From NCBI RefSeq assembly GCF_028649655.1, contig NZ_JAQSLN010000001.1:372001-436000 (forward strand): DNA of 64,000 nt, given 5' to 3'. The notes beneath the pieces were generated by a model that ran no database searches, had not been told where the DNA came from, and saw nothing but the letters and a program-made list of their open reading frames with translations. Positions 1-64,000 of this stretch are shown here, in pieces. The position numbers were made by a program, and so were the translations under genes. This DNA comes from Halobacteriovorax sp. GB3 (GTDB taxonomy: Bacteria > Bdellovibrionota > Bacteriovoracia > Bacteriovoracales > Bacteriovoracaceae). The number at the start of each line of letters is the position of its first letter. The first letter of the stretch is position 1.

Positions 1-14
1 AGAATTATCCAGAA

Positions 15-94
15 GGCCCTAGGGCGAGAAAGAGACTGCATCTCGCTGCGACTAGGGCCATTTATCAACTTTGGGTTCTTCATCCTGCCCAAAG
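15..94. other. GC-rich double hairpin region at window edge
   Basis: Two strong inverted repeats lie next to each other. The outer one pairs GGCCCTAG (15-22) with CTAGGGCC (52-59) and has an inner GCGAGA/TCTCGC stem (24-29 and 41-46). The second pairs CTTTGGG (69-75) with CCCAAAG (88-94). The stretch is much richer in G and C than its surroundings. It lies just 3' of the minus-strand gene ending at 107, so it could be a structured 3' UTR, a terminator lacking a T-run, or part of an RNA gene cut by the window edge. No known RNA family was recognised. Confidence 0.5.
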
Positions 95-106
95 AACGAC
101 TCTTTT

Positions 107-403
107 CTAGAAATCAGAGACTTCAGAATCGTCACTTTCTTCAAGTGGCGAAGACTCTTCAGACGAGTCGATATCCTCAGAAGAAAGAGTAAAGGCATCA
201 GAAGTAGAGATTGAGCTCTCTTGTTCTTGCTCTTTTTTCTTTTTCTTTTTTTCCTCTTCTGTTTCTTCTTTTGCCGTTTCTGTAGTAACTTCTGTATTGA
301 TCGTAGGTTCACTATTGAAAGACGTATCAGCTAAAGTCTTTGTAACAAAATTACCTGAAATGACGATAAGAAAAGTAGCAATTAAAAATAGTTTTGTAGT
401 CAT
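107..403 (-). CDS. Small acidic exported protein, low complexity
   Basis: A 98-residue protein of unknown function. The N-terminus (MTTKLFLIATFLIVISGNFV) is a typical signal peptide, so export is likely. The rest is charged low-complexity sequence: a threonine/glutamate stretch, a run of lysines within a K/E/Q block, then a Ser/Asp/Glu-rich tail ending in DSEVSDF. No domain is recognisable and the mature chain is probably disordered. The start was set at the ATG at 403 because AAGGAG lies six bases upstream; a longer frame without a good site begins at 427. It is divergent from the kinase-like gene at 505. Confidence 0.65.
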   Translation of the reverse strand: MTTKLFLIATFLIVISGNFVTKTLADTSFNSEPTINTEVTTETAKEETEEEKKKKKKEQEQESSISTSDAFTLSSEDIDSSEESSPLEESDDSEVSDF

Positions 404-504
404 GGGAAACTCCTTTGTTTCACCCATATTTTCTACGAAATTTAAATTAAAGATAAATCGTTTTATTTGCCTAATCAGTTAGGAAAAAGCTAAGTGGATT
501 AACT

Positions 505-1209
505 ATGGACTTCAACTTTCCCGAAGGAAAAATTCTCTCTAAGAAATACGAAATTGTTCAACGTTTAGGTGGTGGACTAGAGGGCGAGGTTTATCTCGTA
601 CGAGAATTGGGAACGGGTATTGAACGTGCTGCAAAGTTTTTCTATCCAAGCCATGATTGGAATAAAAGAAAGATACAGTCCTATGCTAAAAAGCTACACA
701 AACTTAGTAGCTGTAACTCACTCATTAAGTACGTTTCTAAAGAGTCGATGATCTATAATGGACAAGAAGTAACTTATCTTCTTTCTGAATTTGTTGAAGG
801 GTCTACCCTTTGCCAATACATGGATCTCTACTATAAGAAAGGTCTGCCTTTTTACCAAGCACTTCACATTCTCTATGCAGTGGTAAAAGCGGTAGAGGAA
901 ATTCACTTGAAAAAAGAAGTACATGGAGATGTGCACGAAGAGAATATCATCATTCAAAAGTCGGGGCTGAAGTATGAGATTAAGCTCATTGATGTTTTTC
1001 ATCAGCGCAGAGGTGCCATCCAGGATGATGTTATTCATATGTGTCAGCTACTTTATTATCTTGTTGGTGGGAAAAAGAAATACGCCAAACAGCCATCTAT
1101 TATCAAAGGAATTTGTTTGGGGCAAAAGCAAACTTTGATTCGAAAGAAGTTTAAAAACCCAACAATGTTGAGGATTTACCTCGAAAATACTCCCTGGGAA
1201 GAAGTCTAG
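505..1209 (+). CDS. Protein-kinase-like protein with altered HRD/DFG motifs
   Basis: A 234-residue protein with a eukaryotic-type (Hanks) kinase fold. A glycine-rich loop (about residues 21-29, LGGGLEGEV) is followed by AAKFF with the candidate ATP-binding Lys44. The catalytic loop is HGDVHEEN (H140, D142, N147), and the metal-binding motif is DVF (D163) in place of DFG. The catalytic Asp, Asn and Lys are kept, so activity is possible. HGD for HRD also occurs in other bacterial kinases and phosphotransferases. The part after DVF is short, about 70 residues, so the C-lobe is reduced. No membrane segment is present, so it is probably cytoplasmic. Neither a partner nor a substrate is suggested by its neighbours. 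Confidence 0.75.
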   Translation: MDFNFPEGKILSKKYEIVQRLGGGLEGEVYLVRELGTGIERAAKFFYPSHDWNKRKIQSYAKKLHKLSSCNSLIKYVSKESMIYNGQEVTYLLSEFVEGSTLCQYMDLYYKKGLPFYQALHILYAVVKAVEEIHLKKEVHGDVHEENIIIQKSGLKYEIKLIDVFHQRRGAIQDDVIHMCQLLYYLVGGKKKYAKQPSIIKGICLGQKQTLIRKKFKNPTMLRIYLENTPWEEV

Positions 1210-1321
1210 AATCTTGTGTCAATTTATTGATCGGCCTATGGAAATCCTTCAAAGTCTCTTATTTTGAGACCCGTAATCGTATAAATTCAAAGAGATAAGT
1301 AATTTTGTAAAAGGATCGCTC

Positions 1322-3601
1322 ATGTCTTTGAAGGCATCACTTCTCATTGCCACACTTGTTTTCTCTACTCAATATGCTTATGCAGGTAAACGTAGAAAGG
1401 CCACTGATTTTGGCAGAGAGGCGCAGAAGAAATCACTTAAAAGAAAAAAAGAGAAGAGAAAGAATCAGTGCTTTAATGCAGCGGAAGCCTTTCGCCACCA
1501 ATACCGTATTGAGGAAGCTCTTTCTCATTTAGGAATTTCCTTAAAGCAAAAGTTAACAGAAGAGCAAAATAGTCTCGTTGATAGTGAAGTCTTTCAGGAG
1601 ATTTTTAATTTAAAAACTGATGAAATAGGACATCTTCTCTTTGATCTAGCTGAACTTGGTTATGAAGCATCTAAACAAACGCAGACGAAGCTTGATCAAG
1701 CTGTCTATCTTGCTGTTGATAATTCAACGATTCATGATTTTAGTATTATTTTAAAAGGAGCTTCTCGCTTCTATAATGGCAATATTGAAGACTTTGTTAA
1801 AGAAATTATGGCGCAAAAGGCAGAGAGCTTTATTGCAGAGGCTTCATTTCTTTCGCTTCATTCAACAACTCGATCTCTTAAAAATATAAATATAGATATG
1901 ACCAATAGCTTTATTCAGGGTCTGACAAAGCGATTAATTTATTTTATAGAATCGAGTTCTCAAGATAATATACTTCCTAACGTCTTTAGTTCACTTAATT
2001 ATCTCGTTCTCGACCATGCCGAAAACAAAGGGGAAGCACTTAATAGCGTTCTTTTGGCCATTGTTGATCATTTAGAGATTAATAGTGAAGAAGAGCTTAA
2101 TATGATGAGTATGATTGCAAGAAAGTACTTTCATATGGTTGATAAGAAGTTTGTTGAATATCTTTTAACTGCAAAAGATTTTGATCAACATCTCATTGCA
2201 AATGATCACATTGCTCGTAATATCGCAATTGCAATGCATGGAACGAGATCCTCTTATGAAGTAACAGATGCTCAGAAAGAAATATTTAAATCGAAATTTC
2301 GTGCCGATGAAAATCCTTCTGATAAATTAATTGAGTCTTATAACATTGCTCTAAATCTTATGGGCGCTAGCTCGGAACAAGAGGGCGGAGTTGGAAAACT
2401 TGCAAGTCTTTTAGAAGAACCTATTACTAATAAAAATAGATCACTCATTCTTTCTGAGATTACATCGGGAAGTGAAGAGGAAGTAGACTATGCTGTTCAA
2501 AAATTTTGGGGTGATGAAAGAAAAGATAAAGTCTATGCAAGAGCACTTGCTAAGATAGTAAAGAAAGATTTTTCTAAATCTCTCAGAGTTAATAATCTTG
2601 TTGGAAAGGGACTCCTCGTTAGTCGTTATGGAACTCTGAATCCTGAAGCGGCCAATCGCTTCTTTTTACGACTCAATGACTTTAAAGACGTAGTAACTCC
2701 TGAACAAATGCGAACAGTGGTTGAGATATTAAAGAAAATGCCTTCAACTTCAACAAATGTGCATAAACTTGATAATCTTGAAAACTTATCTCCTTACTTA
2801 GAAGTTATAAACAATGACACTCTCTCTTATATCCTTTCTGATTTAAAAGGGGATGGTCTACTGCCAGAGAAAAAGACGTTAGAAAAAATCGCCGCTGAAA
2901 TAGAGAGAAGAGCTCCTGAGTTACAAGGACAGGAAATCTCAAAATTTGTTTTTAGTATCTCATCTTTCGATAAAGAACTGGGGACAAAATTAGCGAAAAC
3001 TCTTCATCCTTATCTCATCGATGATTTGCAAGAAATTGAACTCTCTTACATTGTTCCTTATCTTCAGGCGATCAAAGATAAATGTCCTGAGTGTGTTGAG
3101 TCCGTATGGAATCGTGTTAATTGGGGTGAAGCTAATATTGATCACGAAGATATAAAAGTGATTCACTCGCTCTATTTAACGAAATCTTACATGCAAAATG
3201 TTTATGGTATCGAATTATCAAATAAAGGGCTGCCAAATATTGTTCGCAAAGATAAGAACTACTTTGAAAATCATTCTGATTTCAAAATTTCTAATTTTCA
3301 AAAGAACGTGGAAAGCTTTATTCGAAATGAGATTAGTTCCGCAGTTCTTCGTGAACACTTTGATCAGGACTTGTTGGGCCATATTGATATTTTTATTCCT
3401 GAGCACCACTTAGTTGTTGAAGTTGATGGACCAACTCACTATTTTATGAATAAGGCGGGAGAGTATATCCCAAGACCAATGGAGCAAATGAAAGAAGACC
3501 TTCTTAAAGCAAAAGGCTTAAAGGTCATTCATGTTCCATTTCATGAGTGGAATAATAAATTTAAAGGTCAATTAAGAACGTTATTGAAAGAGCTCAACTA
3601 G
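1322..3601 (+). CDS. Exported alpha-helical protein with C-terminal RAP domain
   Basis: A 759-residue protein. An N-terminal signal peptide (about residues 1-21, ending in AYA-G) is followed by a strongly basic stretch and then about 600 residues of helical sequence that may be repeat-like. The C-terminal 65 residues read as a RAP domain. VVEVDGPTHY lies near residues 698-707, a leucine-rich helix follows (MKEDLLKAKGLKVIHVPFHEW), and the chain ends in LLKEL. RAP is a restriction-endonuclease-like fold best known from mitochondrial FASTK proteins, chloroplast OPR proteins and apicomplexans, where it is tied to RNA binding or processing. An exported bacterial version is unusual. A good RBS (AAGGA, seven bases) supports the start. 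It stands alone on its strand and its last 21 bases overlap the convergent GIY-YIG gene. Confidence 0.75.
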   Translation: MSLKASLLIATLVFSTQYAYAGKRRKATDFGREAQKKSLKRKKEKRKNQCFNAAEAFRHQYRIEEALSHLGISLKQKLTEEQNSLVDSEVFQEIFNLKTDEIGHLLFDLAELGYEASKQTQTKLDQAVYLAVDNSTIHDFSIILKGASRFYNGNIEDFVKEIMAQKAESFIAEASFLSLHSTTRSLKNINIDMTNSFIQGLTKRLIYFIESSSQDNILPNVFSSLNYLVLDHAENKGEALNSVLLAIVDHLEINSEEELNMMSMIARKYFHMVDKKFVEYLLTAKDFDQHLIANDHIARNIAIAMHGTRSSYEVTDAQKEIFKSKFRADENPSDKLIESYNIALNLMGASSEQEGGVGKLASLLEEPITNKNRSLILSEITSGSEEEVDYAVQKFWGDERKDKVYARALAKIVKKDFSKSLRVNNLVGKGLLVSRYGTLNPEAANRFFLRLNDFKDVVTPEQMRTVVEILKKMPSTSTNVHKLDNLENLSPYLEVINNDTLSYILSDLKGDGLLPEKKTLEKIAAEIERRAPELQGQEISKFVFSISSFDKELGTKLAKTLHPYLIDDLQEIELSYIVPYLQAIKDKCPECVESVWNRVNWGEANIDHEDIKVIHSLYLTKSYMQNVYGIELSNKGLPNIVRKDKNYFENHSDFKISNFQKNVESFIRNEISSAVLREHFDQDLLGHIDIFIPEHHLVVEVDGPTHYFMNKAGEYIPRPMEQMKEDLLKAKGLKVIHVPFHEWNNKFKGQLRTLLKELN

Positions 3602-3850
3602 ATTGAGCTCTGACTTTACGAGTCTCTCTTTTTGAGATTTAGTAAAAGTTTTAATTTCGTATTCTCTTTTTGAAGCCGAACTTCTATTTTCTGATTCTTC
3701 CACATAGACGATTTCTTTAGGTGTGTTTGAACGAAAAAAACGCGCACCTTTTTTTCCCGATTTATGCTCATTAAATCGCCTCAATACATCAGTTGTTATT
3801 CCTGTGTAGAGTTTATTTTTTGTCGTTCGAATCATGTATATGTACCACAT
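3581..3850 (-). CDS. GIY-YIG domain protein (UPF0213/YhbQ-like)
   Basis: An 89-residue single-domain GIY-YIG protein. The opening WYIYMIRTTKNKLYTGITTD contains the family's two short strands (YIYMI for GIY, LYTGIT for YIG). The Arg of the first helix follows in DVLRRFNEHKSGKKGARF, and the metal-binding Glu is probably in YVEESENRSSASKREYEIK. Size and layout match the UPF0213/YhbQ group, which has weak or uncertain nuclease activity. No convincing RBS precedes the ATG at 3850. The 3' end overlaps the RAP-domain gene by 21 bases, tail to tail. Confidence 0.85.
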   Translation of the reverse strand: MWYIYMIRTTKNKLYTGITTDVLRRFNEHKSGKKGARFFRSNTPKEIVYVEESENRSSASKREYEIKTFTKSQKERLVKSELNLVELFQ

Positions 3851-3892
3851 AGAATTTAGGGTATAATTTAAATTATTATTAGGGAAGAGCTA

Positions 3893-4195
3893 ATGGATGA
3901 TCGATCTGAACATGAAGAGTTTAAGAAATCATGCCGTCTAAATCGCAGATGGCAGCTTTGGGTGAAAACAAAGACCTGTGCTCTTTGTGGAGAGGTTATT
4001 GAGGCCTATAAGGACTCTTCTGTTGATCATATTGTCCCCCTTTCTAAAGGAGGCAAGGATAATTGGTCTAATATTCAAATTACCCATCGTCATTGCAATC
4101 AGTTAAAGGATAATTTAAACCCTTTGACCTTCCGATTCTTGAACTTCCTAAATAAATATCTTTTTAAAATAAAACCTCGAAAAATTAACAAGTAG
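3893..4195 (+). CDS. HNH endonuclease
   Basis: A 100-residue HNH protein. A CxxC zinc knuckle (CALC) precedes the core motif VDHIVPLSKGGKDNWSNIQ, which carries the catalytic His, followed by HRHCNQLK with the closing His and Cys. The pattern C-x2-C...DH...N...H-x2-CN...K matches small stand-alone HNH nucleases. The substrate is unknown; there is no intron, phage or restriction context. It is divergent from the GIY-YIG gene, and a TATAAT sequence lies in the short intergenic space. The RBS is AGGGA upstream of ATG. The next gene, the ABC-F ATPase, follows after 55 bases. Confidence 0.88.
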   Translation: MDDRSEHEEFKKSCRLNRRWQLWVKTKTCALCGEVIEAYKDSSVDHIVPLSKGGKDNWSNIQITHRHCNQLKDNLNPLTFRFLNFLNKYLFKIKPRKINK

Positions 4196-4250
4196 TGTGC
4201 AAGCTTGCGCAGACTTTGTTAGAATAAGCGAAACAATTTCGAGGTTATTC

Positions 4251-5873
4251 ATGCTTAGTATTTCAAATGTCTCTAAGATTCTAGGGGGCGAGAGCCTTTA
4301 TTCTTCTGTTAGTTTCCAGATCAACCCTGGAGAGAAAGTTGGTCTTGTTGGTCCAAATGGTGCCGGAAAAACAACTCTCTTTCGTATGATCATCGGTGAA
4401 GATCAACCCACAGAGGGGCAAATTAGCTTTCCTGATAAATTGAGATGGGCCTATTTTTCTCAAAAAGTAGGAGAAATGGCCGGTAAGACTGCTTTGCAAG
4501 AAGTTATGGAAGGGGATGCAAAAGTTAAAGAACTTCAAGTTCAACTTGATGAATTCCAAGAAATGATGAATGACTACGAAAAGTATTCGGACGATGAGAT
4601 GAATGACATTCTCATGAGAATGGGTGATGTTCAAAGTGAGTTTGAAAAGCGTGGTGGATATGACCTGGAAAATAGAGCGGAAGAAATTCTAACAGGTCTC
4701 GGTATTCTTCCTGTTGATCACCAGAAAAAAGTTGAAGATTTCAGTGGTGGTTGGAAGATGAGAATTGCTTTAGCGAAAGTTCTTGTTATGCAGCCAGATC
4801 TCATTCTAATGGATGAGCCTACCAACTATCTCGATATGGAAACAATACTATGGCTTGAAGAGTGGTTGAAAGTTTATCCTGGAGCTATTTTCATGACGAC
4901 CCACGATAGGGATTTCATGAATAATGTTTGTAAAAAAACGATTGAAATTGCTCATGGTAGAGCAACTGTTTACTCTGGAAACTATGATTACTATCTTCAA
5001 GAAAGAGAGCTTCGTCTGACTCAGTTAAAGGCGGAAGCACAAAGACAAAAAGATATGTTAGCTAAAGAAGAGGAATTTATCGCAAAGTTTAAAGCGAGGG
5101 CCTCTCATGCTGCCCAAGTTCAATCTCGTGTTAAGAAATTAGAGAAAATTGATCGTATTGAAGTTCCACCAGAGGAAGAGACGATTAGCTTTCAATTTCC
5201 TGTTCCGCCAAGAGGTGGGGATGATGTTATCGTTTTAAAAGATCTTTCTAAGTCTTGGGAAAATTCCAAAGGTGAACATGTTAATGTTTTTGAAAACCTA
5301 ACAACACTTGTAAAGAGACAAGAAAAAGTAGCTATTGTCGGTGTCAATGGCGCTGGTAAGTCGACTTTATTAAAATGTATAAGTGGTCAAACGGAACCGA
5401 CGAGCGGAGAAGTGAAAGTTGGACCAAGTATTAAATTAGGATACTTCAGCCAATACTCTCTTGAAGTTCTCGACCCTGAAAGTTCTGTCTTTGATGAGGT
5501 TCGTGCCGTTCTGTCACAAGCATCTGATGGTTATATTAGAAACTTGCTGGCTGCATTTCTCTTTAAAGGGGATGATGTTAAGAAGAAAGTTAAGTATCTT
5601 TCCGGTGGAGAGAAATCGAGACTTGTTATGGCCGTCCTTCTTTCTCAAAATAACAACCTTCTGATTCTAGATGAGCCGACAAACCACTTAGATATTAAAT
5701 CGAGAGAGGTTCTATTGGATGCTCTTAAGCGCTATGAAGGAACAGTTCTCTTTGTAAGTCACGATAGACACTTTCTTCATGAACTTGCTGAAAAAGTTTA
5801 TGAAGTAGACAAAGGGGGAGTTACAATTTTCCCTGGTGATTACAAATATTATCTCTCAAAAGTTCAGCTATAA
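4251..5873 (+). CDS. ABC-F family ATPase (translation factor type)
   Basis: A 540-residue cytoplasmic protein with two ABC ATPase domains and no membrane segment. The first domain has GPNGAGKTT, the signature SGGWKMR and the Walker B LILMDEPTNYLD. The second has GVNGAGKST, LSGGEKSR and LLILDEPTNHLD. Between them is the charged linker (ABC_tran_Xtn; RASHAAQVQSRVKKLEK) that enters the ribosomal E site in characterised ABC-F proteins. It probably acts on ribosomes, in the YheS/Uup/EttA group; which subgroup is not settled. The start was moved to the ATG at 4251, preceded by CGAGG; the longer frame from 4197 adds 18 unlikely residues. Its stop overlaps the convergent histidine kinase by six bases. 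Confidence 0.93.
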   Translation: MLSISNVSKILGGESLYSSVSFQINPGEKVGLVGPNGAGKTTLFRMIIGEDQPTEGQISFPDKLRWAYFSQKVGEMAGKTALQEVMEGDAKVKELQVQLDEFQEMMNDYEKYSDDEMNDILMRMGDVQSEFEKRGGYDLENRAEEILTGLGILPVDHQKKVEDFSGGWKMRIALAKVLVMQPDLILMDEPTNYLDMETILWLEEWLKVYPGAIFMTTHDRDFMNNVCKKTIEIAHGRATVYSGNYDYYLQERELRLTQLKAEAQRQKDMLAKEEEFIAKFKARASHAAQVQSRVKKLEKIDRIEVPPEEETISFQFPVPPRGGDDVIVLKDLSKSWENSKGEHVNVFENLTTLVKRQEKVAIVGVNGAGKSTLLKCISGQTEPTSGEVKVGPSIKLGYFSQYSLEVLDPESSVFDEVRAVLSQASDGYIRNLLAAFLFKGDDVKKKVKYLSGGEKSRLVMAVLLSQNNNLLILDEPTNHLDIKSREVLLDALKRYEGTVLFVSHDRHFLHELAEKVYEVDKGGVTIFPGDYKYYLSKVQL

Positions 5874-7382
5874 AACTGCCGAAGGTTTAGAGATAAATTT
5901 AGAGAGTACCTGTGATAATTTTTGAATTTCTAATGGCTTTGGAAGAGCAAAATCAAACTCTTCTAAGGCCCCAATCTTTTTAATAAATCCACTTACAAGA
6001 ATAACGGGAATACTGGATTCATTATTCTTGGCAAATTTTAAAAGATCGTGACCATTATAATTTGATCCTTCAAAATGAAAGTCAGTAACGATTGCTTGAA
6101 TATCTTCAAATTCCATTTCCGACTCAATGAAGCTCTCAACACTTGGAAAGTCGATGACATCGTATCCTAAGCTGTTAATCAGATCAACATTAACACTTCT
6201 AAGCCCATCTTCGTCTTCGATGAGAACAATTGTTCCTCGTCCTTTTACAACATCTTTTGTGAACTTAATGAAACTCTCTTCCATTTTCTGATCAGCAATT
6301 GGTATGTGAATGATAAAAGTCGTTCCAACTCCAAGATTGGTTTGCACTTCGATCATTCCATCTTGCATAGAGAGAATCTTCTTACAACTGGCTAATCCTA
6401 GACCAGTACCATTGTCCTTTGTTGTGAAATAGGGGTTGAAAATATTAGGGAGAATATTTTCTGGAATTCCTCCTGCATAATCAGTCATCTTAATGCAGGC
6501 AAATTCTTGATTCTTTCTTGATTCAAGTTTTGTTTTAGAAATTTCAATTGTAAAGTTTGGCTCTTCAATTTTTGCTTGGTGAGCATTAATAATAATATTA
6601 TTGATGAGTTGAAAAAACAGACCTTCATCAAAGAGAACTTTTGGAGAGCTATCGATGTAGTTGAGTTTAATTCTCATTCCAGAGCTCGTCGAAAGAAGGG
6701 GAAGATGCTCTTCAAAAAAGTGCTCAAGGTCCATGACCGAGAGAAATTTTTGTTCTTCCTTTGTGAAGGAAATAAATTTATTGGCAATATTTTTAGAACT
6801 ATTAATCGCTGTGGACATTTTTTTGAATGTCTTTTCTAGGAAGTCCTTATTATCAATTCTTCTTTGGGATAGGACTAAGAGTCCCGAGAGGACAGAGAGA
6901 GAGTTGTTAAAGTCGTGTGCAATGCTACCGGCCAATTGAGCAACCAGATCGAGCTTCTCTTTCTTTATATTTTCTTCTTCAAGAAGAACTTGTTCTGTGA
7001 TGTCTTTGAATGCTCCCAGTAGACCAATGACTTCACCTTTCGAGTTTTTCATTGGCATTTTATTGGTTTCTAGCCAGTGAACGAGGCCATCACTTTGAAG
7101 TTGTGTTTCACGAATCGCAATTTCGTTTTCACCTGATTCCATGACTTTTTTATCGTAGGCCTGAAAATGTTCGGCCATATCAACCCATGGAAGGTCGAAG
7201 TCACTAAGCCCAATAATTTCAGAAGGGCAATTCAGTCCTGCAACCATGGCGAAGTTTTTATTACAGCCGAGGTAGCGAGAGTTTTTATCTTTCCAAAAAA
7301 TATAAAAGGGTAGGCAATCGAGAACTTCTTCGAGAAATCTTTCTTTATCAAGAAAAAATTGCGAGTCACTATTTTCAATCAT
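5868..7382 (-). CDS. Hybrid histidine kinase, PAS-HisKA-HATPase-REC
   Basis: A 504-residue soluble sensor kinase. An N-terminal PAS domain (about residues 20-130, with FWKDKNSRYLGCNKNFA) is followed by a dimerisation/phosphoacceptor helix (SIAHDFNNSLS, His156). The HATPase domain has an N-box (NNIIINAHQA), DYAGG, FTTKDNGTGLGL and a GVGTTF region. The C-terminal receiver (about residues 384-500) has an acidic pocket IEDED, phosphoacceptor Asp434 in IVTDFHF, and Lys482 in LPKPL. There is no membrane segment, so it senses a cytoplasmic cue through the PAS domain. It has no adjacent response regulator or DNA-binding output, so phosphate must pass to a partner elsewhere. RBS AAGGA precedes the ATG. 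Confidence 0.93.
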   Translation of the reverse strand: MIENSDSQFFLDKERFLEEVLDCLPFYIFWKDKNSRYLGCNKNFAMVAGLNCPSEIIGLSDFDLPWVDMAEHFQAYDKKVMESGENEIAIRETQLQSDGLVHWLETNKMPMKNSKGEVIGLLGAFKDITEQVLLEEENIKKEKLDLVAQLAGSIAHDFNNSLSVLSGLLVLSQRRIDNKDFLEKTFKKMSTAINSSKNIANKFISFTKEEQKFLSVMDLEHFFEEHLPLLSTSSGMRIKLNYIDSSPKVLFDEGLFFQLINNIIINAHQAKIEEPNFTIEISKTKLESRKNQEFACIKMTDYAGGIPENILPNIFNPYFTTKDNGTGLGLASCKKILSMQDGMIEVQTNLGVGTTFIIHIPIADQKMEESFIKFTKDVVKGRGTIVLIEDEDGLRSVNVDLINSLGYDVIDFPSVESFIESEMEFEDIQAIVTDFHFEGSNYNGHDLLKFAKNNESSIPVILVSGFIKKIGALEEFDFALPKPLEIQKLSQVLSKFISKPSAVL

Positions 7383-7472
7383 ACGTCATCCTTGAACAGG
7401 GAAATTGTAGCATTAATTTGTGGAAATGGTGGTGTTTTTGTTTTTGTGTGCTGCGTAGGGGGGGATTTTCCT

Positions 7473-7496
7473 TTTTTAGACATGCGTTAAGTGTCC
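7473..7496. promoter_or_regulatory. TTTTTAGACA-TGCGTTAA element, matches pilus upstream site
   Basis: The bases TTTTTAGACATGCGTTAA (7473-7490), followed by GTGTCC, match the sequence at 34154-34173 upstream of the pilus operon except for a two-base insertion there. The element lies in the 215-base gap between the divergent histidine kinase and symporter genes. A conserved 10+8-base match in two intergenic regions suggests a shared regulator site. Which of the two flanking genes it would control cannot be told. No sigma-54 promoter was found in this gap. Confidence 0.35.
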
Positions 7497-7597
7497 GTAT
7501 TTGGATTGGGAAAACTCAGATTTAACGGCATGCTTCTAGTAGCTTTGAGTGTTTTACGATAAAAACTCTTGAACATTGGGAATGGAGTTTAACACAC

Positions 7598-9064
7598 ATG
7601 AATGCAGAGTTTTTTAAGTACGCATTAACCGCACTTTTTGTCGCGGTGACTTTTTGGTTTTCATTTATTGGAATGAAGCGAACAAAAGGTCTCAAGTCTT
7701 TTTCAATTGGAAATAAAGACATGAGCCCACTCTTAGTCGGAATCACGATGGCCGCCTCAATCTCCTCAACGGCGACATTTGTTATTAATCCTGGCTTTGT
7801 TTATAACCACGGCTTTTCAGCATATCTTCACTATGGTGTAGGTGCTTCTCTTGGTATTTTGACGGCGTTTCTTCTTTTAACAAAAGGATTTCGCCGCCAT
7901 GGAGATAAGACGGGCGCCCTGACTATTCCTGATTGGATTTTTCATCGCTATGGCTCTCGTAAGCTTTCCCTCTTTTTCGCTGGAATTAATCTTTTAAGCG
8001 TCACGTTTGTTGTCCTTATTTTAGTTGGATGTTCAATTTTAATGAGCTCTATTTTTCCTGTCTCGCAAAAGATGGCCTTAGTGATTTCTCTGGTTTTCGT
8101 CTTTAGTTATGTTTTAATGGGTGGAACATATGCTCATGCCTATACAAACAGCTTTCAGGGTTTAATGATGGTATTCATTAGCCTTTTTCTCTTTTTCCAT
8201 GGCATTAAATATTTCGATGGTGGATTTTTTGAGAGTCTTCAAACGGTAGGTCCTAACTTTGCATTACCATTTAATACGGAAAGTAATTTGTATTACGATT
8301 TCTTCTCAGTCTTTGGATCAAGCTTTATCATAAGTTTTGCATTGATGTTACAGCCTCATATCTTTACAAAAATTCTTTATCTTAAAGATGATAAAGATAT
8401 TACAAAATTTATCTCAACGACTATTATCGTTGGAGTTGTTTTTAGCTTAATGCTCTTTATTGGCTTCTATGCTAAGCTCTCTGGTCTTGCTGCTATTAAA
8501 CAAGATGCTGTGGTTAGTGAATACATTATTAATGAATTCTCAGGAACTTCTTGGGGGAAGTATTTTCTTACCTTTGTCACTCTAGGTCTTCTTGCCGCAG
8601 GTCTTAGTACTTTAGATGGTATTCTTGTTGCCCTATCAAGTATGGTTGTTAATGATATTTACAGACCCCTTGCTGGTAATAAAATCACCAGTGAAAAACA
8701 CGGTCTATGGCTATCTCGTCTTGTTCTCGTTGTGATTGGACTTGTGGCTTTTTCTCTTGCATGGTCTCCACCACAATTTGTTGGTCTCTTCGCGCAAAAG
8801 GGTGTCTATGCTCTTGCCGCTGCCAGTGTTGCACCCATTGTTTTTGGTGTCCTTCTCAAGAAGACACTGCCAATTTGGGTCGTCGCTACTTCAAGTTGTA
8901 TTGGTTTTTTTGGTCATTTGTACTTAAACCTCTTTCATGGAATTTATAACCCTAGTGTTAGTAGTTCATATAGTATAATTGCCTCAATAATGTTTATGGC
9001 CTTTTGTCATTTCATGACTTTCGGACCAAAATTAGAGCAGGCACCTATTACACTAGAGGACTAG
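7598..9064 (+). CDS. Sodium:solute symporter (SSS family)
   Basis: A 488-residue inner-membrane transporter of the SSS/SLC5 family with about 13 membrane segments. The early FSIGNKDMSPLLVGITMAASISSTATFVINPGF is the typical TM1-loop-TM2 region with its small-residue helix breaks, and LGLLAAGLSTLDGILVALSSMVVNDIYR is the conserved Na+-site/TM8 region. The solute is not predictable. It is the first gene of a tight operon: the aldehyde dehydrogenase follows after 4 bases and the sigma factor after a further 4. A GGAG sequence lies 10 bases before the ATG. A GAGT/ACTC hairpin sits about 30-50 bases upstream. Confidence 0.92.
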   Translation: MNAEFFKYALTALFVAVTFWFSFIGMKRTKGLKSFSIGNKDMSPLLVGITMAASISSTATFVINPGFVYNHGFSAYLHYGVGASLGILTAFLLLTKGFRRHGDKTGALTIPDWIFHRYGSRKLSLFFAGINLLSVTFVVLILVGCSILMSSIFPVSQKMALVISLVFVFSYVLMGGTYAHAYTNSFQGLMMVFISLFLFFHGIKYFDGGFFESLQTVGPNFALPFNTESNLYYDFFSVFGSSFIISFALMLQPHIFTKILYLKDDKDITKFISTTIIVGVVFSLMLFIGFYAKLSGLAAIKQDAVVSEYIINEFSGTSWGKYFLTFVTLGLLAAGLSTLDGILVALSSMVVNDIYRPLAGNKITSEKHGLWLSRLVLVVIGLVAFSLAWSPPQFVGLFAQKGVYALAAASVAPIVFGVLLKKTLPIWVVATSSCIGFFGHLYLNLFHGIYNPSVSSSYSIIASIMFMAFCHFMTFGPKLEQAPITLED

Positions 9065-9068
9065 ATTC

Positions 9069-10475
9069 ATGATTAATAACGCTCATGAGCTTCAAGAGGT
9101 ATTTTCAAGTCAAAGAGACTCATTTTTAAAAGAGCCTTTTCCTTCACTTGAGTTGAGAAGAGATCGTTTAAAACGATTAAAGAAGCTTATTCTTGAAAAT
9201 AAAGAGGCCCTAACAAAGGCCATGAGCGAAGACTTTAACCATCGTAGTGAATATGATTCACTCTTTGGTGATATCTTACCTGTTATTAATAATATAAATT
9301 ACTGTTTGAAGAACACAAAGAAGTGGATGAAAAAAGAGAGCCGTCATAGTGGTCTTTCAATTCTTCCATCACGTGTGCACGTTCATTATCAACCAAAAGG
9401 GATTATTGGAATTATTGTTCCTTGGAACTTTCCGTTAATGCTCTCTTTTGGCCCACTTTCTTTTGCCCTTGCTGCTGGAAATAGAGCGATGATTAAGATG
9501 TCTGAGCTTTCAACTTCTTTAACGCAGCTTTTAGAAGAAATTGTTCCAAAGTATTTTACAAGCGATGAGGTCATCTTCTTTGGTGGGGATGCTCCTATGG
9601 CCCAGGCCCTCACAAATCTCCCGCTTGATCACTTACTCTTTACTGGTTCAACTCAGGTCGGAAAGTATGTGATGAAGGCCTGTAGTGAGAACTTAACACC
9701 TGTTACACTTGAACTTGGTGGAAAGTCCCCCGTCATTGTCGACTCTAGCGTTGATATTGATTTTGCGGTATCAAGACTTTCTTATGGAAAGAGTTTAAAT
9801 TGCGGACAAATTTGCGTTGCTCCTGACTATGTTCTCGTAAAAAAAGGACAGGCCTATCATTTTGCTAAGAGCTATCAAAAAAAGATAGAGCAAATGTATC
9901 GCGATAATCCGAGTGATTACACTTCAGTTATCAGCCCCTCTCATTTTGATAGAATTCGAAACTGGCTTGTACAAGCACAAAGAGACGGGGGAGAGGTTAT
10001 TGAATGCTTAGAATCTCTAAACGATGAGAGAAATCGTAAAATGGGTCCTAAGCTCATTTTAAATCCTTCACTTGAATCAAAAGTTATGACGGATGAGATT
10101 TTTGGTCCGCTATTACCTATCATTGAATATGAATCAGTAGATGAGGCCATTCAATTTGTTCAAAATAGACCAAGACCACTAGCTTGCTACCTCATTTCAA
10201 ACGATGGCAAAGTTAAGGAAAGAGTTTTAAAAGAGATTCATTCCGGGGGGGTTGCCATTAATGATACAGTTATGCACGTGGCAGCTGATGATGCTCCTTT
10301 TGGAGGAATTGGTCCTTCGGGCATGGGTCATTATCATGGAAGAGAAGGGTTTCTAACTTTTTCTCACGCTAAGACTGTTCTTAAGGCAAATCGTTTTTTT
10401 ACTTCAACATTATTACTACATCCTCCCTATGGAAGTTGGATTCAAAGAATTATTGCGAAATTCTTTTTAAGGTAA
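9069..10475 (+). CDS. Aldehyde dehydrogenase, class 3-like
   Basis: A 468-residue NAD(P)+-dependent aldehyde dehydrogenase. PWNFP (Asn120), the catalytic-base region LELGGKSP (Glu215) and the nucleophile in GQICVAPDYV (Cys249) are all intact. Further family motifs are EIFGPLLPI and PFGGIGPSGMG-YHG. The length and the hydrophobic/basic C-terminus, which ends in WIQRIIAKFFLR, resemble ALDH3-type and coniferyl-aldehyde dehydrogenases that use long-chain or aromatic aldehydes and may touch the membrane. It probably detoxifies or oxidises aldehydes derived from lipids; the substrate is inference. It sits between the symporter and the sigma factor with only four-base gaps. Confidence 0.93.
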   Translation: MINNAHELQEVFSSQRDSFLKEPFPSLELRRDRLKRLKKLILENKEALTKAMSEDFNHRSEYDSLFGDILPVINNINYCLKNTKKWMKKESRHSGLSILPSRVHVHYQPKGIIGIIVPWNFPLMLSFGPLSFALAAGNRAMIKMSELSTSLTQLLEEIVPKYFTSDEVIFFGGDAPMAQALTNLPLDHLLFTGSTQVGKYVMKACSENLTPVTLELGGKSPVIVDSSVDIDFAVSRLSYGKSLNCGQICVAPDYVLVKKGQAYHFAKSYQKKIEQMYRDNPSDYTSVISPSHFDRIRNWLVQAQRDGGEVIECLESLNDERNRKMGPKLILNPSLESKVMTDEIFGPLLPIIEYESVDEAIQFVQNRPRPLACYLISNDGKVKERVLKEIHSGGVAINDTVMHVAADDAPFGGIGPSGMGHYHGREGFLTFSHAKTVLKANRFFTSTLLLHPPYGSWIQRIIAKFFLR

Positions 10476-10479
10476 ATGA

Positions 10480-10992
10480 ATGAATCCTTTTTCTATGCTC
10501 TCAGATGAAGAGCTTATGGCGAAGTATAAATTAGGTGAAAGTGAGGCTTTTGATGTTCTCTATTCTCGTTTTCATCAAAAAGTTTATGCCTACCTTGGAA
10601 AGAGGCTTGCTAGTCAAAATGCCGTTGATGAAGTCTTTCAAAATGTCTTTTTAAAATTTCATAAGCAAAGAAATAATTACAATTCAGACTATGCTGTTTC
10701 TAAGTGGGTTTTTACTATTGCCAGAAGTGAACTCTACGACTTCTGTAAAAAGAAAAAAGTAGAGGTGATAGAATTCGATGAAAATAATCATGGTGAACAA
10801 CAAGATACGAAAGAAGAATTAGACTTAAGTTCATTAAGTTCCAGAGAGCGTGAGGCCATCGAAGGTCGTTACTTTAAAGATTTAGAATACGAAGAGATTG
10901 CAAAGGATCTCAATATTGCTCCAGCAAATGCAAGAAAAGTAATCTCTCGCGCTATGACAAAGCTTCGAAAGAAGTTTCTCACTAAAGATTAA
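10480..10992 (+). CDS. ECF-type RNA polymerase sigma factor
   Basis: A 170-residue sigma-70 family protein with only regions 2 and 4. Region 2 covers about residues 14-85 (FDVLYSRFHQKVYAYLGKRL, then VDEVFQNVFLKFHKQ and VSKWVFTIARSELYDF). Region 4 covers about 115-165 (LSSREREAIEGRYFKDLEYEEIAKDLNIAPANARKVISRAMTKLRK), with a clear helix-turn-helix. No anti-sigma gene is adjacent. Instead it is the last gene of a symporter/aldehyde dehydrogenase operon, so it may be made in response to the same signal. A bidirectional terminator follows the stop immediately. Confidence 0.93.
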   Translation: MNPFSMLSDEELMAKYKLGESEAFDVLYSRFHQKVYAYLGKRLASQNAVDEVFQNVFLKFHKQRNNYNSDYAVSKWVFTIARSELYDFCKKKKVEVIEFDENNHGEQQDTKEELDLSSLSSREREAIEGRYFKDLEYEEIAKDLNIAPANARKVISRAMTKLRKKFLTKD

Positions 10993-11020
10993 ACGAAGAA
11001 GGCTAGGCCTTCTCCGTTTT
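10991..11020. terminator. Bidirectional intrinsic terminator
   Basis: The arms AACGAAGAAGGC and GCCTTCTCCGTT pair across a three-base loop with one A/C mismatch and are followed by TTTT on the plus strand. The stem begins inside the sigma-factor stop codon and the loop region holds the stop codon of the convergent symporter, so one hairpin can end both transcripts. Confidence 0.8.
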
Positions 11021-12715
11021 ATGAATATAAATAATTGCGATTAATGAACTAAGAGATAGCCCTAAAAGAGTAAAGGCCAGTGGCTTTCCTTTTAATAAGA
11101 GTGCACCGATTCCAAAGTTAAGACCAAAGAAAGCACATAGAGAAAGCAGCCACATCATAAGACTTTTTTTCATGAATTCGCCCTTTGGTAAATTGAACTT
11201 TTCTGTGATCTTATTCCAACCCGCTGATCCTGGTCTTACTTTTAAAACGAAATCTTTTAGTACTTGATCATCTGTTGCGCTCGTTAGAAATGTTACTGTT
11301 ACCCAGACAACAGTTGAGAAGGCAACTGTGATGAGAAGCTTGTCTGTGTAGATCATGTCGTTTGCATAAATCTTTAACACTGTAGCGCAAAGACCTGAGG
11401 CTATCATTCCTGAAAACTCTGTCCAAGCATTAGCTCTCCACCAGAACCAACGAATAATCCATGTGAGTCCAGCACCACTTGCAAATGTTAAGAGAAATTT
11501 CCAAGTCGAAGCGACACTGTCGATATTCTTTGAAATAGCATAAGAGACAATCATAAGTAATAGCATAACGATGCGAGAAGCAAAGACATAGTGCTTTGGT
11601 GTCTGATCTTTAACCATGAATCTCTTGTAAATATCGTTGACGATATAGGAAGCCCCAAGATTGAGGTGAGTGTCGATAGTAGACATGAATGCACCAATCA
11701 AGCAAACGACAACAAGTCCAAAAAGGCCGTGAGGCAACACTTCTCCCATCATTCTTGGATAGGCCATTTCAGGGTCTCCTGATTCTCCTAAAAGAATAAT
11801 GGCACAAAGGCTTGTGATTATCCAAGGCCAGATTTGAAAGCAATAGGTAAGAGATGTATAGAGAGCACTTCCTTTGAAGGCATGTTCTTCATCTTTTGCT
11901 GAAAGCATTCTTTGAATGTGCTTTCCTCCACCATCGGCATATTTATGGGCCCACCATTGAACAAGAATATAGACGAGAAACACACTAAAGGGCATGAGTG
12001 TCGAATTATCAAAGTCTGGAAAGAAATTTAAAAGGTCTGCTTTTTCTTTTCCCATTGAGCTTAGTGATGTTGTCAATTGATCGAGACCTCCAACTTTCGC
12101 AACTGAAAGGTAGGCCAAGATAACCGAACCAATAAGGGCTATGAAGTATTGAAAAAGGTCTGTCATGACGACGCCATAGAAGCCACTTGAAATAGAGTAG
12201 ATGAAAACAACGCTAACGCTCACGATCATCGCCATTTCAACATTGAGGTCGGTGACGGCCGTAAGAACTTTATTGAGTGAGAGAAAAACCCAGCCAATGA
12301 TAAAGGCATTGAAGATAACTCCAAAGTAGAGTCCTTTAAAAAGTCTTAGGTATTCAGCGGCCTTACCACTATAGCGCTGTTCAATGACTTCAGCATCAGT
12401 GAGAACCCCTGTTCTTCTCCATAGTCTTGAAAAGAAAAATGTGACAAACAGTGCAGAGATAGCTGATGCCCACATGAACCAGACGCCACTGATTCCTTCT
12501 TTTTGCACAAATTTACTGACAGCAAGGGGAGTATCAATACTAAAATTTGTCGCGGCCATAGAGATTCCGACAAGCCACCAAGGCATTGTCCTTCCACCAA
12601 GAAAGAAGCTATCGACAGAGTCTGATGCCTTCTTTGTTAGGGCCATTCCTGCGATGAAGACTAACAAGATGTAGACGCCAATAATGACGTAATCAATCGT
12701 AATGAGTGTTCTCAT
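11003..12715 (-). CDS. Sodium:solute symporter (SSS family), long form
   Basis: A 570-residue inner-membrane SSS/SLC5 transporter. SFFLGGRTMPWWLVGISMAATNFSIDTPLAVSKFVQ is the family's TM1-TM2 region, and LIGAFMSTIDTHLNLGASYIVNDIYKRF is the Na+-site region. The C-terminal extension, with extra helices and a soluble loop, makes it longer than the symporter at 7598, and the two are only distantly related. The solute is unknown. RBS GGAG precedes the ATG. It is divergent from the TetR gene at 12870, whose product may control it; a GCCGATAA box and a palindrome lie in the gap. Confidence 0.92.
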   Translation of the reverse strand: MRTLITIDYVIIGVYILLVFIAGMALTKKASDSVDSFFLGGRTMPWWLVGISMAATNFSIDTPLAVSKFVQKEGISGVWFMWASAISALFVTFFFSRLWRRTGVLTDAEVIEQRYSGKAAEYLRLFKGLYFGVIFNAFIIGWVFLSLNKVLTAVTDLNVEMAMIVSVSVVFIYSISSGFYGVVMTDLFQYFIALIGSVILAYLSVAKVGGLDQLTTSLSSMGKEKADLLNFFPDFDNSTLMPFSVFLVYILVQWWAHKYADGGGKHIQRMLSAKDEEHAFKGSALYTSLTYCFQIWPWIITSLCAIILLGESGDPEMAYPRMMGEVLPHGLFGLVVVCLIGAFMSTIDTHLNLGASYIVNDIYKRFMVKDQTPKHYVFASRIVMLLLMIVSYAISKNIDSVASTWKFLLTFASGAGLTWIIRWFWWRANAWTEFSGMIASGLCATVLKIYANDMIYTDKLLITVAFSTVVWVTVTFLTSATDDQVLKDFVLKVRPGSAGWNKITEKFNLPKGEFMKKSLMMWLLSLCAFFGLNFGIGALLLKGKPLAFTLLGLSLSSLIAIIYIHKTEKA

Positions 12716-12782
12716 TAAAAATTTCTCCTCTCAATTTTCAAGAACCTTTGTCATCTCAGAGATTAAAATTATTGTCTTTAAT

Positions 12783-12790
12783 TATCGGCC
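12783..12790 (-). promoter_or_regulatory. GCCGATAA box, FliA-type -10 candidate
   Basis: On the minus strand the octamer GCCGATAA equals the -10 consensus of sigma-28 (FliA) promoters and points toward the symporter ending at 11003. The nearest TAAA is 13 bases upstream, where about 15 is expected, so the match is incomplete. Confidence 0.25.
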
Positions 12791-12812
12791 CATGTGATCA
12801 TATTTACTCATC

Positions 12813-12836
12813 TTTTTTCACCGATTGGTGTAAAAT
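12813..12836. promoter_or_regulatory. Palindromic TetR operator candidate
   Basis: TTTTTTCACC-GATT-GGTGTAAAA is a near-perfect inverted repeat (TTTT.CACC / GGTG.AAAA) about 34 bases before the TetR start and about 100 bases before the divergent symporter start. Its size and place fit an operator for the adjacent TetR-family regulator; binding is inference. Confidence 0.5.
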
Positions 12837-12869
12837 ATGATAGAATTAATTCTCCAAGGGAGCATCGTT

Positions 12870-13424
12870 TTGGGTCGATCAAAATCTTATATTCGTGAAG
12901 AAGCACTAGAGAAAATTATGTTCCTTTTTTGGCAGGAAGGCTTTAGCGCTATGAGCTTGAATAAAATTCAAGATGAGACAGGACTCAACAAAAAAAGTCT
13001 TTATAACGAATTCGGTTCCAAAGAAGAGCTCTATTTCTTGTGTCTTGAGTACTACTTAGCAAGACAATACGAATTGTTTAATGAAGTTCTTCTTAAAAAG
13101 CCTCTTGGTATGAATAACATAGAGGAGTTCTTTAATGACTTCCATCTAGAAGATGATCACCGTGGATGTTTTGCTATAAAGACGATTGTTGATTCGGGTA
13201 GTGTTCCTAAGAAAGCTCTCGAATTAGCTATGGAGTCTCAGTTAAATTTGGAAAAAAATATGACTCTCAATTTAATCGAATCTCTAGATGAAGTTGAAGC
13301 TCAGAAAAAAGCATTTTTACTTGTGACTCTTTACAACGGCTTGATGGTTCAAGCTCAATCCAATTCTAATACAGATAAAATAAAAAATCTGCGTCCTTTA
13401 ATCGAAAGTATCTTAAAGTTATAA
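12870..13424 (+). CDS. TetR/AcrR family transcriptional regulator
   Basis: A 184-residue regulator. The N-terminal helix-turn-helix reads YIREEALEKIMFLFWQEGFSAMSLNKIQDETGLNKKSLYNEFGSKEELYFLCLEYYL, the standard TetR_N layout. The C-terminal ligand domain contains HLEDDHRGCFAIKTI, typical of the TetR_C group with a conserved GCF. The start was set at the TTG at 12870 because AAGGGAG lies seven bases upstream and the protein then begins MGRSKSYIRE, as expected for TetR proteins; the ATG at 12837 has no RBS and adds 11 odd residues. It probably represses itself and the divergent symporter through the adjacent palindrome. Confidence 0.92.
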   Translation: MGRSKSYIREEALEKIMFLFWQEGFSAMSLNKIQDETGLNKKSLYNEFGSKEELYFLCLEYYLARQYELFNEVLLKKPLGMNNIEEFFNDFHLEDDHRGCFAIKTIVDSGSVPKKALELAMESQLNLEKNMTLNLIESLDEVEAQKKAFLLVTLYNGLMVQAQSNSNTDKIKNLRPLIESILKL

Positions 13425-13516
13425 CCTCCTTAAAAATCTACATTCTCAATAGATTTTGAAAGAGCTTTGAACATTCTTCCTGATTGCTATGAGATGATTA
13501 GAGTAGGGAGGAGAGT

Positions 13517-14206
13517 ATGAAAGCTTATCTCGTGGGCCTTTCTCTTTTGTATTCCACATTATCGATGGCCAACTCCTACAAGGAGGAGAGGATGAATATG
13601 GTTGATCGCTATATCAAGGCCCAGGGAATAAATAATGAGAGAGTTCTTGAGGCGATGGAGCGAATACCAAGACACGAATTTATCCCTAAGCAGTATCGAG
13701 AGTATGCCTACGATAATACGCCTCTTCCCATAGGTCTTGGACAGACGATTTCTCAGCCCTATATTGTCGCTTATATGACTGAGGCCTTAGAGATTAAAGA
13801 GAGCGATCGCGTTCTTGAGATAGGCACAGGTTCAGGTTATCAAGCCGCTATTTTAGGAGTTCTTGCTAAAGAGGTCTACAGTGTTGAACTCTTATCTGAT
13901 CTGGCCCAAAGAGCAAATGATAAATTACAAAGTATTGGTATTCGAAATATCAGTATTCGTATTGGAAACGGCTATAACGGCTGGAGTGAGAAGGCTCCTT
14001 TTAATAAAATCATAGTTACAGCTGCACCAAAAGAAATTCCTATTAAACTGATTGAACAATTGGCCAAAGGAGGAATGATGATTCTTCCAGTTGGTGAGAT
14101 TGAACAAGTACTTTTTCTTATTATTAAAAATAGAGATGGAACGATTAGTAAAAAGGAATTACTACCCGTTCGTTTTGTTCCCATGATTGAACCACTAATT
14201 CAATAG
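13517..14206 (+). CDS. pcm: Protein-L-isoaspartate O-methyltransferase, exported form
   Basis: A 229-residue PIMT that methylates isoaspartyl residues so that damaged proteins can be repaired. The motif I SAM site is VLEIGTGSGYQAAIL, and the family segments PRHEFIPKQYREYAYDNTPLPIGLGQTISQPYIVAYMTE and PVGEIEQVLFLI are intact. Unusually, the chain begins MKAYLVGLSLLYSTLSMANSY, which looks like a cleaved signal peptide, so it may act in the periplasm, where SAM supply is an open question. RBS GGGAGGAG supports this ATG; a second in-frame ATG at about residue 27, after AAGGAGGAGAGG, could give a cytoplasmic form. The YbaK gene follows after 8 bases. Confidence 0.92.
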   Translation: MKAYLVGLSLLYSTLSMANSYKEERMNMVDRYIKAQGINNERVLEAMERIPRHEFIPKQYREYAYDNTPLPIGLGQTISQPYIVAYMTEALEIKESDRVLEIGTGSGYQAAILGVLAKEVYSVELLSDLAQRANDKLQSIGIRNISIRIGNGYNGWSEKAPFNKIIVTAAPKEIPIKLIEQLAKGGMMILPVGEIEQVLFLIIKNRDGTISKKELLPVRFVPMIEPLIQ

Positions 14207-14214
14207 GAGGGTCT

Positions 14215-14730
14215 ATGAGCCTACCAATTAAAGTTCAAACTTATTTAAATGAACATAATTACCATTATAAACATATGTCTCATGAACCGACAGAAACGGC
14301 ACTGGAGACGGCCGCTAGTGTACACTGTCCGCAAAGAAGAATGGCCAAAGTTCTTGCTTGTCGAATTGATGGGGAGAAAGGACTTCTCGTTCTTCCTGCA
14401 AATGAGCGATTTCATGCAGAGTCTTTTAAAGATTCTACAGGAACACGACATATTGAATTGATGAGTGAGAGTGAAATGGAGATGACTTTCGATGATTGTG
14501 AAGTCGGAGCGATTCCTCCCTTTTCAGAGCTTTATAATGCAACGATTTTTCTTTCTAACCATTTTGAAAAGGATGGCGATATCTATTTCAATGCAGGAAC
14601 ACATCGAGATCTTGTTCGTATTCCTTATTTGGAATTAGTTAAAAATGAACGTCCAATGATTAGCTTTTTCTCCGTTCCAATCAAGGAATGGGAAACTTAT
14701 AAAGACGATTATATACACAATTTCTCTTAA
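14215..14730 (+). CDS. YbaK/EbsC-type aminoacyl-tRNA editing domain protein
   Basis: A 171-residue cytoplasmic protein with the YbaK/ProX editing fold that hydrolyses mischarged aminoacyl-tRNAs. Visible family features are the active-site Lys region (RRMAKVLACRI), the GAIPPFSELYNATIFLSNHF block and the closing YFNAGTHRDLVRIPYLELV. The N-terminal HMSHEPTETALETA is also typical. It follows pcm by eight bases with a strong RBS (AGGAGGG), so both may be made together as quality-control functions. The exact tRNA substrate cannot be given. Confidence 0.85.
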   Translation: MSLPIKVQTYLNEHNYHYKHMSHEPTETALETAASVHCPQRRMAKVLACRIDGEKGLLVLPANERFHAESFKDSTGTRHIELMSESEMEMTFDDCEVGAIPPFSELYNATIFLSNHFEKDGDIYFNAGTHRDLVRIPYLELVKNERPMISFFSVPIKEWETYKDDYIHNFS

Positions 14731-14733
14731 CGC

Positions 14734-15807
14734 TCAAAAGGCAAAAGGTTTGCATAAATAGGTGTCGATATATGGAGAGTTTTTTATAAACTCTTCATCT
14801 CGACATTTATAAGAAAGATAGAGTTGGAGCCCTGTTAGGGTCATGGCCCCTCTCATGTAGTAGTGGAAGTGATAGCGGCTAAATTTATTTCCGTAAGAAT
14901 TGAGATAATCAGTTTTAGAGTATCTCTCATTGAACCTTTGTCTTTTTACAAATTCTCTATAATTAGGTGCAATGGGCTCGAAGTAACTTAAAAAAACGGA
15001 CTTCAGATTCTCTTCTTTCATATTCTCAAAAAGCTCTCGGCTCATTTCATCCCACAAATCTTCAGGAATAGAACGCAAGTATTTCCATTCAGCGGCCATC
15101 GCTCCTTGTTCTTGAAAATAACTTACCTCTAAATCATTGTTATATCTTTCTAGATGATTGAGTGCTCTTTTTGGTTTTTTAAGTAAGGCATCTTGAAAAG
15201 CTTCATGCTGAATAACGTGAAATACTTCATGAAAGAGAATAACGTAGACCAGAGGTGAATCTAGAATCTCTTTACTGAAATAGAGGACAATTTGGTGCTC
15301 TCCATCTTCTGATGTTAAAAAGGCCGTTGCTCTATTTTCCTTTTTAGAAAGTTTTTCATAAACTCCAGGGGGAAGATCATATTTAGATAAATCTCCATCT
15401 GTGGCAACAAAGTGAATATGATTAAGGGCTTCTTTAACTTGTAAAGAAACTTGTTGAGAATAAGGTTTAAGTTCTAGCTCAAGCAGGTGATTAAAAATTG
15501 ACCTAAGCTTTTCCTTAGAGTTGAGAGTACTGTCGATCATTTCTTTGACTTTAGTGAACTCTTTGTTTCTTTGAGATCTCGAATTAATTTGCTTTTGAAT
15601 ATTTATAAATTCTTTTTTGAATTTTGCGTATTCCATTTCATTTAAATAGAACTTGGGATTGAAGGTGTCTGAAATAAACTTGAAACAATCGCTTGCTAGT
15701 GAAGAAGGACTTCTTTCTTGTTGAAGCTGAGTACAAGAATTGAATATAAGAGTAAGAAGAAGAGATCCAATGAATAGTAGGTGACTTCTTTTGTCGGGCA
15801 ATCTCAA
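14734..15807 (-). CDS. Lipoprotein with HExxH metalloprotease motif
   Basis: A 357-residue protein. The N-terminal hydrophobic stretch ends in LLLTLIFNSCTQLQ, a plausible lipobox with the Cys lipidated. The central VILFHEVFHVIQHEAF contains HEVFH, a gluzincin-type zinc site; a third ligand could be a Glu in the downstream EVSYFQEQGAMAAEWKYL helix. The chain is helical and charged. It is probably an outer-membrane or periplasmic peptidase, or a remnant of one; no named family was recognised. It uses a TTG start with RBS AAGGA seven bases upstream. It is convergent with the YbaK gene, three bases apart. Confidence 0.65.
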   Translation of the reverse strand: MRLPDKRSHLLFIGSLLLTLIFNSCTQLQQERSPSSLASDCFKFISDTFNPKFYLNEMEYAKFKKEFINIQKQINSRSQRNKEFTKVKEMIDSTLNSKEKLRSIFNHLLELELKPYSQQVSLQVKEALNHIHFVATDGDLSKYDLPPGVYEKLSKKENRATAFLTSEDGEHQIVLYFSKEILDSPLVYVILFHEVFHVIQHEAFQDALLKKPKRALNHLERYNNDLEVSYFQEQGAMAAEWKYLRSIPEDLWDEMSRELFENMKEENLKSVFLSYFEPIAPNYREFVKRQRFNERYSKTDYLNSYGNKFSRYHFHYYMRGAMTLTGLQLYLSYKCRDEEFIKNSPYIDTYLCKPFAF

Positions 15808-15870
15808 GTTTATTCCTTTTACGAGCTATTAGGAGTGTTATTTCAGCTAGCTAATCGGAATATAGCAGAG

Positions 15871-15896
15871 AAAATTTAGGCCCAAAAGGGCCTAAA
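15871..15896 (-). terminator. Intrinsic terminator of the Tsx-like gene
   Basis: A perfect nine-base stem (TTTAGGCCC / GGGCCTAAA) with a four-base loop lies directly after the minus-strand stop at 15899 and is followed on that strand by TTTTC. Confidence 0.85.
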
Positions 15897-15898
15897 GC

Positions 15899-16663
15899 TT
15901 ATAGAATCCACTTAATCATGAACTTTGGATTATTTTCAACTTGTCCACCACTTGAAACTGGAGTCCCGTACTTTCTATTCCAGTATTGATACTCCATACC
16001 AGAATAAAATGAATTGGATTTTCCAAAGAAGTGACCAATATCGAGGAGAATTTGTTGAGCAGTGTGAAAGTGAGATTCCACAAGTGTGCTATCTGATTTT
16101 GTTCCTTCTTTTCCGTGAACGATATCGATATAAGCACCCCAAGTCATTCTTATCTTTTCATGAAAATCAAATTGCTTCTTATAAGCAATGGTTGTTTGAA
16201 ATGTAGATCCCGTTCTTGTTGGATCATTTCTAACATAGAAATTTATTTGAAAAAATTGGAAACCAGCAAAATTTAAATCAACTCCAAGACCGTAGAGTTG
16301 CTTAACCGCTCTTGATGTATCGAATTCAAGAGTATTGGAAATGAGGACATCTTGAACGAGACGATCTCTATTGTAGAAACCAAATATTTTTCCAAGAGAA
16401 AATCGAGGAGACCATTCTCCGTAGAGAGAGGGTGCTTTTTGTTTTGAGTCAAAGTCGGCATTAGTTCCTTCAAACCAAAAAAAGTTATCTCCATAACTCC
16501 AGCCACTCGCGTGTTCAAATGTTAATTCCGTTTGATTATTATCTGAGCCAAATTGCTCAGAGAAGTTACTTCCCTTTAAATAGCTAATTGAAGTTGTTGA
16601 CCAGTCTGCTGCAAGAGTTGAACAGCTAAAGAATGTTACTAAGATTAAAATCCATTTTTTCAT
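15899..16663 (-). CDS. Tsx-like nucleoside channel, outer membrane
   Basis: A 254-residue outer-membrane beta-barrel. The signal peptide (about residues 1-19, ending STLAADW) is followed by alternating strands. The aromatic pattern SYGDNFFWFEGTN, the YNRDRLVQDVLISNTLEF segment and the ending NNPKFMIKWIL agree with the Tsx/DUF5020-type nucleoside channel family. It probably lets nucleosides or bases cross the outer membrane. It lies downstream of adenine deaminase on the same strand, which supports a purine-salvage role, but has its own promoter after a terminator. The start was set at the ATG at 16663 (GGGAGG just upstream); a TTG at 16675 opens the longer frame. Confidence 0.8.
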   Translation of the reverse strand: MKKWILILVTFFSCSTLAADWSTTSISYLKGSNFSEQFGSDNNQTELTFEHASGWSYGDNFFWFEGTNADFDSKQKAPSLYGEWSPRFSLGKIFGFYNRDRLVQDVLISNTLEFDTSRAVKQLYGLGVDLNFAGFQFFQINFYVRNDPTRTGSTFQTTIAYKKQFDFHEKIRMTWGAYIDIVHGKEGTKSDSTLVESHFHTAQQILLDIGHFFGKSNSFYSGMEYQYWNRKYGTPVSSGGQVENNPKFMIKWIL

Positions 16664-16687
16664 TATCCCTCCCAAGAATATATATTT

Positions 16688-16716
16688 ATGATAGCGACAT
16701 TCTTTATGAGAGACAA
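16688..16716 (-). promoter_or_regulatory. Sigma-70-type promoter of the Tsx-like gene
   Basis: On the minus strand, TTGTCT (-35, at 16716-16711) and TATCAT (-10, at 16693-16688) are spaced by exactly 17 bases. The expected transcript start is near 16681, some 18 bases before the ATG at 16663, leaving room for the GGGAGG site. Confidence 0.6.
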
Positions 16717-16748
16717 TAAAAGAAAGGAGTGAGAAGAAATCTCACTCC
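16717..16748 (-). terminator. Intrinsic terminator of adenine deaminase
   Basis: The nine-base perfect stem GGAGTGAGA/TCTCACTCC with a five-base loop lies four bases after the adenine deaminase stop and is followed on the minus strand by TTTCTTTTATT. It separates adenine deaminase from the Tsx-like gene, which has its own promoter. Confidence 0.8.
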
Positions 16749-16752
16749 ATTT

Positions 16753-18522
16753 TTATTCAGATACTTTTAAATCGATAAATTCAAATTTAGTGACATCAAT
16801 GAGACCTTGGTCTGTGATTTTGAGTGTCGGTATAACTGGAAGAGCAAGGAAGGCCATTTGGATAAATGGTTCATCAAGCTCAACACCTTGTGCTTTACAA
16901 GCTTTTTTTAGTGAGACAAGTCCTTCAGTGATTTCTTCAGCACTTTGTAAGCTGAGAAGACCTGCAATTGGAAGTGCTAAATTGGCCTTGAGTTCTTTAT
17001 TTTGACTCACGCAAAATCCGCCACCTTGTTCAATCAATTGATTGATAGCAAGGGCCATATCCTCATCGTTCTCACCAATACAAATGATATTATGAGAATC
17101 ATGAGCAACACTAGAACAAATTGCTCCTGATTTCAGACCACTTCCTTTGACAAGACCAATTGTGATAGGTGAATTCTTTCCATATCTCTCAACGACAACA
17201 ATCTTTTTAACATCATCTTTTAAAAGGTCATTTGTGTATTCAAGCTTAAGGTGGTTTGTGATGATTTCATCTTTAACAATTTCCATCACATTATATTTCG
17301 ATCCAATTTCAAATTCATAGTGAAGCTCTTTTGCTTGAACGGCAGAGCGTTTCATTGTGTTTTCAATTGGAGGCTTTGAAAAATCTAGCTTAGAAGAAAG
17401 CTCTCCTTGAAGGTTCATCTCGCTAACAAGTTTTCCACTTTTTAATACATCATCGATTTCAACATTTTTTAAATCTTTCAGAAGAACGATATCGGCAACT
17501 TTCCCAGGAGCGATTAGTCCTAGTCTCTTTAGTCCAAAGTGCTTGGCAGCAGAAAAAGATGAGAGTCTATAGGCCACATGTGGTTCTACACCAAGTTCAT
17601 TTATCATCTTCTTAATAAGATAATTAATGTGTCCTTCATTAAAAATTTCATATGGATTTCTATCGTCAGTACAAAGAAGGCATTGTGATGAATTGAAATC
17701 TGTTACAAGTGGAGCAAGTGTTTTTAAGTTCTTCGCAACAGAACCTTCTCTAATAATGAGACTCATTCCTTTTTGTAACTTTTCTTTTCCTTCATCTGCC
17801 GTAACGGTTTCATGACAGTTTTGAATTCCTGCAGCGATGTAGGCATTAAGTTCTTTTCCTCTTAAAAGAGGGCAATGACCATCGAGATTCAACTCATCAA
17901 AGGCCTCTAATTTATCGAGAACATCATCATTAGCATAAATGACTCCTGGAAAATTCATCATTTCAGCGAGACCAAGTGTATTTGGATGTTTTTTGTATTC
18001 ATCCATATTCTCTAAATTAAATTCTCCACCATTTGTTTCAAAGCCAGGAAGGGCTGGAACACAAGAGCTAACTTGAACAAAGAGATTTTGCTTCATTTGT
18101 TCACTACATCTTAAAAACCAACTAAATCCTTTGTCTCCCATGACATTTGTAATTTCATGGGGATCGCAAATAGCCGTTGTGGTTCCTAGGGGAAGAGTTA
18201 ATCTTTCAAATTCAAAAGGATGCATAAGAGATGATTCAATATGAAGATGGCCATCAATAAAACCTGGAACGGCTATTTGTCCCTTGGCATCAATTGTCCT
18301 CTTTGTTCTTTGATCATCGTACTCTTTTCCTGTCCCTGCGATATGATTTCCTTTGATCGCAATAGAGGAATCAATTAATTCACCGTTAACGAGATCAAGA
18401 ATTTTAACATTTGTAATCAGAAGATCGAGTTCTCCCTCTCCACGCGCAGCACTTAAAAGTTCTTTCATCTCTTCGCGTGTAAGTTGTTGTGTATTCTTAG
18501 TACCTAAATTCCCTTTAGACAT
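16753..18522 (-). CDS. ade: Adenine deaminase
   Basis: A 589-residue amidohydrolase that converts adenine to hypoxanthine and ammonia. The metal-binding motif is PGFIDGHLHIESS, followed by DPHEITNVMG and HCPLLRGKELNAYIAAGI; the CTDDRNPYEI block holds the catalytic Asp. The C-terminal adenine-deaminase domain has CSSVAHDSHNIICIG and GGGFCVSQN. Length and motifs match the Ade/YerA family. It is cytoplasmic. Next to a Tsx-like channel it makes a compact purine-salvage unit, useful to a predator breaking down prey nucleic acids. RBS AGGAAAG supports the ATG at 18522. I see no purine riboswitch in the 128-base upstream gap. Confidence 0.96.
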   Translation of the reverse strand: MSKGNLGTKNTQQLTREEMKELLSAARGEGELDLLITNVKILDLVNGELIDSSIAIKGNHIAGTGKEYDDQRTKRTIDAKGQIAVPGFIDGHLHIESSLMHPFEFERLTLPLGTTTAICDPHEITNVMGDKGFSWFLRCSEQMKQNLFVQVSSCVPALPGFETNGGEFNLENMDEYKKHPNTLGLAEMMNFPGVIYANDDVLDKLEAFDELNLDGHCPLLRGKELNAYIAAGIQNCHETVTADEGKEKLQKGMSLIIREGSVAKNLKTLAPLVTDFNSSQCLLCTDDRNPYEIFNEGHINYLIKKMINELGVEPHVAYRLSSFSAAKHFGLKRLGLIAPGKVADIVLLKDLKNVEIDDVLKSGKLVSEMNLQGELSSKLDFSKPPIENTMKRSAVQAKELHYEFEIGSKYNVMEIVKDEIITNHLKLEYTNDLLKDDVKKIVVVERYGKNSPITIGLVKGSGLKSGAICSSVAHDSHNIICIGENDEDMALAINQLIEQGGGFCVSQNKELKANLALPIAGLLSLQSAEEITEGLVSLKKACKAQGVELDEPFIQMAFLALPVIPTLKITDQGLIDVTKFEFIDLKVSE

Positions 18523-18650
18523 ATTTCTTTCCTATAATAAATATTTGTTCATTTCTCCAATCATAGCCCATTTATCGAAGGGTTCGCAATTATCTGCATC
18601 CAATTTGTATAAAGGGGTAAAAAACGATAGGGTGAGGGGGAGAGAAGACT

Positions 18651-19433
18651 ATGAAACACTTAAAATTACAAGATATCGAAGATTATGAAGCCATTAGTGA
18701 GCTTTCTCTTTCTAATGCGCAAAAAAGAGAACTCCTAAAAAATGAAGCCCTTTTCTCCTTTCAAGAGATGACCTATGCAAACCAACTGAAGGTTTCTACG
18801 ATTATCGATAATCTATTTGATTTTAATGTTCAATCGATCGAGCAAGAAATGCTAACAGAAGCTAAAGAGAAATTTCCAAGTGGAAATCAGCGATCTTGGG
18901 GGCGTTCTATGCACGATGATCATCAAACCTACGTCGGATTGAGTCCGTCAATTCTTCAAACACCGTATTGTGAACTACAAGAAATTGTCAATGAACTAGA
19001 AATTGAAAAAAATGAAACAGTCATTGATTTAGGGGCCGCGTATGGCCGTATGGGAATTGTCTGTGAGCAAGTTTGTGAGACGATTGAATTTATAGGTTAT
19101 GAGTATTGCAATGAACGAGTTGAAGATGGCAATAATGTCTATGAAGATCTCAATCTAGAAAATAAGTCCTTAGAGCAACAAGATATCGTCAGCGAGAGTT
19201 TTGATCTTCCTGTTGCGGATTATTACTTTGTTTATGAGTTTGGCCATTTAAAAGAAATTGAAAAACTTTTTGAAAAGCTTAGAGAAAAATCTAATGAAGA
19301 ACAATTCAAAGTTGTTGTCCGTGGAGAAGGGGCCAAGAGTATCGTTTTCCATAAGCACCCTTGGTTAACCGTTTTTGACTATAAAGAAGTTGGAAATTGT
19401 CTAATCTTCTCAACTTTCATGGAAGACTTATAA
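18651..19433 (+). CDS. Predicted SAM-dependent methyltransferase
   Basis: A 260-residue protein. The central TVIDLGAAYGRMGIVCEQVC matches motif I of class I methyltransferases with a GAAYG core, and FIGYEYCNERVEDG gives the acidic strand-2 residue, in the style of DOT1/CheR-like or rRNA enzymes. The first 110 residues are a charged helical region of unknown role. The substrate cannot be told. The start is well supported by GGGGGAGAG upstream of ATG. Its stop overlaps the convergent zinc-ribbon gene by six bases. Confidence 0.7.
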   Translation: MKHLKLQDIEDYEAISELSLSNAQKRELLKNEALFSFQEMTYANQLKVSTIIDNLFDFNVQSIEQEMLTEAKEKFPSGNQRSWGRSMHDDHQTYVGLSPSILQTPYCELQEIVNELEIEKNETVIDLGAAYGRMGIVCEQVCETIEFIGYEYCNERVEDGNNVYEDLNLENKSLEQQDIVSESFDLPVADYYFVYEFGHLKEIEKLFEKLREKSNEEQFKVVVRGEGAKSIVFHKHPWLTVFDYKEVGNCLIFSTFMEDL

Positions 19434-19664
19434 GAGATCATCGAGATTTAAATTTAAATTTGATTCATTCTTACATTTAGGACACCAAGTTCCTTTTTGA
19501 CTTTTTTTTCCTAAGACCTCGAGTGCCGTCGCTTTCCATTTGTGCCCATTTTTACACTTCCATAAGTAGGACGTTGTCGTGCTGACATACTCTTTTGAAA
19601 GACATTGACCTCCATGGCTTAGAGCGTATTCTTGAAGATCTTCTAAAGTAAAAGTGCGCGACAT
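19428..19664 (-). CDS. Small zinc-ribbon protein
   Basis: A 78-residue protein with a treble-clef/zinc-ribbon domain of the kind found near restriction-endonuclease-like proteins (DUF723/DUF4379-like pattern). WKCKNGHKWKA gives the first Cys-x2-x-His knuckle and WCPKCKNE the second pair. The N-terminal LEDLQEYALSHGGQCLSKEYV is the usual lead helix of such modules. It likely binds DNA or RNA; no enzyme domain is present. RBS AAGGAA precedes the ATG. Confidence 0.75.
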   Translation of the reverse strand: MSRTFTLEDLQEYALSHGGQCLSKEYVSTTTSYLWKCKNGHKWKATALEVLGKKSQKGTWCPKCKNESNLNLNLDDLL

Positions 19665-19774
19665 GAGTAATTCCTTGGTCTATCGAGGTAGACTTTAAAT
19701 TAACTTAATTTTCTATCCTTGAACAATTCTTTTCTCTCATCGTGATAAAATTAATGATGATCAAGAGGTGAAAT

Positions 19775-21316
19775 ATGAATTCTTTACTGAGTTGGATAGA
19801 TCAAAATCCTATCGAAGCGAGTGTCATCGGACTATTTCTTTTCTTTATTCTCTTGTTTATTCATGATGTCTTCATTCAAAAGAAATATGCAATTTTGCAC
19901 AACTTTCCCATCGTTGGTCATCTTCGTTATCTTCTTACTATGGTTGGACCAGAGATGCGCCAGTATTGGGTTGCCAATGATAAAGAAGAGCAGCCTTTTA
20001 ATCGATCAGAAAGAGAGTGGATTTATTCTTCTGCAGAAAATAAAAATAGTACTTTCGGCTTTGGTACGAGTGAAGTCATTTACTCTATTGGTTATCCCAT
20101 TATTAAAAATGCAGGGATTCCCTATCCAAGCGAGAAGGCCTTTTATTTAAAAGATAACAAAACAGGGATTCCCTGTTTGAAGGTTATGGGAGAGTTTAAT
20201 AATCGAGAAAAGAAGTTTAGACCGAAGTCTATTATTAATATCTCCGGAATGTCTTATGGCTCTCTTGGAAAGAAGGCGATTAGTTCTCTTAATCTTGGCG
20301 CTAAACTTGGGGGCTGCTATCACAACACAGGAGAGGGCAGTGTAAGTGATTATCATCTTCAGGGAGCCGATATCATGTGGCAGATTGGGACGGGCTACTT
20401 CGGTTGTCGCGATCTCGAAGGAAATTTTAGTATTGATACTATGGTAAAAAGGTGCCAAGAAATTCCTCAAATTAAAGCTATCGAAATAAAGCTCTCTCAG
20501 GGGGCAAAGCCAGGCAAAGGGGGGATTCTTCCAGGGACAAAGGTTAATAAAGAAATTGCTCGTGTTAGAGGAATTCCCCTTGGTAAAGATTGCATTTCTC
20601 CTAATGCCCATAGTGAATTTTCAAATCCAAATGAGCTCATCGACTTTATTGAAAAAATTGCTAAGGCCACTGGTCTTCCCGTTGGGATAAAGGCCGCTAT
20701 TGGTCAGGGAGATTTTTGGGAGGAGTTAAGTGATCTCATGCTAAAAAGAAATGAAGGTCCGGACTTTATTACAATTGATGGTGGAGAGGGAGGTACGGGC
20801 GCTGCTCCTCTAACTTTTGCTGATCACGTTTCTTTGCCTTTTAAGATAGGGTTTTCAAGAGTGTATCAGATCTTTCAAAAGAAAAACCTCTGTCAAAGAA
20901 TCGTATGGATTGGATCGGGGAAACTAGGTTTTCCCGATCGCTCAATTGTTGCCATGACTTTAGGGTGTGACATTATCCATATTGCTCGAGAAGCAATGAT
21001 GAGTATTGGCTGCATTCAGGCTCAAAAGTGTCACACCGATCATTGTCCTGCGGGGATCGCAACTCAGAATGCTTGGCTTGAGGGAGGTATTTCTGTTGAG
21101 CGCAAGGCCTTGAACTTTTCAAATTATCTCATGCAGCTTCGAAAAGAGTTACTACAACTCTCGCATGCGGCCGGCTACGAGCACCCAGGACAATTCACGG
21201 GTGAAGATATTGAGTTTAGTAATGGGGTTAATCATTTTAGTACCTTGAGAGAAATCATGGGCTATGAGAAAGAGCCTTTAAAATTTGAGAGTATGGAGAA
21301 GCTCTTAAAAGAGTAG
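19775..21316 (+). CDS. FMN-binding glutamate synthase family protein (GltB-like)
   Basis: A 513-residue protein homologous to the FMN/Fe-S domain of glutamate synthase. After an N-terminal membrane anchor (about residues 13-32) come GTSEVIYSIGYPI, NISGMSYGSLGKKAISSLN, the substrate/FMN region EIKLSQGAKPGKGGILPGTKV, TIDGGEGGTGAAP, GSGKLGFP and the cysteine cluster GCIQAQKCHTDHCPAGIATQN for the 3Fe-4S cluster. Such stand-alone membrane-linked forms lack the amidotransferase domain, so their reaction is unclear; an amine or amino-acid oxidoreduction is likely. RBS GAGGTG supports the start. The TSUP gene follows after 32 bases. Confidence 0.9.
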   Translation: MNSLLSWIDQNPIEASVIGLFLFFILLFIHDVFIQKKYAILHNFPIVGHLRYLLTMVGPEMRQYWVANDKEEQPFNRSEREWIYSSAENKNSTFGFGTSEVIYSIGYPIIKNAGIPYPSEKAFYLKDNKTGIPCLKVMGEFNNREKKFRPKSIINISGMSYGSLGKKAISSLNLGAKLGGCYHNTGEGSVSDYHLQGADIMWQIGTGYFGCRDLEGNFSIDTMVKRCQEIPQIKAIEIKLSQGAKPGKGGILPGTKVNKEIARVRGIPLGKDCISPNAHSEFSNPNELIDFIEKIAKATGLPVGIKAAIGQGDFWEELSDLMLKRNEGPDFITIDGGEGGTGAAPLTFADHVSLPFKIGFSRVYQIFQKKNLCQRIVWIGSGKLGFPDRSIVAMTLGCDIIHIAREAMMSIGCIQAQKCHTDHCPAGIATQNAWLEGGISVERKALNFSNYLMQLRKELLQLSHAAGYEHPGQFTGEDIEFSNGVNHFSTLREIMGYEKEPLKFESMEKLLKE

Positions 21317-21329
21317 ATTAAAGTTTAAG

Positions 21330-21348
21330 AGAGGGATATACTCCCTCT
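21330..21348 (+). promoter_or_regulatory. Hairpin abutting the TSUP start codon
   Basis: AGAGGGA (21330-21336) pairs perfectly with TCCCTCT (21342-21348), and the ATG follows at once. The 5' arm contains the only Shine-Dalgarno-like sequence, so the hairpin would hide it. The loop side also reads TATACT (21337-21342), a possible -10 box seven bases before the ATG, so a leaderless transcript is the alternative reading. Confidence 0.5.
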
Positions 21349-22131
21349 ATGTTTGAACTCACTCTTTTAGAATATTGCGCTCTTTTTAGTCTTGTTGCCT
21401 TTGCTGGATTTGTCGACTCTGTCGCAGGCGGTGGAGGACTGATTACAATTCCCACTTACCTCGCTTTTGGTGTTCCCAGTGAATTAATTCTTGGAACTAA
21501 TAAATGTGTGAGTACATCAGGGGGATCTCTTGCTATTTATCGTTACTTAAAAAATGGTGTTATCAATTTTAAAGTCATGATTTATGCTATTGTGACAGGT
21601 CTGATCGGTTCAAGTATTGGAACTCAATTGAGTCGTCATCTTGACTCTAAGCGAATGGTTTATCTTCTTATTGTATTGGTTCCCTTTGTTCTCTTTTTAA
21701 ATTGGTACAAAGGAAAGAGTCTTAAAAAGAAATCTGATGCCGAAGTTGAAGCACTTAGTGCTAAGCAAATGATCCTTCGCTCTAGTCTCATAGGGCTTAT
21801 TATAGGCTGTTATGATGGATTCTTTGGCCCTGGGACGGGAACATTTCTGATTATTGCCCTCGTCTTCTTCATGAACATGAATATGGTGGAAGCATCTCCC
21901 AACGCTCGAGTTGTGAATTTCACTTCGAATATAACGGCCTTCGTTATCTTTCTAGCGAAGGGGCTCATTCTCTGGAAAGTTGCGATTGTCGCCATTGTTG
22001 CTTCCATGTTCGGAAATCACATCGGAAGTGGCCTTGTTATTAAGGGAAATGAGAAAGTCGTTAAAATTATCTTCAACTTCGTTTTAGTAGGACTACTTTT
22101 TAAATCGATCCTTGATTTGATTCAGCAATAG
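21349..22131 (+). CDS. TSUP family permease (TauE/SafE)
   Basis: A 260-residue inner-membrane protein with about eight membrane segments in two repeats. The first repeat opens with FAGFVDSVAGGGGLITIPTYLAFGVP and the second with GLIIGCYDGFFGPGTGTFLIIALVFFMNMNMVEASPNARVVNF, both diagnostic for sulfite exporter TauE/SafE (DUF81) proteins. These export or import small organic or sulfur-containing anions; the solute is not known here. It follows the GltB-like gene by 32 bases with a stem-loop right at its start codon. Confidence 0.9.
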   Translation: MFELTLLEYCALFSLVAFAGFVDSVAGGGGLITIPTYLAFGVPSELILGTNKCVSTSGGSLAIYRYLKNGVINFKVMIYAIVTGLIGSSIGTQLSRHLDSKRMVYLLIVLVPFVLFLNWYKGKSLKKKSDAEVEALSAKQMILRSSLIGLIIGCYDGFFGPGTGTFLIIALVFFMNMNMVEASPNARVVNFTSNITAFVIFLAKGLILWKVAIVAIVASMFGNHIGSGLVIKGNEKVVKIIFNFVLVGLLFKSILDLIQQ

Positions 22132-22152
22132 ATCTAAAATAGTGTTAGGAAA

Positions 22153-22173
22153 TTACGAACGCTGCGTTCGAAA
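22153..22173. promoter_or_regulatory. Inverted repeat before the LysR gene
   Basis: CGAACG (22156-22161) and CGTTCG (22165-22170) flank CTG and extend outward with one mismatch. It lies between the TSUP stop and the LysR start, about 40 bases before the LysR ATG. It has no T-run, so an autoregulatory LysR operator is more likely than a terminator. The GC-rich arms stand out in AT-rich sequence. Confidence 0.45.
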
Positions 22174-22212
22174 TAATGTTCAACTTAGGCTCAAAAGAGT
22201 ACACTTTTTCCT

Positions 22213-23205
22213 ATGGCACGAGAAAAAAGATTAAAAGAAGTCAATTGGAATCATTTATACTGCTTTCATGAAGTAGCGAGATCTCGATCACTTAGGGCCG
22301 CTGCTGAAGGTCTAGGCGTTGCTTCCTCTACAATCAGCGAGCAGCTTAAAAAGCTTGAACACTTTCTTGAAAAAGAGCTCTTTAATAGAACCTCTAGGGG
22401 AATGAGTCTAACTGATGAGGGAAAAAAGCTCTTTGTTAGAACAAAGCAAGTTTTTGAAGCAGGTTCTAAACTTCTAGACGACTTTCTCACAGATGATATT
22501 GGTGGCTATCCCGTTTCTGTTGGAATTGAAGATACCATCTCTTCTGATATCTCCTTAGAGTTTACCTCACAGTACTGGGACTTATTCACTCCCTTTGGAG
22601 TTGTTAATACATCAAGACAGGCCGAGCACGATATCTTAGTAGAAAATATACTGAACTCTCATATTGATTGGGGAATTTCAGTAAAAGAGCCTAATAGAAA
22701 GAGACTTGAGTCTAAAGAAATTGGTTCATTTGAAGTGAGTTTTTATTGCTCCGAAGAGCTTCTTGAAAAATTCAAAGACCCAAAAGAGATCATTAATAAC
22801 ATTCCTTTTGCAAAGAGTTTTGAAGATAGTCTTACCAACAAAATTATTGAAGACTACTTAAGACTTAATGGATGTGCTCCTCGTGAAATTATTTATAGTG
22901 ATCATAACGACTACATCAAAAAACTCTGTTTAAGAAGTCGATGTGTTATGGTCATGGCAGAAAACCCTCTCGAGGATTATTATCAAGGTCTTGCCAAGAT
23001 TGATCTGGATGAACCTCTCAAAGTGAAGCTCTTTGCTATTTGGAGAAGAGATCACGAAAAGTTGATTTCAATTAAAAAGCTGAAACAATTAATTCACTCG
23101 AATATCAAGCAAGTTCCTCTTACTTATGATGATCACGACCTTCAAATTGAAGTTTCTGATGTCGCTTCGGATCTTCTTGTTGATAGTGATGAACACGAGA
23201 AGTGA
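22213..23205 (+). CDS. LysR family transcriptional regulator (NhaR-like)
   Basis: A 330-residue regulator. The N-terminal HTH (VNWNHLYCFHEVARSRSLRAAAEGLGVASSTISEQLKKLEHFLEKELFNRTSRGMSLTDEGKKLFV) is typical of the LysR family; the NWNHLYCFHEVA opening resembles NhaR. An effector-binding domain follows. The target is unknown, with the TSUP permease upstream being a candidate. There is no Shine-Dalgarno sequence before the ATG; TACACT at 22200-22205 could be a -10 box seven bases before it, with a poor -35. An inverted repeat lies upstream. Confidence 0.93.
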   Translation: MAREKRLKEVNWNHLYCFHEVARSRSLRAAAEGLGVASSTISEQLKKLEHFLEKELFNRTSRGMSLTDEGKKLFVRTKQVFEAGSKLLDDFLTDDIGGYPVSVGIEDTISSDISLEFTSQYWDLFTPFGVVNTSRQAEHDILVENILNSHIDWGISVKEPNRKRLESKEIGSFEVSFYCSEELLEKFKDPKEIINNIPFAKSFEDSLTNKIIEDYLRLNGCAPREIIYSDHNDYIKKLCLRSRCVMVMAENPLEDYYQGLAKIDLDEPLKVKLFAIWRRDHEKLISIKKLKQLIHSNIKQVPLTYDDHDLQIEVSDVASDLLVDSDEHEK

Positions 23206-23294
23206 AATAATTATCAAAATGAGAAAATAATAAGCACTTGAGTAGCTTCTTCTATATACTTGGTCTCAGTTCAATAAAATTGGGAGATCTTGTT

Positions 23295-24359
23295 TTGAAA
23301 TCTATTATTGTCCTCATTTCACTTATATCCTCTTTAAGTTCTTATTCAGTACCAAAACTTCAATTTATCGGTGAGCAATCATTTGATTCATCAAAGATAT
23401 TGAATGGATTAAAATTTGGAGGAATTTCAGGAATCGTAAAGGCCGATGAATCTACATGGTATGCCATAAGTGATGATCGTGCCGATCATGGTGTTGCTCG
23501 CTACTTTTCTCTAGAAATAAAAGAGAAGGATCGTTCTTTATTCGTAACTCCCAAAAAATGGATTGAACTTAAGGCCCAAGATGGAAAAAGCTATGAAAAG
23601 GGAAGTATTGATTTTGAAGGGATTACTTTACTTGGCAATGGAAACCTTCTTATCTCTTCTGAAGGGGATCATCGATTTGAAAAAAAGATTGATCCAGCTT
23701 TAAGTGAGTACAAGTTAAATGGAGAATTTGTTAAGACGTGGACTGTCCCAGTTAAATTTCTTCCCCCAAAAAGAGGACTTCGAAACCGTGGAGTTCGTTT
23801 TAATCTAAGTCTTGAGTCCCTCGCTGCATCCGATGATCAAAGCCGAGTTTTTACAATCAATGAAGAGCCTCTTGTCCAAGATGGAGAGCTATTAGATAAA
23901 GAAGATGGAATTGTTCGCATCGTCGAATACAATCGCTCAAAGCCTGTGGCCGAATATCCTTATCTTGCTTCTCAATTGCCAAACCCTTGGAAATTTCCAG
24001 AAGCAAAGGGAAATAATGGGGTTGTTGATCTTTTGTATTATGAAAAAAATCAAGTAATCGTAGTAGAAAGGGCCTTTTTAAAAAACAATTATAAAAATGT
24101 GATTCGACTTTATTTAAGTGAGCTTGATGCTAAGAAAAATATAAAGATGGTAGAGTCACTAAAGAAAAGTAAAGTGGTACCTCTTAAGAAATCTCTCCTT
24201 TTAGATTTAGAAACAATTCCAACGAAGCTTGATAATATTGAAGGGATTGCGTGGGGCCCAAAGTTAAAAGATGGCTCTCGTACAATTATTCTCGTGAGTG
24301 ATAATAATTTCTCTTCCAAGCAAAGAACTCTTTTTCTTTTCTTTAAATTAGTTCCTTAA
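23295..24359 (+). CDS. Exported phytase-like esterase domain protein
   Basis: A 354-residue protein with a signal peptide (MKSIIVLISLISSLSSYS) and a beta-propeller-type esterase-like/phytase-like domain (PF13449 pattern). Supporting segments are GLKFGGISGIVKADESTWYAISDDR, GSIDFEGITLLGNGNLLISSEGD, LESLAASDD and DNIEGIAWGPKLKDGSRTIILVSDNNF; the repeated (S/D)xEGI-type motif followed by DDR or DNNF is characteristic. It acts in the periplasm or outside; phosphate-ester release from prey material is a guess. The start was set at the TTG at 23295 (GGGAG eight bases upstream, protein MKS...), not the longer frame from 23238. Confidence 0.82.
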   Translation: MKSIIVLISLISSLSSYSVPKLQFIGEQSFDSSKILNGLKFGGISGIVKADESTWYAISDDRADHGVARYFSLEIKEKDRSLFVTPKKWIELKAQDGKSYEKGSIDFEGITLLGNGNLLISSEGDHRFEKKIDPALSEYKLNGEFVKTWTVPVKFLPPKRGLRNRGVRFNLSLESLAASDDQSRVFTINEEPLVQDGELLDKEDGIVRIVEYNRSKPVAEYPYLASQLPNPWKFPEAKGNNGVVDLLYYEKNQVIVVERAFLKNNYKNVIRLYLSELDAKKNIKMVESLKKSKVVPLKKSLLLDLETIPTKLDNIEGIAWGPKLKDGSRTIILVSDNNFSSKQRTLFLFFKLVP

Positions 24360-24364
24360 CATGA

Positions 24365-24393
24365 TTGTTTAGTTCATGCCCTCTCGCTATAAT
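24365..24393 (+). promoter_or_regulatory. Sigma-70 promoter, leaderless start for M48 gene
   Basis: TTGTTT (24365-24370), a 17-base spacer and a perfect TATAAT (24388-24393) lie right before the M48 protease gene. Only seven bases separate the -10 box from the ATG at 24401, so transcription would begin at or next to the start codon. Confidence 0.7.
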
Positions 24394-24400
24394 AGGGGGC

Positions 24401-25498
24401 ATGAATAATTTCAATGCAATCAAATATCATGAATCTGAAAATAAATTTCTTGGAAGTGAGGATGTCTCATTTGAAAGTGAGTCGTTACAATTTCAAGATC
24501 AAAATATTTCATTTCAGTCACTTAAAATTAGGTTGAGTGGAGCTAATAACTCTCTTGTCTATTTTTATTATACTGATAGTGAATCACCTCTTTTCTACAT
24601 TAGAAGAAGTAAAAGGCTGATAAAGCTTTTAAAGGAATGCAAATTCTCTAATCGGGAAGAATTCAATAAGTCCCTTCTTACATATTCAAATCATCTTGGA
24701 ATGCAACTCTCTTTAGCTGTTGTTATTCTTACTTTCATTGCAGGTACACTTTTTCTGTTAAAAAACCCTCTTATAAATGGTCTTTCAAAAACAATCCCTT
24801 ATAAGTATGAAAAGATGCTTGGAGAAGCATTGTTTGAATATACGCAAAAGGATGATCTTCTGATCTCTGATAAAGAGGTTTTGGATGAACTTCATTATAT
24901 TTTAGGCCCGTTGATTGAAAATCTTCCAAAGAATTACCGTGAACCTAAAATTTATATTTCTAAGAGTTCGAAGTTAAATGCCTTTACCATGCCAGGTGGG
25001 ATTATTGTTTTTAATGAAGGTCTTTTAAAAAGAAGCACAACTATTGAAGAAGTTCAAGGCGTCGCAGCTCATGAATTTGCTCACATGAGTGAGCGTCATG
25101 TGATTAAAAATATCTTTAGCGCTGTGGGTGCCTTTGCTGTTTTTGATGTTCTCATTGGTGATATGAGTGGCTTTATCGCCGCAGTACTTGACCAGGGAAG
25201 TTTTCTTCTTAGACAAAGTTTCTCTAGGGATTTTGAAAGAGAAGCCGATAGGATTGCTCTAGAGTATTTAGAGAAGTCACAAATTAGTCCGCAAGGCTTA
25301 GTTGATATGTTCACAAAGATGAAAGAAGAGCATTCTCTCAGCTTAAAAGAGGGAGAGAAGGCCCTGAGCTTTTTAAATACTCACCCAGATACGGATGAAA
25401 GGATTGAGACAATAAAAAAGAGTCCGTCTGCGTATTGGGAAGTAAAGTCAGATTATCCATATGATAAATTTATACAAATGCTAGAGAAGGTAAATTAA
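24401..25498 (+). CDS. M48 metalloprotease, Oma1/BepA-like
   Basis: A 365-residue membrane-bound zinc protease. An N-terminal beta-rich soluble region of about 100 residues is unlike standard M48 proteins. A membrane segment (about 103-120, LSLAVVILTFIAGTLFLL) leads to the M48 domain. NAFTMPGGIIVFNEGLL, AAHEFAHMSERHVI (zinc ligands H224 and H228, catalytic E225), and FSRDFEREADRIALEYL (third ligand E281) match the Oma1/BepA/LoiP group. The substrate-facing HPDTDERI loop is near the end. The ATG at 24401 lies directly after a sigma-70 promoter. Its stop overlaps the first AIM24 gene (TAATG), so the protease and the three AIM24 proteins are translationally coupled. Confidence 0.9.
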   Translation: MNNFNAIKYHESENKFLGSEDVSFESESLQFQDQNISFQSLKIRLSGANNSLVYFYYTDSESPLFYIRRSKRLIKLLKECKFSNREEFNKSLLTYSNHLGMQLSLAVVILTFIAGTLFLLKNPLINGLSKTIPYKYEKMLGEALFEYTQKDDLLISDKEVLDELHYILGPLIENLPKNYREPKIYISKSSKLNAFTMPGGIIVFNEGLLKRSTTIEEVQGVAAHEFAHMSERHVIKNIFSAVGAFAVFDVLIGDMSGFIAAVLDQGSFLLRQSFSRDFEREADRIALEYLEKSQISPQGLVDMFTKMKEEHSLSLKEGEKALSFLNTHPDTDERIETIKKSPSAYWEVKSDYPYDKFIQMLEKVN

Positions 25499-26163
25499 TG
25501 AATGTTCAAAAAGAAGGTGGAAGTTCATTTTCATTTCTTAGAATTAAATTAGCTAAGGGAGAAAAACTCACAACTGAGTCTGGTGCAATGGCCAGTATGG
25601 ACAAAGACATTGAACTTAGAAGTCGTTTAAATGGTGGTTTTTTACAGGGACTTATTATGAAGTTTCTTGGAAAGGAGTCGCTTTTTATTAACACTTTTCA
25701 AAATAAATCAAAAGTTGAAAAGGAAGTCGTTCTCACTCAAGCTACGCCTGGAGATATTAGAGAAGTCGTCCTTGATAATGAAGAATTATTCATTCAGCCA
25801 GGTTCATATTTAGCAAGTACTTCTGGAATCAAATTTTCTTTGAGATGGGCCGGATTCTCTTCGTGGATTGCGGGTGAAGGTCTCTTTAGAATTCGCATTT
25901 CGGGTAGTGGAACTTGTTGGTATGGCGCCTATGGTGCTGTCATTGAAAAAGAAATAGATGGTGAATATATCGTTGATACAGGACACCTTCTATCTTATCC
26001 GTCGACAATAAAGTTAAAGATTATGTTACCTGGTGGAGTTTTTTCTAGCTTCTTTGGTGGAGAAGGATTTGTCCTTCGTCTCGAAGGAAAAGGGACTGTC
26101 AAATTACAAACTCGAAGTATTGAAGGACTTGCCAGTTGGTTAAATCCTAGGTTTTGGAATTAG
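25498..26163 (+). CDS. AIM24 family protein 1 of 3 (TIGR00266)
   Basis: A 221-residue AIM24/TIGR00266 protein, a beta-rich fold built of repeated jelly-roll-like halves. Family marks are GEKLTTESGAMASMDKDIEL, the GESLFINTF segment, FIQPGSYLASTSGIKF, GEGLFRIRISGSGTCWYGAYGAVIEKEI, YIVDTGHLLSYPSTIKLKI and FFGGEGFVLRLEGKG. Aim24 in yeast is a mitochondrial inner-membrane protein linked to MICOS; bacterial members are uncharacterised. It has no signal peptide. It is coupled to the upstream M48 protease by a TAATG overlap and is followed by two paralogues. Confidence 0.92.
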   Translation: MNVQKEGGSSFSFLRIKLAKGEKLTTESGAMASMDKDIELRSRLNGGFLQGLIMKFLGKESLFINTFQNKSKVEKEVVLTQATPGDIREVVLDNEELFIQPGSYLASTSGIKFSLRWAGFSSWIAGEGLFRIRISGSGTCWYGAYGAVIEKEIDGEYIVDTGHLLSYPSTIKLKIMLPGGVFSSFFGGEGFVLRLEGKGTVKLQTRSIEGLASWLNPRFWN

Positions 26164-26172
26164 GAGCATATT

Positions 26173-26856
26173 TTGAAAGTAGATATTCAATATAGACCAA
26201 GTAATACAGCTGCTAAGATCACTCTCAACACTGGAGAAGAGTGTACGACAGAAGCTGGATCAATGATTTCGATGTCATCTGGGCTGACAGTTGAGACGAC
26301 AACTCATAAGAAGGGAAAGGGTTCTCTTTTAAAAAGTTTAAAGAGGGCCTTTGCAGGCGAGTCTTTCTTTTTAAACCACTATGATTCAACAAAAGAAAAC
26401 AGCGAGCTTTGGATTTCTTCTCATCTTCCTGGAGATATGTGTGAGGTTCAATTAAATGGGGTCGGACTTGTCGTTCAGAGTTCTTCGTTTATGGCCTGCT
26501 CAAAAAATATAGATCTCGATACAGGTTGGCAGGGGTTTAAAACTCTTCTCTCGGGAGAAGGACTTTTTTGGCTTAAACTTAGCGGTAGTGGAAATGCCGT
26601 TTTAAACTCTTTTGGATCAATCTATTGTGTTGATGTTGAAGATGAATATATTGTCGACTCTGGGCATATCGTAGCATTTGAAGAGACTTTGAATTTTAAA
26701 ATTTCAAAAGCAGGATCTAGTTGGCTACATAGTTTTATGGGTGGAGAAGGTTTTGTTTGTCGCTTTCAAGGGAAGGGAAAAATTTGGTGTCAATCCCATA
26801 ACCCATCGAGCTTTGGGCATTCTTTAACTCCCTATTTAAGACCGAAAAAGAGGTAA
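26173..26856 (+). CDS. AIM24 family protein 2 of 3 (TIGR00266)
   Basis: A 227-residue paralogue of the genes on both sides with the same block order: GEECTTEAGSMISMSSGLTV, GESFFLNHYDS, VVQSSSFMACSKNIDL, GEGLFWLKLSGSGNAVLNSFGSIYCVDV, YIVDSGHIVAFEETLNF and FMGGEGFVCRFQGKGKIWCQ. It starts with TTG at 26173, supported by AGGAG six bases upstream; no ATG fits. It carries several cysteines that its neighbours mostly lack. Its stop overlaps the next ATG (TAATG). It is probably a subunit of a mixed AIM24 assembly, by inference from the three-gene tandem. Confidence 0.92.
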   Translation: MKVDIQYRPSNTAAKITLNTGEECTTEAGSMISMSSGLTVETTTHKKGKGSLLKSLKRAFAGESFFLNHYDSTKENSELWISSHLPGDMCEVQLNGVGLVVQSSSFMACSKNIDLDTGWQGFKTLLSGEGLFWLKLSGSGNAVLNSFGSIYCVDVEDEYIVDSGHIVAFEETLNFKISKAGSSWLHSFMGGEGFVCRFQGKGKIWCQSHNPSSFGHSLTPYLRPKKR

Positions 26857-27533
26857 TGATGAATTATAAATTTGATATACTAGCAAAACCTGATTTTAGT
26901 TCTGTTAAGATAACAATTCCTGCCGGTGAAAAACTCAAGGTTGAAGCTTCTTCAATGTCCAGTATGGATAGCCACATTTCAATGAAGACAAAATTGAAAG
27001 GTGGTCTGGGAAGATTTCTTTCTAATGAGTCAGTTTTTATAAATGAGTTTACGAGCGAAGGTGCTGATGGTGAGATCATGCTTTCTCCTGGGCCCTCCGG
27101 TGATATTTCTCATTATGATGTAACTCAAGGTGATCTCTTTCTTACTTCGTCCTCATTTGTCGCTTCGGGATCAAATGTAAATATTGATAGCAAGTTTCAA
27201 GGTTTTGCCAAAGGGTTCTTCTCTGGTGAAGGGCTATTTATTATGAAGTGTAGCGGCCAGGGAGATGTTTGGTTTAATAGTTATGGTGCCATCATAGAAG
27301 TTGATATAGAGGATGAGTACTTTGTAGATACTGGCCATATCGTTGCCTTCACTTCTGGACTCGATTATGAGGTGAAGTCATTTGGTGGTTATAAGTCTTT
27401 TTTCTTTTCAGGAGAGGGTTTCATTGCTCGCTTCAAAGGAAAGGGGAGAGTTTGGATTCAATCAAAGCAGCCCTATGCTCTTGTTTCATGGGCAGATCGA
27501 TATAGAAGAATTGAAAAGAGAAATAATAATTAA
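26856..27533 (+). CDS. AIM24 family protein 3 of 3 (TIGR00266)
   Basis: A 225-residue AIM24 paralogue. The block order is kept: GEKLKVEASSMSSMDSHISM, NESVFINEFTS, FLTSSSFVASGSNVNI, GEGLFIMKCSGQGDVWFNSYGAIIEVDI, YFVDTGHIVAFTSGLDYEV and FFSGEGFIARFKGKGRVWIQS. It is coupled to the upstream paralogue by a TAATG overlap and ends eleven bases before a convergent serine protease, with a shared bidirectional terminator between them. The three copies are clearly diverged from each other, so the duplication is old and each copy has probably been kept for a distinct role. Confidence 0.92.
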   Translation: MMNYKFDILAKPDFSSVKITIPAGEKLKVEASSMSSMDSHISMKTKLKGGLGRFLSNESVFINEFTSEGADGEIMLSPGPSGDISHYDVTQGDLFLTSSSFVASGSNVNIDSKFQGFAKGFFSGEGLFIMKCSGQGDVWFNSYGAIIEVDIEDEYFVDTGHIVAFTSGLDYEVKSFGGYKSFFFSGEGFIARFKGKGRVWIQSKQPYALVSWADRYRRIEKRNNN

Positions 27534-27534
27534 G

Positions 27535-27560
27535 AAAGGGCGATTTACTCGCCCTTTTTA
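27535..27560. terminator. Bidirectional terminator after AIM24 operon
   Basis: AAAGGGCGA and TCGCCCTTT pair perfectly across a five-base loop and are followed by a T-run on the plus strand and preceded by A residues that give a T-run on the minus strand. It ends both the M48-AIM24 operon and the convergent serine protease gene, whose stop codon starts in the loop. Confidence 0.85.
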
Positions 27561-28291
27561 TTTGCGTCTAGACACGCTTTAATTGCATTTTGAAAGAGAA
27601 CATTTCCATAAATGGATGTGCCCTTATTTCCGTTTAGATCACCCCAGCAGCCACCATGAGAGTGGATACCAATAATCTTTTGGCTAATCACATCAACAAT
27701 AGATGAACCTGAATTACCACCAAGAGTATCAGCTCTGTGGATGATTTTAGTTTGATTAGAAACGAAATTTAGAATTGGCCCAAAAGAGACTTGCTGAGCA
27801 AAGTTTCTCTCTTTTTCTTTTTCATCATAGTCACGCCCATATCCAGCGATTTGTATTTGATCACCGGCCTTTGGAGCCCTCTTAGCAATGTTATAAAAGC
27901 CATAAAGATCACCAGGAGCTTTCATCGTTAATTTATTGTTCTTTACAGAGTAAACGAGCCAGTCATTTCCTGGACCATTGTCCTCATGACCATAGATTTT
28001 ATCTAGCTCATAGATATCTTCTTTTTTAGAATGAATAAGTCTTCCTGTCACAGGATGAGACTCAGGTGTATTGAACTCTGTTAACCAGTTGTCAGTCATT
28101 TTACAGTGACCAGCAGAGACTAAACAATTCTTTCCAATAAGTGTTGCCGTACAAGGCGAATAACTCGTTAGACTTTCAACCATGCGGCCAACTCTTTCAA
28201 GACGAGATGGAATACGATTGTCCTCTTGTCCACAAATGGATTTGTCGTTTGCAAATATTGTGACCGAGGCAAGAAGGAGAAATTTAAGCAT
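27545..28291 (-). CDS. Secreted trypsin-like serine protease
   Basis: A 248-residue S1-family protease. A short signal peptide (about residues 1-14) is followed by the fold's landmarks: SAGHC with catalytic His62, NDWLVYSV with Asp110, and DTLGGNSGSSIVD with Ser194. The specificity loop IIGIHSHGGCWGD follows. Cysteines at 20, 47, 56 and 63 suit disulfides in a secreted enzyme. The usual GDSGG is GNSGS, as in V8/glutamyl-endopeptidase-like proteases, so cleavage after acidic residues is possible. No pro-peptide or sorting domain is evident. RBS AAAGG precedes the ATG. Confidence 0.9.
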   Translation of the reverse strand: MLKFLLLASVTIFANDKSICGQEDNRIPSRLERVGRMVESLTSYSPCTATLIGKNCLVSAGHCKMTDNWLTEFNTPESHPVTGRLIHSKKEDIYELDKIYGHEDNGPGNDWLVYSVKNNKLTMKAPGDLYGFYNIAKRAPKAGDQIQIAGYGRDYDEKEKERNFAQQVSFGPILNFVSNQTKIIHRADTLGGNSGSSIVDVISQKIIGIHSHGGCWGDLNGNKGTSIYGNVLFQNAIKACLDANKKGE

Positions 28292-28349
28292 AGAAACCTT
28301 TTAGTAGATCATTGTTGGTTAAGCTAAACTTAATTTACGCGACACGGCT

Positions 28350-28377
28350 TTGACAGCAAATTTTGTGAACGTATAAA
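28350..28377 (+). promoter_or_regulatory. Sigma-70 promoter upstream of metzincin-like gene
   Basis: A perfect TTGACA (28350-28355) and TATAAA (28372-28377) are spaced by 16 bases. The transcript would start near 28384 and carry a leader of about 77 bases before the protease ATG at 28461. The leader contains an AGGAG sequence with a possible very short GTG-initiated frame, which I do not claim as a gene. Confidence 0.6.
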
Positions 28378-28460
28378 AAATACATGCTCTCAGGAGTTGT
28401 GAAGGATAATTTTACTTTGTTTAGTCACTGATTGTTCAATTCTTAAATTGATAGTGATTA

Positions 28461-29171
28461 ATGATTCTTATGAAAAATCTAATCCTTATGTCTATTTTGG
28501 CCCTCACTATTAACTCATCATTTGCTAGTGGTTGTGGAACGACTCTCGAATGTGAAAACCGCGCGATCGAACTTAATACAAGAAGAAACTCCCACATCTG
28601 TGAGTTTCAAAAAGAGATTCCAACATTCAAAGAAAAAGAAATTAAAGGAAGCATTCGTTATATGGATAGCTTTAGTGGCTCATATCACTATGATGTTCTA
28701 ATGAAAGATGGCAAGACGATTTTCTCAGTAAAGCTTCACCTTCGTTCATTTGATAAATTAGAAGACTGGCAAAAAGACTATTATCGAGAGCAAATTTCCA
28801 TGGCCCTTGATATGTGGAATGATGCAGTTAGGCCTCACTATCCAAATTATGAATTTCAAGTTGAATATGTAGAAAGAAGCGAAGCCTATTTTCGTCCAAA
28901 GCTTGTAACGAATAAGAGATGGCATGGTCGTGGGCCTTATTATGCCGGTTGGTTTTTTTACTGGAGTCCACGAACAATTGCGCATGAATTAGGGCATATG
29001 TTCGGACTTGATGACGAGTACCATAACTCTCTTGCTTCGAGTACATCAGTTTGTGATAGAGAGTCTCTGATGTGTAGTAATGGAAATCCTAATTCTTCGT
29101 TGAAGAAATACCATTTTGATATACTAACAAAAAGAGCTCTAGGAAGTTGTGTGGAAAACGCTACTCGATAG
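28461..29171 (+). CDS. Secreted metzincin-type metalloprotease
   Basis: A 236-residue exported protease. The signal peptide (MKNLILMSILALTINSSFAS) is followed by a Cys-containing pro-region. The zinc site AHELGHMFGLDDEY fits HExxHxxGxxD (H175, E176, H179, G182, D185), the metzincin-like layout with Asp as third ligand seen in snapalysin-type enzymes. A downstream ESLMCSNGNP, with Met placed as in a Met-turn, supports an active fold. It has several cysteines for disulfides. The substrate is probably prey protein. Start at 28461 or the ATG at 28470 three codons on; neither has a clear RBS. The 3' end overlaps the pilus gene by 11 bases. Confidence 0.82.
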   Translation: MILMKNLILMSILALTINSSFASGCGTTLECENRAIELNTRRNSHICEFQKEIPTFKEKEIKGSIRYMDSFSGSYHYDVLMKDGKTIFSVKLHLRSFDKLEDWQKDYYREQISMALDMWNDAVRPHYPNYEFQVEYVERSEAYFRPKLVTNKRWHGRGPYYAGWFFYWSPRTIAHELGHMFGLDDEYHNSLASSTSVCDRESLMCSNGNPNSSLKKYHFDILTKRALGSCVENATR

Positions 29172-30072
29172 TCATTGCCGTAATCGTAATGTAGTCGGTG
29201 TAGAGACCTGATTGTTTATTATTAACATTTCCGATTTTTACACTGACAGTATGAGCATTTCCTTCTTCCGGAGTGACCCCATTACTTTCTGCTAGGGCCT
29301 TACTCGTAGGTAATTTCTTCTTTTTGCCATCTATTTTTAAATCGTAGCTAATTTCATCTCCATTGACTTCATTCTTCATGACTCCACTATTAATAGAGTC
29401 AAAGAAGATCATGTAGCCGGCATTTGAGCGGACTCTAAGATCGAAAGATAGTTCTTCATTTTTCTCTAACTCCCCAAAATCTAGAGTCTGTTCCGTGTCA
29501 TTAATGTTAAATGGCGCACCTTGATCGACAAGAGAGATGTCGACGACTTTTGGAACGAATGTTGAGACCGAAATTGAATTTCTGGCGGAAAGTTCATAGC
29601 GATTATTATTTCTCTGAGTATAAACTGAAACTTGAACAGAATCATTATAGAGTCCACCTCTGACAAGAGGAGCTGAGCCATTTGTCGGAGGACTTAATTT
29701 TGAATAGTAATTCAGTGTTCTTGGCCAAAAGGAGTGAGAGCTAACGATGGTATCGTTAGTTGTTTGTATATCTTGGGCATCCTTTAGAACTTGTGTAGCA
29801 CTACTATCTTTGTAGAAATTGTAATCGACAGTTTCCCCAAAGGCGTGAGTGAGCTTACGATTGTAGGAGTTTGCATTTCCTTTAGAAAAGGTCACGAGAA
29901 AGCTTCTAAAGTAGCAGCTAAAATCTGAAGTTCCATCGACAGTAAAAGAAGTATTAATCACTTGACCTCTTGAAGACCAGTCAAATGATAGATCTTGAAT
30001 TGTTAAATTTGCATCACAGGCAAGAGACCAATTGGTAAATAGGATTAAAATTGATGTTAGGATAATCTTCAT
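29161..30072 (-). CDS. Chaperone-usher pilus tip/adhesin candidate
   Basis: A 303-residue exported protein (signal peptide about residues 1-18, ending SLACDAN) and the last gene of the pilus operon. Two beta-rich halves are seen; the first has paired cysteines (C19, C53) and the second ends GLYTDYITITAMTIE, which resembles the GEYSDTVYFTISAN ending of the major pilin at 33582. A two-domain subunit at the operon end is the usual place for a tip adhesin, and the first half recalls spore-coat-U-type domains. Function as adhesin is inference from order and fold pattern. It is separated from the usher by 15 bases. Confidence 0.65.
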   Translation of the reverse strand: MKIILTSILILFTNWSLACDANLTIQDLSFDWSSRGQVINTSFTVDGTSDFSCYFRSFLVTFSKGNANSYNRKLTHAFGETVDYNFYKDSSATQVLKDAQDIQTTNDTIVSSHSFWPRTLNYYSKLSPPTNGSAPLVRGGLYNDSVQVSVYTQRNNNRYELSARNSISVSTFVPKVVDISLVDQGAPFNINDTEQTLDFGELEKNEELSFDLRVRSNAGYMIFFDSINSGVMKNEVNGDEISYDLKIDGKKKKLPTSKALAESNGVTPEEGNAHTVSVKIGNVNNKQSGLYTDYITITAMTIE

Positions 30073-30087
30073 ATAAATCTCGATTGA

Positions 30088-32499
30088 TTATTCAATGTTA
30101 ACAAGGCCAATATCCTTGAGTCCTTGCTCTTGCGCTGTAATTTTAAAGCGAAACTTCTTATGTTTTATATTGTTGAGCTGTATTTCATAATCTCCAGCAG
30201 TCATTCCTTCCACAAGAAATTCACCTCTTCTTCCAATAAAAAAGAGATGAACTTCTTCTGTTTTAATATTTGTTATACTTCCAGTCTTTAAAGTTAGTGC
30301 TTGGCCTTTTAAACTCATCATCCCTTTGAGAACTACACTTCCTGGTGCACCAATTTTAAGATAGTGACCAGTTTTGTATTTTGGGTAAATAGCTAAGTTC
30401 TCTTTACCAATATTATAACCTTCCTCTAACTGTGATGTATCAAAACTTAGAAGCTTGTAGTGAAAAGGTGCTAAGTTTGTAAGGACGATATCATCAGTAA
30501 GGGAGTTTTCACCTTCGTTGTATCCCGATGTTGTTCTAACACCAATTTTTTGCCCTTTGAGGTATTTGTTGGGGTTAATAATGGCAAAACTTCCGCGAAC
30601 AGGTTGCCCTAAGCGAACTTTGCTACCGACCGCAAGAACTGATCCTTCAAGTTTGATCGTTGTTTTTTTAGAATCCTGACCCGTTTCGTTTTTATCATAG
30701 CGATGAGAAAGTGAAATATTTGCTAGAGGAGAGTGGTACTTCAGAGAGCCTTCCCCCGTTGTCATTTCATTTTGCTTCGTGACAGAAACATTTGAGCTGA
30801 GAGAGTTAACTTGCTTTGACGTTGTCTTGGACCACGTTGCACGCTTTGTTTGAGAAGTACTATCATAATAAGTTGTGACGTACTGATTTTTTTCAGAGAA
30901 ATTTATTGTTACAAATGCGTAGAGTGTTTCATTCCAATTAGAGTATTCATCTTTTTGTTTTGAAGCATAAATATTGGCATTAACTCTTCTGGATATTCTC
31001 GTTGAAAGTGATCCCGTTATTCCATATCGATCATTAAGCTCATCGTATCTTGCTTTTGAAAATTGAAGTGTTGCTCCAATTGATGAGTTACTAAAAATAC
31101 TTGTGTTAACAGATGTTGTAAAAGTCGATGAAAGATTATTTCTTTGATTTAAGTTTCCAAGAGTGGTGAAGTCTTTGGTCGTATAATCTAAACTTGTAAA
31201 GAAAAAGAGGTTTTTCAAAAGATCAATTTGCGAAAGATTCACTTCATATCTAAAAATACCATAGGCACCATTTCGATCAGTATCAAAAGTTTTACTAGTT
31301 GCGAGACCTAAAGAGAGTAGTCCCCACTTAGTTGCATAGGTCTGATTTGTTCCGAGGATTCCTTGAAATTTGTCACCTTGAGAATAAAATTTTGATGTAA
31401 GCTCTTTTGTCATACCCCTTTCATAGTAGAGAGAGAAGGTTGGACCATCTTCTGTGATATATTTCTTATTTTCTGATTCTTGATCAGATTTAATTCCAAT
31501 AGCATAGCTAAAACGATTAACACCTTTTTCGATGAGATCAGTGGAACTAAATTTTGAAAATTGAAAGGTTTTTTCAATTCCAGAATCATCTTTTGCCACA
31601 ACGAGAATATTATTGAGACCACTTTCAAGAGGTACACCAGTTAGAGTGTGCTCTCCTGCTTGAAAATACGCGACTTTTACAAGTCGAGAATTTACATAAA
31701 TTTTAACTTGTGATCTTTCTTCGAGATAGAACTTATGCTTATAAGTTGGGGTTGTTTTTATATAAGGATTTAGTGCAAAGTCTTTAGTCCAGGAGATTCC
31801 AAAAAGATTTCGATAACTTTGTTTTTCAACAGTCTCAAAATTAATGTCTCCTAACTCTGCTCTTTGTTGTCTTTTAGAAGAGTGCCAGAGAAGACGAGTG
31901 TTGGCCCTCTTTAGTTTTGAATCATTACTTTCATAATAATGTTCACTCTCTAGGGTATAGTCTTTAAAACTGTATGCTGGATAGAGATTAAGTCTCGTCT
32001 GACTTTCACTTGTGCTCTTTGAAACAATCTCACTTTGAATGAGATAGTTCATATGAAATGAGTGGCGATCTGGGTACTTAGAACTCTTAGACCAAGAAGG
32101 AGCACCAAGATCTAAACTCCAGTCCTCAATTCGCTTAATTTTTGGATCAATTGTTAGAATGAGTTTGAGTTCATCAGCGAGATAGACAACTTTTACTCCG
32201 AGGTTTTTAAGTTGGTCTGTTTTAATGTTGTCGATGGCCTGAACTTGATTGAGAATATCTTCTTTTACCAATTGCTTTAAAATATATAAAAGATCTTTTG
32301 TGTCGATATGGTTGAGTCTTTCGAGAAGTACATTTGCTTTAACTTCTCCTCGATACTGCCCTTGATAGAAAAGGGGAATCTCAAGAACTTCTTCTTTAAC
32401 TTTCTTCCCAAAGACTTGTTGATAAAGCTTACTCATATCCTCGATGGGATAGGCATTGTTTGATAAAAGTAAAAGAGAGAAGATTATTTTATTGTTCAA
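30088..32499 (-). CDS. Fimbrial outer-membrane usher
   Basis: An 803-residue usher that would form the outer-membrane pore through which pilus subunits are passed. The N-terminal domain contains YRGEVKANVLLERLNHIDT; the barrel contains alternating strands, including TTPTYKHKFYLEERSQVKIYVNSRLVKVAYFQAGEHTLTGVPLESGLNNILVVAKDDSG, the typical usher plug/middle-domain segment. The C-terminal domain carries GEFLVEGMTAGDYEIQL. The signal peptide is at residues 1-18. It starts with TTG and overlaps the chaperone by 11 bases, so translation is coupled and probably weak. The clade is not certain; an archaic or alternate type is likely. Confidence 0.88.
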   Translation of the reverse strand: MNNKIIFSLLLLSNNAYPIEDMSKLYQQVFGKKVKEEVLEIPLFYQGQYRGEVKANVLLERLNHIDTKDLLYILKQLVKEDILNQVQAIDNIKTDQLKNLGVKVVYLADELKLILTIDPKIKRIEDWSLDLGAPSWSKSSKYPDRHSFHMNYLIQSEIVSKSTSESQTRLNLYPAYSFKDYTLESEHYYESNDSKLKRANTRLLWHSSKRQQRAELGDINFETVEKQSYRNLFGISWTKDFALNPYIKTTPTYKHKFYLEERSQVKIYVNSRLVKVAYFQAGEHTLTGVPLESGLNNILVVAKDDSGIEKTFQFSKFSSTDLIEKGVNRFSYAIGIKSDQESENKKYITEDGPTFSLYYERGMTKELTSKFYSQGDKFQGILGTNQTYATKWGLLSLGLATSKTFDTDRNGAYGIFRYEVNLSQIDLLKNLFFFTSLDYTTKDFTTLGNLNQRNNLSSTFTTSVNTSIFSNSSIGATLQFSKARYDELNDRYGITGSLSTRISRRVNANIYASKQKDEYSNWNETLYAFVTINFSEKNQYVTTYYDSTSQTKRATWSKTTSKQVNSLSSNVSVTKQNEMTTGEGSLKYHSPLANISLSHRYDKNETGQDSKKTTIKLEGSVLAVGSKVRLGQPVRGSFAIINPNKYLKGQKIGVRTTSGYNEGENSLTDDIVLTNLAPFHYKLLSFDTSQLEEGYNIGKENLAIYPKYKTGHYLKIGAPGSVVLKGMMSLKGQALTLKTGSITNIKTEEVHLFFIGRRGEFLVEGMTAGDYEIQLNNIKHKKFRFKITAQEQGLKDIGLVNIE

Positions 32500-33181
32500 A
32501 ATCTAAGTCGACCTTTTTAACACGTTCACTTGATGGCAATTCAACTGTAAAAATTCTTGTTTTTCCTTGTAGAATATTTTCACCTGCAAAGTTAGGTAGT
32601 TGAAGTTTTTCAAGTGTTACTTTCTTCTTTGAATTCAAAGTGAAAATTGCTTTAAGGTCATGGAGTACTTGATGGACATTACCTTTATTTGAAATTTCAA
32701 GTGTTAGTTTTTTACCTTTCTGTTCTTTAACTTTGATAGCAAGATCTCTTTTCTCGCTAGAAGGTGAAACATAGACAGCAGCAATATAGCGCAGTAGTAG
32801 TTTAATTCCTTGCTTTTTCTTTGCATTCACATTGATTGGTAATTGTTCAGCGATCAATCGAAAAGATTGTTCATCTTTGATTTCTTTATCTCCTAGCCAC
32901 TGAAGTCGAAGGCTCCTTTTTTCTTTTGGCTTCAAAAAAAGTTGGCTAGGGTAAACTTTAAAAAGTGAACTTGCCAAAGGGTGCTTTTCTTTTCCAAATT
33001 TATCCATTTCTCTTTTGGCCATTGTGACTTCTACGGCAATCACTTCACTGGACTCATTTTCTACATAGACGACATTTTTGAAATCACTTTCTTTTTTTAG
33101 TGAGAGTGTCATCGGCGAGAGTTTAAAAGCATGGGTCGTAAAAGAGACAATAAGAGCAATAAAGAGAAAAAAATATTTCAA
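32489..33181 (-). CDS. Periplasmic pilus assembly chaperone
   Basis: A 230-residue two-domain chaperone. After a signal peptide (MKYFFLFIALIVSFTTHAFK) comes the immunoglobulin-like N-domain with SPMTLSLKKESDFKNVVYVENESSE. FKVYPSQLFLKPKEKRSLRLQW is the conserved G1/F1 region that donates a strand to pilins. The C-domain has LTLEISNKGNVHQVLHDL. The start was set at the TTG at 33181 because GGAAGG lies six bases upstream and it gives a normal signal peptide; the longer frame from 33232 adds 17 residues. The unusual TTG start suggests low translation compared with the pilin. Confidence 0.88.
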   Translation of the reverse strand: MKYFFLFIALIVSFTTHAFKLSPMTLSLKKESDFKNVVYVENESSEVIAVEVTMAKREMDKFGKEKHPLASSLFKVYPSQLFLKPKEKRSLRLQWLGDKEIKDEQSFRLIAEQLPINVNAKKKQGIKLLLRYIAAVYVSPSSEKRDLAIKVKEQKGKKLTLEISNKGNVHQVLHDLKAIFTLNSKKKVTLEKLQLPNFAGENILQGKTRIFTVELPSSERVKKVDLDFEQ

Positions 33182-33203
33182 CGCGAACCTTCCGTGGTTA
33201 CTT

Positions 33204-33237
33204 AAGAATAAGAAAGAAGGAGTTATCTTCACTCCTT
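33204..33237 (-). terminator. Hairpin attenuator between pilin genes and chaperone
   Basis: A perfect seven-base stem, AAGGAGT/ACTCCTT with a seven-base loop, covers the stop codon of the 102-residue gene. On the minus strand it is followed by CTTTCTTATTCTT, a T-rich though not pure T tail. It probably reduces readthrough into chaperone and usher. Confidence 0.6.
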
Positions 33238-33544
33238 AGTTATTCATTATATTAAGAGTAAGTGATCTTTTAAAGCTCTTTTCTTTGCTTTTTAGAACAA
33301 TCTGATAATTATTTTGATTAATTTTTTGAAGTTTCCATTTCTTTGAATGGGAGTGAAGAGAGACTTTGAATTTTTGTCTCATATTATTCTCAGTAGAGAT
33401 AAAGATGGTATTTTTTCTTTTGAGATATTGGGCCTTCGCTTCAAGAGTTCCTTGCACTTGGGCCCTCAAATAGAGGTTACCGCTCGTTGAGGCAAGTGAG
33501 GTGAGGGCAATCATGAATAGGGATATAAAAAAAACCGACTTCAT
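33236..33544 (-). CDS. Small minor pilin-like subunit
   Basis: A 102-residue exported protein (signal peptide about residues 1-19) in the pilus operon. The mature N-terminus SGNLYLRAQVQGTLEAKAQ resembles the GTLTLRGVVQELLSIDVQAE start of the major pilin, consistent with a donor strand. The body is short, very basic (many Lys) and half the size of a usual pilin, so it may be a terminating or anchoring subunit, or a shrunken relic. No Shine-Dalgarno sequence precedes its ATG, which sits in the loop of an intrinsic terminator, so expression should be low. Confidence 0.6.
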   Translation of the reverse strand: MKSVFFISLFMIALTSLASTSGNLYLRAQVQGTLEAKAQYLKRKNTIFISTENNMRQKFKVSLHSHSKKWKLQKINQNNYQIVLKSKEKSFKRSLTLNIMNN

Positions 33545-33551
33545 TAGTCGG
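33527..33551 (-). terminator. Pilin terminator with next start codon in its loop
   Basis: On the minus strand CCGACT-AATGA-AGTCGG is followed by eight T residues: a strong intrinsic terminator 30 bases after the major pilin stop. The loop contains the ATG of the following 102-residue gene, and the T-run encodes its first phenylalanines. Readthrough is therefore needed for everything downstream, and folding would mask the start. Confidence 0.85.
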
Positions 33552-33581
33552 CTTTTCGGTATAAAATTTAAAAGACTTTAA

Positions 33582-34052
33582 TTAGTTTGCTGAGATTGTG
33601 AAGTAGACAGTGTCAGAGTATTCACCAGCAACAAGAGCTGTTTGAGCTTGACCAGTATAAGAGATCGTTACATCTTTATCTTCGTCATAATTTCCAGCAG
33701 TTGTTGTTGAGAAATCAGATCCTGAAGATAGATCAACAGTATTTGTTCCATATTTCATCGTATATGTTACTGAACCAACTCCACTGCCGTCTTCGTGGTT
33801 AAGTTTCCCAGAGTTTTGAGATTCTACACGTACTTTATATCCCGTCTTAGAGTTTGATACTTCATTAACTGTAGCGACCTTTAGATCAGTTTGTGACTGA
33901 GTAAGGTCCAGTTGAGTTGCAACACTTTCTGCTTGAACATCAATTGAAAGAAGTTCCTGAACGACACCTCTTAGTGTCAGAGTGCCTTGAGTGGCAGCGA
34001 ATGATGTTGAAGCTGTAAGGGCGATAAGTAGGGCAAGTGCTGATTTTTTCAT
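33582..34052 (-). CDS. Major pilin subunit of chaperone-usher pilus
   Basis: A 156-residue exported protein with signal peptide MKKSALALLIALTASTSFA. The mature chain starts TQGTLTLRGVVQELLSIDV, an alternating hydrophobic donor-strand extension, and ends GEYSDTVYFTISAN, a typical last beta strand. It has no cysteines and is rich in Ser, Thr and Gly, like alternate or archaic pilins. The strong RBS (AGGAGAG) and ATG, first place after a sigma-54 promoter, and a terminator directly behind it mark it as the most highly expressed gene of the operon. It is probably the main shaft subunit used in attachment. Confidence 0.8.
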   Translation of the reverse strand: MKKSALALLIALTASTSFAATQGTLTLRGVVQELLSIDVQAESVATQLDLTQSQTDLKVATVNEVSNSKTGYKVRVESQNSGKLNHEDGSGVGSVTYTMKYGTNTVDLSSGSDFSTTTAGNYDEDKDVTISYTGQAQTALVAGEYSDTVYFTISAN

Positions 34053-34119
34053 TAGTCTCTCCTGTTGTTTTTAGATGATCTAGTTGTTTCGCTTGAGTGA
34101 TCATTTCCTAATTAATTCT

Positions 34120-34137
34120 ATGCAATCAGAGGGCCAA
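34120..34137 (-). promoter_or_regulatory. Sigma-54 promoter of the pilus operon
   Basis: On the minus strand TTGGCCCTCTGATTGCAT carries the invariant GG (-24) and GC (-12) exactly ten bases apart, with TGGC and TTGCA matching the sigma-54 consensus. The transcript would start near 34110, about 58 bases before the pilin ATG at 34052. Confidence 0.75.
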
Positions 34138-34153
34138 AGTTAAGGCAGGCAAG

Positions 34154-34217
34154 TTTTTAGACACTTGCGTTAATAAATTTAAGATATTGTGTAAAAACAG
34201 ATGATTAGTGTCTAAAA
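34154..34217. promoter_or_regulatory. Inverted pair of TTTTAGACACT sites, activator candidates
   Basis: TTTTAGACACT (34155-34165) and its exact reverse complement AGTGTCTAAAA (34207-34217) face each other upstream of the sigma-54 promoter, with centres 52 bases apart and about 50 and 100 bases from the expected start. This is the place where a sigma-54 enhancer-binding protein would sit. A related AGACAG/CTGTCT palindrome lies before the second sigma-54 promoter. Confidence 0.5.
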
Positions 34218-34368
34218 GTTAATCATGCTTAAACTAGATTGTTAGGAGAGCCTAACTTTAGATTTAAGTAAGAAAAGAAAGCTATATGCTTAAAATTTAG
34301 TTGGACGGGAGGCGGAATTAAGTTATTTTGCTCTTGTTAATTAAGTTTTAGAAAGTAAGGGGCAACCC

Positions 34369-34956
34369 ATGTTTAGTACAGTAAGCGTTAAAGAAATTTT
34401 CTCAGTGACACTGATTCTTTTTTCGGTCATCGATATCTTAGGGGCCATTCCAATTATCGTTGAACTTAGAAGAAGGGAAGGTCATATCGAGTCAGGAAAA
34501 GCGACAATCGTTGCAGGTTTACTGATGTTTCTTTTTCTCTTTATTGGTACTTCTATTTTAAAACTCTTTGGTGTGGATGTTGAGTCCTTTGCTGTTGCGG
34601 GGGCATTAATTATGTTCCTTTTAGGTCTTGAGATGGTTTTGAATATCGAAATTTTTAAACCCGATCCTGAGCAATCGTCTGGTAACTCAACAATTGTTCC
34701 TCTGGCCTTTCCCCTTCTTGCGGGAGCGGGAACGATGACGACACTCATCTCTTTAAGAGCTGAGTATGAGAAAGTTAATATCCTGGTAGGGGTTGTTATC
34801 AATCTTATTGTGGTTTATCTCGTTTTAAAGTCCTCTGGAAAGATCTCACGCATTCTAGGGCATTCTGGAACACTAGTTCTTAGAAAGGTCTTTGGAATCA
34901 TTCTTTTGGCCATCGCCATAAAATTAGCAAAAGGAAATTACACTCAGCTAATTTAG
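34369..34956 (+). CDS. MarC family integral membrane protein
   Basis: A 195-residue inner-membrane protein with six predicted membrane segments. LILFSVIDILGAIPIIVEL opens the family's first repeat and the second begins VPLAFPLLAGAGTMTTLISL, both diagnostic of MarC/YhgN proteins. The function of the family is unknown; a transport role has been supposed. RBS AAGGGG precedes the ATG. It lies between two sigma-54-controlled units but has no recognisable sigma-54 site of its own. Confidence 0.9.
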   Translation: MFSTVSVKEIFSVTLILFSVIDILGAIPIIVELRRREGHIESGKATIVAGLLMFLFLFIGTSILKLFGVDVESFAVAGALIMFLLGLEMVLNIEIFKPDPEQSSGNSTIVPLAFPLLAGAGTMTTLISLRAEYEKVNILVGVVINLIVVYLVLKSSGKISRILGHSGTLVLRKVFGIILLAIAIKLAKGNYTQLI

Positions 34957-34961
34957 AACAT

Positions 34962-34987
34962 CTGTCTTAAATTTAGACAGTATTTTT
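34962..34987. promoter_or_regulatory. CTGTCT/AGACAG palindrome, terminator or activator site
   Basis: CTGTCT (34962-34967) and AGACAG (34975-34980) form an inverted repeat five bases after the marC stop, followed by TATTTTT. It can act as a terminator for marC. It also shares TTTAGACA with the sites upstream of the pilus promoter and is centred about 75 bases before the start expected from the second sigma-54 promoter, so it may be an activator site. Confidence 0.45.
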
Positions 34988-35020
34988 AAAAAGGTATTCC
35001 TAATTTCAGATGATTAGCTC

Positions 35021-35036
35021 TGGCACAAAGCTTGCT
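35021..35036 (+). promoter_or_regulatory. Sigma-54 promoter, near-consensus
   Basis: TGGCACAAAGCTTGCT matches the sigma-54 consensus at all key positions: TGGCA, ten bases between GG and GC, and TTGCT. The expected start is near 35047, about 29 bases before the ATG at 35076. Confidence 0.85.
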
Positions 35037-35075
35037 TACAATTTAGTCATATTTTAAATTCAACAAAAGTTAATA

Positions 35076-36287
35076 ATGAAAGTATTTAGTATTTTAAGTT
35101 TAATCATTTTCTTACTCCCCCCAAGTGTATGGGCCAGTGAAGCTGATTTTATCAATCGCTTCACCGGCCTATTACAATTGTCGTTGAGATCAAGTGATGT
35201 CTTTATTAGTCATTACATTGATTGCTATGAGGGGAATGAAGAGGCATTAAAGTTAAAAGCTATTAAAGACACTGAGGCCTTCTGTAAAGATAAGCTCTTT
35301 GATAAAATGGACACCTATAAAGAGCAATATAGAGAAATGCGTATTCTTCTCTCTCTTGCTGAAACCTCATTTGAAGGTGACTCTCATCAATTGCATATCG
35401 ATTGGTTTATTGATCGCAAAAAAGATCAATATTTTCTTCCTCGATACATGAAGTTACATCCAACTCATCTGTTCTCTAAACTTGGAGATTTAGAAGAACT
35501 CTCTGATAGAGAAATTGATGAATCTATTTCTAGACTTAATCAGTACTTTAAAAAAGTTGCTTTAGAATACTTTGAAAAAGATTTAACGAATGAAGAGCTC
35601 AGAGAAAAAATTGTCGCTTTAAAAGATTTCGAGAGAGCTCTCTTTAGAAAGCATCTTCACTTTAAGTTCAAAAGTTTTAGAGAAGGTGTCATTAAGAAGT
35701 ACAATCAGCTACTGAAAAAAAGTCCAGTCATTGCTTTTATTGAAGATAAGGGCGAGGACATTACAAACAATGATATCAATGAGGCCTTCAAGAAAAATAG
35801 AGAGATCGTTAAAGAAGTTACTGAAGATGTTTTAAGCGATATTGATGAAGTGACGGAATATTCTGACTTGAGTATTTTTATGGGGTTTAAAAATCTCGTG
35901 GCCAGGCATCGCCAGCTTTTTCCTGAGGATGAGGCCTACCTTGATAAGACTGAGAAAATGTATCAAAGAAAGAATATGTTCATTCATGGCTCGATGGTTG
36001 GTGTAACCATTGGCGGTTATGCAATTTGTGAAATGATTAAAGTTCGAATGATTTTTAAGGGACTTTGTAAGTTTACTCTTGGTTTTGTTCCCAATGCTGT
36101 CTATGTCTATGTTGATGAGATGGAATTGGAGAGATTATTTAATGCCATGTTTGCCTCGGCCCATGGGGAAGTGGCACTTAGAAATGTCAATGAGCTCAAT
36201 GATCTTGAATTTGCACGTGCGTTAAGTTGGATATCTTTGCCCTTCTATACCGGTGCCCCAGAAATTATAGATTTCTTAAGGTTGTAG
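35076..36287 (+). CDS. Exported helical protein under sigma-54 control, unknown function
   Basis: A 403-residue protein that I do not recognise. A clear signal peptide (about residues 1-20, ending SVWAS) is followed by a charged helical region. A hydrophobic section at about residues 302-345 (including GSMVGVTIGGYAICEM and CKFTLGFVPNAVYVYV) may be one or two membrane segments or a buried hairpin. The remainder is helical and ends in FLRL. No catalytic motif is visible. No Shine-Dalgarno sequence lies before the ATG. Its near-perfect sigma-54 promoter, close to the pilus one, suggests it is made under the same condition; a structural or host-contact role is possible. Confidence 0.75.
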   Translation: MKVFSILSLIIFLLPPSVWASEADFINRFTGLLQLSLRSSDVFISHYIDCYEGNEEALKLKAIKDTEAFCKDKLFDKMDTYKEQYREMRILLSLAETSFEGDSHQLHIDWFIDRKKDQYFLPRYMKLHPTHLFSKLGDLEELSDREIDESISRLNQYFKKVALEYFEKDLTNEELREKIVALKDFERALFRKHLHFKFKSFREGVIKKYNQLLKKSPVIAFIEDKGEDITNNDINEAFKKNREIVKEVTEDVLSDIDEVTEYSDLSIFMGFKNLVARHRQLFPEDEAYLDKTEKMYQRKNMFIHGSMVGVTIGGYAICEMIKVRMIFKGLCKFTLGFVPNAVYVYVDEMELERLFNAMFASAHGEVALRNVNELNDLEFARALSWISLPFYTGAPEIIDFLRL

Positions 36288-36322
36288 TCTTTCTTAGCTT
36301 CTAATAATAATTCCTATCCGAA

Positions 36323-36342
36323 TTGTTAATATTCGTTAACAA
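36323..36342. promoter_or_regulatory. TTGTTAA/TTAACAA operator candidate
   Basis: A perfect seven-base inverted repeat with a six-base spacer lies 145 bases before the HTH gene at 36487, in a 199-base gap. It is a plausible operator for one of the two HTH regulators downstream. The remaining gap shows nothing further except a weak TATATT box and a strong RBS. Confidence 0.4.
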
Positions 36343-36486
36343 TCTAACTCTTTTAAACCTAATTCGTTGCAGCTATATTAAGAAATATTGATTTTGAATT
36401 CAGGGGAAAGGAATCAGTCTTGAAAATTTATTTGAAAGCGAATAAATTTACTTGAGGAGTATCGGAGTTACGAACAGGAGAAGCAA

Positions 36487-37329
36487 ATGATTCAAGAGGA
36501 AAGGGAAGCTGCCAAAAAAGCTGCCGGCGTCATTCGCTGTGCAAGAAAAATGAACAACCTGACTCAAACAGATATCTCAGAGATGCTTAAAATCTCTCAG
36601 GGGACTGTTAGTAAGGTTGAAAGTGGGGACTTGATTTTAAGTTCATACCACTGGATGAGGTTCTGTGAAATTTGCGGAATTTCAATGGAGACAATCGGAA
36701 CGGGATACATTGAGCAATTTGGATACACGCAAGTGACTTCAAATCGTCGTATCGGAAAGTTTCAGCTCTCAGCAAGGTATGCCAATAATGCAGGAATGAA
36801 AGTAAGAGACTTTCTTCCTCTCATTGATGCCTTAAAGAATAATCTAGGAGAAAAGGATTGGAAGTCTTTTTCTAAGAAGCGATTCAAAATTGATGAAGAT
36901 TACTTTATCAATCTAGATCACCAGTTATCATTCTATTTTGTCCAAGATCTTATCGAAGAGATGATTAATCAGCACGTCGAAGTTTCTACTGAGATGATTG
37001 CCTCTTCGACCTCTCTTGAGAAGTTAAAGAAGCAAATTTCTACATTAAAGTCGAATCCATTTGACCAAATTAGGTTCCCTGATAAATACTGCCGTTATTT
37101 AAATGGAGACTTTAATTTGGTTCCAACAGATGAAAATGAAGACCGTATTCACTTTAAGTACATTGGAAAGAAGCACTTGAATGGTTTTAGAGTTAATCAA
37201 GAACTAGCGAACAAGTACTTCCAATACAAGCAGCAGTTTTTTGCACAGCTTTTACGTCCGTTGAATATCGACCTTCTCGATTCTAATGGACTAGAGGGGA
37301 GCTTTGTCGCTCATATTGCTCATTCATGA
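36487..37329 (+). CDS. XRE-type HTH regulator with large C-terminal domain, copy A
   Basis: A 280-residue protein. The N-terminal HTH (about residues 12-62) reads VIRCARKMNNLTQTDISEMLKISQGTVSKVESGDLILSSYHWMRFCEICGIS, a classic XRE/Cro type. The C-terminal 200 residues have no recognised domain; they contain a conserved-looking block DFLPLIDALKNNLGEKDWKSFSKKRFKIDEDYFINLDHQLSFYFVQDLIEEM and likely sense a signal or form dimers. It is coupled by a 4-base overlap to a related regulator. RBS AGGAGAAG precedes the ATG. The target is unknown. Confidence 0.8.
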   Translation: MIQEEREAAKKAAGVIRCARKMNNLTQTDISEMLKISQGTVSKVESGDLILSSYHWMRFCEICGISMETIGTGYIEQFGYTQVTSNRRIGKFQLSARYANNAGMKVRDFLPLIDALKNNLGEKDWKSFSKKRFKIDEDYFINLDHQLSFYFVQDLIEEMINQHVEVSTEMIASSTSLEKLKKQISTLKSNPFDQIRFPDKYCRYLNGDFNLVPTDENEDRIHFKYIGKKHLNGFRVNQELANKYFQYKQQFFAQLLRPLNIDLLDSNGLEGSFVAHIAHS

Positions 37330-38180
37330 ATATAGATGAATTTAATCGCAAAATTTGGTTCGAGGTAGATCGTTTAGGCGAATACCTCGAATGGTCTAAT
37401 GAAGATTTTGGCCATTACTTGAAGATGTCTCAATATGAGCTGAGTTCAAAGCGTGCCAACAATAGCGAGATCCCACTTTTAAATCTTACTCAGTTCTGTA
37501 GTGAACTTGGAATTTCTATTGACCTACTCCTCTCTGGAGAAGTCGATTTAGAGTGGCTGAAATATCAAAGACAAGGAAAGCGCTTCCATATTCCAAGCAA
37601 GTATAAAGAGGGAAGCTTTTCAAAAATCAGAACTTCTTCAAATGTTTTAAAATATCTCGATGATCACTATCTCGCTCAATCGGAATTTCTTTTAAAAAGA
37701 CTAGGGCTTTCGCGAGAGATGTTCCTCACGGGCGATGAAAGTATCAGTATTAATTGTCTTGTTGAGATGACCAATTACCTCAAGACACAAAAAATGAAAG
37801 AAGATGAATTCATTAATATTGGATTCGCTTCATTTGAAGATAATAAAGGGAGTCTCTTTGCTAAAAAGCTTTCAGAGTTCTCTTGTGCTAAAGAGATTAT
37901 CGAAGCTGTTATTTATGAGAACTCTACTTCCTATGATTTAAATTTTCGCTATGAAATAGAGGAAATGAATAGTCGCTATACCATTATTTCAGAAAGGCCA
38001 ACTCAAGAGGCGCAAGATGCCCTGTCTCGTTTAAAAGTTGGTACTTACGAGACAGAGCTTATTAAAAGTGGTGTCTTGCGTGGACTACCTCGTTATATTG
38101 ATCAAAAAGAACTCGATGGCTTTATTGTAAGTTCTGTTCACAAGGGTCACGATAAAACTCGCTATCAGCTAAATTTTTAA
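37326..38180 (+). CDS. HTH-like regulator, paralogue copy B
   Basis: A 284-residue protein built like its upstream neighbour: an N-terminal HTH-like region (GEYLEWSNEDFGHYLKMSQYELSSKRANNSEIPLLNLTQFCSELGIS) followed by a C-terminal domain with KYLDDHYLAQSEFLLKRLGLSREMFLTGDESISINCLVEMTNYL, which aligns by eye with the matching block in copy A. The HTH is degenerate in the turn, so it may not bind DNA alone. The two genes overlap by four bases (ATGA), which suggests a heteromeric regulator. Its last codon overlaps the convergent gene at TTAA. Confidence 0.75.
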   Translation: MNIDEFNRKIWFEVDRLGEYLEWSNEDFGHYLKMSQYELSSKRANNSEIPLLNLTQFCSELGISIDLLLSGEVDLEWLKYQRQGKRFHIPSKYKEGSFSKIRTSSNVLKYLDDHYLAQSEFLLKRLGLSREMFLTGDESISINCLVEMTNYLKTQKMKEDEFINIGFASFEDNKGSLFAKKLSEFSCAKEIIEAVIYENSTSYDLNFRYEIEEMNSRYTIISERPTQEAQDALSRLKVGTYETELIKSGVLRGLPRYIDQKELDGFIVSSVHKGHDKTRYQLNF

Positions 38181-38920
38181 GCTGCGCGCTTGAGTAATTT
38201 CAATTCTTTCTTACTTGATATCACAGTCTTATTATCCCATATGTCTTTAAATTTTTCGGCCATTTCAAGAGCGTAAGGATGATCAAGTCTTGATAGTCGC
38301 ATTAAGCGTACTTGTTCTTCAAAAAGAGAGTACTGACTAATGAGAGGGAGATCTTCTCCTTTGTTCTGGATTCTCTCATATCCCCAGGAAGAGAAGAATT
38401 GGTCGGTCTTGTATTTTACAACTCCTGAAGAGTAGACGATATCGCTTTTGAATTCTTTATGAAAATTAACGTGAGAACAAATAAAAAGCTCCTTTAAATG
38501 CTCTGTTATTGCTCTGTCTTTTCTTAGTGAGGGAAGGATTGTGTAGGATGAGTCCCAGCGAGCTTGTAATCCTTTTTTATCTGCTTGCTCTAATTCATTC
38601 ACAATGATTTGAGAGTGCACATTTGCTTTTGATGAATTTAAAAGCGAAAGCAATGGAAATTGAATTCGGTGGAACTCACTTCTTTGCGGTGTGATTGATT
38701 TAAAACCGGCGACAGGGAGATATCTTTCACCGTATTTAAAACACATTAAAATATGAGTAGCGATGAAATCAGCGGTATCGACAGGGAGTACACCATATTG
38801 ATAGCCCGTTTTAAAGCCATCAACTTTAAGTTGAACCGTATCGTTTAAAATATCACGTGTTCGGGGGTCGTGTAGTGTGTCGTATGGGCAATCGAGAACA
38901 ACGATATGAAAATCTAGCAT
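38177..38920 (-). CDS. Unknown cytoplasmic protein, possible N-acyltransferase fold
   Basis: A 247-residue protein that I do not recognise with confidence. It lacks a signal peptide. A mid-part segment, GVLPVDTADFIATHILMCFKYGERYLPVAGFKSITPQRSEF, recalls the substrate/acyl-CoA region of GNAT-type enzymes such as autoinducer or N-acyl amino acid synthases, but without a decisive motif. It follows the methyltransferase at 38947 by 26 bases on the same strand with RBS GAGG, so the two probably form an operon. Confidence 0.6.
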   Translation of the reverse strand: MLDFHIVVLDCPYDTLHDPRTRDILNDTVQLKVDGFKTGYQYGVLPVDTADFIATHILMCFKYGERYLPVAGFKSITPQRSEFHRIQFPLLSLLNSSKANVHSQIIVNELEQADKKGLQARWDSSYTILPSLRKDRAITEHLKELFICSHVNFHKEFKSDIVYSSGVVKYKTDQFFSSWGYERIQNKGEDLPLISQYSLFEEQVRLMRLSRLDHPYALEMAEKFKDIWDNKTVISSKKELKLLKRAA

Positions 38921-38946
38921 TGAAACCTCTTTTGTGTGTCTATTTT

Positions 38947-39729
38947 TTAGAAAGTTGCTGAAGCAATAAATTTATTAAGAAAGAGAGTGGACTCATCCTT
39001 CTTTTGTTCCTCAATATAGAGTTTGCAAAAACGTTCATAGTCTTCATGGGAACCAAGTGCTGATGTTAATTCTTCTTTTGCGAGATGAAGTCTTTGAATA
39101 TTATTTTCAAGTTCTAGTTGTCGCTGAATCCCTTGGAAGGTGTGAGATGTCATGGTCCATTTAATATTTTTAAATCCTGCTTTTTTTAAGTAAATTGATA
39201 ATTTTCTTCCAGCAAAGAGATCGACTGTCAGATTTCTTCTGAGTGTTTCAATATAAGATTGAAGTTCAGCATTTTCACTCCAAAGGTTGATAAAGCAGCC
39301 ATCAGTATCGACAAGGCAAATCTGACCATTTGGATTTAGGACTCGTCTAAACTCTTCTGTTACCTCAACAGGGTGACTGAGGTATTCATAAACAAAGCGG
39401 CAAAAAATAAAATCATAAGAATGGTCGGGTTGATCTATTTTTAATAGATCACTATGGAAGTAGTTAATCCTAGAATTTGGATCTGTATTTTGAGCTTGCT
39501 TCAATCTGAGCTCGGAAAAGTCGCAGGCATGAATTTCTGAGTTGGGTAGAGTTGATTCTAAATAGCGTGAGACCATTCCTGTACCACAGCCTGCATCTAA
39601 AATCTTTTTCTTGTTTCTTAGAGAAAAGTTTCTAAGTTCTTCTTTGTAGCAATAACCGTCGATAAGACTTTGTTTCTCAAGTCGAGAATACTCTTCACTC
39701 TTATCCATAATGTAATTTGGTGAACGCAT
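38947..39729 (-). CDS. SAM-dependent methyltransferase
   Basis: A 260-residue class I methyltransferase. Motif I is ILDAGCGTGMVSRYLE, the acidic strand-2 motif IHACDFSELRLKQAQ, the post-I Asp in YFHSDLLKIDQPDHSYDFIFCRFVYEYLSHP, and the closing RRVLNPNGQICLVDTDG. This is the Methyltransf_25/UbiE-like group of small-molecule methylases; the substrate is unknown. RBS GAGGG overlaps a GGGCCC palindrome just before the ATG. It is the first gene of a two-gene unit with 38177. Confidence 0.88.
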   Translation of the reverse strand: MRSPNYIMDKSEEYSRLEKQSLIDGYCYKEELRNFSLRNKKKILDAGCGTGMVSRYLESTLPNSEIHACDFSELRLKQAQNTDPNSRINYFHSDLLKIDQPDHSYDFIFCRFVYEYLSHPVEVTEEFRRVLNPNGQICLVDTDGCFINLWSENAELQSYIETLRRNLTVDLFAGRKLSIYLKKAGFKNIKWTMTSHTFQGIQRQLELENNIQRLHLAKEELTSALGSHEDYERFCKLYIEEQKKDESTLFLNKFIASATF

Positions 39730-39808
39730 GGAGGGCCCTCTTTTTTTGGATATTATTAGGATTTAAATAATATCGGAGCCCTTTGTACTTATTTTTAATA
39801 GTTTTTAT

Positions 39809-40570
39809 TTATGAAAGAAAAATTTTAGTGATTTCAATTATTTGATCTGGAGCTTCTATGTGAGGATAGTGACCTGACTCTTTGATAAGTTTGAAATCTA
39901 GATTACGGTTTAGGTTAATGATGGGGTCGTGTATCGAATAGAGAACAAGAGAGTTCTTCTCATCAAAATTTTCTATGAGCTCTAGGGGAGCTGAGGCCCT
40001 GATGGCCAAGTAGGAATTGATATTAAAACTATACTCATCAGTGAGAAAAGAATAGTAAGCGGCCATAACATCTTTATTTACCCAATAGTTGAGAAAGAGC
40101 TCTTGGTAAGTTCCAACTATTCCTAGTGCTTGAATTCTTATTTCATCAAAACTTCTAGTAAAACTTTGAGTTAGTTGTTGTAATTGATCATACTTATCTT
40201 TGTCTTCTCGCTCAAAATGATCTTTTGCGAGCTTAATAATATTTAAGTCTGTATTTAACGGTTCTAGGTCGGGACAGATGTAGATGACTTTTTGGTTTTT
40301 AAGACCCAATTTCTTAATGAGTGCCAGTGCATATTGAGCACCAAAAGAGTGGGCAATAAGAACTGGAGGATTTTGAAATTGTTGAAACTCCTTAACTAGA
40401 CTTTCGATGGCGATGTCGAATGAAACTTCCTTGACTTCATCTCTTATTTCAGAGGGCTCATTCCAAAAAGTGATTCTAAGATCGTTAGATCGAAACTTCG
40501 ATTCGATCATTCTCTCATCTGCATGTGAATTAAGACCTGGTCCGCCATGGATAAATAGTAGATTCTTCAT
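39809..40570 (-). CDS. Alpha/beta hydrolase
   Basis: A 253-residue alpha/beta hydrolase. The oxyanion-hole motif is LFIHGGPGLNSHADE, the nucleophile elbow AHSFGAQYAL (Ser in SFG), an acidic candidate in YSIHDPIIN and the catalytic His in ESGHYPHIEAPD. HGGPG recalls proline-iminopeptidase-like enzymes. There is no signal peptide. The start is taken as the ATG at 40570; the TTG at 40585 gives a five-residue longer frame. A strong promoter ends six bases before the ATG and no RBS is present, so the mRNA may be leaderless. Confidence 0.85.
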   Translation of the reverse strand: MKNLLFIHGGPGLNSHADERMIESKFRSNDLRITFWNEPSEIRDEVKEVSFDIAIESLVKEFQQFQNPPVLIAHSFGAQYALALIKKLGLKNQKVIYICPDLEPLNTDLNIIKLAKDHFEREDKDKYDQLQQLTQSFTRSFDEIRIQALGIVGTYQELFLNYWVNKDVMAAYYSFLTDEYSFNINSYLAIRASAPLELIENFDEKNSLVLYSIHDPIINLNRNLDFKLIKESGHYPHIEAPDQIIEITKIFLS

Positions 40571-40576
40571 AGGCCA

Positions 40577-40605
40577 TTTATACAACTTTTATTTTCTAAT
40601 GTTAA
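40577..40605 (-). promoter_or_regulatory. Sigma-70 promoter placed for leaderless mRNA
   Basis: On the minus strand TTAACA (-35, 40605-40600), a 17-base spacer and TATAAA (-10, 40582-40577) end six bases before the hydrolase ATG at 40570. Confidence 0.65.
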
Positions 40606-40679
40606 TTAAAAGAAACAAATCACCAACATTCTGTATAGATTTTTGGGTAAAATAAATAAAATCCTTAGGGGAGGCAATT

Positions 40680-41177
40680 ATGGGGCACGTCTTAACAATA
40701 GAAAGAACGTTTAGAACTGACCATCATAAGCTCTTTTTGGACTTCGTTGATCCTAGAAAAATTGAACACTGGTTTTATGAGGAAGATTATTGGACAGCTC
40801 AAGCAGAGGTCGATCTAAAAATAAGAGGGAAGTACCGAATTGAAATGGTGACAGATATTGGAAACTCTTTTGTTCATTATGGAGAGTTTTTAGAATTTAA
40901 TCCCGCTCATACCAAATTAAAATTTACTTGGAATTCTGGTGTTGTTGAAAACACTATTGTCGATATCGAATTTCGAGATCTTGCTAGAGCACGTTCGATG
41001 ATTCGCATCCATCATGGGATGTTTGAAAGTGAAAGCTCTCGCGACAAGCATGAGTTAATTTGGAATAAGTGCCTTGATCATTTAGAGAAATATGTAGAAA
41101 ATCCTACACCTTTTCCCATTTATCAAGACCCTGATTACAAAGACTCAGACGATTTTGAAGAAACTCGAGCTAGTTGA
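40680..41177 (+). CDS. SRPBCC/AHSA1-like domain protein
   Basis: A 165-residue cytoplasmic protein of the START-like SRPBCC superfamily, AHSA1 branch. Segments TIERTFRTDHHKLFLDFVDPRKIEHWFYEED, GKYRIEMVTDIGNSFVHYGEFLEFNPAHTKLKFTW and RSMIRIHHGMFESESSRDKHELIWNKCLDHLEKYVE show the usual order of a ligand-binding cup, ending in the long C-terminal helix. Such proteins bind lipids or other hydrophobic molecules or assist chaperones. RBS GGGGAGG precedes the ATG. It overlaps the convergent MFS gene by 43 bases. Confidence 0.85.
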   Translation: MGHVLTIERTFRTDHHKLFLDFVDPRKIEHWFYEEDYWTAQAEVDLKIRGKYRIEMVTDIGNSFVHYGEFLEFNPAHTKLKFTWNSGVVENTIVDIEFRDLARARSMIRIHHGMFESESSRDKHELIWNKCLDHLEKYVENPTPFPIYQDPDYKDSDDFEETRAS

Positions 41178-42295
41178 CGATTAATTTTAAGAAGTAAGCT
41201 CAAGGATAGGGTAAAGAGAAAAAAGACGAGAACAAAAGATATTTTTGTTCCGAGGATCTCGTTACTAATTCCAAAGATGTAGTGAGTAAAACTAAGTCCC
41301 ACACCAATGAAGGTCATGACTGCTGTTGTCATGTATTCACTTCTATCTTGATAAATTTCACTTATGTAATTCATGGCCACTGGAAAAAAGTAACTCTGAA
41401 AAAGACCTATGAGAACGTAGAAATACGGTGAGATTAAGAAACCAAGAAGAAAAGATGTCAGACTCGTTATCAGAGAAAAAACTAATATAGAGCCACTGCT
41501 GTAGCGCAGATTGATAAAACTAAAAGAAAGTCTCCCCAGACCTAAAAAAGCAAAGAAACAGCTTATCGAAAAGGCCGCTTGGTTTGGTGTGAATTGGTAA
41601 GCTTTCTCTAAAACATAGGGAAGTCTTGATGAAATAAGAATTTCTGCACTCACATAACTTGCTAGCATGACTCCAAAGAAAAACCTTTCGCTAAGAGGGA
41701 CAGACTTTTTTAATGGAGACTTATTGATCTTAATCTTTTTCAATCCATTCAAAAAGAAGCTGATAAATAAAACCACAAAAGCGGCGAGACTAACGACAAG
41801 AAAGTATTCTTTCCATGTGAGAGAGTTACTAATAAAAAAAGTTAGAATGAAAGGAGCTGCAAAAGAAGTTGCTCCATAGACAGAATGAAGTCCGGCAAAA
41901 AGCTTTCTTCTATTCTTCTCATTACTTCCACTGGCAACAAGGATATTCATTGTAATTGTACAAATGGCAAGGCCTACTCCCAAAAGAACAGAGGCGAGAA
42001 TGAGAAGAGGGAATTGATGTGACTGCCCACTATACCAATAGAGAATTCCACTCATACCTAGTAGGGCCAATGAGTATCTCGTTGCCTTAATTGGACCAAG
42101 AAATCCTAGCCAATAACGACTCGTGAAATTGAGAATGAGTCCAGAAAAGCTGGCCAATGAAAAAATGAGGGCCCCTTTAGAGGTTTCAAGATGAAAGTCT
42201 TTAAGAATTGAAGGGTAAGCTGGTCCTCGACCATTGTCGAGAAGGCTAAGAGCAAAAATTGCACCGTAGGCCAAGAAGAGGTAGGCTTTATTCAT
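41135..42295 (-). CDS. MFS transporter
   Basis: A 386-residue inner-membrane protein with about twelve membrane segments in two halves, and the early GFLGPIKATRYSLALLG loop typical of the major facilitator superfamily. The substrate cannot be inferred; sugar- or drug-type carriers are both possible. It is the second gene after the U32 peptidase on the same strand and overlaps it by eight bases. The coding 3' end overlaps the SRPBCC gene by 43 bases, the longest overlap in the window. Confidence 0.85.
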   Translation of the reverse strand: MNKAYLFLAYGAIFALSLLDNGRGPAYPSILKDFHLETSKGALIFSLASFSGLILNFTSRYWLGFLGPIKATRYSLALLGMSGILYWYSGQSHQFPLLILASVLLGVGLAICTITMNILVASGSNEKNRRKLFAGLHSVYGATSFAAPFILTFFISNSLTWKEYFLVVSLAAFVVLFISFFLNGLKKIKINKSPLKKSVPLSERFFFGVMLASYVSAEILISSRLPYVLEKAYQFTPNQAAFSISCFFAFLGLGRLSFSFINLRYSSGSILVFSLITSLTSFLLGFLISPYFYVLIGLFQSYFFPVAMNYISEIYQDRSEYMTTAVMTFIGVGLSFTHYIFGISNEILGTKISFVLVFFLFTLSLSLLLKINRQLARVSSKSSESL

Positions 42296-44858
42296 ATTTA
42301 TTCATACCCTTTTTCTTGTCTCTATAGCTATCGTTCTTTAATAATTGACCTGTTGAAAGTCCATATTTTTCCATACTGTTGATTGAACTCATTAATTCTC
42401 TCTCTTCAATACGATCTTCAAAAAAATCGATATAGCTTTCGATTTTTTTAATTAATTCTTCACCTGATTCATGAAGAGCTTCAATTCTAAATTGGTGTAA
42501 TCCGTAGGGAAGGACTGTATTTAAAAGTCCTGAAGCAGACTGTGAAGTAGCATTGAACATTGTGTTACGGCACTCTTGATCAACTTTAATATAATGTGAA
42601 TTTCCAAATTGATCTTTTAATTCCATTTTGTGCTTTTCACATGGCTTTCCACAATCTCTAAAGCTAGAGCCATTACTTAAAAAAGCGGCAAATACACAGT
42701 GTTCCATATGAAAACTTGGCATATATTGGTGAATAGTTAATTCTAAATTTTCTGCAGGGCCTTCTTTTAGCATCGATAGAAGCTGGGCCTCATTGAGATC
42801 ATAACTGACAGAGAGTGATTCGAGTCCTTTTGAAAGAAGGTAATTGGCACTTAGAGCATTGGCGACATTTAAGCTAAAGTCTCCTCTTAGAGGTAACTCT
42901 GGATTATTCTTTTTCAAGTAGGAAATAGCACCTAAATTTCTCACAAGAACAAAGTCTGGATTAAGTCTGAGAATATGATTGAGGTGATGGTACTCTTTTG
43001 GTTTTAAAATTCTTGTTGTTGCAATAGCGCATTTTATATCAGAGTTTGAAAGCTTCTCTTTGAAAAGCTCTATTGTACCACTAAGAAATTTTGAAAATTC
43101 ATAATCGAGTATGATGGAATCGATCTGTCTTGTCTCTTTGTCTGTGGTTGCTAAAAATTCAATTAATTTCTCTGCTTGAAGAGGTTCTCTAACAAGAATA
43201 TTGAGTTTGGAGAGATTCTTTTCATAACTTTTTATCTCTCTATTTCGTGCAATCTCATAATCTTGATAGAAAGTGATCTGGCGATCGATTCTCTTCTGAT
43301 TTAACTGTTCTATGGCCTTTCTTCGCAACACTTTGAGCTCTTTGTTGTTTAAGAAAGGTTGTGTCTTGTTTGTTATGATTTCAATTTCTTTCAACTCATA
43401 GGCACTTTGAGAAAGGGCACTAAGGGTTTTTTTTGACTTATTGAGATCAATTTCTGATTTAGCTTCTTCAAGAGGAGATTCACTAAGGACTGTGATTGTG
43501 TTCCCTAGGTCGTCTTGGATTGTTAAACTCGCTTTCTTTGAAACTTCTGCCAAAAATTCAATTGAAAGTGGAATTCTCTTCCAAAAATCTCTTGATTCAA
43601 AGCTCTTTACAGTTTCTTTTTCTAGTTGAGGCGAAGAGGTTAGATAGACGGTATCGTTTACTTGGATTTTTCTTAAGTCAAAATCTTTTGAAAAACTTAG
43701 CTCATACTTAGATTGATTGAGAATTTTTACGTCAAAAACCTTCGCTCCAAGTTCTCTTTTTTTTCCATTTTCAAAGGCAGTAAAAAGAAGACCTTCGCCT
43801 TTTAGGATATTCCTTTGAGAACCAATGATGAGTGTATTTCTCGTTTTATTTAAAACCTGACCTAATTTCAACCCTCTATTACTGCCGTAGCTTCCATCTA
43901 CTAATTGCTGATGATCGACCCCATGCAGCCAACCACTGAAGAATCCTCTCGAGTAGGAAATGGCCATTTCTTCAATACTCTTCTTTAGCGATTCAGGATT
44001 GTATTGGTCATTAATTACTTCTTTATACGACTTTGCCGCTGTTGCCACAAAGCTTGGCGACTTTAATCGCCCTTCAACTTTGAATGACTCTACACCCATT
44101 TCAATGAGCTCTGGAAGCTCATTTATTCCACAGAGATCCTGTGGTGAAACAAGATAATTCTTATCAATGAGATCTTTCTTCTTTCCATCGACAATCATTT
44201 CGTATTCAAAGCGACAACTCTGAGCACATTGGCCTCTATTGGCCGAACGTCCACCAATACTTTCCGAAGTAAAGCATTGACCAGAGTAAGCAACACAGAG
44301 GGCACCGTGAACAAAAACTTCTAGTTCTTTTTGAGTCTTGCCACGAATTTCCTTTATCTCTTTAAGAGAGTTTTCACGACCAAGCACAAAGCGTTTGATA
44401 TCTAGGTCATGAAGTAATTCAATGGCCTCACTATTTGTTACGGTCATTTGAGTCGATGCGTGAATTACTTGTTGGGGGGAAATGGCCTTAATTAGTTGAA
44501 CGAGACCAAGGTCTTGAACAATAAAGGCATCAATTCCAAGAGGCAGAACTTTTAAAAGAGTTTCCTTCGCCTTTTCTAATTCGTTTTGAAAAATGAGAAT
44601 ATTGAAAGCGAGATGAACTTTCACTCCGTAGAGGTGGCACAGGTCGACGATCTCTTTTAGATCATTAATACTATGGTCAACTGTTCGTCCACGAGCGTTG
44701 AATCCTGGCATTCCAAGATAGATGGCATCTGCTCCATTGTGGATGGCAGCTCTGGCCATGTCGATATTTCCAACAGGCAATAGTAACTCAGATTTCTTCT
44801 CTTTTTTCATAGCGTTATCATTAGCAAAACTCTTGGATCGAGACAATGAGAAAGCCAT
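42288..44858 (-). CDS. U32 family peptidase / RlhA-like protein
   Basis: An 856-residue protein of the U32 (collagenase-like, PrtC) family. Family marks are LLLPVGNIDMARAAIHNGADAIYLG, ELEVFVHGALCVAYSGQCFTSESIGGRSANRGQCAQSCR with the cysteines that bind an iron-sulfur cluster, and KVEGRLKSPSFVATAA. The length and the additional C-terminal region (DUF3656-like, with CVFAAFLSNGSSFRDCGKPC) agree with RlhA, the enzyme that hydroxylates 23S rRNA C2501, rather than with a secreted protease. It has no signal peptide. A second ATG at 44810 is also possible; neither has a clear RBS. Unusually it is followed by an overlapping MFS gene. Confidence 0.85.
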   Translation of the reverse strand: MAFSLSRSKSFANDNAMKKEKKSELLLPVGNIDMARAAIHNGADAIYLGMPGFNARGRTVDHSINDLKEIVDLCHLYGVKVHLAFNILIFQNELEKAKETLLKVLPLGIDAFIVQDLGLVQLIKAISPQQVIHASTQMTVTNSEAIELLHDLDIKRFVLGRENSLKEIKEIRGKTQKELEVFVHGALCVAYSGQCFTSESIGGRSANRGQCAQSCRFEYEMIVDGKKKDLIDKNYLVSPQDLCGINELPELIEMGVESFKVEGRLKSPSFVATAAKSYKEVINDQYNPESLKKSIEEMAISYSRGFFSGWLHGVDHQQLVDGSYGSNRGLKLGQVLNKTRNTLIIGSQRNILKGEGLLFTAFENGKKRELGAKVFDVKILNQSKYELSFSKDFDLRKIQVNDTVYLTSSPQLEKETVKSFESRDFWKRIPLSIEFLAEVSKKASLTIQDDLGNTITVLSESPLEEAKSEIDLNKSKKTLSALSQSAYELKEIEIITNKTQPFLNNKELKVLRRKAIEQLNQKRIDRQITFYQDYEIARNREIKSYEKNLSKLNILVREPLQAEKLIEFLATTDKETRQIDSIILDYEFSKFLSGTIELFKEKLSNSDIKCAIATTRILKPKEYHHLNHILRLNPDFVLVRNLGAISYLKKNNPELPLRGDFSLNVANALSANYLLSKGLESLSVSYDLNEAQLLSMLKEGPAENLELTIHQYMPSFHMEHCVFAAFLSNGSSFRDCGKPCEKHKMELKDQFGNSHYIKVDQECRNTMFNATSQSASGLLNTVLPYGLHQFRIEALHESGEELIKKIESYIDFFEDRIEERELMSSINSMEKYGLSTGQLLKNDSYRDKKKGMNKYE

Positions 44859-44941
44859 AAGGTGGGAATTTTATTTACTTTTTTGGAACTGGTAACTCTT
44901 TGAAAAAAGGACTAGAATTTCCATTAAATAAGGAGCTTTTA

Positions 44942-45514
44942 ATGAAAATTTACGGATCGACAACTTCACCCTATGTGAGACGATTGCGCCTTCTTTTGGA
45001 GGGACAGAGCTATCAATTTCACAAGGTGAACCTTATGGATGAGAAGGATCGAAAATTATTGGCAGATCTTGGGCCTATTAAAAAAGTACCTATTCTTGAA
45101 GACGGTGAGACTGTTCTCTATGAATCACGAGTGATCTTTAATTATTTGCAACAAAAGCTAGCTATAACAAAGAATGAGAGCGAAAAAGAAAATACTCTAT
45201 CAATAATTGATGCTCTTAGTGACTCTCTGGTTATTATTTTACAGTTGAAATGGTCTGATGTTCCCTTTGATGAATCGAAGCTCATCTTCAAATTACAAAA
45301 AGAGAGAATTATTCAATCTCTTGAAGTGTTAGAGGAAATGGTTTCTCTTGGAAAATTCTCTGCGTGGGATTATCAAGCGATGTGCCTTTATTGTCTGATC
45401 GACTGGATTCTCTTTAGAGAGGTGTGGAACCTGACTGAGTATGAATCGTTACAAAAATTTCATGCGACTCATCGTGAAAAAGAGGTCTGCCAAATGACAG
45501 ACCCTAGATTGTAA
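44942..45514 (+). CDS. Glutathione S-transferase-like protein
   Basis: A 190-residue protein with a thioredoxin-like N-domain (KIYGSTTSPYVRRLRLLLEGQSYQFHKVNLMDEKDRKLLADLGPIKKVPILEDGETVLYESRVIFNYL) ending in the typical cis-Pro VPIL and ES motif for glutathione binding, then a helical C-domain. SPYVRR takes the place of a catalytic Cys/Ser motif. The substrate is unknown. The start was set at the ATG at 44942 (AAGGAG six bases upstream); the longer frame from 44900 adds 14 residues. Its stop is one base from the convergent CoA-transferase gene. Confidence 0.88.
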   Translation: MKIYGSTTSPYVRRLRLLLEGQSYQFHKVNLMDEKDRKLLADLGPIKKVPILEDGETVLYESRVIFNYLQQKLAITKNESEKENTLSIIDALSDSLVIILQLKWSDVPFDESKLIFKLQKERIIQSLEVLEEMVSLGKFSAWDYQAMCLYCLIDWILFREVWNLTEYESLQKFHATHREKEVCQMTDPRL

Positions 45515-45515
45515 A

Positions 45516-46787
45516 TTAAGAGATAATTGATTTTTTTATATCAAACCATGCACGATCGAGTTCCTCTCGATCGTCAGGGTGAGAGATTTTTATAAGCTCT
45601 TTTGCTCTTTGATTGAGAGTTTTTCCAAAGAGATCAGCGACACCATATTCAGTAACAATGTAGTGAGCATGGGCGCGAGTAGTGACAACGCCAGCTCCTT
45701 GTCTGAGTTTTGGAACGATTTTTGAAAATCCTTTTACTGATTTAGATGTGATAACTGTGATTGGTTTACCTCCTTCAGAAAGAAAAGCTCCTCTCATGAA
45801 GTCCATCTGTCCACCAACTCCAGAAATGATTCTCGATCCAACACTGTCAGCGCAAATTTGACCAGTCAGATCGATTTCAACAGCTGAGTTAATCGCAACG
45901 ACTTTAGGATTTTTCTTAATGATTGCAGGATCGTTAACAAAAGATGCTGAAAGCTGAATGATAGATGGATTGTCGTCGATAAAATCATAAAGCTCTTTAG
46001 AGCCCATAACAAAGCCCGATACCGTTTTTCCTGGATAGACTTTCTTTTTTGAATTTGTGACAGCACCAGATTTTAGTAGTTCTAAAATACCATCAGACCA
46101 CATTTCTGAATGAACACCTAAATCTTTGTGATCTTTAAGAAAGTGGCAAACTGCGTTCGGTACATTTCCAATTCCTACTTGAATTGTCGAGCCATCTTCA
46201 ACAATCTCAGCGACACGTTTTCCAATGGCCAATTCCGTTTCACTCAGTCCTGTGCAGAGAACTTCTTGAATTGGACGATCAATCTCTGTATAGAAATCAA
46301 TTTGAGAAGTATGAATAAATCCATCTCCGTGAACTCTAGGCATTTGCTTATTGATAAGAGCGACAACCTTTTTAGCTGCTTTTAATGCCCCTAGGGTAAT
46401 GTCTACACTGACACCAAGAGAACAATATCCATGGCGGTCAGGAGAAGATACTTGAATAAAAGCTATATCGACGGACTTTTCACTATTTTTTAAAATATAA
46501 CTTCCCTCAGAGAGAAAGCAAGGAGAGTAGTCGATGTTATCATAGTTAAGAAGTCTTCTTACATTTGATCCACAGAACAAACTTGTTATACGAAGGTTTT
46601 CTCCTAGGTCTTGAGCGAGTTCACGATAGTCATTTTCTGTGTGGATATGTATAAGCTCTATTTGTTTTTCAATACCAACGAGAGAGTCAAGCAGTTCAGT
46701 TGGTGTTGCAGCTCCTCCTTGAACAAAAATTCTGGCATCATTTGGAATAATACCGTGCAATTCCTTTTGATCTGATAATTTCTTCAT
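45516..46787 (-). CDS. Acetyl-CoA hydrolase/CoA-transferase family enzyme
   Basis: A 423-residue class I CoA transferase of the acetyl-CoA hydrolase / 4-hydroxybutyrate CoA-transferase group. The N-terminal half includes VQGGAATPTELLDSL and VSSPDRHGYCSLGVSVD. The C-terminal half has VAINSAVEIDLTGQICADSVG, whose Glu is the expected covalent catalytic residue, then SGVGGQMDFMRGAFLSEGGKPI and RAHAHYIVTEYGVADLFGK. It moves CoA between short-chain acids such as acetate, butyrate or succinate; exact partners are not decided. It is divergent from a LysE exporter with an FNR-like box between them. RBS AAAGGA precedes the ATG. Confidence 0.92.
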   Translation of the reverse strand: MKKLSDQKELHGIIPNDARIFVQGGAATPTELLDSLVGIEKQIELIHIHTENDYRELAQDLGENLRITSLFCGSNVRRLLNYDNIDYSPCFLSEGSYILKNSEKSVDIAFIQVSSPDRHGYCSLGVSVDITLGALKAAKKVVALINKQMPRVHGDGFIHTSQIDFYTEIDRPIQEVLCTGLSETELAIGKRVAEIVEDGSTIQVGIGNVPNAVCHFLKDHKDLGVHSEMWSDGILELLKSGAVTNSKKKVYPGKTVSGFVMGSKELYDFIDDNPSIIQLSASFVNDPAIIKKNPKVVAINSAVEIDLTGQICADSVGSRIISGVGGQMDFMRGAFLSEGGKPITVITSKSVKGFSKIVPKLRQGAGVVTTRAHAHYIVTEYGVADLFGKTLNQRAKELIKISHPDDREELDRAWFDIKKSIIS

Positions 46788-46843
46788 TTGTTTTCCTTTT
46801 ATATTTTATAAGAAACTTTATAATGTCGATTAGTGTTTGATAC

Positions 46844-46859
46844 TATGATTCACATCATA
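46844..46859. promoter_or_regulatory. FNR/CRP-type half-site pair TGAT-N4-ATCA
   Basis: TATGAT-TCAC-ATCATA is a perfect six-base inverted repeat with the FNR core TGAT-N4-ATCA, set in the gap between the CoA transferase and LysE genes, 37 bases before the LysE ATG. It suggests control by an FNR/CRP-family protein, possibly linked to oxygen or metabolic state. Confidence 0.4.
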
Positions 46860-46895
46860 ATTAGATTTCATTTATTATAAGGTATAGAAGGTTCT

Positions 46896-47507
46896 ATGAA
46901 TATTTTTAGTTTGTTAGGTGTAATGGCCCTTGCTCAATTCAGTCCTGGTCCAGATATGGCGCTTCTTCTTAGAAATGTTCTTTCTCAGGGAAAGGGACGC
47001 TCTCTTGTTACAGTACTTGGAATCGTTGCCGGATTATCAATTCATTTTTCCTTGTGCTCTTTAGGTCTTGCTAGCTTACTCAAAGTTAATGAATCTTTAT
47101 TTTTGGCCATCAAAGTCATAGGATGCCTCTACCTTATTTATCTTGGTATATCAGGTCTTCTCGCCAAAGTGTCACAGAACGGTCAAATTGAAGAAAAAAA
47201 TCAGATTAGTTATATGAAGGCCTTCACACAAGGCTTTGTTTGTAATGTTCTCAATCCAAAGGCCACGATGTTTGTGCTTAGTGTTTTTACAGCGCTTGCA
47301 GGAGATGGACTAGAGACGAAGACTCTTTTTTTCTACTCGGGACTTCTATTGCTTGAAGCCTTGGTTCTTTGGTCAGTATTTGTACTTTTTGTTAGTCGGA
47401 AAGAAGTGATTGGGAAGATTAAAAAAATTGAGGCCCATATTGCAAAAGTGCTGAGCCTCATCTTGATTATTTTAGGTGGTCTTGGAATTTACGAAGGATT
47501 CTTTTAG
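46896..47507 (+). CDS. LysE family exporter
   Basis: A 203-residue inner-membrane protein of the LysE/RhtB family with about six membrane segments. The opening QFSPGPDMALLLRNVLSQGKGRSLVTVLGIVAGLSIHFSLCSLGL is diagnostic, and FTQGFVCNVLNPKATMFVLSVFTAL is the second-half landmark. It exports amino acids or small amines. RBS AGAAGG precedes the ATG. Its stop overlaps the stop of the convergent DUF481 gene by four bases. Confidence 0.92.
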   Translation: MNIFSLLGVMALAQFSPGPDMALLLRNVLSQGKGRSLVTVLGIVAGLSIHFSLCSLGLASLLKVNESLFLAIKVIGCLYLIYLGISGLLAKVSQNGQIEEKNQISYMKAFTQGFVCNVLNPKATMFVLSVFTALAGDGLETKTLFFYSGLLLLEALVLWSVFVLFVSRKEVIGKIKKIEAHIAKVLSLILIILGGLGIYEGFF

Positions 47508-48199
47508 AAAGTTGCAATAAGGCTTGTCGTTATCTTTCTGTCGTAAGCTGTTGCACCTTCTGTTGGAAGATTATCTTTTTTCCATTCGTATGTAACTTTT
47601 AGAGAAAACATCGAGTTGATTGTATTTCTAAAACTAGAGAGGACATTGAGTTGCCAGTCTTTGCTTTCATCAAAGTTTGGAACATATTCGACCTTCGTTT
47701 CAAATGAAGTCGTCTTATTATAATCAAATTTATAAGAAGCTTGTAAGAGGGCCTTGTTGAAATATTCTTTAGCTTGTTCAAAGCGTTTTTCAACAGTATA
47801 TCGATAGGCAACTTCTGATTCAACAGAATGTTTGTCTGATTTGTGTAAAATAATATTCGAACCGACATCTGTGTTGTAGCTTGTTTCTATACCAGCGAAT
47901 TTATCACCTTCAATAATTTCTCCGAGAAGAAGACCAACCCTTTTAGAGAAACGATAGACATAATTTGTATGAATATCCCAATTTCTTGAACTTAAAACAC
48001 CTTCAGAAGTCCCGTAAGTGTAGTGTCCTCCAAATTTAATCTTATGTAGATTCTTCTCATAAGAGTTCTTAGAAATAAGATTGTATGTTTCAAGTTGTGA
48101 ATTACCACTTGTATTAACAAGTCCTACTTCAGCTTCATTATGAAATTCAGCTTGAGCTAATGGACTAATAAAAAGTGCGATGAGTAACAGACGTCTCAT
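47504..48199 (-). CDS. DUF481 (YdiY-like) outer-membrane protein
   Basis: A 231-residue outer-membrane beta-barrel. A signal peptide (MRRLLLIALFISPLAQAEFH) is followed by EAEVGLVNTSGNSQLETYNLISKNSYEKNLHKIKFGGHYTYGTSEGV, the typical opening of the DUF481/YdiY family, and NWDIHTNYVYRFSKRVGLLLGEIIEGDKFAGIETSYNTDVGSNIIL. It ends in ...ITTSLIATF with the C-terminal phenylalanine used for barrel assembly. Family function is unknown. RBS AAGGAG supports the start. Confidence 0.88.
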   Translation of the reverse strand: MRRLLLIALFISPLAQAEFHNEAEVGLVNTSGNSQLETYNLISKNSYEKNLHKIKFGGHYTYGTSEGVLSSRNWDIHTNYVYRFSKRVGLLLGEIIEGDKFAGIETSYNTDVGSNIILHKSDKHSVESEVAYRYTVEKRFEQAKEYFNKALLQASYKFDYNKTTSFETKVEYVPNFDESKDWQLNVLSSFRNTINSMFSLKVTYEWKKDNLPTEGATAYDRKITTSLIATF

Positions 48200-48271
48200 A
48201 ATTTCTCCTTCATTTTTTGTTAGAAATAGTCTCTACAATTTAATGAAAGGTGTCAATGAGACGTCACTAAA

Positions 48272-48925
48272 CTAGTTTTTCGAAAAGTAGACAGAGGCCC
48301 TATCGATATAGCTTTTCATCTTTTGCTCAAATTGTTCAGGGTTGCTTTTAAGCACATAAGGCTTTTCTTTTTGGTAAGTGTAGATGTCATTGAGCTTCGG
48401 ATAATGTCTGAGAATATCAGTAGAGTAAGTGTTGTCTAAAAAATGAATTCTCTGAAGAAGGGGAATGAGTGAAGAATCCACGAGAGAAAATCCATCTTCT
48501 AAAAATGTTTCTCTAGAGTTAGCCGCCATTTCAAGCCATGAAAGTTTAGACTTTAATTGATGAGTCTTTTCTTGTACTTCTTTTTCACTTTTTGCCATCA
48601 TGATTTGAAAACAAAGTCCTGTTAAGTCTCCGTTGTATTCTATCCAAGATCTGGCCTTTGCTCTTTTAAAGGCATCTTGGGGAAGAAGGTTTGAGCCAGT
48701 TATATCGTCGATATATTCATTAATAACTGATGACTCAAAGAGGACGTCATTATCAATACAAAGTACTGGAACTTTTCCTGTTGGCGAAAGCTTTAAAAAC
48801 CATTGCGGTTTATTTTGAAGATCAATATATTCAACTTCGTGGTGGATGTTTTTAAAAAGTAGTGTGATTGTTGACCTTTGAACATAGGGACAAAGTTCAA
48901 AACTTATAAGTTTCAATTTATGCAT
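48272..48925 (-). CDS. Glutathione S-transferase-like protein
   Basis: A 217-residue GST-fold protein. The N-domain has LKLISFELCPYVQRSTITLLFKNIHHEVEYIDLQNKPQWFLKLSPTGKVPVLCIDNDVLFESSVINEYI: CPYVQR gives the candidate catalytic Cys, VPVL the cis-Pro and ES the gamma-glutamyl site. The pattern with Cys resembles omega- or beta-type and dehydroascorbate-reductase-like GSTs. A helical C-domain follows. RBS AAGGAG precedes the ATG. It stands alone. It differs from the GST at 44942, which lacks the Cys. Confidence 0.9.
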   Translation of the reverse strand: MHKLKLISFELCPYVQRSTITLLFKNIHHEVEYIDLQNKPQWFLKLSPTGKVPVLCIDNDVLFESSVINEYIDDITGSNLLPQDAFKRAKARSWIEYNGDLTGLCFQIMMAKSEKEVQEKTHQLKSKLSWLEMAANSRETFLEDGFSLVDSSLIPLLQRIHFLDNTYSTDILRHYPKLNDIYTYQKEKPYVLKSNPEQFEQKMKSYIDRASVYFSKN

Positions 48926-49009
48926 AAATTCTCCTTCATCTATTAGGATAACAGAATCACGACTGTGAAGGAAAGTGTTTAGATTAAATCTATTTTAGAG
49001 ATAAAGAGT

Positions 49010-49030
49010 ACTAATATTACAGTTATTAGT
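49010..49030 (-). terminator. Weak AT-rich terminator of the metzincin-like gene
   Basis: ACTAATA and TATTAGT pair perfectly across a seven-base loop and overlap the minus-strand stop at 49026-49028; the downstream minus sequence ACTCTTTATCTC is only moderately T-rich. Confidence 0.4.
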
Positions 49031-50084
49031 TTTTAGAAGGTATGCGCTTGGCAAATTTGAAGAGTTTTTCATTATTCTCTTGGTTCCAAAAGACAAATTG
49101 GAATGATTCAGCTTTCTTGGCACTATAGCTCATTCCCTCCAAAGAATCGAAACATTCCATATGAACTTCAATTTCAAGTTCGGAGATGAAGTCTTTAAGA
49201 AAGATCGCTGAAGAGGTTTGGCGTACATTTGTAATATTAATTTTTTGAATATCACGGTAGTTCTTTGGGCAAGAAAATTCACTCAATATCGCTTCAGAGA
49301 TGTTGAAATTGTGTTTTCTTTGTTTCAGGTAAATAAAGGTATCACTTTTTAGATGGCCTTCTGATTGCGTTACTTTAAGTTGGTAATTACTTTGTCCAGG
49401 AATATCAAAGCTATGAGACTTGAAATCTAGTCTTGCCATCGCCGCGACTTTTAATCCTAGGTGATGAAGAAAGTCATGATCTTCAATTCCTATTTGGTGA
49501 CCTACTTCATGAACAATAAGGGCCGTAATATAATTCATATTAACTAGATCGAGCATATTATAGAGTTGAGCAATATTAACATAGATTGGAAATTCATCTG
49601 TAAAGCCAGTTCTGGCTACTCTTGGAGTATTTGATGGGCCTTCATAGAAAAAACCAGAGTACTTCTCATCTATAAAAGCAAACTTATCACTTTTATTGAT
49701 ATTGATTTCGATAACCTCACTCATCTCTTTGAGAATTTCTTTTTCTTGTTTTGAAATATTACAATTTTCTTGTTGAATACAAACTTCTAAGAGGTAAGGA
49801 AGGTTATTATAAGCAGAGTGAAACATCATTTCGACAATTCCACCGCCATTACCAACGACATCACCATCACCACTTTTTGCCATGACTTCTTCAAGTTGGT
49901 AGATTTCTTTTTGAAAAGCGAGGTTAAGCCCAATCCTTTTCATTGGATCTAATCTCTCTTTAAGTTCTTTAATCTTTGAGGTGACATCCAACTCTTTATT
50001 TTGATGAGAGTCATTAAGATCTTCATTGGCAAAGATTGAAAATTGTAGACTTGAGAATAGGAGAAAAATGATTATTTTTTTCAA
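49026..50084 (-). CDS. Exported metzincin-like protein
   Basis: A 352-residue protein with a signal peptide (about residues 1-19, ending FAN-E). A glycine-rich SGDGDVVGNGGGIVE (about 71-85) follows a coiled charged region. The zinc site VHEVGHQIGIEDHD fits HExxHxxGxxD (H192, E193, H196, G199, D202) and is followed by a helical and then beta-rich C-terminal part. It is probably a secreted or periplasmic peptidase, though no Met-turn is obvious. It begins with TTG eight bases after the stop of the TIGR02147 regulator, so both form an operon and the regulator may govern it. Confidence 0.75.
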   Translation of the reverse strand: MKKIIIFLLFSSLQFSIFANEDLNDSHQNKELDVTSKIKELKERLDPMKRIGLNLAFQKEIYQLEEVMAKSGDGDVVGNGGGIVEMMFHSAYNNLPYLLEVCIQQENCNISKQEKEILKEMSEVIEININKSDKFAFIDEKYSGFFYEGPSNTPRVARTGFTDEFPIYVNIAQLYNMLDLVNMNYITALIVHEVGHQIGIEDHDFLHHLGLKVAAMARLDFKSHSFDIPGQSNYQLKVTQSEGHLKSDTFIYLKQRKHNFNISEAILSEFSCPKNYRDIQKINITNVRQTSSAIFLKDFISELEIEVHMECFDSLEGMSYSAKKAESFQFVFWNQENNEKLFKFAKRIPSKN

Positions 50085-50092
50085 GTGACGAC

Positions 50093-50956
50093 CTAGTGTT
50101 TTAAAATGGGTTTAGTGTGTGGAAAAAATTGAAATCCTAGTTGATAAACCTCATTTCTATTTTCACCACTTGCAAATTTATTATTAAATTCTTTAATGAA
50201 TGCATGGATTTCATCTTTTGCTTCCTTCGCTCTTTCTTCATCAAAGCAAAGAGTTAAAGATGAAAATTGCCTTCTATTGCACGACTCTTCATCGAGAGAG
50301 TCTAATGCTTGAAGAAGCATTTCTTTATGATGGATCTGAATTGTTTTTGATGGAACATCTTGTGTCGTGATAATTCTTTGAGCACTAATTTTAAGATTTC
50401 CATCTTCCGTTTTGGTAATGTACCCAAGTTCTAAGAGATCATTAATGGCCTTTTTAATTTGAACCTTAGAAACTTTCTTTTTAAGTCTCTTTTCAATCCA
50501 CACTAAGTCATTAATAAATTCACCTGTATTGATTAGCTGCTTGATTGCAATATAGTACCATTCACTAATCAATGAGAATTCTTTGAGAGAAATATTAAAA
50601 GAAGTATTTTTCTTTTGGATTTCATGAATCTCTTCTTGAATTTTAGAGAAATCAAGTGATCTTTCTTTGGTCTTTTCTAGTTCTACGAGAAGACCAAAGT
50701 AGCGAGATTGCTCTTCATCTAGAGCAAGTAACTCACAGAGCGCTTTCATCATGTCTTTACTTGGATGTCTTTGTCCTTTTAAGACCATCGAAAGAGAACT
50801 AGGGGATTTGTAACCAAGTCTTTTGGCCCAAGATGCTAGATTATTTGAACTATGGCTATAGAGTCCATTAGGCATACAGGCACTAATGAGAAACTCTCTA
50901 TAGTTAGAGAAGTTATAAACCTCTAATGTCCTAAAATTTAAGTGTTCTTGTGTCAT
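50093..50956 (-). CDS. TIGR02147 family HTH protein
   Basis: A 287-residue protein of the TIGR02147 family, which is best known from Bdellovibrio-type bacteria and Fibrobacter. The N-terminal YNFSNYREFLISACMPNGLYSHSSNNLASWAKRLGYKSPSSLSMVLKGQRHPSKDMMKALCELLALDEEQSRYFGLLVELEKT is an XRE-like HTH; the following winged-helix-like part has FSLISEWYYIAIKQLI and the end ... YQLGFQFFPHTKPI is typical. It is a likely DNA-binding regulator. In this family the neighbour is often a secreted protein, as here (49026). RBS GGGGG precedes the ATG. Confidence 0.92.
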   Translation of the reverse strand: MTQEHLNFRTLEVYNFSNYREFLISACMPNGLYSHSSNNLASWAKRLGYKSPSSLSMVLKGQRHPSKDMMKALCELLALDEEQSRYFGLLVELEKTKERSLDFSKIQEEIHEIQKKNTSFNISLKEFSLISEWYYIAIKQLINTGEFINDLVWIEKRLKKKVSKVQIKKAINDLLELGYITKTEDGNLKISAQRIITTQDVPSKTIQIHHKEMLLQALDSLDEESCNRRQFSSLTLCFDEERAKEAKDEIHAFIKEFNNKFASGENRNEVYQLGFQFFPHTKPILKH

Positions 50957-51057
50957 TTGACCCCCAAGTCTTTAACTATTTACTGCTTTCTTGAATTCTG
51001 TTCAATAAAATCAGTAAAGTTTGTAAAAAGGTTAGCATTTTCATGAAATTTTAGTGG

Positions 51058-51071
51058 TTTAACTCGTTAAA
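51058..51071. repeat. TTTAAC-TC-GTTAAA inverted repeat
   Basis: A perfect six-base inverted repeat with a two-base spacer, 32 bases before the ATG of the large exported protein, in the gap between it and the divergent TIGR02147 gene. Possible operator. Confidence 0.3.
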
Positions 51072-51102
51072 GTTTACGCTCAGAATAGCCGACAAGAATG
51101 GT

Positions 51103-53268
51103 ATGAAATACGTGTTTTCACCCATTTTACTATTCATTCTCATAACGACAGCGCGAGCAGAGTTTCGTGAAATTAGTGATTGTGGGGATAATCAGAGTGG
51201 TCTAAGTCAAATCAAAGACCTTGGTGGAGTCACTGTAATTGGTGAAAAAGATGATTATGGGGAGTGTTTTTTTACGATCTCTCCCAATACAAATTCCAAT
51301 CATCGTTCATTAACATTTAAAAACGATGGAAAGATGAATGTCTTTCTCGACTATGGGAAAATTGGGGGAGCAAAAGAATATGGCTTCTATCCTGTTCAAA
51401 ATAAAGTTCAAGTCTTTTTTGATGAAGGAAGTGGAAAGATAAAAGTTATTCATGCCTCAGGTGATGAATTCTTTATCAATTCAAGTGACGGAAGTATCGA
51501 TGAATCGATGACAACCGATATCACCATTAAACAACATGAACTCAAAGCGGGATCCAATGCTGGATTCTCTATGTTTGCACCAAATAATATTCTAATCAAT
51601 TACGGTGCGACTTTGCATAAATCTCCAATTGAATATCCACATAGAGAAATTCTTTTAGAAGATAGGAGAGGTAATTATTGTTCCGTTAAGGCCAAGGATA
51701 TCCACTTATACAAAATTCGTTGCTCCGAAGATCATCCCGTATGTGGATGTGAAGGAGATCTGACTAAAACGTGTGATGTTCCAAGTAGTCAGATTAGTGG
51801 TGCTTCAATAGAAGATGCTCTAATGAAAAGTGACTTTCCAGAAATTTTATCGACTCTCTGTCCTGACGTATCTCTAAAAAAAATGCCTGAGAGAAAGAGA
51901 GTAAAACCAATTGTTCCTGTAAAAGTTGAAAAACCTGAAGTGATTGTTGCACCAGTGCCACCAGTTGACCCTCCTAAAAAAGAAGTTAAGACGCCAGCAC
52001 AATTAGATCTTGAAGCTCGTAGAAGAGCTAATATTGAAGCTGCCAAACTATTATTAAAAAATACGAAAGCACCAAAAGTTGTGGTTCCTGCTGAATCTGA
52101 GACAGCTAATGTTAAAGAGATTATTAAACCTAAGAAAAAACCGAAACAACCGCTTGCTGAAATACCATCACTTAATGTTAAGAAGAAGCCAATTGTAAAG
52201 CAACCAGTCCCTGCAGTTGTATCAATTGAGATACCGGCTCAAGAGATTGAACAAGCAATTGTTCAAAATGACTCTGAAGAAAAGAATGAATTTGATCTCA
52301 TTTCATTTGATCAGGATCTCGAAATTCCTGAGGCCCCTGTACAGCTAGTTCCTAAGAGAGCTCCTACTGCTAGAAGTGGTGCTAGCACATTGAAACCAGG
52401 CAAGAACCCAATTCAGCCTGTCGCTGTGATTTCTCCTGTTAAACCAGGTAAAGAACCACGCTTTGATAGTATTCCTGAAGTGGCCTCTTTCAAAGAAGAT
52501 CCGATCGATACGCAAATTGCAAAGGATCTAAATCTTAATTGTCGTCTTATTTTAAAGGACTTTTTTGATGATCCAAAAAATCAGGATGCCATCAATGAAT
52601 ATATCCAAACTCAGGGAAAAATTACTTTACACCGACTGGCCTGGACTTACTTAAAGTCCTCTGAAGCTGATGCTAGACCTGTTGAACAGGTGATTAAGGA
52701 CCTCCTGATAAAAAGAGATCCAAAGTTACATAAGAAGTTCATAGATAAGAAACTAGGTTCAAAGAACCAAAGGCTTCTTGAAGTTATGAGTGAATTAAAA
52801 GAGGTGAGTGAAAGCTATTCATCTAAAGAATCGATGCCTTATTCCCTAAAGTACGGAGATGTAAAAATGATGGAACTTCTCGTTCGATCCGAGAAGAGAT
52901 ATGGTCCAACTCCAGAAGTGGGAATGATGAATTTTCTTAATATCATTTCAAATTCCTACAAGAGCCGTCTTAAAAATAAGAGACACAATAAGTTAAAAGT
53001 AGAAAAGATACTTACTGGTCTTGTTAGTAAAATGAATTCTTTCGAAAAGAGAGTCAATCGTTACCTTGTTCAAAATAATTGTACAAAGCAATCTGATCTC
53101 ATTTCATGTCCTAGAAAAGAGGAAGCAAATGAGCCAATCGATTTTAGTAAAGTGAGTCAAATCCAAGAAGATATTGTTGATCAAATTTATGCTAAACAAT
53201 TTGAAAGAGACAAAGAGCTAGAGAATAATTTTAAATGGGGAAATTATTGGCTTCATGTAACAAATTAA
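51103..53268 (+). CDS. Large exported Lys/Pro-rich protein, unknown function
   Basis: A 721-residue protein that I do not recognise. A signal peptide (about residues 1-19, ending ARAEF) leads to a beta-rich domain of about 200 residues with several Cys (including CGCEGDLTKTC). The middle (about 260-460) is a long low-complexity linker rich in Pro, Lys, Val and Glu (VPVKVEKPEVIVAPVPPVDPP and similar), as in proteins that span the periplasm or cell wall (TonB-like). The C-terminal 245 residues are helical and charged. The region suggests an envelope-spanning or anchored structural protein. There is no convincing RBS. Its stop overlaps rlmN at TTAA. Confidence 0.75.
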   Translation: MKYVFSPILLFILITTARAEFREISDCGDNQSGLSQIKDLGGVTVIGEKDDYGECFFTISPNTNSNHRSLTFKNDGKMNVFLDYGKIGGAKEYGFYPVQNKVQVFFDEGSGKIKVIHASGDEFFINSSDGSIDESMTTDITIKQHELKAGSNAGFSMFAPNNILINYGATLHKSPIEYPHREILLEDRRGNYCSVKAKDIHLYKIRCSEDHPVCGCEGDLTKTCDVPSSQISGASIEDALMKSDFPEILSTLCPDVSLKKMPERKRVKPIVPVKVEKPEVIVAPVPPVDPPKKEVKTPAQLDLEARRRANIEAAKLLLKNTKAPKVVVPAESETANVKEIIKPKKKPKQPLAEIPSLNVKKKPIVKQPVPAVVSIEIPAQEIEQAIVQNDSEEKNEFDLISFDQDLEIPEAPVQLVPKRAPTARSGASTLKPGKNPIQPVAVISPVKPGKEPRFDSIPEVASFKEDPIDTQIAKDLNLNCRLILKDFFDDPKNQDAINEYIQTQGKITLHRLAWTYLKSSEADARPVEQVIKDLLIKRDPKLHKKFIDKKLGSKNQRLLEVMSELKEVSESYSSKESMPYSLKYGDVKMMELLVRSEKRYGPTPEVGMMNFLNIISNSYKSRLKNKRHNKLKVEKILTGLVSKMNSFEKRVNRYLVQNNCTKQSDLISCPRKEEANEPIDFSKVSQIQEDIVDQIYAKQFERDKELENNFKWGNYWLHVTN

Positions 53269-54311
53269 TCGTGCTCAACTTTTAACTGGCCACAGGCCGC
53301 CAAAATATCATCACCTTTTGTTGTTCGAACCATTGTGTGAATGCCAAATTCAGAGAGTTTTTCTTTAAAGAGATCGACTTTCTTAAGGCTTGGTCTTTTA
53401 TAAATTGATCCCGGAAATTCATTGAATGGAATAATATTAACGATTGCACGTCTATTGGAGAGAAGTTTACCGAGCTCTTCAATGCTTTTTTCATCGTCAT
53501 TTAATTGATCAATAAGAAGATACTCAAAGTTGATGAACTGCCTTTTAAGCAGAGGTATTTTATCAAGAGCTTCAAAGAGCTTTTCTAAATTATAGGCCTT
53601 ATTTAGAGGAATGAGCTCATTTCGAATCTTATCAAATGGAGAGTGGAGCGAAAGGGCTAAATTAATACGCGGGAATTCATGAAAGCGTTCTAATCCTGGC
53701 AAGTAACCTGCACTTGAAAGAGTAATTTGTCTAGGTCCAAGATGAGCTCCATTTGGCTCGAGAAGGATCTCCACTGTTTTTTTGACTTCATCAAAATTGT
53801 GAAGAGGCTCTCCTTGACCCATGAAAACAATATTAGGACTCACTGCTTTATTGGGATGGTTTTCCTTTAGCCAATTCCAAGCTTGAATATATTGACCTAT
53901 GATTTCTTTGGTTTCAAGATTTCTTGAAAGTCCCTGAGTACCTGTAAAGCAGAAACTACACTTCATGGCACATCCAACTTGTGAAGAAAGACATACCGTA
54001 AACTTTTTATTAAAAGGAATGAGGACCGTCTCAACTCTTTTTCCATCACTCATTTCCATAAGGAATTTCGTCGTTTGATCATCTGCGTTTTGAATGGTTA
54101 CAATCGTTGGGAGAGTGAAGTCAAAAGTTCTCTCTAGATAGGATTGTAGGTCTTTAGAAATACCTCTCTCTCTACTAAAAAGGCCATCTCTCTTTTTGTA
54201 GAGGATTTCATAGATATTGACAGCAGCAGACTCTCTTAGACCTTCTTTAGAAAGAAGCTCTTTAAGTTGCGATAAACTTTTTGAATATATTGAGTCTAAA
54301 TTAACTGTCAT
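53265..54311 (-). CDS. rlmN: 23S rRNA/tRNA adenosine-C2 methyltransferase RlmN
   Basis: A 348-residue radical-SAM methyltransferase that makes m2A2503 in 23S rRNA and m2A37 in tRNAs. The cluster motif is GCAMKCSFCFTGTQGLSRNL (CxxxCxxC), preceded by VCLSSQV; NIVFMGQGEPLHNFDEV, TLSSAGYLPGL, LALSLHSPFDKIRNELIP and the C-terminal mechanistic Cys in ILAACGQL are all present. The N-terminal accessory helices KSLSQLKELLSKEGLRESAAVNIYEILYKK fit. The ATG at 54311 lies directly after a promoter (leaderless candidate); a GTG at 54347 opens a longer frame. Confidence 0.95.
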   Translation of the reverse strand: MTVNLDSIYSKSLSQLKELLSKEGLRESAAVNIYEILYKKRDGLFSRERGISKDLQSYLERTFDFTLPTIVTIQNADDQTTKFLMEMSDGKRVETVLIPFNKKFTVCLSSQVGCAMKCSFCFTGTQGLSRNLETKEIIGQYIQAWNWLKENHPNKAVSPNIVFMGQGEPLHNFDEVKKTVEILLEPNGAHLGPRQITLSSAGYLPGLERFHEFPRINLALSLHSPFDKIRNELIPLNKAYNLEKLFEALDKIPLLKRQFINFEYLLIDQLNDDEKSIEELGKLLSNRRAIVNIIPFNEFPGSIYKRPSLKKVDLFKEKLSEFGIHTMVRTTKGDDILAACGQLKVEHD

Positions 54312-54318
54312 GTGCCAT

Positions 54319-54347
54319 TTTATAGCGGAAAAGGGACTTTCAGTCAC
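54319..54347 (-). promoter_or_regulatory. Promoter for rlmN, leaderless placement
   Basis: On the minus strand GTGACT (-35), a 17-base spacer and TATAAA (-10, 54324-54319) end seven bases before the rlmN ATG at 54311. There is no Shine-Dalgarno sequence in this short stretch. Confidence 0.55.
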
Positions 54348-54365
54348 TAGAATGACTAAATTTTC

Positions 54366-54393
54366 TTGATAATGGGTGAGGATATCGTATTAT
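54366..54393 (+). promoter_or_regulatory. Promoter for the lipoprotein gene, leaderless placement
   Basis: TTGATA (54366-54371), a 16-base spacer and TATTAT (54388-54393) end six bases before the ATG at 54400, so a leaderless mRNA is expected. It faces the rlmN promoter across 18 bases. Confidence 0.6.
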
Positions 54394-54399
54394 TTTTCT

Positions 54400-55164
54400 A
54401 TGAAAATAAAAACTGTTGTCTTGCTTCTCTTCATCTCGATTTTGCAATCGTGTTCAACCACTCCGAAGGTTCACCATCAAATGCAATATACAAGTGAGTC
54501 TCTTGGAATGGACAGGATGAAATTAGGTTTAGATGTATCAAGCGTTGAGCGCTTTCAAGTTGCCCAAGACTTGCGAAGAGACCCATTAGATAAGACTCCG
54601 CGAAAGCAAGATTCCTATTCTTTACTTTTTTACGGTTCAAAAGGAGTCACTGACTTTTGGGATCTCGATATGACGGTTGGCCCGGACTACCCAATAACAA
54701 TTGGTTCAACAATCCAGCTTTTTGGAGCTCCCTATGCAGGCGCTGGTGCCTCTAATTTTTCTCTAGCTCTACGTCTCAGCGCTGGAATCTCAGTGACAGC
54801 TGGCGAGATTAAGGCAAGTTCAATTCAAACATCTAGTAATGTGCAAAAGAAAAGAGAATGGGTCATGAATGGCTATTCGATTTACTGGGGCCTTAAAGCT
54901 GGCTACCGCTTTGTTGCACCTCTTTTAAGTTACGTGGTCTTTTCTCGAGAGAGAATCGGCTATTTTATTGATTTTATGGAAGGGGTTGAGGAAGAATCTG
55001 ACATTGACCTCCATCATGACCTTTTAGGAGTCGGGTTCGAATATAAGCTTGGACTGCTTGGGCTTGGGCTTGTTGTTGCCAAGGAGGAGTATCAAATTGA
55101 GCAAGATCGCGGGCAAGACTTTGATGATATCTACTACGGGTTAAACCTCTCTGTTCTCCTGTAG
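54400..55164 (+). CDS. Lipoprotein, beta-barrel-like
   Basis: A 254-residue protein. The N-terminus KTVVLLLFISILQSC is a lipoprotein signal (LQSC lipobox). The rest shows alternating strands with glycine and aromatic residues, GSTIQLFGAPYAGAGASNFSLALRLSAGI and YWGLKAGYRFVAPLLSYVVFSRERIGYF, and ends YYGLNLSVLL, as in small outer-membrane barrels of porin type. No family was recognised. The start was set at the ATG at 54400 (lipoprotein signal, promoter directly before it) rather than the longer frame at 54376. Confidence 0.75.
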   Translation: MKIKTVVLLLFISILQSCSTTPKVHHQMQYTSESLGMDRMKLGLDVSSVERFQVAQDLRRDPLDKTPRKQDSYSLLFYGSKGVTDFWDLDMTVGPDYPITIGSTIQLFGAPYAGAGASNFSLALRLSAGISVTAGEIKASSIQTSSNVQKKREWVMNGYSIYWGLKAGYRFVAPLLSYVVFSRERIGYFIDFMEGVEEESDIDLHHDLLGVGFEYKLGLLGLGLVVAKEEYQIEQDRGQDFDDIYYGLNLSVLL

Positions 55165-55216
55165 ATATTACAAAATATCTCTCATAAAAATCTGAATCCA
55201 TGTTAGATTTCTTGGC

Positions 55217-56197
55217 ATGGATATAATCGCTCAAAAGCAAATTCGCTCATTCTCTAATTTCCCAAAAGATCACTGGGTCTTCCTGTGTGTCATGCAAGTT
55301 CAAAAAGAGTTAAGAGAAAGAGGAATTCTCTTTGAGATCAAAACTTATATCGGAGATGACTGGTATTGTTTAGATCATCAGATCGCTATCAGTATTCCTT
55401 TTTACCTCTATGATCGCAGTTTATTTCGCTACATCAAAAAATATACTTGTGCAGCAGAGGGAGGGTCTCAAAAAGAAGTTTTAAAAATTCTAAGACATGA
55501 AGTTGGTCATGCTTTAGAAAATGCTTTTCTACTTAAGGAAAACTCGAAAAGGGTTTTGGCCTTTGGAGATAGTTCTAAAAAATATCCTCGTCGCTACTTT
55601 GCCAAAGCTTCTCGTTATGATTATGTTCACCACTTAGGGGGTGGCTACGCTCAGTCTCATCCAGATGAGGACTTTGCTGAGACATTTGCTATTTGGTTGA
55701 GTTCTACAAAAACGACGAGAAAAAAGTATAAGTCTAAGGCAAAGATGAAGCTTGAAACGATGGATACTTTAATGGAAGAAATTAAAGGAAAAAGAGCTCA
55801 ACGCACGCGCGCCATTCAGACTGACTCGGCCAAAAAAGATAGAAGAACGATTGAACATTATATTAGAGAGAAAGTTTTTGAACGTGGTAGTTCTTTAAGA
55901 ACTGTTATGGGAAGAGCTGCCAAAGAACTATTTTCAAGGTCTCAAACGACTCAAAATACTCAGGCACTTCATTTTTTAAAGAGTGAGAGAAAAAAGATTG
56001 CTTTAAGGGTTGAAAAGAGAAGTGGAATCCCTATCATATATAGTGAAGCTTTGATGAAAAGGTTTGAAGAGATTAGTACGGTTTGGAATTTAGAACTTCG
56101 AACTTCAAAAAGGGAAACATCTAAGTTGATGGAGAACTATTTGCTCTCAAATGCTACTCATCTTATAAAAACAGGTCACTATAAGGTTCCTATGTGA
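55217..56197 (+). CDS. Putative zinc metallopeptidase
   Basis: A 326-residue cytoplasmic protein without a signal peptide. The zinc site LRHEVGHALENAF provides H94, E95 and H98; the downstream SHPDEDFAETFAIWL, with E155 as probable third ligand, is the companion motif of the putative zinc-binding metallopeptidase group (PF15887-like). A basic, helical C-terminal half follows. It overlaps the next gene, an ATP-grasp ligase, by four bases (GTGA), which is strong evidence for joint function. There is no clear RBS before the ATG. The substrate is probably a peptide or amide bond made by the ligase, by inference. Confidence 0.82.
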   Translation: MDIIAQKQIRSFSNFPKDHWVFLCVMQVQKELRERGILFEIKTYIGDDWYCLDHQIAISIPFYLYDRSLFRYIKKYTCAAEGGSQKEVLKILRHEVGHALENAFLLKENSKRVLAFGDSSKKYPRRYFAKASRYDYVHHLGGGYAQSHPDEDFAETFAIWLSSTKTTRKKYKSKAKMKLETMDTLMEEIKGKRAQRTRAIQTDSAKKDRRTIEHYIREKVFERGSSLRTVMGRAAKELFSRSQTTQNTQALHFLKSERKKIALRVEKRSGIPIIYSEALMKRFEEISTVWNLELRTSKRETSKLMENYLLSNATHLIKTGHYKVPM

Positions 56198-57198
56198 AAA
56201 GAATTTTAATCATCACTCATCCAACGTTAATTCCACCAAAACAATACAGCGAAAACGATTTAGAATTTCAAGAATGGGCAACAGAATATGATATTCAAAT
56301 GGCCTTATCAGAACTAGGTTATGAGTTCGAGTTTTTCGGTGTGTATGATAACTTAAAAGAATTCATGGAAAAGCTTGAAGAGTTTTCTCCCGATGTTGTC
56401 TTTAATCTTCTAGAGGAATTTCAGGGTGAAGTTAATCGCGATTTTCATATTCCAGTTCTACTAGAAATGATGAATATTCCCTACACAGGCTGTCGCCCAA
56501 AAGGGCTTATGATTGGAAGAGATAAGTCGCTGACAAAGAAAATTCTTGCTCATCACAGAATCCGAACACCTTCTTTTACTGTTGTTAAAAAGGGGTCAAC
56601 ATTAAACGTTCTACCTAAGAATTTAAATTATCCTATGATTGTTAAGTGTCTTCATGAAGAAGCTTCAAAAGGAATTTCACAAAGTTCTCTTGTTCATTCT
56701 TATGAGAAGCTCTTGGCACGCGTGGATTTCATTCATCAAAGCATTGGGGATGATGCCTTAGTTGAAGAATTTATTGAAGGAAGAGAGCTCTTTGTAGGGA
56801 TGATGTTTCAAAACTCTATCAAGATCTTTCCAGCTTGGGAGCTCGTTTTTGAAAATAGCGAACAACCAGAAAAAGAAATCTATTCTAATAGAGCAAAGTT
56901 TAATGAAAAGTACAGAGAGAGGCTTGGGGTAAGAACAAAGGCCTCAAAGTTAACAGCTAATCAGCAATCCAGATTAAAGCAGATTTGTAAGAAGGCCTAT
57001 AAAAGCCTCGGACTCTATGGCCATGCTCGAATTGATTTTCGAATGAACTCGAGAGGGGATTTTTACATTTTGGAAGTTAATGCGAACCCCAACCTCGGTC
57101 GCCTCGATGAATTTTCTTTGAGTGCTAGGCATGCAGGGATAAGTTATGAAAAACTCATTGATTCTCTTATCAAAACCTCTTTAAAAATTTCTGAGTAA
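56194..57198 (+). CDS. ATP-grasp ligase, D-Ala-D-Ala ligase-like
   Basis: A 334-residue ATP-grasp ligase. The N-domain has FSPDVVFNLLEEFQGE and MMNIPYTGCRPKGLMIGRDKSLTKKILAHH, and the ATP-binding middle has NYPMIVKCLHEEASKGIS and ALVEEFIEGRELFVGMM. The C-domain has GLYGHARIDFRMNSRGDFYILEVNANPNLGRLDEF, with the metal-binding Glu and Asn. This is the Ddl family pattern but it is not a normal Ddl; such proteins join amino acids or peptides with ATP. It starts with GTG overlapping the metallopeptidase stop. The pair probably makes and cuts an amide-linked product. The true peptidoglycan Ddl must lie elsewhere. Confidence 0.88.
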   Translation: MKRILIITHPTLIPPKQYSENDLEFQEWATEYDIQMALSELGYEFEFFGVYDNLKEFMEKLEEFSPDVVFNLLEEFQGEVNRDFHIPVLLEMMNIPYTGCRPKGLMIGRDKSLTKKILAHHRIRTPSFTVVKKGSTLNVLPKNLNYPMIVKCLHEEASKGISQSSLVHSYEKLLARVDFIHQSIGDDALVEEFIEGRELFVGMMFQNSIKIFPAWELVFENSEQPEKEIYSNRAKFNEKYRERLGVRTKASKLTANQQSRLKQICKKAYKSLGLYGHARIDFRMNSRGDFYILEVNANPNLGRLDEFSLSARHAGISYEKLIDSLIKTSLKISE

Positions 57199-57201
57199 GA
57201 T

Positions 57202-57229
57202 TAAGGCTTGTTGGCTAAGTTGCCGATAA
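57202..57229 (+). promoter_or_regulatory. Sigma-28-like promoter before the BrkB gene
   Basis: TAAGGCTT (57202-57209) and a perfect GCCGATAA (57222-57229) resemble a FliA (sigma-28) promoter, with a 12-base spacer where 11 is usual. The ATG is seven bases beyond the -10 box, so a leaderless start is possible. Confidence 0.4.
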
Positions 57230-57236
57230 GTCTTGC

Positions 57237-58142
57237 ATGAAGTCGATTGCAAAACTCAATGAATTTGGCGAGAAAGTAGAAAACTCAGCTTTTGAACTCT
57301 TTCGCTCAACTACCGTCAGGCTCTTAAATGGTTTTTTTCTTTTTAAAAAGAGAAAGGGTGAAGTCGTTGCAGGTGCTTCGACTTTCTTCACTCTATTAAG
57401 TTTTGGTCCACTCATTCTTCTTTTAATTTCTCTATTAGGACAACTTTTTGACGATTCGTCACTAGCGCGACAATTCGTTTTAAATGGTATCAACTTGAGC
57501 TTTCCAAAAATTGATCCGTGGATTTTGCGAAATATAGAATATCTCGTCGATGCCCAATTAGGCGCTAAGGGGAACAAAATTATACAAATCCTCTTTTTAT
57601 GTGTGACCTGTATGGGTGTAAGCACGACATTTGTTTTTGGAATTAATACGATCAGTAAAGTTGATCCCGATGGAGGGCTCATTCGCGACGATCTAAAATC
57701 GGCCATCGTAGGACTCTTTGTCGCTCTTTTTCTAGTTGCGCTAGTTGTCCTTTCACAACGTGATGCTATGATTGACTATATTTTAGATACCGGTCTTGGC
57801 CTAGATTTTTTAGCTCCTCTGATTGAATCAAATGTATTCACTTGTTTAATGTCTCTCCTTTTTTTCACTTTCTTTTATAAGTGGAGTGCTTCTATTGCTG
57901 TGTCGATGAAGGATTCTTTCTATGGCGCTATGACTTTCATGTTTTGCTTTATCGTTGGAAAGTCTGGTTATTGGATTTATTTAAAATACTTTAAGGAAGA
58001 TCTCGTCTCTGAGTACGGGCACTTTTATAATTTTATGGTAGCACTCATCTGGGTTTATTTTCTTATGTGTGCTTTCTTTTATGGTGCAAGTGTTGCTTAT
58101 GTGACGAATAAGAAAGTTTATTCAAATAGACGGAGAAAATAA
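57237..58142 (+). CDS. YihY/BrkB family membrane protein
   Basis: A 301-residue inner-membrane protein with about six membrane segments and the family landmarks GASTFFTLLSFGPLILLLISLLGQLF and, in the last third, YNFMVALIWVYFLMCAFFYGASVAYVTNKK. The opening, AGASTFF rather than AAALAYY, shows the usual start of the membrane part. YihY/BrkB proteins were once misnamed RNase BN and their function is unknown. Its last base pairs overlap the multi-TerB gene (TAATG), so the two are coupled. Promoter of possible sigma-28 type lies upstream. Confidence 0.9.
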   Translation: MKSIAKLNEFGEKVENSAFELFRSTTVRLLNGFFLFKKRKGEVVAGASTFFTLLSFGPLILLLISLLGQLFDDSSLARQFVLNGINLSFPKIDPWILRNIEYLVDAQLGAKGNKIIQILFLCVTCMGVSTTFVFGINTISKVDPDGGLIRDDLKSAIVGLFVALFLVALVVLSQRDAMIDYILDTGLGLDFLAPLIESNVFTCLMSLLFFTFFYKWSASIAVSMKDSFYGAMTFMFCFIVGKSGYWIYLKYFKEDLVSEYGHFYNFMVALIWVYFLMCAFFYGASVAYVTNKKVYSNRRRK

Positions 58143-59680
58143 TGATACGTTTTTTACTTTGGGATATGGCCTTTAATCTCTTTAAAATTGATATTAAAGA
58201 AAGACATCGCTATTTAATTGAAAAAAGTAAAAAGATGACTATTGATCTTGGTCGTGGAGTTATTTTTAAATATGGTAAGGCCGACTATGTGAGATTTAGA
58301 GAGCAAGTTGAAAACTTCTCACTCGACATTATTGCATGGTCGCATAGTGAGAATTTGAGATTTCACGCTTATAAGAACGACACCTATATTCCATTTCTTA
58401 TGGTTATGGAGTATGCCAAGAAAACGAATCTCGATTGTCATAGCGTCTTCAAAGAGATTCTTGAAATTTCTCTTTGGGATAAAAGTTATAATACGTGGAG
58501 AGTTCCTATTGTGAATTCCTTTGAATCTAAACTTCTCATTCCAAAGAAAGAGTCGATTGAAATTAAAAAAGATGTTTTAAATGAATTTCACTATGTACGA
58601 GAAGATTATAGCGATGAATTTTCCTTTTTCATGGCCATGGCCACCGCATTACTTGCGGAGGGAAAAGTAGACAAGAAAGAAAAGGAAGTTATCCAATATC
58701 TTTTTTGTGATCATCTAAAATCTCTTAAAAGTAGTGTTAAAGGTCAGTTAAATTATTTACATTATATAACAGGCCGTCATCAACTTTCAAAAGATGAACA
58801 AGAGAAAGTGATGGCCTTCTGCTCAACCCTGATCACTTGTGATGGGGAAATTTCTAAAAAAGAAGTTGCTCTCTTTGAAATTTTTCAAAAGGAATTTCAG
58901 CTTGGGCATGAAGATTTAAAAAACATTAAGCAATACAGTGGCATGTCTATTGAAGATATTTTCTATGGAAGCTCGCCAAAGCTGATAAGTTACGCTCTTT
59001 ACTTTGGATTATTAATCATAGCTTCCGATGATAAAATACACGAAAAAGAACTCTCTCTAATTAAAAAAGTTCACACAATTTGGCAATGCTCTAAAAAAGA
59101 TCGAAATGATGAGGTTTTTCACGCCCTCCTATGGGTAAGGTTCATTGCAAAAAGAGGAATTGAATTACCAAAATTCTATCAAATCATTAAAGACTCGCTC
59201 TTTGTAAATGAGGATATCTTCAATACTGCAAGAGATTTTCTACTTCTTCTTGATGAAGGGGAAGGAGACAAGAGAAGACTTTGGTCAAAGTTTCTTTTAA
59301 AAACTCAAAAATATCTTCCACGTACTTATGAGGTTCAAAGAGATTATAAGACTTATAATGAATTATTATCTTTTTGTACTTTTGCTTTAGAGTACCCCCT
59401 CAAAGAGAAGATGATGGGGCTTATAAAAAAACAAGTCAAAGAGGTTCTCTATCAATTAGATCAAAGTGATATCGAGAAGTATCTTTCAGTTGTCTTTGAT
59501 ATGGTTCTACTTGATGGAAAGGTCGAGCTTCTTGAGGATCAATTTGTGATTGATCTTTGCTGTCACTACGATATTTCAGATGAGCACTTCAGAAGAGAGC
59601 TTTTCTTCTCTTCATTTATCCATTCAAGTCAAATGGTCATCTCTGAATTTATAAATTACTCACTTTTTAAAAAAGTTTAG
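58142..59680 (+). CDS. Multi-domain TerB-like protein
   Basis: A 512-residue cytoplasmic protein with no signal peptide. Four segments show the TerB-like pattern of a helix, an acidic D-(G/D)-x-(I/V) turn and a helix: MATALLAEGKVDKKEKEVIQYLF (about 168-190), FCSTLITCDGEISKKEVALFEIF (about 224-246), GLLIIASDDKIHEKELSLIKKVH (about 291-313) and VFDMVLLDGKVELLEDQFVIDLC (about 456-478). TerB domains occur in tellurite-resistance and stress-related membrane-associated systems; four in one chain is uncommon. It is translationally coupled to the BrkB membrane protein, so the two may work at the membrane. Confidence 0.75.
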   Translation: MIRFLLWDMAFNLFKIDIKERHRYLIEKSKKMTIDLGRGVIFKYGKADYVRFREQVENFSLDIIAWSHSENLRFHAYKNDTYIPFLMVMEYAKKTNLDCHSVFKEILEISLWDKSYNTWRVPIVNSFESKLLIPKKESIEIKKDVLNEFHYVREDYSDEFSFFMAMATALLAEGKVDKKEKEVIQYLFCDHLKSLKSSVKGQLNYLHYITGRHQLSKDEQEKVMAFCSTLITCDGEISKKEVALFEIFQKEFQLGHEDLKNIKQYSGMSIEDIFYGSSPKLISYALYFGLLIIASDDKIHEKELSLIKKVHTIWQCSKKDRNDEVFHALLWVRFIAKRGIELPKFYQIIKDSLFVNEDIFNTARDFLLLLDEGEGDKRRLWSKFLLKTQKYLPRTYEVQRDYKTYNELLSFCTFALEYPLKEKMMGLIKKQVKEVLYQLDQSDIEKYLSVVFDMVLLDGKVELLEDQFVIDLCCHYDISDEHFRRELFFSSFIHSSQMVISEFINYSLFKKV

Positions 59681-59728
59681 TGTAACAATTTATGAATTAG
59701 GCTCACAGATTATAAAGTGAGGAAATAT

Positions 59729-60310
59729 ATGCTCTGTAAGGTCTTGATTTTTATTGTTTTTTTGATGGCACAAGTAAGTTTTGCTAGTGAGTATAAGAAA
59801 GCGACATTCGCCGGTGGTTGTTTTTGGTGTATGGAGCCTCCCTTTGACAAGCTGACTGGAGTTGTCTCTACCACGTCTGGCTACATTGGTGGGACCATGA
59901 AAAACCCAACTTATCGCGACGTCTCTGCCGGACATAGTGGTCATACTGAAGCAGTAGAAGTTCTCTACGATCCAAAAAAAATTTCTTACGATGAACTATT
60001 AAAGGTCTTTTGGCGCAATATTAATCCAACGACTAAGGATCAGCAATTTGTCGATATTGGCCCACAATATAGAACGGGTATTTTTTATCATGATGATTTT
60101 CAAAAAGACCTCGCCTTGAAATCAAAAGAGGAACTTGAAAAGAAGAAGATCTTTGGAAAGAAAATTGTCACTGAGATTACAAAGGCAACAACATTTTGGC
60201 CTGCAGAAAAGTACCATCAAGATTACTATATTAAAAATCCTGTACGCTATAAGTTTTATCGCTGGAATTCTGGGAGAGACCAGTATTTAGATAAGATCTG
60301 GAAAAAATAA
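59729..60310 (+). CDS. msrA: Peptide methionine sulfoxide reductase MsrA, exported
   Basis: A 193-residue enzyme that reduces methionine-S-sulfoxide in proteins. The catalytic motif is ATFAGGCFWCMEPPFDKLTGVVSTTSGYIGG with Cys in GCFW; HTEAVEVLYDPKKISYDELLKVFWRNINPT, DQQFVDIGPQYRTGIF and KYHQDYYIKNP are all typical. The N-terminus MLCKVLIFIVFLMAQVSFASEY is a signal peptide, so it acts in the periplasm. The start was set at the ATG at 59729 (GAGG six bases upstream), not the GTG at 59717. Its stop is adjacent to the convergent hydrolase stop with no gap. Confidence 0.95.
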   Translation: MLCKVLIFIVFLMAQVSFASEYKKATFAGGCFWCMEPPFDKLTGVVSTTSGYIGGTMKNPTYRDVSAGHSGHTEAVEVLYDPKKISYDELLKVFWRNINPTTKDQQFVDIGPQYRTGIFYHDDFQKDLALKSKEELEKKKIFGKKIVTEITKATTFWPAEKYHQDYYIKNPVRYKFYRWNSGRDQYLDKIWKK

Positions 60311-60925
60311 TTACTTAATAAATTTTTGAATCTCTTTGACCGCTTCATCTAGATGTTGATCAAGTGTATGGCCAGATTTTACTCGAGGTTTTAAGCTATG
60401 ATCACCATCTTCTAGCCAATGAATTTTGATTTTCTTCGATAGGTTATATTGGAGTACTTCCTCTTTATTACCCATAGAATCTCTTGTTCCTTGGAGTATC
60501 AGTGTTTTCTTTTTAAAATCTTCAAGATGAGCGATGCGATCATTAGGTTCTTTGCCTGGAGCATGAAAGGGAAAACCTAAACAGATAATTCCTTTTACCA
60601 TTGATAGATCTTCCAAAAGGGTGGCCATTCTTCCTCCCATGGACTTCCCTCCAATATAGAGATTTTTGTCTTTAAACAAAGTTATAGCATCCATCCAAGT
60701 CTGGAGAAGTACTTTCTTTGTATTAGGCGGTCTCTTTTTTCCATTGTGTCGTCTTTCATTCATATAGGGGAATTCAAAGCGAACAACTGTAATATCCTTT
60801 TGGACAAGTTTTTCGACGATTTGATTCATCCAGTCACTATCCATTGGTGCACCTGCTCCATGGGCCAAGATAAAATAATTTTGATTACTCTTCTTTCCAT
60901 CGATTAACAGGTCTTTTTTATTCAT
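60311..60925 (-). CDS. Alpha/beta hydrolase, KANL3/TEX30-like
   Basis: A 204-residue alpha/beta hydrolase. YFILAHGAGAPMDSDWMNQIVEKL gives the oxyanion-hole strand; YIGGKSMGGRMATLL the nucleophile elbow (Ser in KSMGG); LILQGTRDSMGN the acid; WLEDGDHSLKP the catalytic His. The order and the FEFPYMNERR motif match the KANL3/TEX30 (PF20408) family, of unknown substrate. No signal peptide is present. RBS GGAG precedes the ATG. It is divergent from the CobW-like gene. Confidence 0.88.
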   Translation of the reverse strand: MNKKDLLIDGKKSNQNYFILAHGAGAPMDSDWMNQIVEKLVQKDITVVRFEFPYMNERRHNGKKRPPNTKKVLLQTWMDAITLFKDKNLYIGGKSMGGRMATLLEDLSMVKGIICLGFPFHAPGKEPNDRIAHLEDFKKKTLILQGTRDSMGNKEEVLQYNLSKKIKIHWLEDGDHSLKPRVKSGHTLDQHLDEAVKEIQKFIK

Positions 60926-60992
60926 TGTTGCTCCAAATTTGTATATAATGACTCATACTATAAAATATTATGAAATAAGAAAAGAGTCCTCC

Positions 60993-62222
60993 ATGATTTC
61001 ACTTACTCTTGTCGTTGGTTTTTTAGGATCGGGAAAAACGACACTCATCAATCAACTTATTCAATCCTTTCCAAAGAAATATGCCATCATCGAAAATGAA
61101 TTTGGTGAAATGAATATTGATGAGAAGATATTAGAAAGTGATCAACAAGTTGTTTTCGATATTAGTGATGGTTGCCTTTGTTGTTCAGTTAAAGGTGATT
61201 TGGTAATTAATCTAAAAAGAATCCTTGATAAAATTGAAGATGTTAATCACATTTTTATTGAAGCAACAGGAGTGGCAGAACCTGGTCCTATTGTTGAGAC
61301 TTTACTCGCGAGTGATTTTTTCAAAGAGAAATTTCTTTTAACATCAGTGATTAGCGTTATAGAGAAAGAGAGTTTCTTAAAAAATAGACATGGAGAATTT
61401 TCTAATCTTTTTAAATCTCAATTAGCTTTTTCTGATATTATCTATTTTTCTAAAAGCTGGGATCATCATATTAATCAGGCAAAAGATTTTATCAAGCAAA
61501 TTAACCCTCAGGCTAATTTCTTTGATTCTATTGAAGGACTCGATTTTAATCAAAGTTACCTCGATCACAAATGGCATGTGGCCAAAGAAGTCGAAACTTA
61601 TCCTTTCTCTACATTCTATGCTCTTTCATGCCGTGATGATGTAAAAATTGAATTCAAAGAGAATACGAAGGGTTGTTTTATTCCTCTAGCGAATAACCAT
61701 CAGACGAATATTGATGAATCAAAAAAGATCTTCAGTTACTCGGCCGAAAAGGCGCAAGATGAATTAGTCGAGCTGGATCATCTCTATCAATTTAACGCTA
61801 AAGCTTATCAAGTTGACACGGAAAATTTTAGCGAGATACTACTGGCCCTAGGCCATCATGTAGACTTTGAGCTTGAAAATGCCGAAGTTCTCTCACAGCA
61901 CGAGTTTTTAAAAAAGAGCTCGCTCATCATGTTTTTAGGGTCGTGTTCCTTTGAAATAGAAGGAGAGATTGATTTAGAGAAGTTTCAACTCTTTCTCAAT
62001 TACACAATGATGCAATATGGAGACAATCTCTTGCGTTGTAAGGGGATTATTAATGTCTCTAAGGATCGTTCACTTCTTTTTCAAGGGGTTTATAACTCTT
62101 TTGATATTCAATTATTTGAAGGGGAGAGACCTTTAAAATCACAATTTGTTTTTATTGGTAAACACCTCCGTTCTGAAGTTCTAGAGCAAGGGCTTCTCAA
62201 TTGTCGAAAGGATTCCCAGTGA
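60993..62222 (+). CDS. CobW/COG0523-type GTPase
   Basis: A 409-residue G3E-family metal chaperone. VVGFLGSGKTTLINQLI is the P-loop; DGCLCCSVKGDLV carries the CxCC metal motif (Cys61, 63, 64); HIFIEATGVAEPGPIVETL is the Walker B-like switch. A CobW_C domain follows, with RCKGIINVSKDRSLLFQGVYNSFDI. No His-rich tail is present. Such proteins deliver zinc or other metals to target enzymes using GTP. The start was set at the ATG at 60993; the longer frame from 60939 is unlikely. It overlaps rlmC by four bases, so the product may support a metal need of the operon, or be carried there by chance. Confidence 0.9.
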   Translation: MISLTLVVGFLGSGKTTLINQLIQSFPKKYAIIENEFGEMNIDEKILESDQQVVFDISDGCLCCSVKGDLVINLKRILDKIEDVNHIFIEATGVAEPGPIVETLLASDFFKEKFLLTSVISVIEKESFLKNRHGEFSNLFKSQLAFSDIIYFSKSWDHHINQAKDFIKQINPQANFFDSIEGLDFNQSYLDHKWHVAKEVETYPFSTFYALSCRDDVKIEFKENTKGCFIPLANNHQTNIDESKKIFSYSAEKAQDELVELDHLYQFNAKAYQVDTENFSEILLALGHHVDFELENAEVLSQHEFLKKSSLIMFLGSCSFEIEGEIDLEKFQLFLNYTMMQYGDNLLRCKGIINVSKDRSLLFQGVYNSFDIQLFEGERPLKSQFVFIGKHLRSEVLEQGLLNCRKDSQ

Positions 62223-63355
62223 GCTCTTGTCATCATTATGAAGAAAGTTATTGTCGCTCATGCCAGTTAATAGGTAAGGAGTATCAATTAGGTTTAAAAG
62301 AAAAAGTGTATCACTGGCGCTCCCTTTTGGAAATTGACTCTAATTTAATAGAAGAGGTTTTCTATCCCAAAGAACCGCTAGGTGGAAGAAATAAGGCGAA
62401 GATCATGGTCGGTGGAAGCGTTGAATTTCCACGATTTGGCTTTCCTGATCCTGAGAACTTCAAAAAAGTTCGCCCGCTTGAAAATTGCCCGCTCTATTTG
62501 CAAGGAATGAATAATATTTATCCCGTTTTAAAGGAGCTCGTTCGTTCATATCAACTTACTCCCTATAATGTAGAGCTAAAAAAAGGTGAGTTGAAATATA
62601 TTATTTTCTATCAATCAGAAAGTACGAATGAGAAATATTTGAAGTTCATTGTTCGATCAAAAGAATCATTAGATCGTTTGAAAAAAGCACTTCCATTTTT
62701 AAAAGAAAATATTAGTCAACTCAAAGTCGTCTCAGCTTCTCTACAGCCCGAGCATAAAGCTATTTTAGAAGGGGAAGAGGAGATATTTCTTACTGATACT
62801 ACGAGAATAAATAATAGAATGAATGATCTTGAACTTCCGATTTCAACGAGAAGTTTTTTTCAGGTAACAAGTGAAGTTGCTTCCAAACTTTATCTTTCTG
62901 TACAAGAGCGAATGAGCGAATGCGACTACGCTCTGGATCTTTTTTGTGGAGTGGGAGGTTTTAGCTTTCATCTTGCTAAAAAGGCTAAAAAGGTTTTTGG
63001 AGTTGAGCTTTCTAAAGATGCTATTGAATGTGCAAAAGATGCTGTTAAAAAAAATAACCTTTCTCACATTGATTTTCTCGCTAAAGATGCCTACGATTTT
63101 TTAAAAGAGCAGAGACCTAAAATCGATACGCTTGTTGTTAATCCTCCTAGACGAGGACTGGGTGAAAAATTATGTCGCTTAGTCGAAGAATTTGAGGCAA
63201 ATGAAATCTTTTACTCTAGTTGTAATCCAGAGACATTGAATAAAGATCTTTTACTCCTTAGCAAATATGAAGTTATTTGGGCAAGACCATTCGATATGTT
63301 TCCTTATACGAATCATCTCGAGTTCTTAGTTCATTTAAAAAGGATAGAGGTTTAG
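62219..63355 (+). CDS. rlmC: 23S rRNA (uracil-C5) methyltransferase, RlmC-like
   Basis: A 378-residue TrmA/RumA-family enzyme. The N-terminal cysteines MSSCHHYEESYCRSCQ and a later ENCPLYLQ form the iron-sulfur site seen in RlmC/RlmD. The C-terminal part has DLFCGVGGFSFHLAKKAKKVFGVELSKDAIECAKDA, VVNPPRRGLG and the catalytic YSSCNPETLNKDL. The lack of an N-terminal TRAM domain favours RlmC (U747) over RlmD. The start was set at the GTG at 62219 (AAGGA six bases upstream), overlapping the CobW stop by GTGA. Next gene follows after three bases. Confidence 0.9.
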   Translation: MSSCHHYEESYCRSCQLIGKEYQLGLKEKVYHWRSLLEIDSNLIEEVFYPKEPLGGRNKAKIMVGGSVEFPRFGFPDPENFKKVRPLENCPLYLQGMNNIYPVLKELVRSYQLTPYNVELKKGELKYIIFYQSESTNEKYLKFIVRSKESLDRLKKALPFLKENISQLKVVSASLQPEHKAILEGEEEIFLTDTTRINNRMNDLELPISTRSFFQVTSEVASKLYLSVQERMSECDYALDLFCGVGGFSFHLAKKAKKVFGVELSKDAIECAKDAVKKNNLSHIDFLAKDAYDFLKEQRPKIDTLVVNPPRRGLGEKLCRLVEEFEANEIFYSSCNPETLNKDLLLLSKYEVIWARPFDMFPYTNHLEFLVHLKRIEV

Positions 63356-63358
63356 AGT

Positions 63359-64000
63359 ATGCTAAGAAATTTCTTTGCTTCAATTGTTTGGAGAAACAGC
63401 GGTAGAAAGGCCTTTCAGTCTATTTATAAGGAGGCCCTTCGCTCGAAAACGTATTTAAAATATATTGAAAAAGTGCATGGCAGAGATTCTTTTTGCTATA
63501 ATATGCTCTCTAAGAATCAATACGAAGAATTTATCGCACAAATTAAATCTCTAGAGAATACTAAAGATAAAGTCGCCCTAGATATTGGTTGTGGTCCAGG
63601 TCTTATGGCCCAAGCATTACAAGAAAAATATTTTAAGAGAGTTATTGGTCTCGATTTTTGTGAAAAAATATTTATTGATCAAAGTGACAAACTTGTTTTG
63701 GTTGAGTCAAATATCGAGATGATGCGTTTAGAAAAAGAAAGTTTCGATTTTATCTATTGTATCGATTCTTTTTATCATTTACGAAATCCAAAAAAGGCCC
63801 TGAATAAAATTTTAAATTCCTTAAAAAAAGATGGTCTCTTTGTCCTTTTTTATAGCTTTACAGGTGAAAGTAAAATGGCCCCCATGCTTAAGTCTTGGGG
63901 GGTTGAGGGAAAGGTTGATATTGTCGATTTTACTGATGATGATCTCTCTTTTTGGAAATCTTCAAAGCAGGCATTGAATAAGTTTGAGCAAGACTTTTAC
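63359..64000 (+). CDS. SAM-dependent methyltransferase, partial
   Basis: The first 214 codons of a gene that runs off the window. Motif I is VALDIGCGPGLMAQALQEKY, the acidic motif VIGLDFCEKIF, and the post-I region FDFIYCIDSFYHLRNPKKALNKILNSLKKDGLFVLFY is typical of the Methyltransf_11 group. It begins three bases after rlmC, so it belongs to the CobW-RlmC operon. The substrate is unknown and the C-terminus is missing. Confidence 0.85.
   Translation, partial: MLRNFFASIVWRNSGRKAFQSIYKEALRSKTYLKYIEKVHGRDSFCYNMLSKNQYEEFIAQIKSLENTKDKVALDIGCGPGLMAQALQEKYFKRVIGLDFCEKIFIDQSDKLVLVESNIEMMRLEKESFDFIYCIDSFYHLRNPKKALNKILNSLKKDGLFVLFYSFTGESKMAPMLKSWGVEGKVDIVDFTDDDLSFWKSSKQALNKFEQDFY

Follow-up and report, generated by a model that had tools for sequence, protein, structure and literature searches.

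The pilus locus of Halobacteriovorax sp. GB3 raises the question of how a gene can be expressed when its start codon lies in the loop of what looks like the terminator of the gene before it. In the 64,000-nucleotide stretch of DNA analysed here (the window), the minus strand downstream of the major pilin gene reads CCGACT (33551-33546), AATGA (33545-33541) and AGTCGG (33540-33535), with a run of eight T residues (33534-33527) directly after the 3' arm; the ATG of the next gene, which encodes a small secreted protein, occupies positions 33544-33542 in the loop, and the T-run falls within its signal-peptide codons. Reading the sequence directly bears out the initial annotation on this arrangement and on the lack of a Shine-Dalgarno sequence before this ATG; the major pilin, by contrast, has AGGAGA. 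When flanking A/T pairs are counted, the stem-loop spans 33529..33557 and comprises 12 pairs (5' arm 33557-33546, 3' arm 33540-33529) with a minimum free energy of -14.4 kcal/mol, as compared with -4.0 +/- 1.9 kcal/mol for shuffled sequences (z -5.6; 0/200 as low). With its G+C-rich stem, short loop and following T-run it has the features of an intrinsic terminator, and we infer that it looks like a Rho-independent terminator at which transcription of the major pilin would end. That such a terminator follows the pilin had been proposed in the initial annotation, and the stem, the T-run and compensatory changes in one clade of relatives support it. A hairpin arising by chance from signal-peptide codons was ruled out by the shuffles together with control gene starts, and no Rfam covariance model matched the site above its gathering score. 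Starting at the pilin stop codon and continuing into the small ORF, the minus strand runs TAA-T-TAAAG-TCTTTTAAATTTTATA-CCGAAAA-GCCGACTA-ATG-AAGTCGG-TTTTTTTT, so that the stem-loop overlaps a -10 element and the predicted RNA start as well as the ATG and initial codons of the small gene.

All genes of the locus lie on the minus strand. The major pilin (33582..34052; 156 aa, with a signal peptide), assigned from its ORF and syntenic homologues, has no Pfam match above cut-off. The small gene (33236..33544) would encode 102 aa, and judging by the recurrent gene order and by the signal-peptide start in its homologues this ORF is a real gene; the homologues are syntenic, 68-121 aa long, and have a signal peptide that begins at the corresponding codon. 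Its description as pilin-like in the initial annotation holds in one respect, because a LxLRGxV segment just after the signal peptide is common to this protein and the major pilin, but it gains nothing from Pfam or NCBIfam, where there was no match, or from the predicted fold, which had no significant match in a fold search. We refer to the protein as the mini-pilin; it and its homologues have a mature part of about 50-100 aa with a conserved LxLRGxVP segment and a near-invariant Asn. Downstream lie a periplasmic chaperone (32489..33163; 224 aa from TTG), an outer-membrane usher (30088..32499) and a spore-coat-U (SCPU) domain protein (29161..30072). The chaperone has weak Ig-like Pfam matches, and its presumed PapD-like identity follows from its size and its syntenic position, preceded by the small gene and followed by the usher. 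For the usher, a profile built from 15 relatives has a match to FimD (E about 5e-9), and the SCPU protein (PF05229, E 3e-12) is a probable tip subunit. In three loci of one genus (g3; L045, L046, L049) a second full-length pilin gene lies between mini-pilin and chaperone, and the mini-pilin has a GTG start with a Shine-Dalgarno sequence and no leaderless ATG.

The initial annotation had the small gene depend on read-through from the pilin. Against this, the 37-nt gap between the pilin stop codon and the small-gene ATG holds TAAAG-N16-CCGAAA, which resembles a FliA (sigma-28) promoter. Its -35 element TAAAG (33576..33580), 1 nt past the pilin stop codon, is conserved in relatives, and its -10 element CCGAAAA (33553..33559), 8 nt upstream of the ATG, reads CCGATAA in many of them. 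For Bdellovibrio bacteriovorus, start sites mapped in the attack phase yield the FliA consensus TTAAG-N16-CCGATA (Karunker 2013, PMC3627812); the window promoter agrees with it at 10/11 positions, with one mismatch in the -10 element CCGAAA. FliA itself is encoded in the genome (TIGR02479, 272 bits, above the curated cut-off). For comparison, the loci of relatives were found via the usher in other genomes of the phylum, and the DNA upstream of the usher was examined. The strict pattern T[ACT]A[AG]G-N15/16-[CA]CGA precedes the small gene in 26 of the first 29 loci (0.019 expected per stretch), and a FliA-type motif is present upstream of the small gene in 61/61 usher loci at a match of at least 9/11; a match of at least 10/11 is found in 53/61, versus 0.6% of random stretches from the same loci. 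An alternative form of the FliA site, TAAAGTTT-N11-GCCGATAA, gave mixed results under fixed scoring, and the signal was clear only with the N16 spacing of the Bdellovibrio consensus. These data suggest that the gap separating the pilin stop codon from the small-gene ATG contains a FliA promoter and that FliA is the sigma factor that would use it.

The position of this promoter also offers an explanation for the missing Shine-Dalgarno sequence. In Campylobacter jejuni, the distance from the sigma-28 -10 element to the mapped start downstream of it is 6-8 nt (PMC3847290). Measured from the end of the 7-nt element CCGANNN to the start codon, the spacing is 6-12 nt in 54/61 loci, mostly 7-9 and exactly 7 in 28, so that by the C. 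jejuni spacing the RNA is expected to begin 0-3 nt before the start codon or at it; in the window, the predicted start falls at 33544..33547 on the minus strand, 0-3 nt upstream of the ATG, a placement that also draws on the 6-9 nt spacing of most relatives. A Shine-Dalgarno-like sequence is present in only 2 of the 54 short-spacing loci, versus 6 of the 7 loci in which the spacing is at least 18 nt (for example AAGGAG); the Fisher p of 3e-6 is indicative, as these 61 loci are phylogenetically related and p-values are consequently too small. For comparison, a Shine-Dalgarno sequence precedes 18/23 major pilin starts in those loci. Most likely, the small gene is leaderless, and initiation of this kind would account for the absence of a Shine-Dalgarno sequence. 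An in-frame ATG 30 nt downstream (33514) was ruled out as the true start, because the signal peptide would lose its charged beginning and because the homologues begin at the upstream codon. Searches of the genome with fixed patterns gave about four credible leaderless FliA starts, the other three of which have no comparable terminator. A second predicted start of this kind is in the window, where TAAAGTTTACGCTCAGAATAGCCGACAAGAATGGTATG precedes a 501-aa secreted protein (MKYVFSPILLFILITTARA..., 51068-52608, plus strand) and lacks a T-run terminator. Further predicted starts in this genome (L090, C1:526196; L086, C1:250006) precede ORFs for a 312-aa lipoprotein-like and a 365-aa membrane-protein-like product, respectively.

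The promoter motif, its spacing from the start codon, the signal-peptide start and the hairpin are conserved among relatives, as is the division between short-spacing loci and Shine-Dalgarno-bearing ones. The main family, to which several Bacteriovoracaceae and Halobacteriovoraceae assemblies belong as well as Halobacteriovorax marinus 36_234_T64, has the gene order major pilin, small secreted protein (68-121 aa), chaperone and usher. A second family (f6; L058-L060, L116-L130), probably Bdellovibrionaceae, keeps the small gene, chaperone and usher as well as the leaderless FliA start and has a conserved 655-aa sensor-like protein upstream in place of the pilin; no major pilin gene was seen in its stretches upstream of the usher. 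Of the 46 pilin-type loci, 31 have a terminator-like hairpin that spans the start with a free energy of -8 kcal/mol or below, and the median of all 46 is -14.6 kcal/mol. When the RNA is cut at the predicted FliA start, the median falls to -1.8, because the 5' arm of the hairpin is left untranscribed; control starts (chaperone, usher and pilin genes) gave nothing comparable, with medians of 0 to -2.4. Start-spanning hairpins are also found in 8/15 loci with a different upstream gene, so that the link between hairpin and pilin is only modest (p 0.014), and confinement of the hairpin to loci with a pilin upstream is only weakly true.

The register of the hairpin relative to the promoter differs between loci. 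The 5' arm lies between the -10 element and the ATG in the window, L037, L055 and L057 and contains the -10 element in L053, L056 and L062, and the -10 element falls within the 3' arm in L100 and L110. In L042, L045, L046, L049, L051, L067, L108 and L115, the terminator is upstream of the -35 element or overlaps it; several loci in which no terminator is embedded carry a distinct one ahead of the promoter, and in L039, L047, L105 and L131 no clear terminator was seen in the junction. Among eight relatives of one clade with identical register, 93% of cells pair, compared with 32-46% in slid controls, and 5/9 stem pairs have changed on both sides. A terminator in the gap is thus kept in most loci, and an ATG in the loop is one of several geometries. 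The initial annotation had named covariation of the stem and of the ATG position as a check: the stem is indeed kept by compensatory change in that clade, but the position of the ATG varies between genera.

Upstream of the major pilin, TGGCCC-TCTGA-TTGCA (34121..34136, minus strand) is a candidate sigma-54-type -24/-12 promoter that agrees at 10/11 positions with TGGCAC-N5-TTGCA, including GG at -24 and GC at -12, and ends about 68 nt upstream of the pilin ATG. RpoN is encoded in the genome. In 11/25 loci the 250 nt preceding the pilin contain a match of at least 9/11, versus 0.016 expected; in several other loci the -24 half is at a similar position and the -12 half is degenerate, with the -12 GC lost, so that the case is weaker there. 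The major pilin is probably transcribed from its own sigma-54 promoter and, since a sigma-54-type promoter lies at the pilin and a FliA promoter at the small gene, the locus appears to be split, with the major pilin under sigma-54 and the assembly genes under FliA. Between the pilin and the divergent gene upstream of it, an inverted repeat, GTTAGGAGAGCCTAAC (34241-34256), is possibly a regulator site or a terminator.

Combining these observations, we consider it highly probable that the pilin unit is insulated by an intrinsic terminator that is overlapped by a leaderless FliA promoter serving a mini-pilin/chaperone/usher/tip unit. In this model, pilin transcription, probably from the sigma-54 promoter, would end at the hairpin, and FliA RNA polymerase would bind TAAAG-N16-CCGAAAA in the gap and start RNA at about the ATG. 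The resulting RNA would be immune to the terminator because the 5' arm of the hairpin is absent from the transcript; its T-run would be ordinary signal-peptide coding sequence, and ribosomes would initiate at the 5'-terminal AUG without a Shine-Dalgarno sequence, giving translation of the small gene. Read-through RNA would yield little small protein because its AUG lies in the hairpin loop and lacks a Shine-Dalgarno sequence. The outcome would be two separately controlled units, with abundant pilin on the one hand and the mini-pilin, chaperone, usher and tip subunit on the FliA programme of motile, attack-phase cells on the other.

Whether the overlap is itself selected is a separate matter. 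We suggest tentatively, at a little short of an even chance, that it is a device that runs the two sigma factors' halves independently: a selected palindrome stops the pilin polymerase and blocks translation of read-through RNA, and FliA starts inside it to give an mRNA without the 5' arm, which makes the terminator self-exempting. A variant compatible with the insulated-promoter model, to which we attach a somewhat lower but still substantial likelihood, is that an ordinary terminator and an ordinary promoter overlap, unselected, because the gap is short. About 43 nt are required for promoter plus start, in gaps that often measure 26-60 nt, several relatives keep terminator and promoter apart, and the variation in register between genera means that the precise overlap may simply follow from the short gap; however, the overlap recurs in many genera, compensatory change keeps it in one clade, and the other leaderless FliA starts of this genome lack such a hairpin.

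The strong conserved hairpin, the ATG in its loop and the missing Shine-Dalgarno sequence would also suit a single pilin operon, as in the initial annotation, in which the hairpin attenuates read-through, hides the next start and sets the ratio of major to minor subunit, with a melting factor as the switch. This we regard as unlikely, given the conserved FliA promoter between pilin and ATG and given that other relatives place the ATG within an arm or beyond the hairpin, or have a separate upstream terminator; as the position of ATG and hairpin differs among relatives, hiding of the start is not conserved. Since the FliA-driven mRNA would lack the 5' arm, no melting factor would be needed, and the start could be hidden only on whatever read-through RNA remains. 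The inverted repeat might also be mainly a protein-binding site or a stabiliser of the mRNA 3' end, as 3' hairpins often stabilise pilin mRNAs and as no clear T-run accompanies the long inverted repeats of L047 and L105. In most loci, however, the 3' arm runs straight into a T-run, and the arm sequences are too different between genera for one shared protein site; this reading is unlikely as well.

If the insulated-promoter model is correct, a compact bacterial locus can assign the subunit gene of a pilus and its assembly genes to different sigma factors with no need for a spacer. The model predicts that a chaperone-usher pilus in Bdellovibrio-like bacteria is part of the FliA programme characteristic of motile, prey-hunting cells, and it provides one of the few examples of a predicted leaderless start that persists between genera and probably between families. 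Natural alternatives with a leader of at least 18 nt and a Shine-Dalgarno sequence make the trade-off between leaderless and leadered starts testable.

The component parts of this arrangement are already known; the composite is new as far as the literature was searched, with few subscription journals covered: searches on overlapping terminators and promoters, on leaderless FliA genes and on Bdellovibrio chaperone-usher pili gave no description of it. In the chaperone-usher operons with papA-papH and cfaB-cfaC, an intercistronic hairpin behind the major subunit gene reduces expression of the assembly genes that follow, which share one transcript with the major subunit. The locus described here has a hairpin at this position too and differs from them in that an alternative-sigma promoter of its own overlaps the hairpin and in that the next gene is apparently leaderless. 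As in archaic (SCPU-type) chaperone-usher pili such as Csu, pilin, chaperone, usher and SCPU tip genes lie in a row; unlike in Csu, a conserved mini-pilin of 68-121 aa heads the assembly unit. The FliA attack-phase regulon of Bdellovibrio offers a parallel in its TTAAG-N16-CCGATA consensus and in a pilus operon under the flagellar sigma factor, the TAD pilus operon being FliA-driven (PMC3627812; PMC5430801); the portions of these two papers available to us differ from the present case in making no mention of chaperone-usher pili, leaderless starts or terminator overlap. Finally, the leaderless C. jejuni gene cj0153c has a -10 element just before its ATG and splits a series of genes into two units (PMC3847290), as the promoter immediately upstream of the ATG would do here. 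In that system the promoters are of the sigma-70 type, no overlapping terminator is described and leaderless status is poorly conserved (PMC3847290), whereas here the promoter is of the sigma-28 type and the predicted leaderless start is kept across genera and probably across families.
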